From Thermincola carboxydiphila (GTDB lineage Bacteria; Bacillota; Thermincolia; Thermincolales; UBA2595): a stretch of DNA of 64,000 bases. The stretch covers positions 1 through 64,000 of the forward strand of contig JAENZJ010000006.1 in the NCBI GenBank assembly GCA_016841325.1, given 5' to 3'. Below, one piece after another: positions 1 through 64,000 of this stretch (its first letter is position 1; every line of letters starts with the position of its first letter). The notes under the pieces were generated by a model that did no database searches, was not told the origin of the DNA, and saw only the letters and a list, made by a program, of their open reading frames with translations. Made by a program: the position numbers and the translations under genes.

Positions 1-1
1 G

Positions 2-991
2 AATGCAGTTGTATTTGATAAAACTGGTACCCTGACCAGGGGTGAGCCTTCAGTGACTGATGTGATACCCATTGGCACGGTATCAGAGGATGAACTGCTA
101 AGCTTTGCAGCCGGGGCTGAAAAGAATTCCGAGCATCCCCTGGGGGAAGCGATAGTAAAGGGAGCTGAGCAAAAAGGACTGACTGTCGGAACTGCAGACA
201 GTTTCAATGCAATTCCGGGGCACGGCATAGAAGCGGTTTTCGGTGGCAAGAGGATTCTCCTGGGTAACAGGAGGCTTATGAAACAGCAAAATATTATTTT
301 TGATGCCTATGCTGGCAGGGTTGCAGAACTTGAGGGATCCGGAAAGACAGTAATGTATATGGGTATTAATGGAGAGCCCGGGGGCCTGATTGCAGTGGCA
401 GATACCCTTAAGGAAAGCTCTGTGACGGCCGTCAGGCACTTGCGGGAGATGGGTATAAAAGTTGCCATGATTACGGGTGACAACAGGCGAACTGCCGAAG
501 CTGTGGCCAAGCAGGCGGGAATTGACCACGTGCTGGCTGAAGTACTGCCTGAAGATAAGGCTAACGAAGTGGCCAGGCTCCAAAAAGAAGGTATCAGGGT
601 TGCCATGGTGGGTGATGGGATCAATGATGCTCCTGCCCTGGCAAAGGCCGATGTCGGGATTGCTATCGGGAGCGGGACAGATGTGGCCAAGGAAACGGGA
701 GATATAATCCTTATAAGGGGTGACCTGCGGGATGTGGTATCGGCAATTGAAATAAGCAGGGCTACCATGAACAAGGTAAAACAAAACCTCTTCTGGGCTT
801 TTGGGTATAATTCGCTGGGTATTCCCATTGCTGCAGGATTGCTTTATCCCTTTACAGGGTGGATTGTCAGCCCGCAGCTGGCAGCCCTATTTATGGCGTT
901 AAGCTCATTTTCAGTGACTGTAAATACCTTAATGCTTAAGCGTTTTGTACCATCATCAAAGAAGGGGCGGGCGGCCCTAAAGGAAGCTTAG
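2..991 (+). CDS. copA: Heavy-metal (probably Cu+) P1B-type ATPase, C-terminal part, truncated by window start
   Basis: Frame open from base 2 (NAVVFDKTGTLTR); DKTGT, HPLGEAI, GDGINDAPAL and C-terminal MALSSFSVTVNTLMLK (MxxSS) motifs. Confidence 0.9.
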   Translation, partial: NAVVFDKTGTLTRGEPSVTDVIPIGTVSEDELLSFAAGAEKNSEHPLGEAIVKGAEQKGLTVGTADSFNAIPGHGIEAVFGGKRILLGNRRLMKQQNIIFDAYAGRVAELEGSGKTVMYMGINGEPGGLIAVADTLKESSVTAVRHLREMGIKVAMITGDNRRTAEAVAKQAGIDHVLAEVLPEDKANEVARLQKEGIRVAMVGDGINDAPALAKADVGIAIGSGTDVAKETGDIILIRGDLRDVVSAIEISRATMNKVKQNLFWAFGYNSLGIPIAAGLLYPFTGWIVSPQLAALFMALSSFSVTVNTLMLKRFVPSSKKGRAALKEA

Positions 992-1001
992 AAAGGAAGG
1001 G

Positions 1002-1223
1002 GTGGTAGCTGTGAGTAATGTAACAGAAAAAAAACTGGCGTTTATCAGCGCTTTTTGGTATACCGGGTTGTCATCAGCCCTGGCGCTGGGATTTTTCCTG
1101 GCAACAGGCGGGGGGAGGTATGATATGATTGCCAGATTTGGCGGAGCCATATGGGTATTTATCCTGACTATGATTATCACTATGCCGGCAATCATTCCCT
1201 TGGTCAAAAAGAAATACCAATGA
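1002..1223 (+). CDS. Small membrane protein, two predicted TM segments
   Basis: 73 aa ORF with hydrophobic segments, co-directional after copA. Confidence 0.6.
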   Translation: MVAVSNVTEKKLAFISAFWYTGLSSALALGFFLATGGGRYDMIARFGGAIWVFILTMIITMPAIIPLVKKKYQ

Positions 1224-1247
1224 TAAAAAATAAAAGGGGGGTAAATA

Positions 1248-1691
1248 ATGGCTGAGTTTCTGGGGGGCTACGGTCCTTGGCTTCTGTTTGGATTGTTTAT
1301 TTTTCTGATGATGAGGCGTGGCGGGTGCTGCGGCAGTCATGGCAGCCACAGACATGATGGGCATGACAGCGCGCGTAATCACGGAGGTCATGGCTGCTGT
1401 GGCGGTCAGGAGTCACATATGGACAAAGTTAATGATAAGTCTGAGCAAGGAGGTGATAACATGTCCCACGATTGTGAAACAAATGAACAAAAGGCTTTAT
1501 TTACCGTTGAGGGGATGACCTGTGGACACTGCAAGGCAGCAGTAGAGAAAGCTGTTGCATCAGTTGACGGTGTGTCCAGAGTGGAAGTTGACCTGGGCAG
1601 AAAAGAAGCAGCTGTCACATTTAACCCGGATAAGACCGGGGAAGAAGAGCTGAAAAAAGTAATCAGAGACCAGGGTTACCAGGTTGCCTGA
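1248..1691 (+). CDS. Membrane-anchored His/Cys-rich protein with C-terminal heavy-metal-associated (HMA) domain
   Basis: N-terminal TM, GGCCGSHGSHRHDGHDSARNHGGHGCCGG linker, GMTCGHCKAAVEKAV HMA motif. Confidence 0.85.
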   Translation: MAEFLGGYGPWLLFGLFIFLMMRRGGCCGSHGSHRHDGHDSARNHGGHGCCGGQESHMDKVNDKSEQGGDNMSHDCETNEQKALFTVEGMTCGHCKAAVEKAVASVDGVSRVEVDLGRKEAAVTFNPDKTGEEELKKVIRDQGYQVA

Positions 1692-1703
1692 GAGTTACCA
1701 AAA

Positions 1704-1735
1704 CCGGCCGCTTTTGTAATTGCGGCCGGTTTGCC
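1704..1735 (+). terminator. Rho-independent terminator-like hairpin
   Basis: aaccggccgcttttgtaattgcggccggttt. Confidence 0.7.
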
Positions 1736-1840
1736 GATTGGAACAGTTTTTCATACTTTCATATATTATATACCAGGAAAATAAAAAGTCAGCTGGTGTA
1801 AAATTGCAGTCTGAACGGAATAAAAACGGGGTGCAAAATT

Positions 1841-2740
1841 ATGAAAGTATGGGAGGACAGGATAAAAGCGCCTGATATAAAAACTGCCGATTACAGGTAT
1901 GTCGGCGGTACCAGGAAATTTCACCTTATTGTTGAGGAAATCAGGCATAATATTTTATCAGAGGTGGCAATCAGGGGGCTGGGATATAACGGTTCTACTC
2001 CGGGACCGCTGGTCCTTGGGAAACAAGGCGAATGGATAGAAATTACGGTGGAAAACCGTTCAGACAAGCCGACCGCCCTGCATGTGCATGGTTATGCCAA
2101 GCCTAACCAAGAGGACGGGGTGCCCGATATTGAGCCTACCCCTTTAATTGAACCCGGCACATCATATTCCTACAGATTTTTTCTCTGGCAGAGTGGTACG
2201 TTCTTTTATCATTCTGCCCAGGAATTTCAGGCACATAAGGGTTTAATGGGACCCTTTGTGGTGCTGCCGGAGGATGGGCCGGCGGGGTGGCAGTCAGTCC
2301 ATGACCGGGATTATGTATTTGTCCTGCAGGAATGGGAAATACCCCAGCCTGGACTGGGGAAGGTATCCCCGGGGACGTTTAAGCCTGATAAATTTGCCAG
2401 AAATCCAAACTTTTTTACCATAAACGGCAAAGCATTTCCTGATACCTCAAACGTTTATGTGAGCTATGGCCAGCGAGTGAGACTGAGGTTCATTAATAAA
2501 TCAAATGATTCCCACTCCATGCATCTTCACGGACATGACTTCAGGGTAGTGGCGGTTGATGGCTTTCCGGCTTCCGGACAGATGCAGGATACCATCAATG
2601 TTCCCTCAGGAGTCAGAGTTGATGTGGAATTTACCGCCAATAACCCCGGCATTTGGCCGATGAACGGGACCAAGACCTTCCATGAATCAAACAATGGAGA
2701 GAGGCCAGGGGGAATGATTGCCAGGTTTAAGTATCTTTAA
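1841..2740 (+). CDS. Multicopper oxidase family protein with degenerate copper sites
   Basis: Cupredoxin-like motifs HVHGY, YHSAQEFQAHKGLMG, MHLHGHDF, PGGM. Confidence 0.8.
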   Translation: MKVWEDRIKAPDIKTADYRYVGGTRKFHLIVEEIRHNILSEVAIRGLGYNGSTPGPLVLGKQGEWIEITVENRSDKPTALHVHGYAKPNQEDGVPDIEPTPLIEPGTSYSYRFFLWQSGTFFYHSAQEFQAHKGLMGPFVVLPEDGPAGWQSVHDRDYVFVLQEWEIPQPGLGKVSPGTFKPDKFARNPNFFTINGKAFPDTSNVYVSYGQRVRLRFINKSNDSHSMHLHGHDFRVVAVDGFPASGQMQDTINVPSGVRVDVEFTANNPGIWPMNGTKTFHESNNGERPGGMIARFKYL

Positions 2741-2743
2741 ATA

Positions 2744-2778
2744 TCAGGACCGTCCACACAAATAAGGACGGTCCTTTG
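2744..2778 (+). terminator. Rho-independent terminator-like hairpin
   Basis: aggaccgtccacacaaataaggacggtcctt. Confidence 0.7.
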
Positions 2779-2912
2779 GATATACTACTGTAAAGTTCAT
2801 AAAAGTTTCACAATTTCATTACAGTTGCGTCACATTTGACTGGTAATATAAAAAAATCGGTTATATCTTTAATATCAGGGACTGGATATTACCGTAACAA
2901 CGGAGGAAGAAT

Positions 2913-3515
2913 ATGACCAGAGCTGAAGTAATCAGGAAACGGTACAACAGGACTGCTGCTTTTTATGATTATATGGATACCATGATTAAAGAATCGACAA
3001 GGAAAAAAGTGATTGAAAATGCTTATGGAAAGGTTCTGGAAGCGGGAGTGGGAACAGGCAAAAACCTTAGGTATTATTCCCCTGACTGTGATGTTACCGG
3101 AATTGATTTTAGCCCAGGGATGTTAAAAAAAGCAGAGAAACGGGCAGCAGGGCTGAAAAACGTTTCACTACGGGAGATGGATGTTCAGGACCTTGATTTT
3201 CCGGATAACTACTTTGACACTGTGGTTGCTACCTGTGTATTCTGTTCGGTTCCTGATCCGGTAAAAGGGCTTCGGGAACTAAGGAGGGTCTGCAAACCTG
3301 ATGGGAAGCTGATTTTTCTTGAGCATATCAGAAGCAGCAGAAAACTTGCGGGACTTGTGATGGACATGTGTAATCCACTGGTAGTCAGGTTAATTGGGGC
3401 CAACATAAACAGGAGAACCCTTGAGAACATGGAGACTGCAGGGCTGAATTTACGCCGGGTTGACACGGTTGGGATGGAGATACTGAAACTGGTGATAGCT
3501 GAGCCGGGCAAGTAG
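2913..3515 (+). CDS. Class I SAM-dependent methyltransferase (UbiE/PMT-like)
   Basis: VLEAGVGTGKNL motif I, DFSPGML, MDVQDLDFPDNYFD. Confidence 0.85.
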   Translation: MTRAEVIRKRYNRTAAFYDYMDTMIKESTRKKVIENAYGKVLEAGVGTGKNLRYYSPDCDVTGIDFSPGMLKKAEKRAAGLKNVSLREMDVQDLDFPDNYFDTVVATCVFCSVPDPVKGLRELRRVCKPDGKLIFLEHIRSSRKLAGLVMDMCNPLVVRLIGANINRRTLENMETAGLNLRRVDTVGMEILKLVIAEPGK

Positions 3516-3542
3516 TTAAGCACAATGAAAAAACAATGAGGG

Positions 3543-3827
3543 GTGAGCCTGATGATGGGTCAATGGTTTTACGGGCCTTATGGCGGCAGCTGGCTGATGA
3601 TGGGAATAGGAATGATAGTCCACATCCTTTTCTGGGTGCTGATAATCTATGTAATTGCCAGATTATTGCGCGGGGTAAGCCTGGGGGGAAGAGGAGCACG
3701 TGATGGTGACTTTACAGTATATAAACAAGACCGTGACAGCGCTAAAGATATCTTAAAACAGCGCTAAGCAAAGGGAGAAATAACCAGAGCACAGTACCAC
3801 GAAATGCTGCAGGACATCGAAGAATAG
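3543..3827 (+). pseudogene. SHOCT-domain membrane protein interrupted by in-frame TAA at 3765-3767
   Basis: ...SAKDILKQR[TAA]AKGEITRAQYHEMLQDIEE*; the reading frame continues the SHOCT domain across the stop. Confidence 0.7.
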
Positions 3828-3882
3828 TACGTAAAAACAAATACTGCCTTGTTAAAAAAGGCAGCTTTATTATACCTTATGC

Positions 3883-3899
3883 TACTAGCGTTTGTAGTA
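3883..3899. promoter_or_regulatory. Putative BlaI-type operator TACTA-N7-TAGTA (site 1)
   Basis: tactagcgtttgtagta, upstream of 3946/4070 genes. Confidence 0.75.
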
Positions 3900-3945
3900 G
3901 AAATGCCTGTTTTGAATCTAACTTACCTAAGAAGGAGGTGTTATC

Positions 3946-4002
3946 ATGGTTAGAAAGAGATGGATGCTGCGTGCTGTGGCACACTGCAAAGGTGGACACT
4001 GA
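3946..4002 (+). CDS. Short ORF with strong RBS, MVRKRWMLRAVAHCKGGH
   Basis: gaaggaggtgttatcATG; 18 codons then TGA. Confidence 0.4.
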   Translation: MVRKRWMLRAVAHCKGGH

Positions 4003-4069
4003 CCGGGGTCCCGGGCATGACCTTAAACTGCCCGTTTCCCTTAGCCAAAAATTAAAAGGTGGGATACAG

Positions 4070-4543
4070 GTGAGACCTATTCTTTCTCTCATTTTGCAGC
4101 CAGTCCTGATAGGTACAGGCGCTTCCCTGGGACTGCTGGGGTCATATTATTTATTGGTTGGGCTGGTACAGTCCTGGTCCCATGCAGTGGAGGTGATTAC
4201 CGGTGACCCCCTGTATGTGGCTGCAATAACTGCCGGGTTTGGCATCCAGATTGGTCTTTATATCTATATTAAAAAAGTAAATAAATTAATCCGCAGTGGA
4301 AAGATGGCAGCACTGACAGCTTCCGGGACAGGGGCATCCTCTATATCCATGCTGGCATGCTGCCTGCACCACCTGGGTGATATACTGCCACTTATCGGCC
4401 TCTCAGGGGCAGCTCTGTTCTTTGAGAATTACAGATATCCTCTGATGATCGGAGGAATTATGATGAATATTTTGAGCATCACTCTGATGCTGCGTTTAAT
4501 CAATATGAACAGCCTCTGGCCCAGGTACATTTTTGCAAAATAA
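4070..4543 (+). CDS. Four-TM membrane protein with SMLACCLHHLGD motif
   Basis: GTG start preceded by aaaaggtggg; TM pattern; CC-x-HH motif in TM region. Confidence 0.65.
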   Translation: MRPILSLILQPVLIGTGASLGLLGSYYLLVGLVQSWSHAVEVITGDPLYVAAITAGFGIQIGLYIYIKKVNKLIRSGKMAALTASGTGASSISMLACCLHHLGDILPLIGLSGAALFFENYRYPLMIGGIMMNILSITLMLRLINMNSLWPRYIFAK

Positions 4544-4571
4544 ACTGTTCAACTTTTGGAGGAGATATCAT

Positions 4572-5156
4572 ATGAAAAACAAGTATACCATATTTGCAGC
4601 CCTGGTCATTATGTTAGGGCTGGTTTTTACGGGGTGTTCTCCGGCTACCGGTGATAGTGGGGAGGGCACAGGTGCAGCAGGCGGGGATAAAACAGTCCAG
4701 GGAGATGTTGGAGCAAGTGAGGACACAGGAAGCACCGGAGCTACAGGAAGCGCCGGTGGTACTCGGTCAGGGGACGGGCGGGATGTACGTACTGACCGGG
4801 GCGAAGGAGGAGTACAGGTAACCGCTGCATTGTTGTCACCGGAGTACCTGCGCGAAGCAGACACCGGTAATTATGACCCGGAAAAAAATATTGTAATTGA
4901 AATTAGCATGGGCACACATATGGGGGACCTTAGGGAATACCCTATCATGCAGAATGCCGAGCTAACTGTAAATGCTGCATCAATTAAACCGATAAAGTGG
5001 GAAGTTATAAATGATGACAGCCATCACCTGAGCGGTTGGCTTGTTTTTGAGGTAAACGACGAAAAAACTGCCAATAGCGGAGAATTACATTTAAATCTGA
5101 AAGACTTGCGGGGAGTGCCTGAAAGGGGCTTTTCCTGGGAAGATATTAATTATTAG
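4572..5156 (+). CDS. Secreted lipoprotein with Gly/Thr/Ala-rich linker
   Basis: RBS ggagatatcat; lipobox LVFTGC; low-complexity segment after Cys. Confidence 0.7.
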   Translation: MKNKYTIFAALVIMLGLVFTGCSPATGDSGEGTGAAGGDKTVQGDVGASEDTGSTGATGSAGGTRSGDGRDVRTDRGEGGVQVTAALLSPEYLREADTGNYDPEKNIVIEISMGTHMGDLREYPIMQNAELTVNAASIKPIKWEVINDDSHHLSGWLVFEVNDEKTANSGELHLNLKDLRGVPERGFSWEDINY

Positions 5157-5217
5157 CAGAGGAAGTCCTGGTTATAATTAACAGTCATTACTATTATATT
5201 CCTTCTTGCGCAAATGA

Positions 5218-5234
5218 TACTACTTATGGTAGTA
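5218..5234. promoter_or_regulatory. Putative BlaI-type operator (site 2)
   Basis: tactacttatggtagta. Confidence 0.8.
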
Positions 5235-5264
5235 TTAGCGCAGAGGTGATGAACGCTGAAGCCG

Positions 5265-6329
5265 GTGACACTAAAAGTTAAACGAATTCTTATGGTATTA
5301 GTTCTGGCCCTGGTGACCCTCTTTATTTCCTCATGCAGTCAGGACAGGTCGTCAAATGCAGTATATATAACCCAGATATCTAACCCGGAGACACTTTTGA
5401 CGAAATTTAAGAACAGAGAAATTGACGGTTTCCTTTTGTGGGAGCCTTACCCCCAGGAGGCTGTGCTGGGTAAGTACGGCACGATGCTAAAGACATCTTC
5501 TGAGATATGGCCCAACCATCCTGACTGTGTTGTGGCAGTTTCTAATAAACGAACGGACGAGAAACTGCTCCGGGCAGTTATGTGGGCCCATATCAAGTCC
5601 ACCAGGTTTATTACTGACCCTGTAAATAAGGATAAGGTGCTGGAATATGCTGCAGACTTTGCACAAAAGAATCCCGAGATAATTAAGGCATCCCTCACTA
5701 ACATCAAATTTGAGGAATTTCCTGATGAAGCGGAGTTCAGAAACTACTATACTGAACTTACCAAAAGCCCTATTCTTACAAGGAACATAACTGATCTGGG
5801 CTATGATTCTGATGAGGAGTTTTTTGCCGACTTCCTAGACCGCAAAATTTACGAATATGTGCGGGATAAACTGCAGGAAGACCCGGAATGGAGACCTGAC
5901 CCGGTGCCCGGAGACAGAAAGGTCAGATTTGCGCGTATTGTACCGGGGATATTTAACCTGGCCAGCTATATTGCTGAAAAAGAAGGCATTTATGAGGAAG
6001 CAGGCCTGATACCGGGCAAAAACCTTGAAATCCAGGAATATTTTCATGGTATTGCAATAATGCAGAAATTCAAGACCAATGAGCTGGATATAGCCTATGT
6101 GGGAGTAGCCCCGGCCACTCTCAAGAGAATAAATGATGATATCGATATCAGGGTCATTGGTGGGGTTGAAGGCCAGGATTCAGGTCTGGTGGTCAGGAAT
6201 GACACGGACATCAACAAGGTGTCTGACCTGGCAGGCAAAACCATTGCTGTTCCGGCAATAGGAAATGTGCAGTACGTACTTCTGGAAAAGGCACTCCGTG
6301 AGGGAGGGCTTGAACCTGTTGTGCAGTAA
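5265..6329 (+). CDS. ABC-type SsuA/NMT1-like substrate-binding lipoprotein with permuted domain order
   Basis: Lipobox LFISSC; C-terminal-half motifs (EIDGFLLWEPYPQEAV, IWPNHPDCVVAV) precede N-terminal-half motifs (VRFARIVPGIFNLASYIAEKEGIYEEAGL, DLAGKTIAVPAIGNVQYVLLEKALREGGL). Confidence 0.8.
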   Translation: MTLKVKRILMVLVLALVTLFISSCSQDRSSNAVYITQISNPETLLTKFKNREIDGFLLWEPYPQEAVLGKYGTMLKTSSEIWPNHPDCVVAVSNKRTDEKLLRAVMWAHIKSTRFITDPVNKDKVLEYAADFAQKNPEIIKASLTNIKFEEFPDEAEFRNYYTELTKSPILTRNITDLGYDSDEEFFADFLDRKIYEYVRDKLQEDPEWRPDPVPGDRKVRFARIVPGIFNLASYIAEKEGIYEEAGLIPGKNLEIQEYFHGIAIMQKFKTNELDIAYVGVAPATLKRINDDIDIRVIGGVEGQDSGLVVRNDTDINKVSDLAGKTIAVPAIGNVQYVLLEKALREGGLEPVVQ

Positions 6330-6362
6330 AACAATATTCACAGAATCAGGGGGAAATTAGGA

Positions 6363-7439
6363 ATGAACCTGTTAAAACTTAAAGCAGAACTCTTATGTAA
6401 GGGAATAAGGCTCTCCGATGATATGAAGCCAAGCGGTTACAGAGCCAGTAAAAGGGCTTCACTGTCGGAAGGCCGCTGTTTCAACCTGTTTTATAACGGC
6501 CGTAAAATACCTGTTAATGCTGCCGTTCATGAGGATTTTGTGAAAAACTCTCCATTTGAATATGACCATGAGCAAAAGCAGCTTCTAAGGGATGGGAATC
6601 CGGTAATTGAGGCACATATAATTGAGGACCCTGAATGGCTACTGGATGAACTGCCTGATGGGACAAAAATGTCTGATTTGTTTCAGCTCCATGCCTCCAA
6701 CGCTATTGCCACCTCCCTGGTGAACTACTGCCATTTTAAAGACGGAGGCAATGGCTGTAAATATTGTGCCCTGGATTCAGCGGAAGGTGTGGTCAGAAAA
6801 GAACCTGCCCAGATTGCTGCCGCAGTTAAACACCTTGAGGATAAAGGCCTTAACTTTATGGAACTGAACCTTAATGCCGGAACCCTGCCCGGACTTGACA
6901 GGAGCGCCAATCTGTACCTGGAGGTAATCAGGGAGGTGCGCAGGGTCAGCAGTATTCCCATTGCAGCCCAGATCTGTCCTCCCCAGGAATTTAAGTACAT
7001 AGATATGCTGAAGGATGCAGGACTGACAACCATAAGTTTTAATCTGGAGATATTTGACGAGGAAAGCAGACAAAAAATATGTCCCGGCAAGTCAAAAGTG
7101 ACTGTCAGCCACTATCTTGGGGCCTTAAAGTACGCCACCGGTGTCTTTGGCAGAGGTCAGGTTTCATCATGGCTGATTGCCGGCCTGGAACCAAAAGAAC
7201 GTACCATAGCCGGCGTAAGGGCAGTTGCCGAAACGGGGGCCATTCCCTTTGTAACTGTTTTCCGGCCGCTGATTGGTACAGAACTTGCCGGTATGCTTCC
7301 TCCTGCGGTTGATGATGTAATAGAAATATTTGAGGCAGTTGGACAGGCGGTGAGCGAAAACAGAGTGAATCCACAGGAATCACGATGTGGCTGTGTTAAC
7401 TGCAACTGCTGTTCTGCCCTCTTTGAATCAATTGAATAA
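6363..7439 (+). CDS. Radical SAM protein with CX8CX2C cluster motif and Cys-rich C-terminus
   Basis: CHFKDGGNGCKYC; C-terminal CGCVNCNCC. Confidence 0.75.
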   Translation: MNLLKLKAELLCKGIRLSDDMKPSGYRASKRASLSEGRCFNLFYNGRKIPVNAAVHEDFVKNSPFEYDHEQKQLLRDGNPVIEAHIIEDPEWLLDELPDGTKMSDLFQLHASNAIATSLVNYCHFKDGGNGCKYCALDSAEGVVRKEPAQIAAAVKHLEDKGLNFMELNLNAGTLPGLDRSANLYLEVIREVRRVSSIPIAAQICPPQEFKYIDMLKDAGLTTISFNLEIFDEESRQKICPGKSKVTVSHYLGALKYATGVFGRGQVSSWLIAGLEPKERTIAGVRAVAETGAIPFVTVFRPLIGTELAGMLPPAVDDVIEIFEAVGQAVSENRVNPQESRCGCVNCNCCSALFESIE

Positions 7440-7452
7440 AAGGAGTATGGCT

Positions 7453-8790
7453 ATGCACTTGGTATTAATAAACCCGTCATTATTTTCACCTGAGGAGTAT
7501 AAGGCGAGGTTTGACAAATTTCTGGACTGGGTCAAAAAAGGCAATATGTATGTATATCCATTTGAACCGCCCCTGGGCCTGGCTTCACTCAAGGCAGCCC
7601 TGGAGACCGGGGGGTTTAAAGTTGAACTAATCGACCAGCAGGGCCATACCATGGAGCGAAGTATATTGCTGGAAAAGCTGAGGATGTACAGGCCAGGAAT
7701 TGTGGGTCTAACCTGTATGACTTCAACTTTCCCTGTTGTCAGGGAACTGGCAGCGGCTATAAAAAAGGAGCTTCCGGAAACCCTGGTTATCGCCGGAGGT
7801 GTCCACCCGACTGTCTGCCCCGGGGAGACCCTGATGAATTCTGCAATAGACGTGGTTTTCCGGGGAGAAGCGGAAATCACCTTAAAGAAGTTTTTAGCCA
7901 CATTCCCCGGCGGGCCGTGGCAGGAGACCCCCGGAATAGGATACATGGAAAATGGCAACCTGGTTCTGACAGATATGCCTGAGCCGGTCAAAGACATTAA
8001 TGAGCTTCCGATGCCTGATTATCACTCTTTTCCCGCTGCCAATTATATGGAATATAACAGCCACTTAAGAGGTATAAAAGGGATTTCCATGCTTGTTTCC
8101 AGAGGCTGTCCTTATGAGTGTGCCTTCTGTGCGGTGAAGGCCACCATGGGGCGCGGCTGGCGGGCCAGGTCTCCGGAAACAGTTGTTGCTGAAATAAAAA
8201 AACTGCACCGGCAATTTGGGATCGAGGGAGTTTGGTTTAAAGACAGCATTTTCAATATGAATAAAGGCTGGTTTCAGGAATTCTGTGAGAGGCTGCTGGC
8301 AGAGAAGCTTCCGGTTACCTGGCAGTTCAATACCAGGGTAGACCTGCTTGATGAAGGGTCTTTGTCCCTGGCTAAAGAAGCCGGGCTTAACCAGATAGAC
8401 CTTGGCATAGAGTCAGGATCTCCCCGGACTCTTGAGAGGCTGAAGAAGAAGACCACAGTGGAACAGATTGTGTCCGGAATTAAATTGGCTAAAAAGTATG
8501 TCAGGGTATCAGGCTTTTTTATGATAGGGTGTCCGGGAGAAACCATGGAAGACATTGATATGACCTTCAATCTTGCCAGAACCCTGGAACTCGACTGCTG
8601 CAGCTGGAGTATCTACAACCCGCTGCCTGGTTCAGAGCTTTTTGACCGGCTGGCAGCCGAAGGGAAGCTGTCCAGAGGGAAGGTTGCTGAAGAAGTCCAT
8701 TTCACCAGGGTGCCGGTGAGTTTTTGTGAGGTGCCTGTCCGGGAATTAAATGACAAGTATGAGGAAATCAACGGATATTTCGCAGGTTGA
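7453..8790 (+). CDS. B12-binding-domain radical SAM protein
   Basis: N-terminal Rossmann-like PPLGLASLKAALE...GGVHPTVCPGE; CPYECAFC cluster motif; RBS aaaaggag. Confidence 0.85.
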   Translation: MHLVLINPSLFSPEEYKARFDKFLDWVKKGNMYVYPFEPPLGLASLKAALETGGFKVELIDQQGHTMERSILLEKLRMYRPGIVGLTCMTSTFPVVRELAAAIKKELPETLVIAGGVHPTVCPGETLMNSAIDVVFRGEAEITLKKFLATFPGGPWQETPGIGYMENGNLVLTDMPEPVKDINELPMPDYHSFPAANYMEYNSHLRGIKGISMLVSRGCPYECAFCAVKATMGRGWRARSPETVVAEIKKLHRQFGIEGVWFKDSIFNMNKGWFQEFCERLLAEKLPVTWQFNTRVDLLDEGSLSLAKEAGLNQIDLGIESGSPRTLERLKKKTTVEQIVSGIKLAKKYVRVSGFFMIGCPGETMEDIDMTFNLARTLELDCCSWSIYNPLPGSELFDRLAAEGKLSRGKVAEEVHFTRVPVSFCEVPVRELNDKYEEINGYFAG

Positions 8791-8815
8791 GCCCTTTCTT
8801 TCCATACTTAACATA

Positions 8816-8844
8816 TTGGAAGGATACAAAATCCGTGTTATAAT
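8816..8844 (+). promoter_or_regulatory. Sigma-A-type promoter of lgt: TTGGAA-N17-TATAAT
   Basis: ttggaa (8816-8821), tataat (8839-8844), operator directly downstream. Confidence 0.75.
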
Positions 8845-8845
8845 A

Positions 8846-8862
8846 TACTACAAAAGGTAGTA
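8846..8862. promoter_or_regulatory. Putative BlaI-type operator (site 3)
   Basis: tactacaaaaggtagta. Confidence 0.85.
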
Positions 8863-8887
8863 GCACAAAGCGAAACTGCATGCCTAA

Positions 8888-9688
8888 ATGGAGGTAGTGA
8901 ATTATTCTGGGAATGGAGTGATGGTTTTGTATCCGATCTTATTTCATATAGGCAGTATAGAAGTACGGGCCTGGGGTGTTATGGTTGCTTTGGGAATAAT
9001 CCTGGGTACATTTATTGCGTTCAGGCTGGCCCGGAAAGAGGGGCTGGATGGCAATCTTGTGTTTGATTATGTACTGTATGCAGTTATCTCCGGTTTTCTG
9101 GGCGCCCGTTTATGGGAAGTTGTATTCTCCTGGGAAAACTTTGCCGGAGCGCCCCTGAACGCGTTAAAATTCTGGAGCGGCGGCCTGTCAATACAGGGCG
9201 CTGTTGCCGGTGGGCTACTGTTTACACTGTGGTTCATCAGGAAGCATAACCTTAATTTCTGGCAATTTGCCGATATCCTGGCTCCCGGGCTGATAGCAGG
9301 ACAGGCGGTTGGCAGGATCGGGTGTTTTTTAAATGGTGATGCATACGGCATACCTGCACAGTCAGGGTGGGGTGTGGTTTACCGCCCCGGTACTCCGGCA
9401 TACAGCGTTTACGGTGATACTCCACTGGTTCCGGCAGAATTGCTGGAGGGTGCGGGAGACCTGGCAATTCTCCTGGTGCTGCTGTTGTTATTTGGCCGCA
9501 GACCATTTAACGGTTTTATTGCCCTGATGTACTTTGTTCTTTATTCTGTCCTCAGGTTCACCCTTGAATTCTGGAGAGGTGACAGCCTGCTGATGACTGA
9601 AGGGCTAAAGGCCGCTCAGGTATCAAGCATTATAATAGCTGTTGCTGCAATTGGTGTCATCATATTTAAAATGAGACAAAAAGTCTGA
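8888..9688 (+). CDS. lgt: Prolipoprotein diacylglyceryl transferase
   Basis: GGLSIQGAVAGGLL, GQAVGRIGCFLNGDAYG signature. Confidence 0.9.
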   Translation: MEVVNYSGNGVMVLYPILFHIGSIEVRAWGVMVALGIILGTFIAFRLARKEGLDGNLVFDYVLYAVISGFLGARLWEVVFSWENFAGAPLNALKFWSGGLSIQGAVAGGLLFTLWFIRKHNLNFWQFADILAPGLIAGQAVGRIGCFLNGDAYGIPAQSGWGVVYRPGTPAYSVYGDTPLVPAELLEGAGDLAILLVLLLLFGRRPFNGFIALMYFVLYSVLRFTLEFWRGDSLLMTEGLKAAQVSSIIIAVAAIGVIIFKMRQKV

Positions 9689-9698
9689 AAAATTTTTA

Positions 9699-9727
9699 TT
9701 GATTTTATGGCATAGAGACCTTATAAT
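9699..9727 (+). promoter_or_regulatory. Promoter of osmC-like gene: TTGATT-N17-TATAAT
   Basis: ttgatt 9699-9704, tataat 9722-9727. Confidence 0.7.
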
Positions 9728-9732
9728 AAAGA

Positions 9733-9749
9733 TACTACAAAAAGTAGTA
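9733..9749. promoter_or_regulatory. Putative BlaI-type operator (site 4)
   Basis: tactacaaaaagtagta. Confidence 0.85.
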
Positions 9750-9786
9750 CTACGAAGATGGTGTAAAGACAGGAGGAGGAGATTCT

Positions 9787-10308
9787 ATGCCGGAAATTAA
9801 TGGAATTAATCTTGAGGTTGGCCAGAAGATTATTGAAACTGTCAGGGAAAATCCCGAATTTGGCAAAACCATGTGGCGGGCCAGGACAGTTTGGAAGGGT
9901 GGTACCAAATCAGAATCGGAAATCCGCGGTTTTAAGGTTCTGATTGACGAACCTGTTGACCTTGGGGGCACTGATGAGGCGCCTAATCCTGTTGAAATGA
10001 TTCTGGCTGCCCTGGGAAGCTGCCTGGTGGTGGGTTACTCGTTGAATGCAGCCATGATGGGTATTGAAATGCAGAAGATAGAAGTTGAAATGGAAGGAGA
10101 CATCGACCTGCCGGGATTTTTCGGGCTGCCGTCAGATGTACTTCCCGGATATACCAATGTGAGGGCAAAGGTGTTCCTGAAAAGTTCAGTTGGCCTGGAT
10201 AAACTCGAGGAACTTCATAAGAGGGTTACTTCAACTTCACCTGTAGGCCTGACTCTCAGTAAGAATGTTAACCTGAATGTAGAACTTGTGAAACGGAGAA
10301 CAGCTTAA
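9787..10308 (+). CDS. OsmC family protein
   Basis: EAPNPVEMILAALGSCLVVGY motif; typical OsmC fold sequence. Confidence 0.85.
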   Translation: MPEINGINLEVGQKIIETVRENPEFGKTMWRARTVWKGGTKSESEIRGFKVLIDEPVDLGGTDEAPNPVEMILAALGSCLVVGYSLNAAMMGIEMQKIEVEMEGDIDLPGFFGLPSDVLPGYTNVRAKVFLKSSVGLDKLEELHKRVTSTSPVGLTLSKNVNLNVELVKRRTA

Positions 10309-10342
10309 TTAACCTCCTCTAAAGTTTCTGCGTTTCATTTGT

Positions 10343-10394
10343 GAAAGCCGGTACGGTTATCGGGTTTGCTGCCTGATAACCGTACCGGCTTTTT
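10343..10394. terminator. Long terminator hairpin, possibly bidirectional
   Basis: aaagccggtacggttatc...gataaccgtaccggcttttt. Confidence 0.85.
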
Positions 10395-10423
10395 GTTCTA
10401 CTACAAGTATATCTGTGTCACCT

Positions 10424-11671
10424 TTATGAGGAAGCCTGCCCGCAGCAGGCCTGTCCGCAGCAGGCCTGACAGTCACAGGTATGATTATGACCCTTGTTTT
10501 CTGCCTTCTTCCTATAAAAAATCAGCATGGCTGCTGCTCCAATATCCAGGGCGGTCGAAAAAGCAAACATCATATGGTAACCGTGGGCATAATCAGCAAT
10601 GAAACCTCCCACATATGAACCGGCTGCCGCCCCCAGCTGATGCATCAAAAACAGGGCCCCCAGAACCGTGCCGGTATTTACCGGACCGAAATACTCGGTG
10701 CCCAGGTTTGTTATCAGGGGCACTGTTGAGGTCCAGGTTAACCCGATGATTATGGCAAATACAAGTATTACTGTATCTGAGAGGGTTCCGAGCATTAACC
10801 ACATGGCTCCCCCCCGAATTAGGAACAGCAGGGCTGCCAGTACCCGTTTGGGAAAATAATTGGCCAGATACCCCGCTGCCATGGTTCCGATGATACTGAT
10901 TCCTCCTATCAGAGCCAGAGTGCCTGAGGCCTGGTTGAAGCTAAACCCCATATCTGTGGCAAATGGGATCAAATGTGTGGCCACAAAGGAAAAGCCAAAT
11001 CCGCAGATCATGAAGGAGATGCCGTAAACCCAAAAAGACCGGGCAGCAATAATCTGCCGCAGACCCTTGTACCGGTTGGGGCAGATCCCGGTTTTTACAA
11101 CGGGGGCAGGTTTGCAGCTGCCTTTGTTCCAAAAAAGTACCAGGACAAGAGCCAGGGTAAATAGTGAAGAAACAGCAAGGAACCTATACCCGTCATACGG
11201 CCCCTGGGTAGAAATAAAATAGGAAACTGCAGGTATCATGACGAGCTGGCCGATAGATACAGAAGCCGTTACAGCACTGGCAGCCAGTGTACTTTTTGAT
11301 GTAAACCATCCCTTAATCAGGGAAATACCGGTCACCAGTGATGTGCTTCCTGCTCCAAAGGCTATCAGGAAACCATACACCAGGTAGAGCACCCAAACAG
11401 TCTTAACACTGCTGAGAATTATGAAGGAGACCCCCAATACTGCCAGCCCTGCTGTAATTACCCGTTTCGCCCCCAGGATATCTGTCAGCCTTCCCATAAA
11501 CAACTGGAAAAAACCAAATCCCAGTTCAAAGGACGACTGGGCCAGAGAAAGGCTGCTCCTGGTGGCCTGCAGAATATCCTGCAGGGATTTGAAAAATACG
11601 CCATAGGAAAGGCGTGCTCCTGCATTTACTATTATCATTATACAGCAGACTAAAAGCACGAGCCACTTCAT
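10424..11671 (-). CDS. MFS transporter (oxalate/formate antiporter-like) with Cys-rich C-terminal tail
   Basis: 12-TM pattern; start at MKWLVLLV rather than the longer track ORF (which overlaps 11758..12159); tail HNHTCDCQACCGQACCGQASS. Confidence 0.8.
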   Translation of the reverse strand: MKWLVLLVCCIMIIVNAGARLSYGVFFKSLQDILQATRSSLSLAQSSFELGFGFFQLFMGRLTDILGAKRVITAGLAVLGVSFIILSSVKTVWVLYLVYGFLIAFGAGSTSLVTGISLIKGWFTSKSTLAASAVTASVSIGQLVMIPAVSYFISTQGPYDGYRFLAVSSLFTLALVLVLFWNKGSCKPAPVVKTGICPNRYKGLRQIIAARSFWVYGISFMICGFGFSFVATHLIPFATDMGFSFNQASGTLALIGGISIIGTMAAGYLANYFPKRVLAALLFLIRGGAMWLMLGTLSDTVILVFAIIIGLTWTSTVPLITNLGTEYFGPVNTGTVLGALFLMHQLGAAAGSYVGGFIADYAHGYHMMFAFSTALDIGAAAMLIFYRKKAENKGHNHTCDCQACCGQACCGQASS

Positions 11672-11716
11672 GTTTGATTCTTTGGCTTCAATAGCTGGGA
11701 TGGTGACCACCTCCAA

Positions 11717-11755
11717 TAAAAAAGGGAGCTGTTTTAAGCTCCCTTTAAGATGATG
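11717..11755. terminator. Terminator hairpin
   Basis: aaaaagggagctgttttaagctccctttaa. Confidence 0.7.
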
Positions 11756-11757
11756 AG

Positions 11758-12159
11758 TTAGATAGCCTGTCCGGTGGGAGCAGTGCCATAGCCGCCCATC
11801 ATGCCGCCATAACCGGCACCCGTATCGTAACCACCCATCATCCCGCCGTAACCGGCACCCATGCCATAACCACCCATCATGCCATATCCGCCGCAACCTA
11901 GTCCGGGGCCTGCATTACCACTGTTTTCTTCCTGATATTCAGTGGCACGGTCGATGTTCTCTTTCAGCGCAGTTCCCTGCTCCTTGGTGATTTCACCTGC
12001 ATCAACGTATTTCTGTACAATTTCCTTTCTCAGTTCTCCAATCTTGCTGTACAGGTCACTGATCTCCTTTTTCTGGGTATCGGAGATCCCTGCAAATGCG
12101 GGTACTGCCAGAGCTGCTACCAAAGCTGCGGTAACCATTCCTGTAAATAGTTTTTTCAT
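11758..12159 (-). CDS. Secreted DUF2680-like protein with Gly/Tyr/Met repeats
   Basis: Signal peptide MKKLFTGMVTAALVAALAVPAFA; YVDAGEITKEQGTALKENID; GYGMMGGYGMGAGYGGMMGGYDTGAGYGGMMGGYG. Confidence 0.75.
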   Translation of the reverse strand: MKKLFTGMVTAALVAALAVPAFAGISDTQKKEISDLYSKIGELRKEIVQKYVDAGEITKEQGTALKENIDRATEYQEENSGNAGPGLGCGGYGMMGGYGMGAGYGGMMGGYDTGAGYGGMMGGYGTAPTGQAI

Positions 12160-12258
12160 AATAAAGCCCTCCTTAAAATATGTTTTTTCTTTATGTTCAC
12201 ATTATATAAAGTAAATTTGACCGGACAGTGATAAGAATGTGAAAAAATTGTGAAACTT

Positions 12259-12275
12259 TACTACGGGGTATAGTA
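12259..12275. promoter_or_regulatory. Putative BlaI-type operator (site 5), divergent intergenic region
   Basis: tactacggggtatagta. Confidence 0.8.
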
Positions 12276-12356
12276 ATGAATTATCTTTTATAATCCTGGG
12301 AAATAATAATTCTGCATGACCTATAATTTTCACTTTGGCCAAAGGAGGTGAAGAAT

Positions 12357-12506
12357 TTGCCTGATATCAAGTGTTCAGTTACCGAGTGTGAGTATAACAG
12401 TGATGTCAAGTGTGGTGCCCCGATGATTCAGGTGGACCACAACAATGTTCCCAAGTCAAACAATTCAGATCAAACCAAGTGTGATACCTTTAGGGCCAAA
12501 GGCTAA
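12357..12506 (+). CDS. DUF1540-like small Cys protein (49 aa, TTG start), absent from ORF track
   Basis: aaaggaggtgaagaatTTG; MPDIKCSVTECEYNSDVKCGAPMIQVDHNNVPKSNNSDQTKCDTFRAKG with the spaced Cys pattern of DUF1540. Confidence 0.8.
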   Translation: MPDIKCSVTECEYNSDVKCGAPMIQVDHNNVPKSNNSDQTKCDTFRAKG

Positions 12507-12510
12507 GCAG

Positions 12511-12545
12511 AAAACCTCCCATATTAAAACTGGGAGGTTTTCAAT
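12511..12545. terminator. Terminator hairpin
   Basis: aaaacctcccatattaaaactgggaggtttt. Confidence 0.8.
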
Positions 12546-12580
12546 TCTTTTTCTGAACGGTTCCTTACTTGGTTTCAATA

Positions 12581-13015
12581 CTATATGACGGTTAGTGTTC
12601 CTGAGGACATCTTCATCTGGCAGGTAAATTCAAAAGTGCCTGTCTTATCAGGAACAAAGGTAAAGGAATCCTGTCCCACATCCAAAGCCTTGTTAATGCC
12701 AAAGTCAGGGATCATAAGTCCCCTGACACAGCCGGCATCTGCTGTGGCATTTGTCCTTACCTCCACCGGAAGACCCTTTTTCACAGTGATGTTATTGGGG
12801 CTGTAGCCAGCTGTACTCAGGTCCAGAGAGACGACCTGGACCCCGTTCCGCTGTTCTGCAAGAGGAGCGGGCTCCGGTGGGGCAGAGCTGACCACTGCAG
12901 AGGCAATCCAGAGCGCCAGTACAACCAGCACTATACCCATAACTATCAGAGGGATTTGCGAATTCTTTTTATTATAGTGACGGGTTTTTTTATGATTGGG
13001 CTTATTTCTGCTCAT
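12581..13015 (-). CDS. Membrane-anchored cupredoxin-like protein
   Basis: N-terminal TM; NNITVKKGLPVEVRTNA...GTFEFTCQMKMSSGTLTV. Confidence 0.75.
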   Translation of the reverse strand: MSRNKPNHKKTRHYNKKNSQIPLIVMGIVLVVLALWIASAVVSSAPPEPAPLAEQRNGVQVVSLDLSTAGYSPNNITVKKGLPVEVRTNATADAGCVRGLMIPDFGINKALDVGQDSFTFVPDKTGTFEFTCQMKMSSGTLTVI

Positions 13016-13034
13016 GAATATTTATTACTCCTTC

Positions 13035-13658
13035 TCATGACATTTCATCTGTGAAATAACGGGGTTTCCAGTTTTTCAGTGTGGCTTCATCGATAACAAT
13101 TTTATCACCCTCGACGGTATATTTAATCTCTTCGGGGGGGTAATTAACACATCCTCCTGCAATCCCCATCAGGTCGTCAAGGCGCCAGCGGGTTCCACAG
13201 GCCACACAAACCAGGTCTGTGTTCTCAATAAAAAACCTGTCCCCGTAACAGGGCTCACAGATACTGGTTGCCAGCACAACTCTTCCGGCAGGAGTAATAA
13301 AGGCATTTAGCGGAAGATAGTCAAAAGAGCCGTAGTATTTTTTCTTCTCGCCCCTGTATTCGGTATAGAGAATTTTATCCTCTTTCAGTTTGTCCAGGGA
13401 GATTACTGCCGTATTGTTTTCCATTTTGAGGGACACATCAGTCATTTCGATTTTCCTGCCCTCGTAGTTCTGAGTCTGGCCGATATTAAAGTTTCCGCCT
13501 TTGGGACTCTCATAAGGCCGGTTCAGGTAACTGAAAAGGGCTATTCCAAGGGCTGATACAATTATTCCTGTAAAAAGAATTTTACGGTTCCGCCTTTTTC
13601 TGGCCAAAGCCTGGTCTTCCAGGAATTTGGCCCTCTTTTCCGCTCTGGTCTCATCCAT
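13035..13658 (-). CDS. DUF2318 (Fe-S membrane domain-like) protein
   Basis: TM; CEPCYGDRFFIENTDLVCVACGTRWRLDDLMGIAGGC. Confidence 0.8.
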   Translation of the reverse strand: MDETRAEKRAKFLEDQALARKRRNRKILFTGIIVSALGIALFSYLNRPYESPKGGNFNIGQTQNYEGRKIEMTDVSLKMENNTAVISLDKLKEDKILYTEYRGEKKKYYGSFDYLPLNAFITPAGRVVLATSICEPCYGDRFFIENTDLVCVACGTRWRLDDLMGIAGGCVNYPPEEIKYTVEGDKIVIDEATLKNWKPRYFTDEMS

Positions 13659-13672
13659 GTTCCAACCTCCCT

Positions 13673-14254
13673 TTACTTCAGAGAAAACTTATCAATTGCC
13701 TCTTCCAGGATTTGCACAGGGTCCGGACCTGGCACAGCAATCCAGAATACCAGAGAACCGATCCGGTAATAATAGTTTTCCATCCCCATTCCCTTTACGG
13801 CAACCACATCTATCCCGTCCCGGGTCATTGTCCGCCTGTCGGTAAAGGGCGGGCCGCCTGATGCGCTCCCTCCGGCTGAGTTTGCCTCAATAATCTTCCG
13901 GTCCATAATATCAAAAAGTTCTTCTGCCTCTTCCGGAGTATTGGATTCTGAAACCCAAATCATGATTTTACCCTGACTTCCTGCATAGGAGGTAATATAG
14001 CCCTGCCTGATGCTTATACCGGTACCGTGCAGCTGGCTGATCATTTCAATGGCCTGTGGCCCGGAAACAGTCTGTTCAAGACTCATCCCTCCAAGCTGTT
14101 CCGGGAAATCTATTTCCTCTGAAGCTGTTTTCTCACCTTCGGCTGGGGGATAGCCATTATCAGAAGTCCGGTCAGTATTGAGGAATAATGCGGCTGTCAG
14201 TGCAAGAACCAGTACCAGGGCGATGCCCGCGAGTTTCACGTATTTTCCTGACAT
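13673..14254 (-). CDS. Membrane-anchored hypothetical protein in ccm operon
   Basis: Start at MSGKYVKLAGIALVLVLALTAALF; co-directional. Confidence 0.6.
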   Translation of the reverse strand: MSGKYVKLAGIALVLVLALTAALFLNTDRTSDNGYPPAEGEKTASEEIDFPEQLGGMSLEQTVSGPQAIEMISQLHGTGISIRQGYITSYAGSQGKIMIWVSESNTPEEAEELFDIMDRKIIEANSAGGSASGGPPFTDRRTMTRDGIDVVAVKGMGMENYYYRIGSLVFWIAVPGPDPVQILEEAIDKFSLK

Positions 14255-14294
14255 AGTTTTCTCCTTCCTGTAATGTACTGCCTGTAATCTGTCC

Positions 14295-14438
14295 TTAGGA
14301 CTTTTTATCATTATTGCTGAGGTATTTCTTCAGGACAAAGATGTCTTCCTGCAGTTGTTTTTCCCTTTTTCCCAGGGTGAGGACATAACCAAAAATCAGT
14401 ACCCAGATGATCATATATGCAGCAAAAAGGTATTCCAT
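14295..14438 (-). CDS. ccmD: CcmD-like small membrane protein (47 aa), absent from ORF track
   Basis: MEYLFAAYMIIWVLIFGYVLTLGKREKQLQEDIFVLKKYLSNNDKKS; directly after ccmC, one TM, basic/coiled tail. Confidence 0.7.
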   Translation of the reverse strand: MEYLFAAYMIIWVLIFGYVLTLGKREKQLQEDIFVLKKYLSNNDKKS

Positions 14439-14453
14439 GGAAGAGCCTCCTTT

Positions 14454-15152
14454 CTACCGGCCAGTGCCAAGTTCCTGTTTTAACAGTTCAAATTCGGAAC
14501 GCATTTTCTGGATCAGGATACCCTTGCGGAGCAGGTAAAAATAAAGCAGGGTAAAGGCACCCAGGCTTACCAGAAGTGTTTGCACCATAGACGGGTCCAT
14601 GGCGAAACCACCCGAAGAAACAATGTTTGGATGAATGGTACGCCACCATCTTATGGACATCCATACAATAGGGACATCAATGAAGCCTATAATCCCGAAT
14701 ACTGCAGAAAACCTTGCTTTTTTCTCTTCTTCATTAAAGGATGACCTTATCATCAGGTAGGCGATATAGATAAACCATAATATCAGGGTAGTTGTCAGCC
14801 TGTGGTCCCAGGTCCACCAGGCATTCCATGAGGCTCTGCCCCATATCGGGCCGGTTACCAGGACAATTGTGGTAAACAGGACCCCTATTTCAGCAGAGGC
14901 ATATGAGATTATATCCCACTTAAGGTCCTTTGTTTTCAGGTAGATTATACTGCAAACCATGACAACGAAAAAAGCAAAAAAGGCCAGCCAGGCAGATGCA
15001 ATGTGAAAGTATATTATCTTGGAAACAGGCCCCTGGATTTTCTCATTGGGGACCCACATGAAAACCAGGTACAGTGCCACTGTAACTGCCAGGAAGGTCC
15101 CCCAGCCAAGTACACGGTCTGTCAGTGACGGGGTATTCACCGGTTCCTTCAT
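14454..15152 (-). CDS. ccmC: Heme exporter protein CcmC
   Basis: WD-rich WNAWWTWDHRLTTTLILW, HIASAWLAFF. Confidence 0.9.
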   Translation of the reverse strand: MKEPVNTPSLTDRVLGWGTFLAVTVALYLVFMWVPNEKIQGPVSKIIYFHIASAWLAFFAFFVVMVCSIIYLKTKDLKWDIISYASAEIGVLFTTIVLVTGPIWGRASWNAWWTWDHRLTTTLILWFIYIAYLMIRSSFNEEEKKARFSAVFGIIGFIDVPIVWMSIRWWRTIHPNIVSSGGFAMDPSMVQTLLVSLGAFTLLYFYLLRKGILIQKMRSEFELLKQELGTGR

Positions 15153-15194
15153 TTATTTCATCCTCCAGTCTGCTAATTTCCGTTTGGACGCATA

Positions 15195-15875
15195 TTACAT
15201 GTCGAGGACATATTCAAACAGGACAAAGGGTACCACCAGGAATACGGCATCAAAGGCACCGAGAATCTTCACCCATGACACCCACTCTGCGGTCAGGGCC
15301 CCTGACAAAATTGCCGCAGTTGCCTGGACGGCACCAAGGACAACAGGTACCGTTACCGGAAACAGTATCACCGGCAGGAGGACTTCACTGCTCCTGGCAT
15401 TAGAGGAGAGGGCAGCCAGAAAGGTTCCCACCGCAGTAAAGCCCAGGGTACCCAGGAAAATCACCAGCACCAGAGCCGGGACTGCCTGTAGTGGTATTTT
15501 GTAATTAAAGAGGACAGCGAACAGGGGGAGGGTAACTATTTCCACGATGGTAACATATATAAAGTTTGCCGTCAATTTTCCAAAATAAATCACACTGCGG
15601 TCCACCGGGCAGAGAATAAGGCCTGTGATACAGTCATTGGTCTTTTCCGAGACAAATGAACGGTTCAGGCCGAGTACTGCTGCGAAAATAAAGCATACCC
15701 ATACCATACCCGGGAAGACCTGCCTGATAACAGCTTTGGTGGGGTCAAAGGCAAAGACAAAAACGATGATGGTCAGTACCGCAAAGACCAGCATGGAACT
15801 CAGGAGTTCCCTGGTACGAAACTCAGCGGCAAGGTCCTTTTGCACAATAGCCCTGATTCCGGTCAGCATATGCAT
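15195..15875 (-). CDS. ccmB: Heme exporter permease CcmB
   Basis: KDLAAEFRTRELLSSMLVFA; six TM; between ccmA and ccmC. Confidence 0.85.
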   Translation of the reverse strand: MHMLTGIRAIVQKDLAAEFRTRELLSSMLVFAVLTIIVFVFAFDPTKAVIRQVFPGMVWVCFIFAAVLGLNRSFVSEKTNDCITGLILCPVDRSVIYFGKLTANFIYVTIVEIVTLPLFAVLFNYKIPLQAVPALVLVIFLGTLGFTAVGTFLAALSSNARSSEVLLPVILFPVTVPVVLGAVQATAAILSGALTAEWVSWVKILGAFDAVFLVVPFVLFEYVLDM

Positions 15876-15878
15876 AAT

Positions 15879-16592
15879 CTAAGCCGCCCCTTTCACTTTA
15901 TCAAGGTACAGGCTCCTGAGGTCATTTTTCTCCAGGGCATCTCTGCCGCCGTCGTAAACGATTTTTCCCCTGACCACAAACAGAACCCGGTCACTCATCA
16001 TGATTCCTTCCTCGAAGTTATGGGTAATCAGGAAAACAGTTCTTTTCTGCAGGTTAAGCTGGCTGAGGACATCATTTAGTATCTGGATGGCATGCGGGTC
16101 CAGCCCGGTATAGGGTTCATCCAGATAGAGCACAGCCGGATCATGCAGGATAGCCCTGGCAATGGCCAGCCGCTGCTGCATTCCCCGTGAAAATGTCCGC
16201 ACCGGATCATTTATGGAGAAATCGAGCCCAACCTGGCTGACTACGTCAAATATCCTGTTTTTCAGGTCCTTAACCCGGTACATACGACCGTAGAACTCCA
16301 GGTTTTCCCTGGCTGTCAGGTTTTCATAAAGGAAGGTGTTATGTGAGATAACACCAATTTTTTGCCGTAAACTGTCGGTATTTTTTCTGGTATCCATGCT
16401 GTCAATAAAAATTTCACCTTTTGTCGGGCGTGAAATAAGGGCAAGGGTCTTCAGCAGGGTGCTTTTTCCGGCTCCATTGGGACCGAAAACAGTTACAAAC
16501 TGTCCCGAAGGGATATCAATATCAATACCCCGCAGAATCTCCTTACGGCCTATGGTTTTGGTGAGTCCCACAGCTCTTATCAATGCTACCAC
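15879..16592 (-). CDS. ccmA: Heme exporter ATP-binding protein CcmA
   Basis: Walker A GPNGAGKST, signature SRGMQQR, Walker B VLYLDEP. Confidence 0.9.
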   Translation of the reverse strand: MVALIRAVGLTKTIGRKEILRGIDIDIPSGQFVTVFGPNGAGKSTLLKTLALISRPTKGEIFIDSMDTRKNTDSLRQKIGVISHNTFLYENLTARENLEFYGRMYRVKDLKNRIFDVVSQVGLDFSINDPVRTFSRGMQQRLAIARAILHDPAVLYLDEPYTGLDPHAIQILNDVLSQLNLQKRTVFLITHNFEEGIMMSDRVLFVVRGKIVYDGGRDALEKNDLRSLYLDKVKGAA

Positions 16593-16625
16593 TCCTGTCC
16601 GGGGCCGGCTGTTATATCAGCCAGC

Positions 16626-17693
16626 CTATTCCAGGGCTTCAAGTTCCCTGATTTTCAGTTTAATCTTTAAAAGCTTTTTCATATATTGTTCCCTGAGCCC
16701 CACAATTTCCCCGGAATCTGCTTCACCTGTTTCGGCCTTGTGGTCCAGGGCGGCTATTTTATCAAGCAGGCGTTTTTGTCTGATTACCAGATTATCCAGC
16801 ATTTTAGCCAGTTGTTCTTCTCTTTCCAGCTCCTTCTGTCTAAGATGCTTTTTCTTAAGGTATAACCCGGCGGCAGCCACACCTGCAAAGAAAAGGATTG
16901 CCAGTGCAGCCACCCATAAATGGGGGTCTGTTCCGGAGAGGGGAGAGCTGGCCCACCGCTGCAGGTGGGAGGTACTGTGGAACCCTGACTTTGCTCCGCT
17001 GTATCCCTGTCCGACCCTGTCAGCTGAAACTGTTAGGCCGAATTTTTGTTCAGCCATTGCTTTTTCGAGCAGCAGCACATGGTAAGACCTGCCTTCAAAT
17101 TCCTGGAGGCCATAGTCCTGGATGCTGCCATCACTTTTTAGTTTTAACTGTCCTTTGGGAGACATTACATAAAGAATATCTGTCGGGTAATTTACCTTTT
17201 TCTCAAAATTAAGGCTATTTTCAGTGTCAAAAGGGATTTTATAGAAAAGGCTGATGTCTGTTGTCCCCTTGACCAGCGGGGAAGTGGTAATAATGCCGTC
17301 AGGGTTGGCGACAACCGAATCCCGATTGAGGCCTTCCACCTGCAGGTCAGTATACCCTGGAGGCAGGGATATCCTCAGTACAGCCTTTTTATTGTTGTCA
17401 ATATTTTCTGTACCGGTAAAGGTTTCATTAAGGGAATTTTTTACCTTCAGGACCTCTTTTACCTGGATCGAACCGCTTTCCCGTCCTTCCAGCAGAACAT
17501 GATGAATTTCCATACTGATTCCCTGTCCGACTGCCTCTTCAGGGACAGCGACCTGTTGTTTTTCCGTTTCGGATGCTGATATTTGGTTTTCTTCCGGTGC
17601 GGCCGTTTCAGCCGCACCGGAAGCCGCTGCTGTTACTGTCAGCAGGGCAAATGAAAGCAGCAGTGCTATTAAATATCTACCTGGCCTTCTCAT
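16626..17693 (-). CDS. Exported/membrane protein of ccm operon, possibly related to 21251..22261
   Basis: Signal peptide, extracytoplasmic beta-rich region, TM, coiled-coil C-terminus. Confidence 0.6.
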   Translation of the reverse strand: MRRPGRYLIALLLSFALLTVTAAASGAAETAAPEENQISASETEKQQVAVPEEAVGQGISMEIHHVLLEGRESGSIQVKEVLKVKNSLNETFTGTENIDNNKKAVLRISLPPGYTDLQVEGLNRDSVVANPDGIITTSPLVKGTTDISLFYKIPFDTENSLNFEKKVNYPTDILYVMSPKGQLKLKSDGSIQDYGLQEFEGRSYHVLLLEKAMAEQKFGLTVSADRVGQGYSGAKSGFHSTSHLQRWASSPLSGTDPHLWVAALAILFFAGVAAAGLYLKKKHLRQKELEREEQLAKMLDNLVIRQKRLLDKIAALDHKAETGEADSGEIVGLREQYMKKLLKIKLKIRELEALE

Positions 17694-18101
17694 TTAAATC
17701 ACCCCGGTATTTGTTTGGCGCTGCCTGCGCAGTGCTTCCAGTTCACGTTCAATTTCTTCTGTCAATTCCAGCTCGGTGTCCTCATACATAAAGTCCAATT
17801 CATCTTCGTCATGATTAAGTTCGAGTTCCAGTTCATCTTCCTCATTAAGGATTTCCAGAGCCTTTTGTTTATATTGTTGTTTCAGATTCCGGTAGTCGTC
17901 GTCAGACAGTTTTTTCATTTTATAATCGAACTCAATTTCATTAATAGTGGTAAATACGGCTTCCTTGGTTCTCTCCAGTGATTCTTCATCCGAATCAGGG
18001 GAGGTGCAACTGTCAGCAGTATATTCCCTGCGGACCAGCGGCAGGATAACCAGGTATCCGGTTATGGCGAGGATAAGGAACAGTGCAATTCCCGTAAACA
18101 T
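17694..18101 (-). CDS. CcmI N-terminal-like membrane protein
   Basis: N-terminal TM followed by EIEFDYKMKKLSDDDYRNLKQQYKQKALEIL. Confidence 0.6.
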   Translation of the reverse strand: MFTGIALFLILAITGYLVILPLVRREYTADSCTSPDSDEESLERTKEAVFTTINEIEFDYKMKKLSDDDYRNLKQQYKQKALEILNEEDELELELNHDEDELDFMYEDTELELTEEIERELEALRRQRQTNTGVI

Positions 18102-18164
18102 CTGTCAGCCCTCCTGTTATTAAGCAGCCTATGTTTTCAACAGGCCCCTGCTATTTTCTATCAA

Positions 18165-18692
18165 TTAAAGGTACTTCTTAAGCTCAGCATCAAGTTTATC
18201 TTCATATTCGGAAAGGTCCGCCATTTGTTTCGGGTCTGCCTCATCATTGTCCATACGCTCCAGTTTGGCATAAAAGACCCACTTGTCCAGAACGAAATAT
18301 ACTGCCAGGCCGCCGCCCAGTATGGCCACAAAAGGGGTTACCCATGCGGTGATATTAAACCCCTCTGCCGGAGGGGCGGCCAGGACCTTATCACCGTAAA
18401 TGCTCACAAAATAACCCATTATCTCATCTTTGGACTGACCTTTTGCCAGACGGTCAACAATTATTTTTCGCATATATTCTGCAGTCTGGTTTTCACAGGC
18501 GGAGAGAATCATGCCACATCCATCTTGACATATAAGGTTTTCTTCAATCTCTCTCTGCAGGTTCTGGTCCACCTCGGCTGCAAGAGCCGGTTCCGCAGGG
18601 GCGGAAGGCAGAAATCCGGGGCCGGCGGCAAGAACAGCCATAAGGACGCTGATCAGTGCGGCTTTCTGCAGTATCTTAATCACTTTAATCAA
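18165..18692 (-). CDS. ccmH: CcmH/CycL-like cytochrome c maturation protein with altered Cys motif
   Basis: LICQDGCGMILSACENQTAEYMRKII...GQSKDEIMGYFVSIYGDKVL then TM. Confidence 0.8.
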   Translation of the reverse strand: MIKVIKILQKAALISVLMAVLAAGPGFLPSAPAEPALAAEVDQNLQREIEENLICQDGCGMILSACENQTAEYMRKIIVDRLAKGQSKDEIMGYFVSIYGDKVLAAPPAEGFNITAWVTPFVAILGGGLAVYFVLDKWVFYAKLERMDNDEADPKQMADLSEYEDKLDAELKKYL

Positions 18693-20650
18693 CTCCCTCT
18701 GACGTATTTAGGCCCGACTTCCGCGCCCCTCCCGGGCCAGAGGGCAAATATTGTCCCAAACACCATCACATAGCCGCCGATCCACATCCAGGCAATTAAG
18801 GGGTTCACCAGGATTTTAAGTGTGGCCCGGCCGTCTTTTTCCCAACCGGCCAGAATTACATAAAGGTCTTCTGAAAGGCTTCCCCTGATGGCCACCTCAG
18901 TTGAAGGGTTGGGGTGGGTTGGATAGAATACCTTTTCCGGTTTGAGGGTATCCAGGAATTTACCATTCTTTTCGGCATCCAGCACAGCATATATAACATC
19001 ATTTTCACCATCACTTCTCTGGGACAGATAGCGGTAGGTGACAGTGTAATCCTCGACACGGACAGACTCATCAGGACTTACAGTTTTCTCGACAAACCTG
19101 TCAAAGGCCTGGGAACCGATTATTCCGATAATCAGCATAATAATCCCCAGGTGGATTATATAGCCTCCATATCTCCTGCGGTTTCTCACCATTAGTCGGG
19201 CAAGGGCTACAAACGGGTTTTCACCGGTCATTTTCATTCTTACTGCTGTACCCTTTACAAATTCCATCAGGGTTGAGATGATCACAAAGGCCACTGTGGT
19301 GAATGCAGCCAGGGCATATATCTGCCTCAGGCCCAGGGCAAAGGCGGCCACGGCAAAGATTACGGAACCTGCCACCGGGACAAGGAAATTGTCACGAAGG
19401 CTCTTCCCTGATGATTTTCTCCAGGCAATCAGGGGACAGATACCCATCAGGAGAATCATCAACATCCCAAGAGGGGCATTGACTGTATTAAAGTAAGGAA
19501 TTGAAACTGTTGGCCTGGTGCCTGTGAAGGCTTCACCGATCAGTGGATAAATGGTTCCGAAAAAGGTGGTAAAGGCTATTCCCACAAGAATAAGGTTGTT
19601 TAAGAGGAAACTGCTTTCTTTGGAGATGTATGATTCAAATTCACGGGCTTCCCGGAGCATATTCAGCCTGTCAAATATCAGCCAGAAGGACCCTACAAAG
19701 ACAACCCCGGTGAAAACCAGGAAAAATGTTCCCAGACTGGAGTTTCCGAAGGCATGCACTGAGGTAAGGATACCGCTTCTGACCAGGAATGTGCCGAACA
19801 GGGTCAGCAGATATGTGATGGTAATCAGGGACACATTCCATATTTTCAGCATGTTTTTACGCTCCTGAATCATCACTGAATGCAGGAAGGCGCTTCCTGT
19901 CAGCCATGGAATAAAGGAGGCGTTTTCTACCGGGTCCCAGGCCCAGTACCCCCCCCAGCCAAGCTCGACATAAGCCCACTGGGCCCCGTAAAGGTTGCCC
20001 AGTGTCAGGAACATCCAGGCGAGAATGGTCCACTTACGGGTAAGCTTTATCCAGCGGTCATCGGATTTTTTAATAATCAGTGCCGCCATCGCAAAAGCAA
20101 AGGGGACAGCAAAGCCGACATAACCAAGATAGGTGGTCACCGGGTGGACGACCATGCCAAAGTTCTGCAGCATTGGGTTCATACCTGCCCCTTCTGCAGA
20201 AGAGAGGGGCAGCTTTTCGAAGGGGTTGGAGACAAATGCCAGGATAAACAGGAAGAATACGGTATTCCCCATCAGTATTGAAGAAACATAGGTGGTCATT
20301 TCTTTTATTTTATCTGCATAGGTGACTATGGCGGCATATACTGTCAGTACCCAGAGCCATAACAGCAGGGAACCGCCGTTTCCGGCCCAGAGTGCCGCAA
20401 ATTTGTAAAACAGGGGAAGGTCAGTGCTGGTATAATCATATACGTATTTAACTGAAAAGTCGCTTGTAACAAGCAGGTATACCAGAGCCAGAGAGGTGAT
20501 GGTGGACAGGATGGCAGTTCCCAGGACTGCACCCCTGGCGCTTTTGACCAGGTTCCTGTTATTAAGCCTCTGGCCTGCCAACTGCCCGGCTATGGCGTAT
20601 ATTGACAGGATAAAACTTATGACCAGTGATATATATCCGATATCAGCCAT
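18689..20650 (-). CDS. ccmF: Cytochrome c heme lyase CcmF
   Basis: LGWGGYWAWDPVENASFIPWLTGSAFLHS WWD domain; multiple TM. Confidence 0.95.
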   Translation of the reverse strand: MADIGYISLVISFILSIYAIAGQLAGQRLNNRNLVKSARGAVLGTAILSTITSLALVYLLVTSDFSVKYVYDYTSTDLPLFYKFAALWAGNGGSLLLWLWVLTVYAAIVTYADKIKEMTTYVSSILMGNTVFFLFILAFVSNPFEKLPLSSAEGAGMNPMLQNFGMVVHPVTTYLGYVGFAVPFAFAMAALIIKKSDDRWIKLTRKWTILAWMFLTLGNLYGAQWAYVELGWGGYWAWDPVENASFIPWLTGSAFLHSVMIQERKNMLKIWNVSLITITYLLTLFGTFLVRSGILTSVHAFGNSSLGTFFLVFTGVVFVGSFWLIFDRLNMLREAREFESYISKESSFLLNNLILVGIAFTTFFGTIYPLIGEAFTGTRPTVSIPYFNTVNAPLGMLMILLMGICPLIAWRKSSGKSLRDNFLVPVAGSVIFAVAAFALGLRQIYALAAFTTVAFVIISTLMEFVKGTAVRMKMTGENPFVALARLMVRNRRRYGGYIIHLGIIMLIIGIIGSQAFDRFVEKTVSPDESVRVEDYTVTYRYLSQRSDGENDVIYAVLDAEKNGKFLDTLKPEKVFYPTHPNPSTEVAIRGSLSEDLYVILAGWEKDGRATLKILVNPLIAWMWIGGYVMVFGTIFALWPGRGAEVGPKYVRGS

Positions 20651-20721
20651 TTATTTATACCCCCTATTATTAAGTCTCCTGAAATAGAAATGTCATTCAT
20701 TCAAGGTTTTTTTTGGCCTAT

Positions 20722-20836
20722 GGTGAGGTGTTGTATGGAATTTTTCTTGCACTGCCGCCGTTATGAGTCTTGCTGCAGTGGGGTGGCAGCTTAGACTCAT
20801 AGGCAGCAGTGCGGAAAATCGGTATAACACCTCACC
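20722..20836. repeat. Structured intergenic element A (long imperfect inverted repeat)
   Basis: Outer arms ggtgaggtgtt/aacacctcacc, inner arms atgagtct/agactcat; shares ~60 nt with 51468 element. Confidence 0.65.
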
Positions 20837-21223
20837 TTATTCTGCTTCGTACTTGGAGGGGCATTTAACCTTTACAGCCTCTGCTTTGAACTTTGAATCG
20901 GCATCAAATTTTCCTTCTACAATAATCGGGTACCCGGAATCGAAGTTATCAGGTTTAACGCCATTGTAGGTGATTTCTATATCCTTTTGTTCATCTGTCA
21001 GGGTAAATTGGAGGGTTACAGTATCGGCATCCCAGACTGTACTGCCTTCCTTAAGGTATCCTTCCATCTGGATATACCTCCCGGCAGATGTCTGCTGTAT
21101 TGCCAGGGCTTCTTTGATTGTCAGGTAGGAGCCTGTATTGTCCTTGAGGCCGCTTCCGATAAGAACAGTCATGGCTCCTGCAATGACAACAAGTGCGATC
21201 CCGGTTTTCAGTTTCTTATTCAT
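20837..21223 (-). CDS. ccmE: Heme chaperone CcmE, CXXXY variant
   Basis: N-terminal anchor, OB-fold-like sequence, C-terminal CPSKY. Confidence 0.85.
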   Translation of the reverse strand: MNKKLKTGIALVVIAGAMTVLIGSGLKDNTGSYLTIKEALAIQQTSAGRYIQMEGYLKEGSTVWDADTVTLQFTLTDEQKDIEITYNGVKPDNFDSGYPIIVEGKFDADSKFKAEAVKVKCPSKYEAE

Positions 21224-21250
21224 TAATTAACTCCTTTCTTCCCGGAGGTG

Positions 21251-22261
21251 CTACTCCAATTCATCAATCAGTTCCCGGTAAGTCTCTTCACTGATTTTAC
21301 CGTCCAGAAGCATCTGACGGATACGTTTCTTCTCTTTTGCCGCTTGAGACGTTGCCTCCCTGCGGGTTCCGGAGACATTGCCATTCTTACCGCCGTATTT
21401 TTTGTGGATACGATTAACTCTGTCCATTGGAGGTGCACTCTTTGAGCGGTTAACGGAATAGAAAATGAACAATGCCAATACGATTACAAAAAGGATGACC
21501 GGGACGATGACTTCAGGTTTCTTCCATGCAGATGTCCCCAGGGGTTCGGAAGCCTCACCCTGTTGGCCGGTGTTGGGGTCCAGTGGTTCCACTGAGGGTT
21601 CTTTTTCAGATCTGGTATAGCTGATATTCAGTTTGACCGGTTTATCCGGACCGATATTGGCAAAGGTAAAGATATCATTGGCAAAGCCCTCGCCGTCCTT
21701 GCCCGTTGAAGCCGGGGCCGGGTCTGTTTTGAAGTTGGTCGACTTGAGGGGTTCTTTTATAGTCAGTTTCAGGGCCCCGGTTTTATAAAAAGGAACATAA
21801 TCCAGGTTCATGGTTTTGTCAGGATACCCCTGAAGGGGATTCCAGTAGTACTCCAGCCATATGGGATAATCTTCACCCGGAGCTATAGGCTTGGTAGTTT
21901 TCCAACTGAGCACCTGGTAGTCGCCCCGGTCTTCGAGTTCATAAGGCTGGCAGGAATGCTGACCCCCATTAACCAGTTCACAGGCCATGCGGACTTCAAT
22001 TTCCTTGGGTACGTTAAAATACACCTTCCCGTTAAATTCCTTTCCGGAAGTATTGGTAAGTGTGCCGGTGTATATTGCCAGAACCCGCGGGTCATCATAT
22101 TCGGGCCAAATCTGCAGGTCCATTTCCCGTACTTCCAGGCTGCTGCTGTCTTCGCCGGGAGCAGCTGCAGCCGGCTGAGGAATCAACACACCTGCAGCTA
22201 ACAGCACTGCCAGTGCCAAAACAAGGGGACCCATCCTGGAAACCCTGAAAAAAGTTTTCAT
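21251..22261 (-). CDS. Exported membrane protein at head of ccm operon, SHOCT-like C-terminus
   Basis: Signal peptide; C-terminal KKRIRQMLLDGKISEETYRELIDELE. Confidence 0.65.
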   Translation of the reverse strand: MKTFFRVSRMGPLVLALAVLLAAGVLIPQPAAAAPGEDSSSLEVREMDLQIWPEYDDPRVLAIYTGTLTNTSGKEFNGKVYFNVPKEIEVRMACELVNGGQHSCQPYELEDRGDYQVLSWKTTKPIAPGEDYPIWLEYYWNPLQGYPDKTMNLDYVPFYKTGALKLTIKEPLKSTNFKTDPAPASTGKDGEGFANDIFTFANIGPDKPVKLNISYTRSEKEPSVEPLDPNTGQQGEASEPLGTSAWKKPEVIVPVILFVIVLALFIFYSVNRSKSAPPMDRVNRIHKKYGGKNGNVSGTRREATSQAAKEKKRIRQMLLDGKISEETYRELIDELE

Positions 22262-22340
22262 CTGAAAAAACCTCCCATTTTTAAGTGAAATGTGTATGTG
22301 ATGTACTGCTATACCGCATAATAAAGGTGGACAAAAACAC

Positions 22341-22357
22341 TACTATACAGTATAGTA
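22341..22357. promoter_or_regulatory. Putative BlaI-type operator (site 6)
   Basis: tactatacagtatagta, nearly perfect palindrome actactatacagtatagtagt. Confidence 0.85.
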
Positions 22358-22372
22358 GTTATAAGCGGGCAT

Positions 22373-22389
22373 TACTACGGGGCATAGTA
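22373..22389. promoter_or_regulatory. Putative BlaI-type operator (site 7)
   Basis: tactacggggcatagta. Confidence 0.85.
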
Positions 22390-22445
22390 GCAACGGGCAA
22401 AAAAGAAAACTGTTGTTACAATAAGACGAAGGGGGGTTAACTTAA

Positions 22446-22462
22446 TACTACGAAGTGTAGTA
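22446..22462. promoter_or_regulatory. Putative BlaI-type operator (site 8)
   Basis: tactacgaagtgtagta. Confidence 0.85.
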
Positions 22463-22686
22463 ACGAATTCATTATACGGTTTAGTTATAAAATGAACAAG
22501 CCCCAAAATTAACTGTTGTAGGTGATGGCTGACTTATTACGCTGTTTTTCGCGTGAAAGCTATCATTTGCTATTAAATTATTTGCATAACAAATTAAGCA
22601 AAAGGCTAAGCTTCGCCGAAAGCAAACCTAGAGAAGAGTTACGATGCGGTGCTTATCCTTTAAAAATAACACACGGGGGGATAAAG

Positions 22687-23613
22687 ATGGGAAACATTCA
22701 TGAAAGCATAACCGAGCTGGTTGGGAGTACTCCACTGGTGAGGCTGCAAAAACTGAACAACACCGGGGCAGATATTCTGGTTAAGCTGGAATCCTTTAAT
22801 CCCGGTGGAAGTGTCAAGGACCGCATCAGCCTTAACATGATTGCACAGGCGGAACGGGAAGGCAGAATTGGCAGTAATACTGTGATTATCGAACCAACCA
22901 GCGGGAATACCGGAATTGGGCTGGCTATCATTGCTGCTGCCAGGGGCTATAGGTTAATCCTGACTATGCCTGATACCATGAGTGTTGAGCGCAGGAACCT
23001 GCTTAAAGCATATGGTGCTGAGCTTGTTTTGACTCCCGGGGCGGAGGGTATGAAGGGTGCGGTCAGCAAGGCCCTCGAATTATCCGGAAAATACCCGGAC
23101 TCCTTTGTGCCACAGCAGTTTGAAAACCCTGCCAATCCCGAAATTCACAGTAGTACAACTGCCAGGGAAATCTGGGAAGACACCGATGGGGAAATTGATA
23201 TCTTTGTTGCCGGGGTAGGCACAGGGGGGACTGTTACCGGAGCCGGTCAGAAACTTAAGGAACTGAATCCCGATGTACAGGTGATTGCAGTGGAACCGGC
23301 CAGTTCCCCGGTTCTTTCGGGTGGCACTCCCGGACCACACAAAATCCAGGGCATTGGGGCCGGTTTTGTTCCCGGGGTGCTAAACAGGGATGTCATCGAT
23401 GAAATCATCACTGTTACAGATGAAGATGCTATGGAATTGGCCAGAAGAGCGGCTTCCGCTGAAGGGATACTGGTGGGGATATCATCCGGTGCGGCCCTTT
23501 ATGCCGGGCTTAAAGTGGGCAGCCGTCCGGAAAACAGGGGTAAAAGAATCATAGTGGTTCTGCCCGATACGGGGGAACGGTATCTTTCAACAGCGCTGTT
23601 TGCTGATATCTAA
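22687..23613 (+). CDS. cysK: Cysteine synthase (O-acetylserine sulfhydrylase)
   Basis: [31 protein letters not shown]-family motifs; start [13 protein letters not shown]. Confidence 0.9.
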
Positions 23614-23641
23614 CTTCATTAAAGTAAAATTATTTTTACTA

Positions 23642-23670
23642 TTGACAAATGCTACTACGCATGCTAGTAT
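23642..23670 (+). promoter_or_regulatory. Promoter TTGACA-N17-TAGTAT overlapped by operator
   Basis: ttgaca 23642-23647, tagtat 23665-23670. Confidence 0.75.
23653..23669. promoter_or_regulatory. Putative BlaI-type operator (site 9), within promoter spacer/-10
   Basis: tactacgcatgctagta. Confidence 0.85.
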
Positions 23671-23689
23671 TTATTAAACATAATAAAAC

Positions 23690-23810
23690 AGACTCTTATC
23701 AAGAGCGGCGGAGGGACAGGCCCTATGATGCCCGGCAACAGCCGAATTCCCGGCAGGGAACTTCGGAAATGTGCCAATTCCTGCAGGAGTATCCTGAGAG
23801 ATAAGAGAGG
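23690..23810 (+). ncRNA. SAM-I (S-box) riboswitch
   Basis: ctcttatcaagagcggcggagggacaggccctatgatgcccggcaacag...gtgccaattcctgcagg...gagataagag S-box core. Confidence 0.95.
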
Positions 23811-23815
23811 AATTA

Positions 23816-23869
23816 TGGGATTGTCCCAAAGGCTGAATCCTCTCTGCTCTTGGGACGGTCCCAATTTTT
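23816..23869 (+). terminator. Riboswitch expression-platform terminator
   Basis: gggattgtcccaa...ttgggacggtcccaattttt. Confidence 0.85.
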
Positions 23870-23955
23870 GTTGGAAAAAGGGTAGTTTAGTGGATTTAAC
23901 ACCGGTTCCATGAGTCAAACTACTACCGTATGCGGTAAAGAACGGAGGGAATGTG

Positions 23956-24921
23956 ATGGTGGGTAAAGGTTTGGATAATGATGTTACAGATGTTACCTCC
24001 CTCATTGGGAACACCCCGGTCTACAGGCTAAAAAAAACTATTCCCGGAGGGGCGGCTGAGGTAATGGCCAAAATGGAAATGTACAATCCCGGTGGCAGCA
24101 TTAAGGACAGGGTGGCCCTGCAAATGGTGGAAGAGGCCGAAAAGAATGGGAGTATTGGGCCTGGCGGTGTTATCATTGAGGCCACCAGCGGCAATACAGG
24201 GATTGGCCTGGCCATTGTGGCTGCATCCAGGGGATACCGGCTGATCCTGGTAATGCCGGAATCAATTGGTAAAGAATATAAGACCTTGCTGCGCATGTAT
24301 GGGGCAGAGATAATTTCCACACCCGAAAATGAGGGGATGACGGGTGCAGTTAACAAAGCCGAAGACATTCTCAGTGAGAATCCTCACTATTATATGCCGA
24401 GGCAGTTTCAGAACCCCTCCAATCCTGAGGTCCACAGGAGGACAACTGCCAGGGAAATCCTCGGCCAGACGGGCGGGAGGATTGATGCCTTTGTTGCCGG
24501 TATCGGGACCGGGGGAACCATAACCGGGATAGGTGAAGTCCTCAAAAAGGAGGTGCCCGGTATCAGGATAATCGGTGTTGAACCGGCTGAGTGTGCAGTC
24601 CTGTCGGGAGGGGAGCCGGGCAGTCACAGGATTCACGGGATTGGCGCCGGATTTGTCCCGGAGACACTGAATCTTGCGCTTCTGGATGAAATTATTACTG
24701 TTAGTGAATATGATGCTGTAATGACTTCAATGGCCCTTGCCAGGGAAGAAGGAGTCCTGGCGGGTTATTCTTCCGGAGCAGCCGTTTATGCTGCCGCCCG
24801 GGTGGCCAGACAGCTGGGATGTGGTAAACGTGTGGTAACTGTTTTACCTGACTCAGGAGAAAAATACCTAAGTATGGCCCCTTATTATCGCTTTGACCTG
24901 GCCAGAAAAGGAATGAATTAG
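23956..24921 (+). CDS. Cysteine synthase/CBS-like PLP enzyme (second paralog, S-box controlled)
   Basis: [28 protein letters not shown] motifs. Confidence 0.85.
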   Translation: MVGKGLDNDVTDVTSLIGNTPVYRLKKTIPGGAAEVMAKMEMYNPGGSIKDRVALQMVEEAEKNGSIGPGGVIIEATSGNTGIGLAIVAASRGYRLILVMPESIGKEYKTLLRMYGAEIISTPENEGMTGAVNKAEDILSENPHYYMPRQFQNPSNPEVHRRTTAREILGQTGGRIDAFVAGIGTGGTITGIGEVLKKEVPGIRIIGVEPAECAVLSGGEPGSHRIHGIGAGFVPETLNLALLDEIITVSEYDAVMTSMALAREEGVLAGYSSGAAVYAAARVARQLGCGKRVVTVLPDSGEKYLSMAPYYRFDLARKGMN

Positions 24922-24948
24922 CTGGCTCCCGGAAATGACCGGGAATGA

Positions 24949-26253
<1,305 letters not shown>

Positions 26254-26254
26254 A

Positions 26255-27172
26255 ATGCCGATAAAAATTCCGGATAATCTCCCGGCGGCCCGGATTCTGG
26301 CCGGGGAAAACATTTTTGTGATGCCTGAGTCCAGGGCTTTTCACCAGGATATTCGTCCTTTGAGGATTCTGCTCCTGAACCTGATGCCTACCAAGATTAT
26401 CACCGAGACACAGATTCTACGGCTGCTGGGGAATACCCCGCTGCAGGTTGAAGTGGAGTTCCTGCACCCGGGCACCTATACGTCCCGGAATACCCCCAGG
26501 GACCACCTGATTGCCTTTTACAAGACCTTTGATGAAATAAGGTATGCGAAATTTGATGGCATGATTATTACCGGAGCCCCTGTTGAACATCTCGAATTTT
26601 CTGAGGTAGCCTACTGGGAAGAACTGAAGAAAATCATGGACTGGTCAGTAAAAAACGTATTTGCCGTGCTTTACCTCTGCTGGGGAGCGCAGGCCGGTCT
26701 TTACCACCATTTCGGGGTCCCCAAGTACAGGCTTGAAAAAAAGATTTTCGGTGTCTTTCCCCACACGGTGAATCAAAAGGATCATAAACTTCTGAAGGGA
26801 TTTGATGATATCTTTTATGCCCCTCACTCAAGGCATACGGAAAACCGCCGTGAAGACATAGTGAAGGTTTCCGGACTGGAAATCCTTGCCGAATCTGCCC
26901 AGGCAGGTATTTACCTGACTGCTTCACTGGATGGCAGGCACGTATTTGTTACCGGGCACTCAGAGTATGAACCGCTGACTCTTAAGGCTGAGTATGAGCG
27001 GGATCTCGGCAAGGGACTGGAGATTGACCTGCCGAGCAACTATTTTCCCGGGGATGACCCGGCAAACCGGCCTGTGGTTAACTGGAGGGGGCATGCCAAT
27101 CTTTTATTTACCAATTGGCTAAATTATTTCGTCTATCAGGAAACTCCCTTTAATCTTAACGAAATCGGCTGA
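26255..27172 (+). CDS. metA: Homoserine O-acyltransferase MetA
   Basis: [52 protein letters not shown]. Confidence 0.95.
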
Positions 27173-27205
27173 AAAGGGCATAAACCGGTGGAAACCCCCA
27201 AATTC

Positions 27206-27222
27206 TACTATTGACCATAGTA
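27206..27222. promoter_or_regulatory. Putative BlaI-type operator (site 10)
   Basis: tactattgaccatagta, overlaps TTGACC -35 candidate. Confidence 0.85.
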
Positions 27223-27247
27223 TCGGAAAATAGTAAACTTAACTTAG

Positions 27248-27264
27248 TACTATTAGAAATAGTA
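27248..27264. promoter_or_regulatory. Putative BlaI-type operator (site 11)
   Basis: tactattagaaatagta. Confidence 0.85.
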
Positions 27265-27346
27265 AAAATTACTATTATAAGTCATAATGTCCGCAGCGTG
27301 AAAAAACACGTGTTTTGCCGTGTCTTATGAAGGGAGTGAACCCAGG

Positions 27347-27778
27347 ATGTTTCTGTCAAAGTTTATTTCCGACTTCAAGCCCCATAAGCTGGGCCTGAAA
27401 AAGGTGCTTGGCGACCTGGAGGCTGAAGTTATGAAAATTATGTGGCAAAAGGAAAAGGCTACTGTGAGGGAAGTTCATGAACACCTGCTTCTAAACAGGG
27501 ATCTGGCTTATACCACAGTAATGACCATCATGAGCCGCCTTGCCGATAAGAAGCTTTTAGCTAAAGAACCTAAAGGCAATGCCTTTGTTTACGCGCCCGC
27601 CGTGTCAGAGGCTGAGTTTGCCAATATGGTTGCCAGTGAAGTCCTTGACGGGCTGATGGAGGATTTTGCCGAACCGGCACTATCCCACATGGTAGACAGG
27701 CTAACTGAAGGGAATCCTGCCAAACTGGACGAGTTGGAGAAACGTATAAAGGAGCTCAGGAATAAGGGGGATGGTTGA
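27347..27778 (+). CDS. BlaI/MecI/CopY family repressor (copy 1)
   Basis: LGDLEAEVMKIMW, winged-helix RDLAYTTVMTIMSRLADK. Confidence 0.9.
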   Translation: MFLSKFISDFKPHKLGLKKVLGDLEAEVMKIMWQKEKATVREVHEHLLLNRDLAYTTVMTIMSRLADKKLLAKEPKGNAFVYAPAVSEAEFANMVASEVLDGLMEDFAEPALSHMVDRLTEGNPAKLDELEKRIKELRNKGDG

Positions 27779-28754
27779 TATGTTTTATACTATGCTGGTC
27801 AAGAACTATGTACACCCCTTTATCCTCTATGTATTGTTCGGGACCCTGGCCGGTTACCTGCCGGTATTGCTCCTGGCACGGCTGCCCCAGTTCAGGGATA
27901 CCAGGTCTCGGGCGTTGCTCTATGGTATTCCCCTGGTTGTTCCGGTTGCCGCCTATCTGCTCAGGGGGCCGCTTGGGCTTGACAGGTGTACCGTATACGG
28001 CCACAGTATCGGTCAAATTGACAGTTGGCTCTGTTTTGCAGGGAATATAGTGGCTGTTATCCTGACACCACTGTTTTTTACCGCAGTGATTTTCGCTGTT
28101 GCCAGAGTTATTCTCAGTATTTATGCATCCCGCAATTTTATTAATAAATACGGGTATGCGTCTGAAGCAGACCGTCCCAAATTGTTTGCCACCCTGAATA
28201 TGCTTTGTCTTAAGGCAGAAATAAAGGTTCCGGGAGTTATTGTAACCCGGGATGTATTTGCCAGGGCTTTCACCATGGGGTTTAGGTCACCGGTACTTGT
28301 TGTTTCCGAAGGACTGCTTAACGGACTGGATGAAGACGAGTTGGAAACTGTCCTGGCTCACGAATTGGGCCATATAGCCAGAAGGGATTCCCTTTTAAAC
28401 AGGATACTGCTTTTTCTTAAAGATATCATGTTTTTTGTTCCCCTGGCAAATGTGGTCTTTCGCAATTATGCGACAGAGAAGGAAAAGGCTTCTGATGACT
28501 TTGCCGTAAGGCTTACGGGTAAACCAATGGCATTCGCTCAGGCCCTGATAAAGGTCTGGAAAATGTCAAGACACAGTATTATTGACGAACTCCTGCCATA
28601 TCCAAGCCTTGCCGATAATGGCGGGGGCCTGGAAAACAGGGTGGAGAGGCTCCTTAACGGAGAACACAGGGTCATCGGCAGCATTGGGTTTACAGCAGCC
28701 GCAGCAATGGCGGTAACAGGCTTATCAATATTTGTCCTTCAGTGGGTTTGCTGA
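27771..28754 (+). CDS. M56 (BlaR1-like) membrane metallopeptidase
   Basis: HELGH zinc motif in AHELGHIARRDS, TM segments, overlaps BlaI gene; no C-terminal beta-lactam sensor domain. Confidence 0.85.
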   Translation: MVDMFYTMLVKNYVHPFILYVLFGTLAGYLPVLLLARLPQFRDTRSRALLYGIPLVVPVAAYLLRGPLGLDRCTVYGHSIGQIDSWLCFAGNIVAVILTPLFFTAVIFAVARVILSIYASRNFINKYGYASEADRPKLFATLNMLCLKAEIKVPGVIVTRDVFARAFTMGFRSPVLVVSEGLLNGLDEDELETVLAHELGHIARRDSLLNRILLFLKDIMFFVPLANVVFRNYATEKEKASDDFAVRLTGKPMAFAQALIKVWKMSRHSIIDELLPYPSLADNGGGLENRVERLLNGEHRVIGSIGFTAAAAMAVTGLSIFVLQWVC

Positions 28755-28757
28755 TAG

Positions 28758-28804
28758 GGTACGGTCTCCTGTAAGTGGTATGATTTACAGGAGGCCGTTT
28801 AGTT
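28758..28804 (+). terminator. Terminator hairpin
   Basis: ggtctcctgtaagtggtatgatttacaggaggccgttt. Confidence 0.7.
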
Positions 28805-28814
28805 TGGAAAGAAC

Positions 28815-28831
28815 TACTAATAATTGTAGTA
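28815..28831. promoter_or_regulatory. Putative BlaI-type operator (site 12)
   Basis: tactaataattgtagta. Confidence 0.85.
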
Positions 28832-28854
28832 ATATATTTTCCTCAGAAAACCTA

Positions 28855-28883
28855 TTGACCAAACAAAGCAGGGAATGTATGAT
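28855..28883 (+). promoter_or_regulatory. Promoter TTGACC-N17-TATGAT
   Basis: ttgacc 28855-28860, tatgat 28878-28883. Confidence 0.65.
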
Positions 28884-28893
28884 AATATTATAC

Positions 28894-28910
28894 TACTACA
28901 CAGCATAGTA
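28894..28910. promoter_or_regulatory. Putative BlaI-type operator (site 13)
   Basis: tactacacagcatagta. Confidence 0.85.
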
Positions 28911-28983
28911 GCAAAACTAATGCGGTGCAATACTGATGCAGGACTATTCTTGAAAAATTATATTATTTTCGGAGGGGATGTAA

Positions 28984-29571
28984 ATGTCAAGAGACTCTAA
29001 AAAGGACAAATTTGTAAACCAGAAAAAACCGCGTACCGGAACATATTTTCTGGTAGGAGTGGTGGCAGCAGCAATTATTGTGGTTGGAGCTTTTATGCTC
29101 TTTGGGAAATCGGGAAGTGAAGGGCTGACCAATGTCGGCGCTGTGGATTACGGCAGTGCTTCCGTTGATTTTACTGCAGTGGAAGCTGAAGATGCCAATG
29201 GGAAGATAGTCGTGGATTTAAATGAGATTAAGAATAATAAGACAGTAAAATTTGATGTCCAGGGAATTAATTTCACCCTGAATAACGGTACCCCTTTTGA
29301 ATACCTGCCTCTTTTGGCATATGTATCTGACAAAGGAAATGTTGTAGTGGCCACCAGCCTTTGTGAACCCTGCAGCGGTGTTGCCTTCCACATTGAAGGT
29401 GACCAGCTGGTCTGCAATGCCTGCGGGACCCGCTGGTATCTGGATAATATGCAGGGTATTTCCGGTGGCTGCACCGAATATCCGCCGGAAATGGTCCAGT
29501 ATACTGTTGAAGGGGATAAACTTATTATCGACAGGGCGCTGCTGGAAAACTGGCAGCCAAGGGCTGTGTAG
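28984..29571 (+). CDS. DUF2318 membrane-anchored protein (second copy)
   Basis: CEPCSGVAFHIEGDQLVCNACGTRWYLDNMQGISGGC. Confidence 0.8.
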   Translation: MSRDSKKDKFVNQKKPRTGTYFLVGVVAAAIIVVGAFMLFGKSGSEGLTNVGAVDYGSASVDFTAVEAEDANGKIVVDLNEIKNNKTVKFDVQGINFTLNNGTPFEYLPLLAYVSDKGNVVVATSLCEPCSGVAFHIEGDQLVCNACGTRWYLDNMQGISGGCTEYPPEMVQYTVEGDKLIIDRALLENWQPRAV

Positions 29572-29652
29572 GCAGGCTCATGGAAATGACCGGGAAAATA
29601 TCGGGAAAATAAAGACAATTATATTTCCGAGAGACTTTAAGGAGTGTTAAGT

Positions 29653-30213
29653 ATGGAAAAGAAGGACAGCGTGGGAAGGGAACCAGCTATAACCGAAAAA
29701 GAGGCCGCTGTAAATGAAACAGTGCTCGAAATTCAGCAGGAAACAGAAAGACTCCGCCGGCGGGACCGGCTTATCAGGGTCTTTGGCGGAGTGTTTGTGG
29801 CCCTGATGCTGGGACTGGGAATCGTGACATATGTATATGGTGAACCTGATCCAGGGACAGCATTTTTGGACGGCGGAGGCGGCTACAATAGCAGTGGGTA
29901 TCCCGGGACAGTCCTGGCCGCTGCTTCGGGTTCCGGGGGCAGTTGTTGTGTAACCCCGGGGAGTGGAGGCGGGAGCTGTGGTATGGCCGGCGCTGCTATT
30001 GGGGATGCACCGGATAATGGAAGCGGGGCTGCCCTGAATGATGAGCTGAAGGAACTTGCCCTGGCCAAATATAAGGAGGAAACAGGTAAAGACGCCTCAG
30101 GGGCAAAGGTGACCAACTTTGGCTGTCATCTTCAGGTGGATATCCTGGATGATACCGGTGCCACGGTGCGTAGTTACGGTTACCAGGGCGGGCCCCTGTA
30201 TGTAATCAGTTAA
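29653..30213 (+). CDS. Membrane-anchored Gly/Cys-rich protein
   Basis: TM then GGGGYNSSGY...GGSCCVTPGSGGGSCG...NFGCHLQVDIL. Confidence 0.6.
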   Translation: MEKKDSVGREPAITEKEAAVNETVLEIQQETERLRRRDRLIRVFGGVFVALMLGLGIVTYVYGEPDPGTAFLDGGGGYNSSGYPGTVLAAASGSGGSCCVTPGSGGGSCGMAGAAIGDAPDNGSGAALNDELKELALAKYKEETGKDASGAKVTNFGCHLQVDILDDTGATVRSYGYQGGPLYVIS

Positions 30214-30228
30214 AGGCGGTGCATAGCG

Positions 30229-31386
30229 GTGAAGATGCATAATATCGCATTAAACAATATCAGGCGCAGGAAAGCTAAAATGGCCTTCCTAGTGGCCGGT
30301 ATGGTGATAGGGATTGCAACAATTGTGGTCCTGTACACAGTGACTGGGGCTATGGAACAGGAAATAGCCGACAAATTCGACCAGATTGGGTCAAATATGA
30401 CGATTGTGCCCCGGACAGAGGCTTTGAGCACGTCATATGAAGGGATCAGCGCCTCTGATGTTGCCGGCGGGGTCAGGCTTATGACCATGGATGATGTGGC
30501 CAGGATAGGCACAATTAAGAATAAGGAAAACATTGCTGTGGTATCTCCCAAACTTCTGGAAACCCTGCCGGTTGACGGTAAACAGATGCCGGTAATGGGT
30601 GTGCGGTTTGAGGATGAGTTGAAGATGAAAAGCTGGTGGAAGTTGGATGGCAGGGCGCCGGAAAATCCCGATGAGGTTCTGCTGGGTTTCCGGGCTGCAG
30701 AACGGTTAGGCAAAAAGCCGGGGGATGCTGTTGATATAAACGGAGCTGCCCACAGGGTCAGCGGGATAATCAGGGAAACGGGCAGCCAGGAGGATTCAGT
30801 TGTCCTGGCCGGCCTGAGCAGCCTGCAGAAGATTTCAGGGAAGGCGCAGGCTGTCAGTTTTATTGAGGTTGCGGCTCTTTGCTATACCTGCCCCATCGAG
30901 GAAATAACGGCACAGATTTCAGAAAAACTGCCCGGGACCAAAGTCAGTGCTATCAGGGAAGTTGTCCAGGCGCGTCAGGACTTTGTAGACCGTTTCTCCC
31001 AGCTTGGTATTTCGGTATCATTCATAGTCCTGGTAATAGGTTCCCTTGTTGTCCTGACCACTATGATGTCAGCAGTAAATGAACGGACCCGGGAGATCGG
31101 CATTTTCCGGGCCATAGGCTTCAGAAAGAGCCATGTAATCGGGATTATCCTTATGGAAGCAGGTTTTATCAGTATCATTGGCGGTCTGCTGGGATACCTG
31201 GCCGGAATGGCAGGGGCAAGAGTGGCGGCACCGGTTATTGCCAAAATGGAGGTTGCCGTTCCCTGGGATATCCAGACTGGGCTGATGGCTATGGGGGTAG
31301 CTGTCATCATGGGCCTGGCCGCAGGTCTGTTTCCTGCCTTCAGGGCAGCACAACAGGACCCTGTTGAAGCCCTGCGTTTCATTTAG
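30229..31386 (+). CDS. MacB/FtsX-like ABC transporter permease
   Basis: ALNNIRRRKAKMAFLVAGMVIGIATIV; ERTREIGIFRAIGFRKSHVIGIILMEAG. Confidence 0.85.
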   Translation: MKMHNIALNNIRRRKAKMAFLVAGMVIGIATIVVLYTVTGAMEQEIADKFDQIGSNMTIVPRTEALSTSYEGISASDVAGGVRLMTMDDVARIGTIKNKENIAVVSPKLLETLPVDGKQMPVMGVRFEDELKMKSWWKLDGRAPENPDEVLLGFRAAERLGKKPGDAVDINGAAHRVSGIIRETGSQEDSVVLAGLSSLQKISGKAQAVSFIEVAALCYTCPIEEITAQISEKLPGTKVSAIREVVQARQDFVDRFSQLGISVSFIVLVIGSLVVLTTMMSAVNERTREIGIFRAIGFRKSHVIGIILMEAGFISIIGGLLGYLAGMAGARVAAPVIAKMEVAVPWDIQTGLMAMGVAVIMGLAAGLFPAFRAAQQDPVEALRFI

Positions 31387-31413
31387 GTATGTTATACAGA
31401 GGGGGAGTTCGGG

Positions 31414-32112
31414 ATGGATTTGATTAATGTAGATAATGTGACCAAGGTTTTCAAAGGTGGAGAAGGGAGTGTGACTGCCCTCGGAGGAGTCAGTTTTAAA
31501 GTTCCGGAGGGAGATTTTGTCGCCCTGATGGGTCCGTCCGGTTCAGGTAAGAGTACACTCCTGACCATGCTGGGGGCAATGAACCCTCCAACTTCGGGCA
31601 GTGTCATTATAGATGGAATAGATGTCTACAGCCTGACAGCCGAGAAAAGAGCCGATTTCCGCAGTGAGTACCTGGGATTTGTGTTTCAGCAGTTTCAGCT
31701 GATTCCCTATCTTACTGCCATGGAAAATGTCATGCTGCCCCTGGCAATCACCGGGAAATCCAACAGGGAACAGGCCAGGATGGCTAAGGAAGTCCTGGAA
31801 AAGGTAGGGCTTGGAGGCAAGGAAGGCAGGCTGCCCAACCAGATGTCCGGTGGTGAACAGGAAAGAGTGGCTATTGCCAGGGCTATTGTCAATGAACCTC
31901 CCATCCTGTTTGCCGATGAGCCGACAGGCGCCCTTGATTCCAAGAACAGTGAAGAGATTATGAATTTATTTAAGTACCTCAACCGGGAGGGTCAGACCAT
32001 CATAATGGTAACACACAATCAGGAATTCCTGGCCCATGTGAAACGGACTATATTTATCAGGGACGGGGTACTTGACCGGTCCAGGCATCCCGACAGCAGA
32101 ATTGCAGTATAG
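31414..32112 (+). CDS. MacB/LolD-like ABC transporter ATP-binding protein
   Basis: GPSGSGKST, MSGGEQERVAIARA, ILFADEPTGALDS. Confidence 0.9.
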   Translation: MDLINVDNVTKVFKGGEGSVTALGGVSFKVPEGDFVALMGPSGSGKSTLLTMLGAMNPPTSGSVIIDGIDVYSLTAEKRADFRSEYLGFVFQQFQLIPYLTAMENVMLPLAITGKSNREQARMAKEVLEKVGLGGKEGRLPNQMSGGEQERVAIARAIVNEPPILFADEPTGALDSKNSEEIMNLFKYLNREGQTIIMVTHNQEFLAHVKRTIFIRDGVLDRSRHPDSRIAV

Positions 32113-32123
32113 GAGGCAGGCAG

Positions 32124-33284
32124 ATGCAGTTAAGAGATATAGCCCTGAAAAACCTGCAGCGCCGCAAAACAAAGCTGTTATTTATGGTATTTGGGATATT
32201 TTTCGGTATTGCCACAATAGTGACCCTGTTTACCCTCACAGGCGCTATGGAACAGAGTGTAAACCGGAAGATCAGTGAAACAGGTATCAAAATTGCGGTG
32301 TCACCGGAAACCGAATCGGCCTCATTTTCAGTAGGCGGTATTCCGGTGGTGTCAGGAGTCTCATACAATGTAACAGACCTTCCTGCAGATACCCCGGATG
32401 TAATCCGTTCTGTAACTGGCGCCGATAAAATCAGGGTAGTTGCGCCAAAAGTGATGGGGATGGCTGCAATGGAGGGTTCTAAGGTTTTACTGGTTGGAGT
32501 GGATTTTGAGAGTGAGCTGAAGATAAAATCCTGGTGGGACATGGTCGGCAGCCTGCCCGCCGGGGAGGGACAGGCCCTGGTGGGGGCCAGGGTTGCCGAC
32601 AAATACAGGCCTGCCCTGGGCAGTACCATAGAGGTCAATGGCCGGCAGCTGACTGTGACTGGGATTCTTAAGGAAACCGGAGAAGAGGAGGACGGGATAG
32701 TTTTTACCGGGATAGCCACGGCACGGAAGGCCCTGGAAAAGCCCGAGGGGTATAGTTTTGTTGAAATCACTGTCCCCAGGGATGAAGCCCTGGCGGCCAG
32801 GGTTTCCGCAGAACTCACCCAAAAGATTCCGGATACCAGGGTAAGGGTAGTCAAAGAGGCATCTGAAGCCAGGCAGGAGCTTGTGGAACGGTTCAGCAGT
32901 TTTTCCCTGGTAGTCTCCCTGGTGATGGCCCTGATAGGTGTCCTTATCATAGCTTCCACAATCACGGCTTCTGTGAATGAAAGGACCAGGGAAATCGGGA
33001 TACTGCGCGCTATAGGCTTCAGGAAGGCGCATATTACCAGGATAATACTGCTGGAGGCAGGTATTGTCAGCGGTATCAGCGCTGTGGCCGGTTACTTTGC
33101 CGGTATGGGTGCGGCCCGGCTGACTGCCCCTCTGTTTGCAGATTTTCAATTGACTGTTTCCTGGAACCCGCTGCTGGGCGCCGCTGTCCTGACAGGTGCA
33201 GTGGCAGCCGGACTCCTAGCCAGCATCTACCCGGCATCAAAGGCAGCCAGGCTGGACCCGGCAGAGGCCCTGAGGTTTATTTAG
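32124..33284 (+). CDS. MacB/FtsX-like ABC transporter permease (second)
   Basis: ALKNLQRRKTKLLFMVFGIFFGIATIV; ERTREIGILRAIGFRKAHITRIILLEAG. Confidence 0.85.
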   Translation: MQLRDIALKNLQRRKTKLLFMVFGIFFGIATIVTLFTLTGAMEQSVNRKISETGIKIAVSPETESASFSVGGIPVVSGVSYNVTDLPADTPDVIRSVTGADKIRVVAPKVMGMAAMEGSKVLLVGVDFESELKIKSWWDMVGSLPAGEGQALVGARVADKYRPALGSTIEVNGRQLTVTGILKETGEEEDGIVFTGIATARKALEKPEGYSFVEITVPRDEALAARVSAELTQKIPDTRVRVVKEASEARQELVERFSSFSLVVSLVMALIGVLIIASTITASVNERTREIGILRAIGFRKAHITRIILLEAGIVSGISAVAGYFAGMGAARLTAPLFADFQLTVSWNPLLGAAVLTGAVAAGLLASIYPASKAARLDPAEALRFI

Positions 33285-33319
33285 AGTTTTATTCACAAGT
33301 GATTAATAAATGTTCAGAT

Positions 33320-33368
33320 TGTGATATACCGCACTGCGAAATTATTCGGTGCGGTATATTCTTTTTAT
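33320..33368 (+). terminator. Terminator hairpin
   Basis: atataccgcactgcgaaattattcggtgcggtatattcttttt. Confidence 0.7.
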
Positions 33369-33399
33369 AATAACAAAAGGGTATGGGGAGGGATTTTAT

Positions 33400-34197
33400 A
33401 TGAGCCCGTTTGGAACAGACCTGATATATTATAAACCGTGGCTGTACTTTGTCATTATACAAACCCTGGGATTGACAATCTTTATTATTGGCATGGCTGA
33501 CAACCTGAACTTTTATTTCCGGGGCAGGGCCCGGTCGTTCAGAAACTCTCCGGGTTTTGCAGCAATGATAAAGATATTTTTGCATGAAGTCCTGCTGCAG
33601 AGACAGCTTTTCACCCGGGGGTTTTTCAGGTGGCTGAACCATATCCTGATATTCTGGGGGTTCCTGGGATTACTGAGTCTTTCGGCAATAGGTGTACTGC
33701 TCAAAATAGTCCCCGGTGACGCGGCATTTTACCAATTCTTTACGGCGGGATCAGGATACCTGTATTATAAATTTGTAGGTGACCTTGCCGGGCTGATGGT
33801 CCTTGCCGGGGCAGTGTCGGCCCTGATTGGACGTTTGCGGGCTGCGCCCGGCAGTAATATTGACACCCGGTTTAGCGATACTGCTGCCCTGGGTATCCTG
33901 GTGGTGCTGGTTTTGACCGGCTTCATGCTGGAGTCCCTGCGGCTTGCCGCAGCTCCGGGAGACCCGGCAGCTCAGTATTCTTTTGTGGCTAACTTCATGG
34001 CGGGCTTTATTGAAGGCGGTCAGGTACCCCGGTTCCTGATGACTGCATTCTGGACTTTTCACGCCACCCTTAATGCTGTCTTTGTGGCCTACCTGCCCTT
34101 TAGTAAACTGGCACACGTCTTTGCCGCACCTGCCGAAATAGTGATAAATGCCTCAGAAGAACAGTTAAGGGGGGATTTATATGGATACCTCCGCTAG
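33400..34197 (+). CDS. HdrE/NarI-like membrane cytochrome b subunit
   Basis: Five-TM pattern with conserved His; adjacent to FeS/CCG subunit. Confidence 0.75.
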   Translation: MSPFGTDLIYYKPWLYFVIIQTLGLTIFIIGMADNLNFYFRGRARSFRNSPGFAAMIKIFLHEVLLQRQLFTRGFFRWLNHILIFWGFLGLLSLSAIGVLLKIVPGDAAFYQFFTAGSGYLYYKFVGDLAGLMVLAGAVSALIGRLRAAPGSNIDTRFSDTAALGILVVLVLTGFMLESLRLAAAPGDPAAQYSFVANFMAGFIEGGQVPRFLMTAFWTFHATLNAVFVAYLPFSKLAHVFAAPAEIVINASEEQLRGDLYGYLR

Positions 34198-35425
34198 ACA
34201 GAAAATACCGTTAAACAGCCTGAGCCCCAGGCAGCTCATGGAACTGGATGCCTGTACCCGCTGTGGGGAGTGCATGAAATGGTGTCCTATTTATGCTGTT
34301 GACAGGTCAGCTGACCTTATTCCGGGAAACAGGATCGCCGCCCTCAGGAAGCTGCTGAAGAGCCAGCATGGCATCAGGGCCAGGCTGGCTGCCGGCAACC
34401 GGATCAGTAAAGAAGAGGTGGAACGGCTGATTGAGGTACTTTATGAATGTACTACCTGCGGCCAGTGTCACTTTGTCTGTCCCGCCAGGATTGATACTGT
34501 GGAACTCTGGGAGGACCTCAGGGAGGCAGTAGTGGAAGCAGGGCTGGGACCACTTCCCGACCAGGCTGAATATCTCCGGGTCCTGAAAAAATACGAGAAT
34601 CCCTTTAAAGAGCCGCGGGAGAACCGGGGCATATGGGTGCAAAGAGGGCTCGAGCAGGGGACCCTGTACCGGGATCTGCCCCTGATTACCGAATCACCTC
34701 AACCGGTGCTTTTTTACCTGGGTTGTACAGCGAGCTATAATACGGAGATTAACCTGGTAGCCCAGTGGGTGGCTAACCTGATGCACTACGCCGGGGTCAG
34801 GTTTGGTGTCCTGGGGAATCAGGAAAACTGCTGCCGGGGTAAACTCCGGCGCATGGGTGACGGTGATTTTGCTGCCAAGGCGGCTGAGAATATAGACCTT
34901 TTAAACAGCCTGGGAATCGATACCCTGGTTACCAACTGTGCCGGCTGCTTTAAGACAATTTTTCAGGATTATCCCAGGATAAAAAAGATTAATTTTAAGG
35001 TTTATCATGCAATAGAGTATGTCGATATGCTGATCCGGGAACGGCGGCTGCAGCCGGTTAACCTAGTACCTATGAAGGTGACTTATCATGATCCCTGCCA
35101 CCTGGGCCGCCATAACGGGATATATGATGCCCCTAGGCGGGTCCTGCAGGCTGTGCCGGGTGTGGAGTTTGTGGAGATGGAACGGATCAGGCAAAATTCC
35201 AGGTGCTGCGGCATGGGGGGCGGCCTGAAGATGGGGTTCCCCGAAATTCAGACCCTGGCTTCTGCAGAGCGGATCAGGGAAGCCGAAAGGACAGGAGCAG
35301 AGGCTGTAGTCACACCATGTCCCACCTGTTTTCTGGGCCTGCAGGCCGGAGCCGCCAGGGCTGAGTCTGATATCAGCGCCAGGCACCTGATGGAGTTGGT
35401 AAATATTTCAGTGTTTGGTCGGTGA
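34181..35425 (+). CDS. HdrD/GlpC-like iron-sulfur protein with two CCG domains
   Basis: CTRCGECMKWCP and CTTCGQCHFVCP ferredoxin motifs; CCRG and CCGMGGG CCG motifs. Confidence 0.85.
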   Translation: MDTSARQKIPLNSLSPRQLMELDACTRCGECMKWCPIYAVDRSADLIPGNRIAALRKLLKSQHGIRARLAAGNRISKEEVERLIEVLYECTTCGQCHFVCPARIDTVELWEDLREAVVEAGLGPLPDQAEYLRVLKKYENPFKEPRENRGIWVQRGLEQGTLYRDLPLITESPQPVLFYLGCTASYNTEINLVAQWVANLMHYAGVRFGVLGNQENCCRGKLRRMGDGDFAAKAAENIDLLNSLGIDTLVTNCAGCFKTIFQDYPRIKKINFKVYHAIEYVDMLIRERRLQPVNLVPMKVTYHDPCHLGRHNGIYDAPRRVLQAVPGVEFVEMERIRQNSRCCGMGGGLKMGFPEIQTLASAERIREAERTGAEAVVTPCPTCFLGLQAGAARAESDISARHLMELVNISVFGR

Positions 35426-35433
35426 AATACTTG

Positions 35434-35472
35434 TAAAACCCCGGATGTCTATAGACCTCCGGGGTTTTTAGT
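35434..35472 (+). terminator. Terminator hairpin
   Basis: aaaaccccggatgtctatagacctccggggttttta. Confidence 0.85.
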
Positions 35473-35651
35473 ACATCCCCTCAAAAGTGCCCCTGCAGGG
35501 ATGCAGCCTTTGCGATTGACCACATTTCCGGGTAGTGATAAGCTATTTAAGAGAACCACTGGTTTGCGCATTTGATCCGATATTCCATCAGGTCTTCAAA
35601 ATAAATTTTTTCAACTGATGTCACAAAACCTGTTTCAGTACTGTTATCTAT

Positions 35652-36230
35652 ATGAAAGGTGAAGGGAGGTGCATCCTGATTTTAACAGATAAATCAACCC
35701 GGGAACGATTTATCAGAAATGACAACGATTTTCAGAACCTGTACAGGCGGTATTTTTCCCTGGTGTCCCGCCATGTAAACTACCTGCTGGGGGGCAACAG
35801 CCAAATTGCTGAGGAAATTGCCCAGGAAACCTTTGTCAGGCTCTATACATCCCCACCGGTCACCGGTGACAACCTGAGCGCCTGGCTGTTAAAGGTTGCC
35901 ACCAACCTTACGTATAATTATCTTAAAAGCGACCGGCGCAGGATGGACCGGGAAACCAGGGTTTATACCTCTGGAGCCGGTAATGATCAGGAAGGGTGCC
36001 TGCCGGAAGAGGTGTTCCTGCGCAACCAGCAGGTGCTGGCTGTCAAAGAGGTGCTGGAACTCCTTCCTGAAAGGGACAGGATGTGCCTGCTGTTAAAATT
36101 CTCCGGATTCAGTTACTTGGAAATCACAGAGGTTACCGGAGTCCGGAAGAATTCGGTGGGAAAGGTCCTGGCAAGGGCCCAGGAACGGTTCCGCAGGGAA
36201 TTTATGAAAAGAAACGGAGGGAACGGCTGA
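35652..36230 (+). CDS. ECF-type RNA polymerase sigma factor
   Basis: Region 2 AEEIAQETFVRLY, region 4 LPERDRMCLLLKFSGFSYLEITEVTGV. Confidence 0.85.
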   Translation: MKGEGRCILILTDKSTRERFIRNDNDFQNLYRRYFSLVSRHVNYLLGGNSQIAEEIAQETFVRLYTSPPVTGDNLSAWLLKVATNLTYNYLKSDRRRMDRETRVYTSGAGNDQEGCLPEEVFLRNQQVLAVKEVLELLPERDRMCLLLKFSGFSYLEITEVTGVRKNSVGKVLARAQERFRREFMKRNGGNG

Positions 36231-37363
36231 TGTGTTATGATGAAGGTGCTCTCCAGGCATACCTGGACGGGGAAACCACAGCAGAAGAAAAACGCCTGGT
36301 CGAAGCTCACCTGGCAGCCTGTTCCTGCTGCCGGGACAATCTGAAGCGTTTAGAGGAAAACAACAACTTTGTCAGCCTCCAGATGACAACCTACAGGAAG
36401 CAGTTTGAGCGCATGGAACCCATTGTTGACAGTGGCAGCGTACTGCAGATATGTAAAGGAAATAAGGAAAACAGGGGAGTGTTAGCATTGCTGGAAAAAT
36501 ATAAAAAGGTGGCAGTTGCAGCTGCTGCAGTAGCCTGTATTGGGGCTATGTTCAGTCTGGCCCCGGTGAGGTCTGCTGCCGCAGATTTCCTGACCCTTTT
36601 CAGGGTCCAGAAGGTGGAGACAGCTTCAATCAGTGTTGAAGAGCTGAATCAGATTCAGCAGGTGTTTTATAATGCCAGCGCTAAAATGAATATTGATAAA
36701 TTCGGGGCTGTGGAAAAGAAACAGACCGGGGAACAGAGGCAGGTTAAGTGGGAAGAGGCGGCCAGCTACCTTAGTTTTGAGCCGCGGCGGCCCTCCTATA
36801 TGCCGGACGGCCTGGAATTTAACCCCAGCCTGTCTGTTGAACCGGCCAGCACAGTAGAATTTACCCTCAACGTAAAAAACGTCAATGCTGTAATTGAGCA
36901 CCTTGGCGGACAGTATCCGCTGCCTGCCGACCTTGAAGGCAGGAGTTTCGGGCTTAACTTTCATGAAGCCCTCCTGGCATATGCAGATGCCGGAGAGGGT
37001 GATAACTACCGCAACCTGAGATTTATACAGACCCGCAGCCCGGAGGTCACCGTACCGGATAATGTTGATGTGACTGCAGTGAGGAAAGCCATCCTGGAGA
37101 TGCCGATGATCCCATATGAAACCAAGCAAAAGCTTGCCTCTCTGGATGACTGGCAGAACACCCTTTATGTCCCCAGGCCGGAAAACGGTACCGCAGAGGA
37201 GGTTACCGTCAATGGCTCCGGTGGGGTGTTCATCGAAGAAGACTGGGGAAACAGCAGGAATCACAACCTCCTGATCTGGCAGGATGGCGGATTGTTCTAT
37301 ATTCTTGAGGCTGCTAATGTGGACAGCAGTGAAATGATAAAAGTGGCCGAGTCCCTAAAATAA
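36230..37363 (+). CDS. Zinc-finger (zf-HC2) anti-sigma factor with extracytoplasmic domain
   Basis: LVEAHLAACSCCRDNLKRL; TM; start overlaps sigma stop. Confidence 0.8.
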   Translation: MCYDEGALQAYLDGETTAEEKRLVEAHLAACSCCRDNLKRLEENNNFVSLQMTTYRKQFERMEPIVDSGSVLQICKGNKENRGVLALLEKYKKVAVAAAAVACIGAMFSLAPVRSAAADFLTLFRVQKVETASISVEELNQIQQVFYNASAKMNIDKFGAVEKKQTGEQRQVKWEEAASYLSFEPRRPSYMPDGLEFNPSLSVEPASTVEFTLNVKNVNAVIEHLGGQYPLPADLEGRSFGLNFHEALLAYADAGEGDNYRNLRFIQTRSPEVTVPDNVDVTAVRKAILEMPMIPYETKQKLASLDDWQNTLYVPRPENGTAEEVTVNGSGGVFIEEDWGNSRNHNLLIWQDGGLFYILEAANVDSSEMIKVAESLK

Positions 37364-37383
37364 TATAATTACACTGAGATAAT

Positions 37384-37437
37384 CATGTGGCTGAAATAAA
37401 GCATGAGGCTGAACCAAAGTAAGAGGCTGAACTAAAT
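37384..37437. repeat. Three imperfect 18-bp tandem repeats
   Basis: catgtggctgaaataaag / catgaggctgaaccaaag / taagaggctgaactaaat. Confidence 0.6.
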
Positions 37438-37460
37438 CAATTTAGGATGGTTGGGTTGCA

Positions 37461-38372
37461 ATGGTAATAAAAATCGACAGGCTTACCAAGTGGTATGGTA
37501 ACAAGCTGGGCTGCCAGGACATCTGTCTTTCGGTCCTCCCGGGGGAGGTCTTCGGATTCCTGGGCCATAACGGGGCCGGGAAAAGCACTCTGGTGAAGAT
37601 GCTGGTCGGGCTGATATTTCCTACTTCCGGTCAGGCCGAAATACTGGGCAGGCCTCTGGGGGACACGGAGGTTAAGAAGAGGGTCGGTTTTCTGCCGGAG
37701 ACCTTCCGGTTCCAGGACTGGCTGACAGGTTACCAGCTGCTCAATTTTCAGGCATCACTGTATAAGATGCCTGGCAGCACCCGCAGGAACAGGATTGAGG
37801 AAGTACTCAAACTGGTACGCCTGTCGGGACATGAACACTATAAAATAAGGACTTACAGTAAGGGTATGCAGCAGCGCCTCGGACTGGCGGCGGCGCTGCT
37901 TCCCGACCCTGACCTGCTTATCCTGGACGAGCCCACATCTGCAATGGACCCTCTGGGGAGGAAAGAGGTCAGGGACATTATTTTAAAATTAAAAGATGAT
38001 GGTAAAACCATTTTTTTAAATAGCCACCTCCTGAGCGAGGTAGAGGTGGTCTGTGACCATGTTGCCCTGATTAAAAGAGGCCGGATAATTGCCAGTGGAA
38101 GTATTAATGAGTTAAAGGAAGGTAATATTGAAGTAGAAATGAAAATCGGCAATTTCAATAAGGTCGTGCAACAGGCCCTCAAAGATACCGGAATTCCTGT
38201 CTGGTGGGAGAAAGACCGGGTTCTGGCTACGGTCGGGGACCGGGAGCAGATACCCTTCCTGGCAGAGACGGTGATCAGGAACGGGGGCAGCCTGTACCAG
38301 CTGAACACTCTTGACAATTCACTGGAGAACCTGTTCCTGAGCCTCATGCAGGAAGGCGGTGAGCAGAATTGA
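37461..38372 (+). CDS. ABC transporter ATP-binding protein
   Basis: GHNGAGKST, YSKGMQQRLGLA, LLILDEPTSAMDP. Confidence 0.9.
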   Translation: MVIKIDRLTKWYGNKLGCQDICLSVLPGEVFGFLGHNGAGKSTLVKMLVGLIFPTSGQAEILGRPLGDTEVKKRVGFLPETFRFQDWLTGYQLLNFQASLYKMPGSTRRNRIEEVLKLVRLSGHEHYKIRTYSKGMQQRLGLAAALLPDPDLLILDEPTSAMDPLGRKEVRDIILKLKDDGKTIFLNSHLLSEVEVVCDHVALIKRGRIIASGSINELKEGNIEVEMKIGNFNKVVQQALKDTGIPVWWEKDRVLATVGDREQIPFLAETVIRNGGSLYQLNTLDNSLENLFLSLMQEGGEQN

Positions 38373-39211
38373 TTACTATTGCCGAGCTGGCCTTCAGGGA
38401 GGTACTCAGTAAAAAAATCTTTTACATTGTTTTGGTCCTGACGGTGTTGTTTCTGGTGGTGTACGGCATTGCCCTGCATTTTACGGTTACAGATATCAGT
38501 AAATGGGCGGACCCTGTAGGGTCCAGGCTGACAGGGTCAGTTATGTATTCCCAGCTGTTATCCCTGGCCCTTTATTTTTCCACTTTTATTGTTGCCCTGA
38601 TGACGGTTTTTTCCGCTGTCGGGTCAGTATCAGGAGAAATTGAGTCCGGAACTATCCAGGCTGTGATTACCAGGCCCTTAAAACGGTGGGAGTATATATC
38701 GGGTAAACTGGCCGGTTCTGCCCTGATGATGTCGGTTTATGCGGCCGCTCTGTACCTTGCTGTAATCGGAATCACCAGGTATATTACAGGATACCGGCCT
38801 TCAGATATTTTACCCGGAATGGTCCTGTTTCTGATAATCCCCTTGCTGTTACTGGCACTGAGCCTTTGCGGCTCATCCCTGATGTCGACCATGGCTAACG
38901 GGATTACTGTTTTTATGCTGTACATCATCGGTATGGTCGGGGGTATGGTGGAACAGATCGGGATTGGCATTAACAATGGCGCCCTGGTCAATATAGGTAT
39001 TCTGTCAAGTCTGGTCATGCCGACAGATGCGATATACAGAAAGATGGTCTTTGGCCTGCTGACAGGGCCCGATAACCCAATTAACACCCTTACCTTTAAT
39101 CCTTTTTCCAGCAGCAGCCCGCCCAGTGATCTTATGATTATCTATACTATTATCTATGTAGTGGCAGTTATTCTGGCTGCTGTAGTTATTTTTAACCGGA
39201 GAGACATTTAG
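38369..39211 (+). CDS. ABC transporter permease (NosY/ABC-2 type)
   Basis: Six TM, overlaps ATPase gene. Confidence 0.8.
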   Translation: MITIAELAFREVLSKKIFYIVLVLTVLFLVVYGIALHFTVTDISKWADPVGSRLTGSVMYSQLLSLALYFSTFIVALMTVFSAVGSVSGEIESGTIQAVITRPLKRWEYISGKLAGSALMMSVYAAALYLAVIGITRYITGYRPSDILPGMVLFLIIPLLLLALSLCGSSLMSTMANGITVFMLYIIGMVGGMVEQIGIGINNGALVNIGILSSLVMPTDAIYRKMVFGLLTGPDNPINTLTFNPFSSSSPPSDLMIIYTIIYVVAVILAAVVIFNRRDI

Positions 39212-39312
39212 CACATTTTTTCCCCCTTTTCTTCCCATAATAAAAACAAACCGACCAGGGGACTTCCGGTGAGGGACCTCCCATGGTTTTGTGAAAAGGG
39301 GATGATACAATA

Positions 39313-49184: not shown

Positions 49185-49546
49185 TTTTCGCAGCCACCCT
49201 TTGTTGACAGGCGGATTAATTGGTAGTAAAATATAATCAAAAGAAAAAATAAGAAAATTCTAACAATTATACAAAAACTTACGGTTCCTAGAAATATATT
49301 TTTTCAAATTGAATGTGAAAAAAGTAACAATCTCCTAATAGCTGTAGCAGTTCCCTAAACTGGGTATTTTGGAAAAGTAAGCATCTGCCCCAGTTGGTAG
49401 ACAAATATTTTGTCTGTGACAAGCTAAAAAGAATTCTGACAGCCTCTGGGGCCATTTTATGGCATTCAGAGGTTTTGCCTTTTCCGGGGGTGGTAAAAAG
49501 TAGTGAAGCGGACAACCAAATAAAGAGGAGTGTTGCCTGTGTGGTC

Positions 49547-49569
49547 CACAGGGCGCGGGGCGCCCTGTG
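49547..49569. promoter_or_regulatory. Perfect 10-bp hairpin just upstream of RBS
   Basis: cacagggcgc-ggg-gcgccctgtg. Confidence 0.6.
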
Positions 49570-49587
49570 AAATGGGAGGAATAGGCA

Positions 49588-50109
49588 ATGGGAAAACTTG
49601 ATATTACCTCAGCAAAGGAGCAGCGCAGAATCGCCAAATGGAGTGCTGTCATTTCTGTGGCGGTTGGTATGGTTACATTCCTGCTGGGACAGAAAGATCT
49701 TACGGTGGGACTCTTTATAAGCTGCTTCCTAATGGTACTGAATTATAAGGCCCTGAGCCTCGTTCCTTGGATTTACCAGAGATTCAGTTCCCCTGTGAGG
49801 GCAAAAGTGGCTGCATTTGTTTATTATTACCTGAGATTTTGGATAATTATTATTGTTATGTTTGTTACCATACCCAGGGGAGGATATGCCTTTGCCCTGG
49901 GATGTCTAATAGGATTCCTGATTCCTAAAATAGCCCTGGGCGCCATTTTGCTTTACGGCGGCAGTCATGACTGGTGGCTGGAATGTACCGGCCCGGCAAG
50001 AGCACCGGAAAAAGAGCTGACCGCTTTGGAAAAAGAATTACAGCAGGGGAATCCCTTTGAATTTAATATGGTTGACTTTGAATGGAAATCCCATAACCAG
50101 AAGAAATAA
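49588..50109 (+). CDS. ATP synthase subunit I-like membrane protein
   Basis: Four TM topology; weak family resemblance. Confidence 0.5.
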   Translation: MGKLDITSAKEQRRIAKWSAVISVAVGMVTFLLGQKDLTVGLFISCFLMVLNYKALSLVPWIYQRFSSPVRAKVAAFVYYYLRFWIIIIVMFVTIPRGGYAFALGCLIGFLIPKIALGAILLYGGSHDWWLECTGPARAPEKELTALEKELQQGNPFEFNMVDFEWKSHNQKK

Positions 50110-50167
50110 CGGGCATACTATTCCTGCACAGATGAAAATTTCAGCAATATTCTTAGGAGGCAGGATA

Positions 50168-50413
50168 ATGGCAGATCAAAAGAAGGCCCAAAATGAAATC
50201 CAAAAACAAATAAAAGACTCAGCCGGTATGAAGCAGGGGCTAAGGGCAGAAAAGGAAGATGACTCCGACTATAAGGCCCAGGTCCCTCCGGAGTTTGTGC
50301 CCACTGAACTCGGCTCAGCGGTTTTTGCCAGTATTGAGGGCAGCCCTGCTGATGAAGAATTTCTAATCGAGGATAAAGACAGCAGTGATGATATTGAAGA
50401 CGGAAGTAAATAA
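50168..50413 (+). CDS. Small hydrophilic protein upstream of splB
   Basis: RBS ttaggaggcaggata; 81 codons; overlaps splB start region. Confidence 0.5.
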   Translation: MADQKKAQNEIQKQIKDSAGMKQGLRAEKEDDSDYKAQVPPEFVPTELGSAVFASIEGSPADEEFLIEDKDSSDDIEDGSK

Positions 50414-51437
50414 AGGAGCATTTCCGTTTATACCACGGAGGGCTTATTTTGAGAAAGAGGCCTTGGATTACCCGATGGGAAAAGATATCCACCGGGTGTT
50501 GGAAGAGATGGGAGTGGAAATAAAACTTGCCGGGTCCCACAACCGAATCACCGGGATACCCGGTAATACACCCCGGGAAGCATATCAGGAGGGTAAAAAT
50601 ACTATGGTTGTGGGTGTCAGGAGGACACTTGATTTTCAGACCTGCAAGCCCTCGGCGCATTTTCAGCTGCCCCTTGCAACCAGCTGTCCCGGGATGTGCC
50701 AATACTGTTACCTGAACACGACACTGGGCCGAAAACCTTATATCAGGGTTTATGTTAATGTAGATGAAATACTGGACAAAGCCGGGCAGTATATTGATTC
50801 CAGGCTGCCGGAAGTTACAGTCTTTGAGGGTGCGGCCACATCGGACCCGCTTCCCGTGGAACCTTACACCGGAGCCCTGGCGAAGGCAATAGAATTTTTC
50901 GGGGCCCGGGAAATGGGCAGGTTCAGGTTTGTCACAAAATTCACCAATGTTGACAACCTGCTGCAGCTCAAACATGGGGGTCATACCAGGTTCAGGTTCA
51001 GCATTAATACTGCCCCGGTGATTGACCGGTATGAGCGGAGGACCCCGAGGCTGTCTCAGCGCCTTGATGCTGCGCAAAAGGTGTTTCAGGCGGGTTATCC
51101 GACAGGGTTTATTGTGGCTCCGGTAATTGAGTATGAGGACTGGCAGGAGGATTACCGGGCAGTGTTTTTTGAGCTGGGCAAGCGTTTCGGCTCCGGAGAA
51201 AAGCTTACTCTCGAATTGATTACCCATCGCTTTACCAAAAGGGCTAAGAACAACATCCTGGATATTTTCCCTGAGACGACTCTGCCAATGGAGGAAGAGG
51301 ACCGCAAATTCAAGTACGGTCAGTTCGGTTATGGAAAATACATTTATCCCCCTGAGAAAATGGAAGAAATGAAAACCCTTTTACATGATATGGTGGCAGA
51401 AAATATCCCCCTGGCCAAAGTAGAATACTTTGTTTAA
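50385..51437 (+). CDS. splB: Spore photoproduct lyase
   Basis: ATSCPGMCQYCYLNTTLGRKPYIRVYVN radical SAM motif; LTLELITHRFTKRAK. Confidence 0.9.
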   Translation: MMILKTEVNKGAFPFIPRRAYFEKEALDYPMGKDIHRVLEEMGVEIKLAGSHNRITGIPGNTPREAYQEGKNTMVVGVRRTLDFQTCKPSAHFQLPLATSCPGMCQYCYLNTTLGRKPYIRVYVNVDEILDKAGQYIDSRLPEVTVFEGAATSDPLPVEPYTGALAKAIEFFGAREMGRFRFVTKFTNVDNLLQLKHGGHTRFRFSINTAPVIDRYERRTPRLSQRLDAAQKVFQAGYPTGFIVAPVIEYEDWQEDYRAVFFELGKRFGSGEKLTLELITHRFTKRAKNNILDIFPETTLPMEEEDRKFKYGQFGYGKYIYPPEKMEEMKTLLHDMVAENIPLAKVEYFV

Positions 51438-51467
51438 CTGTTGGCTGCGGAAGTAACTGTTGCATGT

Positions 51468-51535
51468 GGTAAGGTGTTGTACAAAGATTTTTTCTTGTAC
51501 TGGCGCTGTCATAAGTCTTGCTGCAAATCAACGGC
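51468..51535. repeat. Intergenic element B, partial copy of element A
   Basis: ggtaaggtgttgtacaaagattttttcttgtactggcgctgtcataagtcttgctgca. Confidence 0.65.
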
Positions 51536-51571
51536 AATAAGGCAGTGAGTCCCCGAATGTCTGAAGATGGC

Positions 51572-51617
51572 GAAGACCGCCTCTCGTTTTGACTTGTCAA
51601 AACGAGAGGCGGTCTTC
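51572..51617. terminator. Perfect 19-bp stem hairpin (possible terminator/structured element)
   Basis: gaagaccgcctctcgtttt-gacttgtc-aaaacgagaggcggtcttc. Confidence 0.6.
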
Positions 51618-51652
51618 TTATGAAAAAGGCCCAATGATTTTCCACTCCTGCA

Positions 51653-51682
51653 AAGGAGTTTCTTAATTTTTGTCGAAATATG
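51653..51682 (+). promoter_or_regulatory. AGGA...GTCGAA dispersed motif, copy 3 (contains Spo0A-box-like TTTGTCGAA)
   Basis: aaggagtttcttaatttttgtcgaaatatg. Confidence 0.6.
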
Positions 51683-51718
51683 GGAAAATATAGGACTAAT
51701 ATTCAGGGGGGGCCTTAA

Positions 51719-54700
51719 TTGAAAAAAGGGAAGAGTTTGTCTGCCAAAATGCTGCTCATTATCATGCTGTACAGTCTCGTCTTACCCGGACCTGCCGTTT
51801 TTGCGGCATCAAGACCCACGATAACGGTATCGACACCGGTGGATAACGCGGTAGTTAATACAAATTCCGTAGTCGTGTCAGGGTATGTGACCAATACAAT
51901 TATCCTGAAAATAAACGGTGTTGGTGTCTCCTTTGGAAGCAGCGGCTTTTTTTCATATACTGTACGTAACTTATCAGAGGGAACCAATTCCGTCAGGATT
52001 TCTGCCACCAGTTCCTCGGGATATACCTCAAATACATATCTTTCTGTGAATTATGACCCCGAGGCTGTCAGGCCCATAATCGAGATTCAAAGCCATGATG
52101 ACAATCAAAGGGTGTATACGGCAGACCAGACTGTTGGGGGGACCCTGGCTGATGCCGATTCCATGGAGGTGGCTGTAAATGGGGTTGGCGGGATAGTTCC
52201 CACCTTTGACGGGATGGGAGGTTTTACGGCTGATGTTACCCTTGTTCCGGGTGATAACGTTATTGTATTTACTGCCAGCAACTCCGGGCTTACGGTCACC
52301 GAGACCCTTCATCTCACCTATACCAGGTCGGCCCTCATTTCAGACCTTACTGTAAACGACATTGGTGTCAATGATTATATTACCGTTACTGCAGGTTCGG
52401 TTACCCTGGCAGGTTATGCACCTGATGCCGATTCTGTAGAGATTGTGTTTAACGATCATAACATTGCCCCGAACTTTGATGGAAATTCTTTTTCTGTTGC
52501 TTTAAGCCTGGTCAGCGGGGCTAACCGGGTAGCCATTACGGCAGAGAGCGCCGGGGTAAGTGAAACCCGGGACATCACTGTCTATTACGGTGAAGCTGGT
52601 CCTCAGGTTTATGATGTATCCCCTGAAAACAACAGTACTGTATATACGACATCAGTGACAGTAAAGGGGACAGTCCGTGATGCGGCTTCCCTTACTGTTA
52701 ACGGATACAGCACTTCCATTGCCTCAGATGGGGCCTTTTCCCGCACTGTGACCCTCAGTCCAAAGGAATGGAATATCATTACCATAGCTGCAACCTCTTC
52801 GGGCGGAGTTGTCACCACACATACCTTTAACATATATTGTGAGACGGATCCGGTAATTTTTCTGGATGAACCTGATGACGGGGATATTCTCTATAACCCC
52901 GTCCTGACTGTATCGGGAAAAGTGGTCAACACCAAATACAATGGATTGACAGTTAACGGGACGGTTGTTTCCTTCAATTCGTCAGGGGATTTTTCCAAAA
53001 CCATTACTATGAAACCGGGGTATAACACTATTGATGTAAAAGCACTAAACTCTGCAGGTGTAGAGGCTGTAGAAACCGTCACCGTGGAATACCGCGGGGG
53101 GCCCGGGATAGTCAACCTGACTCCGGAACCGGGCCTGACCCATACGGTAAACAGCGACTCTGTAACTGTCACCGGAAAAATTGTCAATATTCCCTCCGGA
53201 GGGCTGAAAATTAACGATTCTGTGGTAAGTTTTGACAGCAGCGGGAACTTTAAAAAGACTGTTAAGTTATCGGCAGGCCTTAATGAAATCAGGATTACTG
53301 CAACTGACGGTTATTCCACCGCTGTGGCCACTATAAATATAAGGTATGAATCAGGGCCGGTGATCATTATTACCTCTCCTGATAACGGGGATGTAGTTGT
53401 CAGGGACAGGGTGACAATTGAGGGACGGGTATTAAATACCGAAAGAAACGGGCTGAATGTCAATGATGAAACCGTTTCTTTCAGCAGCAGTGATGGCAGT
53501 TTTTCCACAGAGGTGGAGCTGGCAGGGGTTAGAAATGAAATAGTTGTCACTGCTTATGACGGGGAAAAGTCGGCCCAAAAAACCCTGTACATTTATTACA
53601 GCGGTATACCGGGCATCACTGTATCATCTCACAGTAACGGGGATACGGTGGATACTGCCGACATAATCATAGAGGGGACGGTTTTTCCTGAGGAGAATGG
53701 TGAATTAAATCAGTTCACCGTAAATGGTGTAAACACCCTGGACCGGGTCTCAGGCGGCAATTTCCGCTCCCGCCCGATTACACTGGAATCAGGCGATAAC
53801 GAGATTGAGTTAAGCCTTACCACTGCCCCGGTTGTCATTTCAGAGGGTGAGGCCCAGGGTGATGTAATACCTTCCCGGACAGCTTCACGCAAAATCTCAC
53901 TGACATATAATGACGGGCCTTCCATTACGGTCGATTCTCCCCTGGAAGGGTCAACGGTTTATTCAAATATGGTTACTATAAAGGGCAAATTGAAAAAAGC
54001 CGATTTCAATACCCTGACAATTGGAGGAGAAGAGACAGAGGTCAGGTCAGATGGAAGTTTTTCCCGCGGTGTAATCCTAAAAGGCGGGGAAAATAAAATT
54101 GAACTAAGTGCAAGTTTTGGAGAAGCCTCAACTACTAAGACGCTTACGGTGTACTATAATACAATAGCAAAGGAAGGCTCTGAGGTCAGGACAGAGGTTG
54201 CTGACGGTGATGAAATCAAGGCCTATGATGACTGGATAAAGATTAAGCTGGATACAGGTTCGGTAGGGTTTGACACGGAATCCCTGCTGACGGTGGAGGA
54301 CCCGGGCGACCTGGAGGATGCCCCCGACCAGTCAGCTTTTGTGGGACCACTGTTCCGCCTGCGCTGGTCCGGTGATGAACCTGTAAAGCCTTACCAGGTG
54401 ACTCTGAAATATGACGATGTAGTGGGTGAAAAACAATCCCATAAGGTAACTGTATTGTTCTATGATACCGAGGAGGATGAATGGCAGGTTCTTGGCGGAG
54501 TTGTAGACCCCAAGGCCAGGACTGTGAGGGTTGAGACTGACAGGGAAGGTTATTTTGCTGCTGCCGTCTATTTCAGGACCTTTGATGATGTAAATTACCA
54601 CTGGGCCCAAAGGGATATTGAATTTTTGGTGGCCCGCGGTGCTGTCACCGGGAGGACCGGGGACAGGTTCATGCCTGATTCCAGTGTGACCAGGGCAGAG

Positions 54701-55138
54701 TTTGTGACTTTTCTGGTGCGGACACTGGGACTTCAGGAATACCGGCCGGAAGATGCGTCTTACCGTGATGTGGGCCGGAGGCACTGGGCGTTTCCGTATA
54801 TTGAGGCTGCCTTACGGGCTGGGTTGGTTTCCGGTATCTCTCATGACAGGTTTGCCCCTGACCGGAACATAACCAGGGAAGAGGCTGCAGCACTCCTGGC
54901 CCGTGCAGGTAACCTGAAAACCCCTAAGGAGCAGGAAGTTACCAAGATTTTCAGTGATTTTAGCGATTCCGGCAGGATCAGCCTTTGGGCGAGAGAAGAT
55001 GTGGCTTCTGCAGTAAAGGCAAAACTGATGAAGGGATTCGCTGACAGCACCTTTTCTCCGGGCCAGAACACTACCAGGGCCCAGGCAGCTGCCATGATAG
55101 CACGCCTTACAGAAGCCGTCAATAAGACCTCGCGCTGA
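51719..55138 (+). CDS. Large S-layer-homology (SLH) surface protein with ~10 repeated beta-sandwich domains
   Basis: Signal peptide; repeated ITVxSPxxxxxV...VNG...F...V.L..G.N.I.ITA units; C-terminal SLH repeats. Confidence 0.85.
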   Translation: MKKGKSLSAKMLLIIMLYSLVLPGPAVFAASRPTITVSTPVDNAVVNTNSVVVSGYVTNTIILKINGVGVSFGSSGFFSYTVRNLSEGTNSVRISATSSSGYTSNTYLSVNYDPEAVRPIIEIQSHDDNQRVYTADQTVGGTLADADSMEVAVNGVGGIVPTFDGMGGFTADVTLVPGDNVIVFTASNSGLTVTETLHLTYTRSALISDLTVNDIGVNDYITVTAGSVTLAGYAPDADSVEIVFNDHNIAPNFDGNSFSVALSLVSGANRVAITAESAGVSETRDITVYYGEAGPQVYDVSPENNSTVYTTSVTVKGTVRDAASLTVNGYSTSIASDGAFSRTVTLSPKEWNIITIAATSSGGVVTTHTFNIYCETDPVIFLDEPDDGDILYNPVLTVSGKVVNTKYNGLTVNGTVVSFNSSGDFSKTITMKPGYNTIDVKALNSAGVEAVETVTVEYRGGPGIVNLTPEPGLTHTVNSDSVTVTGKIVNIPSGGLKINDSVVSFDSSGNFKKTVKLSAGLNEIRITATDGYSTAVATINIRYESGPVIIITSPDNGDVVVRDRVTIEGRVLNTERNGLNVNDETVSFSSSDGSFSTEVELAGVRNEIVVTAYDGEKSAQKTLYIYYSGIPGITVSSHSNGDTVDTADIIIEGTVFPEENGELNQFTVNGVNTLDRVSGGNFRSRPITLESGDNEIELSLTTAPVVISEGEAQGDVIPSRTASRKISLTYNDGPSITVDSPLEGSTVYSNMVTIKGKLKKADFNTLTIGGEETEVRSDGSFSRGVILKGGENKIELSASFGEASTTKTLTVYYNTIAKEGSEVRTEVADGDEIKAYDDWIKIKLDTGSVGFDTESLLTVEDPGDLEDAPDQSAFVGPLFRLRWSGDEPVKPYQVTLKYDDVVGEKQSHKVTVLFYDTEEDEWQVLGGVVDPKARTVRVETDREGYFAAAVYFRTFDDVNYHWAQRDIEFLVARGAVTGRTGDRFMPDSSVTRAEFVTFLVRTLGLQEYRPEDASYRDVGRRHWAFPYIEAALRAGLVSGISHDRFAPDRNITREEAAALLARAGNLKTPKEQEVTKIFSDFSDSGRISLWAREDVASAVKAKLMKGFADSTFSPGQNTTRAQAAAMIARLTEAVNKTSR

Positions 55139-55167
55139 CAGCAAGGCAGTGATAACCAAAACAGTGA

Positions 55168-55665
55168 TTAACCGTTATCCCCCGGAGGGTTGTCTGACCA
55201 GAAATCATATCCTATGTACCTGGGGTTGCGGTCCAGATTGCTGTAAGTATGGCATATACCGGCATTGACCTTCTTCAGGGTAGCCAGTTTCTCGTCAAAG
55301 GACATTTCAGCCGGAAGCAGGCAGAAATCACCTGCCTGGACGAGGGCTTTCATCGAGTCCATGGTGAGGTCAAAAAGGTGGGAACAACCCTGTTTCTTCC
55401 CGATTATTTCCTGAACAGACCTGCCGACTCCCTTTTGCAGGCGCAGACCTGCCAGTCCCTTCATCCTGGCACAGACTTCAAGGCAAAGGTCAAAAGGGAC
55501 TGTAATCATTTCTGCCCTGGCATCGATAACTGTTTTAGAAGTATTGTCAAATTCGATGACTGTTTTTATTTCATGAAAATTGTCTTTCATGTGTGCCGTT
55601 ACTTCGAGAATATTTCCTTCCAGTTGATTAACCTTAACTGCCTTATTACGTTCAAACAGTGGCAA
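55168..55665 (-). CDS. DUF2889-like protein
   Basis: VTAHMKDNFHEIKTVIEFDNTSKTVIDARAEMITVPFDLC. Confidence 0.65.
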   Translation of the reverse strand: MPLFERNKAVKVNQLEGNILEVTAHMKDNFHEIKTVIEFDNTSKTVIDARAEMITVPFDLCLEVCARMKGLAGLRLQKGVGRSVQEIIGKKQGCSHLFDLTMDSMKALVQAGDFCLLPAEMSFDEKLATLKKVNAGICHTYSNLDRNPRYIGYDFWSDNPPGDNG

Positions 55666-55866
55666 TGGGTACGCCTCCTTGGTATGAAAATTTTACCGGC
55701 CAATGGTTCTATTTTAGGTTAAACTCGCTCAAAAAGCAACTCACAGATAATTTCAGGATACATTTAACCGGAAGACCGGGTTGCACTTGGGAGGCTGAGA
55801 AGGTATAATTTTTATGTACTGTCAGTAAAATACTGTGATCTCCGGGAAACAAAAAATACAACAGGA

Positions 55867-57123
55867 GTGATAACACTGGTACGCAGAATCGGTTCCGGGC
55901 TGGTATTATTTTTCTTTTTAATAACATGCCTGATATCTCCCGCCAGTGCTGCTCAGCAGCAGGCAGCCGCACCGCCTCAGGTTTCCGGAAAAGCTGCCCT
56001 GCTTATGGACGGTAAAAGCGGCGAGATACTGTATACATATAACGCGGATGTTCCGCTGCCTCCGGCCAGTACTACCAAGATACTTACAGGTATTATTGCT
56101 ATCGAAGAGACAGAGCTTACCGACATAGTGACCGGCGGTAAAAACCCGACTCTGGTGATACCTTCTGCCATCGGGCTTCATGAGGGCGAAACCATCACCA
56201 TGGAGAACCTGCTCTATGCCCTTTTTCTGAAATCTGCCAATGACGCTGCGGTGGCCATTGCTGAGCATATAGCCGGTTCAGTGCCTGCTTTCAGTGAGCT
56301 TATGAATAAAAAAGCCAGGGAACTGGGCGCCGTTAACTCCAATTTTGTCAACCCACATGGTTTGCCGGACCCGGACCATTATTCAACAGCACATGACCTG
56401 GCGGTAATTGCCGGGTATGCCATGAAGAACCCGGTATTCAGGGAGTTTGTGAACACCAAGGTAAAGGTGATACCCAGGAAAGATGACTCTGATGTTAAAT
56501 GGCTGCAAAATTCCAATAAACTTTTGTGGCGTTATGAGGCAGCAACCGGAATAAAGACGGGATATACTTCAGAAGCTAAGAATTGTCTGGTGGCTTCAGC
56601 GGCTAAAGGAGATCAGGAAATGATTGCAGTAGTCCTGGGGGAGCCGGGTTCTGTTGTCTGGACCGATGCCCAGAACCTGCTCGATTACGGGTTTGCCAGG
56701 TATAAGACCATAAAAGCCAAGGATGCCGGTATGTTCGTCCGGGAGATCAATGTCAGCGATGGAATCGGGAGTGTGGTCCTGAAAACCGAAGAGGAATTTT
56801 ATTTTACTGTTCCCAGGGCAGAAAATGGTACTGTTAACGAAAAAGTGGTTCTTTCAGATGATATCAGGGCTCCTGTCAAAAAAGGCCAGGTCCTTGGTAA
56901 AATGAATTTTTATCTCTCCGGAAAAGAACTGGGCTCAGTAAACCTGATAGCCGGAAATGATGTTAAGGCCAAAGAGGCCCCCAAGCTAACGCCTGTTAAT
57001 CCCCTTTTGGCGGGAGGACTGATGCTGGGGCTGTTCGTAGCATGGAATGTAAGCAAGCAGAGGAGAAGACGCCGCAGGTTCAGGAGAAGAAACCGGACGT
57101 GGCACAGAAGTCCAATCAGGTAA
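55867..57123 (+). CDS. D-alanyl-D-alanine carboxypeptidase (DacF-like)
   Basis: PPASTTKILTGI SxxK; SANDAAVAIAEH SxN; KTGYTSEAKNCL KTG. Confidence 0.9.
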   Translation: MITLVRRIGSGLVLFFFLITCLISPASAAQQQAAAPPQVSGKAALLMDGKSGEILYTYNADVPLPPASTTKILTGIIAIEETELTDIVTGGKNPTLVIPSAIGLHEGETITMENLLYALFLKSANDAAVAIAEHIAGSVPAFSELMNKKARELGAVNSNFVNPHGLPDPDHYSTAHDLAVIAGYAMKNPVFREFVNTKVKVIPRKDDSDVKWLQNSNKLLWRYEAATGIKTGYTSEAKNCLVASAAKGDQEMIAVVLGEPGSVVWTDAQNLLDYGFARYKTIKAKDAGMFVREINVSDGIGSVVLKTEEEFYFTVPRAENGTVNEKVVLSDDIRAPVKKGQVLGKMNFYLSGKELGSVNLIAGNDVKAKEAPKLTPVNPLLAGGLMLGLFVAWNVSKQRRRRRRFRRRNRTWHRSPIR

Positions 57124-57137
57124 CGGAGGAATTCAGT

Positions 57138-57368
57138 ATGCCGGGAAGTATCAAAAATGCGGTCACGGCCGAAGCCAAGAAAATATCTACCGCCCTGCTG
57201 ACATGGGGGTTGGGCGTTATTGCCATGGTTGCTTATTGTCTGTTGTTGTATTGGCTGAAAAACAGTTTTGGCATATATATAAGTATGGTTGGAGCCATGG
57301 TGTTCCTGGCTGTAGCCTTTTTTGTCATTGACCTCTGGTGGAGATTGTCACATAAAAAGTACGAATGA
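57138..57368 (+). CDS. Small membrane protein
   Basis: RBS ggagg; two TM. Confidence 0.55.
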   Translation: MPGSIKNAVTAEAKKISTALLTWGLGVIAMVAYCLLLYWLKNSFGIYISMVGAMVFLAVAFFVIDLWWRLSHKKYE

Positions 57369-57430
57369 TTGTTCCTCATGTGTAATTGCCTGGATTCGCG
57401 GGTATAATATTAACCGCGGAGGTGTTGGTT

Positions 57431-57721
57431 ATGGGAGAAAAGGGTGAACCCATGCTAAAGGTCTTACCAGGGGGCAATCTGGAACTTGAGGCCCTTCATG
57501 ATAGGGTCATAAATCTTCTGGACACAAATGAAAAACGCGGTATCAGACAGCTGCTGCAAAAAAATAATGAGACCTGCAAAAAATTGATTTTTCCCTATAT
57601 TAAATCACGAGACAATCAGGCAGCAGTGATGACCGCCCTTGCCGGGATCCTGGAAGCCCATGCCAGGGAATGTTATACCATAGGGTATCTTGACTGTGTG
57701 CTCAACGGAAGCAGAGATTAA
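57431..57721 (+). CDS. Hypothetical protein
   Basis: RBS gaggtg; 96 aa. Confidence 0.55.
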   Translation: MGEKGEPMLKVLPGGNLELEALHDRVINLLDTNEKRGIRQLLQKNNETCKKLIFPYIKSRDNQAAVMTALAGILEAHARECYTIGYLDCVLNGSRD

Positions 57722-57813
57722 GCAGACATACCGTGACATATTGTGATACAAACCCGTAGTCCTGCGGGTTTTTTTGTTTTGTCTGCTTTTACCGGTACAA
57801 GCCAATAGTTATG

Positions 57814-57839
57814 CAGGATTTTCCGAATAGTTGTAGAAA
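57814..57839 (+). promoter_or_regulatory. AGGA...GTAGAA dispersed motif, copy 4
   Basis: caggattttccgaatagttgtagaaa. Confidence 0.55.
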
Positions 57840-57881
57840 AAAAGCTACTTAGCTGGGAGAAAACTATTTAGATGGCAGGCG

Positions 57882-59747
57882 GTGCAGGTTTCTATGAAGA
57901 ATTTTGAGGTTACATACAGGGAGGCTAAACCGGTTGAGGCAAATGCGGAATATCTATTAACAGCGGCCCAGCTTTTGCCGGCCGCTGTTTCTGTTGCCCC
58001 GGACCCATCATGCAAAACAGTCATTCATAATCCTGTGGCAGCAGACTTCTTAAGGGTTGACATCTGGGAGGGTTTTTCATATTCAGCTCCTGGCAAACCG
58101 GGGGTCCGCCTTTTTCATATGGGGAAAGAAATGACCCCTGATGATATGCCCTTACAACGTTCAGCCAAACTGGGTGAAGGAGTTTCCAACTTTGAAATCA
58201 CATTTATCTGGGACGACGGGGTTGAGAAAATATCAGTCTGGAATACCTGTCCCTTATGGGGGGCAGATGGCAATATCTCAGGAGCGGTGGGGACATTTAT
58301 TGATGTTACGGCTCCGGCAAAACAGGCTTACAGGAAACATGAGGAAAGGGAGAGGGCAGTTAAGGAGCTGTCCAATGTAATCAATTCCTCCAATGACGGT
58401 ATAATAAGCGGCAGGACAAATGGTATGATCCAGACATGGAATAAAGGGGCGGAAATGATTTTCGGATATTCAGAGAAAGAGGTTATTGGCAGAAATATTT
58501 CTGTATTGTTTCCATTTGAACATTACTGTAAGGCACAAACGATTTTAGATACTGTGGACATTGGGGACAAAGTAAATAATTTCGAGGTGGTCTGCTGCCA
58601 CAAAAATGGCCGTGAGATTAACATTTCATTGTCTGCGGCTCCCATTATAGACAACACCGGCAGTACAACCGGTTTTACCATCATCACACGTGACATTACG
58701 GAAAAAAAACATGCTGAAGAACAGATACTGTTTCAGGCTGCATTGCTGCAGCAGGTTCGCAGTGCAGTAATTGCGGCAGACCTGGAAGACAGGATAACAT
58801 ATTGGAACAACTATGCCGAGAAATTGTTCGGCTGGAAAGCTGAAGAGGTTTTGGGCAAGGATATAAAAAAAGTACATTTCTGTCATCATGATGCAGGAAA
58901 AGTTTACCATATCAGGAGTAGTGTGTTTCAAGAAGGGCACTGGGAAGGTGAGCTTGAGATCAGGCATAAGGACGGCGGTACCGTACCTGTTTACAGGGTG
59001 GTTGCCGCAATCAAAAACACCCGGGGCAACACGGTTGGGTTTGTCAGTGTGAGTACTGATATCAGTGAAAAAAAGCAGGTTGAAAAACAAATGGCCTATT
59101 ATGACAGGCTGAATCTGGTGGGTGAAATGGCGGCCGGGATTGCACATGAAGTAAGAAATCCAATGACTTCTGTCCGGGGATTTCTGCAGATTCTGGAAGG
59201 TAAAGAAGATAACGTCAATTATAGGGAACATTATCAAATCATGATTGAAGAACTGGACAGGGCCAATTCGATAATTACAGAATTTCTTTCACTGGCCAGG
59301 AATAAGAGCATAGAAGTCAGCAGGCGAAACCTGAACAATGTGATTCTTGGCCTTTTGCCTTTACTGCGTGCTGATGCCGCTCTGGATGACAAAAGTATCA
59401 ACATTATCCTGGGAGATATCCCTGAATTGCTGCTGGACGAAAAGGAAATCAGACAATTAATCCTGAATTTAGCCAAAAACGGACTTGAAGCAATGGACAG
59501 AGGGGGCAGAATTACCCTAAAAACATATCAGGAAGGTAAGGCTGTAGTTTTTGAAGTAAAGGATACCGGTAGTGGGATTCCAGAGGAGATAATGGGCAAA
59601 ATAGGGACCCCGTTTTTTACTACCAAGGAAAACGGTACCGGTCTGGGGCTGGCGGTGTGTTACAGTATTGTCGGCAGGCATAATGCGGAAATCGAGATTG
59701 ATACTGAGAAGAATGGCACTTCTTTTATTGTCAGGTTTCAAACCTGA
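57882..59747 (+). CDS. Multi-PAS sensor histidine kinase
   Basis: PAS/PAC repeats; H-box GIAHEVRNPMTSVRGFLQ; ATPase DTGSGIPEE, GTGLGLAV. Confidence 0.9.
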   Translation: MQVSMKNFEVTYREAKPVEANAEYLLTAAQLLPAAVSVAPDPSCKTVIHNPVAADFLRVDIWEGFSYSAPGKPGVRLFHMGKEMTPDDMPLQRSAKLGEGVSNFEITFIWDDGVEKISVWNTCPLWGADGNISGAVGTFIDVTAPAKQAYRKHEERERAVKELSNVINSSNDGIISGRTNGMIQTWNKGAEMIFGYSEKEVIGRNISVLFPFEHYCKAQTILDTVDIGDKVNNFEVVCCHKNGREINISLSAAPIIDNTGSTTGFTIITRDITEKKHAEEQILFQAALLQQVRSAVIAADLEDRITYWNNYAEKLFGWKAEEVLGKDIKKVHFCHHDAGKVYHIRSSVFQEGHWEGELEIRHKDGGTVPVYRVVAAIKNTRGNTVGFVSVSTDISEKKQVEKQMAYYDRLNLVGEMAAGIAHEVRNPMTSVRGFLQILEGKEDNVNYREHYQIMIEELDRANSIITEFLSLARNKSIEVSRRNLNNVILGLLPLLRADAALDDKSINIILGDIPELLLDEKEIRQLILNLAKNGLEAMDRGGRITLKTYQEGKAVVFEVKDTGSGIPEEIMGKIGTPFFTTKENGTGLGLAVCYSIVGRHNAEIEIDTEKNGTSFIVRFQT

Positions 59748-59794
59748 AACATGCGAAACTGCTGGTGGCATTTTAATAAAATGATTCTAAAAAG

Positions 59795-64000: not shown

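Follow-up and report, generated by a model that had tools for sequence, protein, structure and literature searches.

A circularly permuted SsuA/TauA-type binding lipoprotein in Thermincola carboxydiphila, with relatives in four arrangements at one archaeal locus

How does a solute-binding lipoprotein come to carry its two halves in exchanged order, and is such a protein still at work? The question is posed by a gene at 5265..6329 (forward strand, as are all features below) of the window, that is, the whole stretch of 64,000 nucleotides from Thermincola carboxydiphila contig JAENZJ010000006.1 analyzed here. A preliminary description, made from the letters alone, proposed a circularly permuted SsuA/NMT1-type lipoprotein, either a genuine permutant or the remnant of a tandem duplication.

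From a GTG start the gene encodes 354 amino acids, which we assign to a circularly permuted SsuA/TauA/NMT1-type substrate-binding lipoprotein on the combined basis of sequence, Pfam, orthologues, profile alignment, AlphaFold2, and dN/dS. Its hydrophobic N-terminus reads as a predicted signal peptide (5265..5336) with lipobox ISSC and lipidated Cys24. The canonical C-terminal half comes first (residues 33-216, 5361..5912), as placed by Pfam, profile alignment, and comparison of the motif WPNHPDC within it; the canonical N-terminal half comes last (residues 217-354, 5913..6326; Pfam and profile alignment), and a linker of 14 residues (206-219, 5880..5921) joins the two old termini, C to N. Positions 154-249 of the Pfam NMT1_2 profile fall on residues 33-127 (76.6 bits) and positions 7-119 of NMT1 on residues 234-351 (31.9 bits), both over cut-off; the NCBIfam SsuA family gives a sub-cut-off match with the N-terminal part of its model at residues 233-347. 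Alignment to TauA (6ssy), with a profile built from 39 permuted sequences, yields two significant blocks in swapped order, query 252-342 on chain 28-119 and query 34-124 on chain 128-227. Homology to the SsuA/TauA/NMT1-like proteins thus extends over both halves, and the lipobox and signal peptide are present, with the canonical N-to-C order failing. The frame is open throughout, and its end matches that of the complete permuted relatives aligned, which bears out the earlier remark that the ORF stops where a classic protein would go on. The proposed kinship, content, and coordinates were likewise right.

An AlphaFold2 model, computed from an alignment of permuted relatives, predicts a single well-packed domain (pLDDT 93.9, pTM 0.87) in which the old termini are bridged at residues 206-219, between a helix (194-205) and a strand (220-225). 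Alignments and element lists together place the cut in the second lobe, probably between its first helix and second strand. In a Foldseek comparison with the PDB, which depends on chain order, this model found no proper match, the best being OpuAC (target TM 0.45, rmsd 9.6 Å, E 6.5e-6); the hits to OpuAC and to NMDA receptors, with TM below 0.5 and rmsd of at least 9 Å, were not taken as homology. The model of a canonical-order family member (locus L151, pLDDT 92.4) matches TauA and SsuA with target TM up to 0.84 and E down to 5.5e-20. This contrast fits a common fold threaded in a different order.

Comparison with close relatives speaks to whether the gene is intact. In a Thermincola ferriacetica MAG the orthologue, 88% identical, has its halves in this order too and keeps the downstream neighbors. 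Two paralogues on other contigs of the genome from which the window comes, about 46% identical, share the cut. The gene is under purifying selection, with a dN/dS of 0.10 (0.08 for the first radical-SAM gene behind it and 0.07 for lgt). Because orthologue and paralogues share the order, dN/dS is 0.10, and one confident domain is predicted, we conclude that the window ORF is an intact, genuine circular permutant, C-half then N-half, maintained by selection. Structure prediction and like-ordered orthologues, two of the checks proposed at the outset, both came out in favor of permutation; no unpermuted paralogue with transporter genes, as had been asked for, turned up among the close paralogues in this genome, both of which are permuted. 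The protein probably works as SsuA-type proteins do but departs from their chain order, so that a permuted sister group is the best place for it.

What it works on and with is less direct. As the preliminary description had observed, no permease or ATPase gene adjoins the window copy, and two radical-SAM genes follow. The first (6363..7439), a variant radical-SAM protein (NF045502), begins about 33-34 nt past the binding-protein gene; the second (7447..8790) is a B12-binding radical-SAM protein whose ORF opens at 7387, with the start at 7447 likelier on evidence that includes alignment of orthologues. Both probably belong to the same operon. Directly downstream of the pair lies lgt, for prolipoprotein diacylglyceryl transferase (8888-9688).

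By family, a small solute would be bound between the two lobes, as in relatives, with the lipid anchor now presumably leading into lobe 2. Because permease and ATPase are missing beside the window copy, transport is something that we infer. The orphan protein would most likely share one of the two paralogous systems, passing its ligand to the permease and ATPase there, or else serve the two radical-SAM enzymes. It is possible, if unlikely, that the latter role is the whole of it and that the protein is a lipoprotein receptor or chaperone-like partner of the two radical-SAM enzymes with no part in a transporter. The tight spacing, the lack of adjoining transporter genes, the identical arrangement in T. 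ferriacetica, and a divergent motif (where the family has HPCC, the window gene and its T. ferriacetica orthologue have HPDC) all lean that way. Radical-SAM enzymes are, however, cytoplasmic by type and the binding protein is extracytoplasmic, and relatives of the first radical-SAM gene, about 30% identical to it, adjoin complete operons of canonical binding protein, permease, and ATPase in Desulfobacterota-type loci. In loci of that type (L074 at 1654-4199, L081, L067, L069, and L073), canonical binding-protein operons also adjoin MSMEG_0568-type radical-SAM and AIR-synthase-like genes, the radical-SAM protein of L074 and L081 carrying a GNAT domain. Rhodobacter, in which isethionate use involves SsuCAB together with a radical-SAM gene (PMC11423573), offers an analogy and was taken as no more than that.

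Kinship makes a sulfonate a plausible ligand. A narrower proposal, that the family including the window copy imports coenzyme M or a related (methylated) sulfonate, we regard as doubtful. It draws on the kinship to SsuA/TauA, on a coenzyme M-specific SsuABC reported in M. acetivorans (PMC12068725), on cysteate synthase and sulfopyruvate decarboxylase genes upstream in Ca. Mnemosynella, and on the MtaA/CmuA-type genes beside both Thermincola paralogues. The clusters of these paralogues hold two MtaA/CmuA-type methyltransferases along with a corrinoid protein, a RACo-type activator, and an MtrH-family protein, and continue with an SsuC-type permease and then an ATPase. Against it, the link to coenzyme M genes was seen in one genome, none of the 40 cysteate synthase regions examined holds a permuted binding protein, and MtaA/CmuA-type enzymes serve many methyl donors; coenzyme M importer was accordingly rejected as a firm assignment. 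Archaeal methoxydotrophy (Mto) was likewise set aside as a context for the paralogues, as transport in the published Mto clusters is by MFS proteins and the UroD-type genes near the paralogues score as MtaA/CmuA. In three Archaeoglobi-class genomes (L020 at 7031-7936, L272 from 5539, and L273 from 4368), a different SsuA-like protein of 302-326 amino acids, with no obvious signal peptide and in canonical order where assessed, adjoins cysteate synthase and sulfopyruvate decarboxylase.

The permuted order extends far beyond Thermincola. A GTDB scan, followed by an order test on the ORFs returned, gave about 40 loci with the C-N order (P1) in Bacillota, Archaeoglobi, Ca. Mnemosynella, Methanomassiliicoccales, and other Thermoplasmata, alongside about 40 relatives in canonical (N-C) order from lineages that include Asgard archaea, Desulfobacterota, and Chloroflexota. 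The motif WPxHPCC is common to the permuted and the canonical forms, with HPCC in nearly all relatives. Permease and ATPase genes are present at most surveyed loci, and, the window copy aside, nearly all permuted copies, both paralogues among them, have such operons around them. Some individual genes are more elaborate: P1 proteins of 900 and 922 amino acids (L142 at 1-2700 and L143 at 3672-6437) bear long C-terminal extensions resembling FnIII-type repeats; L143 also has a membrane segment at its C-terminus. One P1 gene (L159, 2590-3769) is broken across two frames close to a base that is masked or ambiguous, probably by a sequencing fault or as a pseudogene. A 559-amino-acid protein (L060) was considered as a tandem intermediate and rejected, its extra N-terminus having no match to a binding protein.

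Two canonical-order genes, L064 and L083, fell within the permuted clade at a locus that was otherwise syntenic. Matches were present in 128 of the 148 genomes of the same order as these two (the name, Methanomassiliicoccales-type, being inferred from named loci), and 40 places from among them were scanned with HMMs of the N-half and the C-half. One syntenic locus of this type holds four arrangements: P1, P2 (N2-C-N1), a fused C-N-C-N, and the canonical N-C. In P2, half-domain HMMs place N-half positions 77-133 first, then the C-half, then N-half positions 2-73. The fused C-N-C-N gene (L141), on a contig of 18.6 kb, encodes 731 amino acids; fused double P2 genes (L144-L147), of 766-793 amino acids, carry two binding units per chain and adjoin permease and ATPase genes. 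Three genes in the scan are canonical (L140, on a contig of 1.8 Mb, L150, and L151). The gene order Elp3, HTH, binding protein, permease, ATPase, XRE, TrxR is kept fully or in part around these three and L141, and likewise around many P1 and some P2 genes.

The direction of change was approached through two trees in which all chains were rotated to canonical order, one of 126 rows and a careful one of 58. The latter places P2 within P1 (nested nodes 100/98, 98/91, 100/98, and 100/99) and the three canonical genes within the Thermoplasmatota P1 clade (enclosing nodes 100/99, 98/87, and 100/100), from which the ancestral canonical proteins are separated by a 90/86 branch; exactly where the three branch within P1 is weakly resolved. 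AU tests rejected a single clade of canonical and nested canonical proteins (p 1.1e-5) and of P1 alone (p 6.6e-5), both values being optimistic, as the clades were named with a first tree already in view. The junction from N-half to C-half offers a further record. Relative to the model, it is 2-5 residues shorter in 23 ancestral canonical proteins and 5 longer in the three nested ones, whose loop is thus 7-10 residues longer than in any of the 23 and resembles a fusion scar. In L151 it reads VKLDGT and then DGDDD, much as if a P1 C-terminus ran into the segment that follows the anchor in P1 proteins.

On the simplest reading, P1 arose once and was followed by a move to P2 and one reversal, via tandem fusions. 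The fused tandem forms of archaeal relatives support tandem duplication as the route; a shift of register would probably consist of the fusion of tandem copies and their trimming in a new frame. The permutation itself is probably old and, most simply, derives once from canonical ancestors. For the Methanomassiliicoccales-type lineage, the tree, the synteny, the fused tandems, and the junction scar together suggest a further change of register to P2 and, within one clade, a return to canonical order. It is likely, in our judgment, that one orthologous gene has passed through these several registers and that the fused tandems are surviving intermediates. The main alternative to a single origin with reversal is repeated permutation at one loop: the C-N order would have arisen many times, and the three canonical genes would simply keep the ancestral state. 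The loop at the cut site tolerates cutting, fused tandems able to yield permutants exist, and a long junction loop could predate permutation. That account nevertheless requires several independent events at one identical site; it also runs against the AU test on grouping nested with ancestral canonical proteins, the P1 branches L036 and L037 that lie outside the nested canonical genes, and the longer nested junction, and we consider it rather improbable. Misassembly, a pseudogene, or a decaying remnant of tandem duplication, to which only the unusual order itself points, can be dismissed given the orthologue in an independent MAG, the two like-ordered paralogues on other contigs, the low dN/dS, the complete domain content, and the confident model. 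The explanation that best covers the whole, and that we hold to be quite likely, is a functional permuted SsuA/TauA-type lipoprotein whose old, single-origin permutation was followed by later register changes, reversal included.

Natural circular permutation is usually viewed as a finished event between distant proteins. If the reading of single origin and reversal is true, permutation is repeatable and reversible within a living family; four arrangements at one syntenic locus make the duplication-and-trimming model testable stepwise with existing proteins. Annotation based on half-domains hides permuted binding proteins, and one may well ask why anchored binding proteins tolerate a shift of the anchor to the other lobe. 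In the open-access literature that was searched, we found no earlier account either of this family or of a permutation that had been reversed.

Among known systems, the nearest are SsuA, TauA, and NrtA-CmpA (NMT1-like, type II), with homology over both halves and a canonical-order family member that models onto TauA and SsuA; the window protein differs from them in its swapped chain order and in having no adjoining permease or ATPase. TpMglB-2 (Tp0684) of Treponema pallidum is a lipoprotein whose type I fold is naturally circularly permuted, a class named type Ic (PMC4990184). Like the window protein, it is a lipid-anchored binding protein whose relatives have the same order; unlike the window family, it has the type I MglB fold, its permutation adds a fourth lobe crossing, and no multi-register family is described in that paper. 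All matches of the window protein were to NMT1/SsuA-type and other type II families, with no homology to type I MglB among them. OpuAC, ProX, molybdate-binding proteins, and CysB form a published permutation family (PMC2395249). That group too represents permutation among periplasmic-binding-protein folds, and OpuAC was the top, if poor, Foldseek match; its members, however, are distant proteins of less than 24% identity recognized by structure, whereas the window family presents a single orthologous gene in several registers at a conserved locus. Since permuted binding proteins such as TpMglB-2 and OpuAC were already known, the kind is not new; the surprise lies in the several registers.
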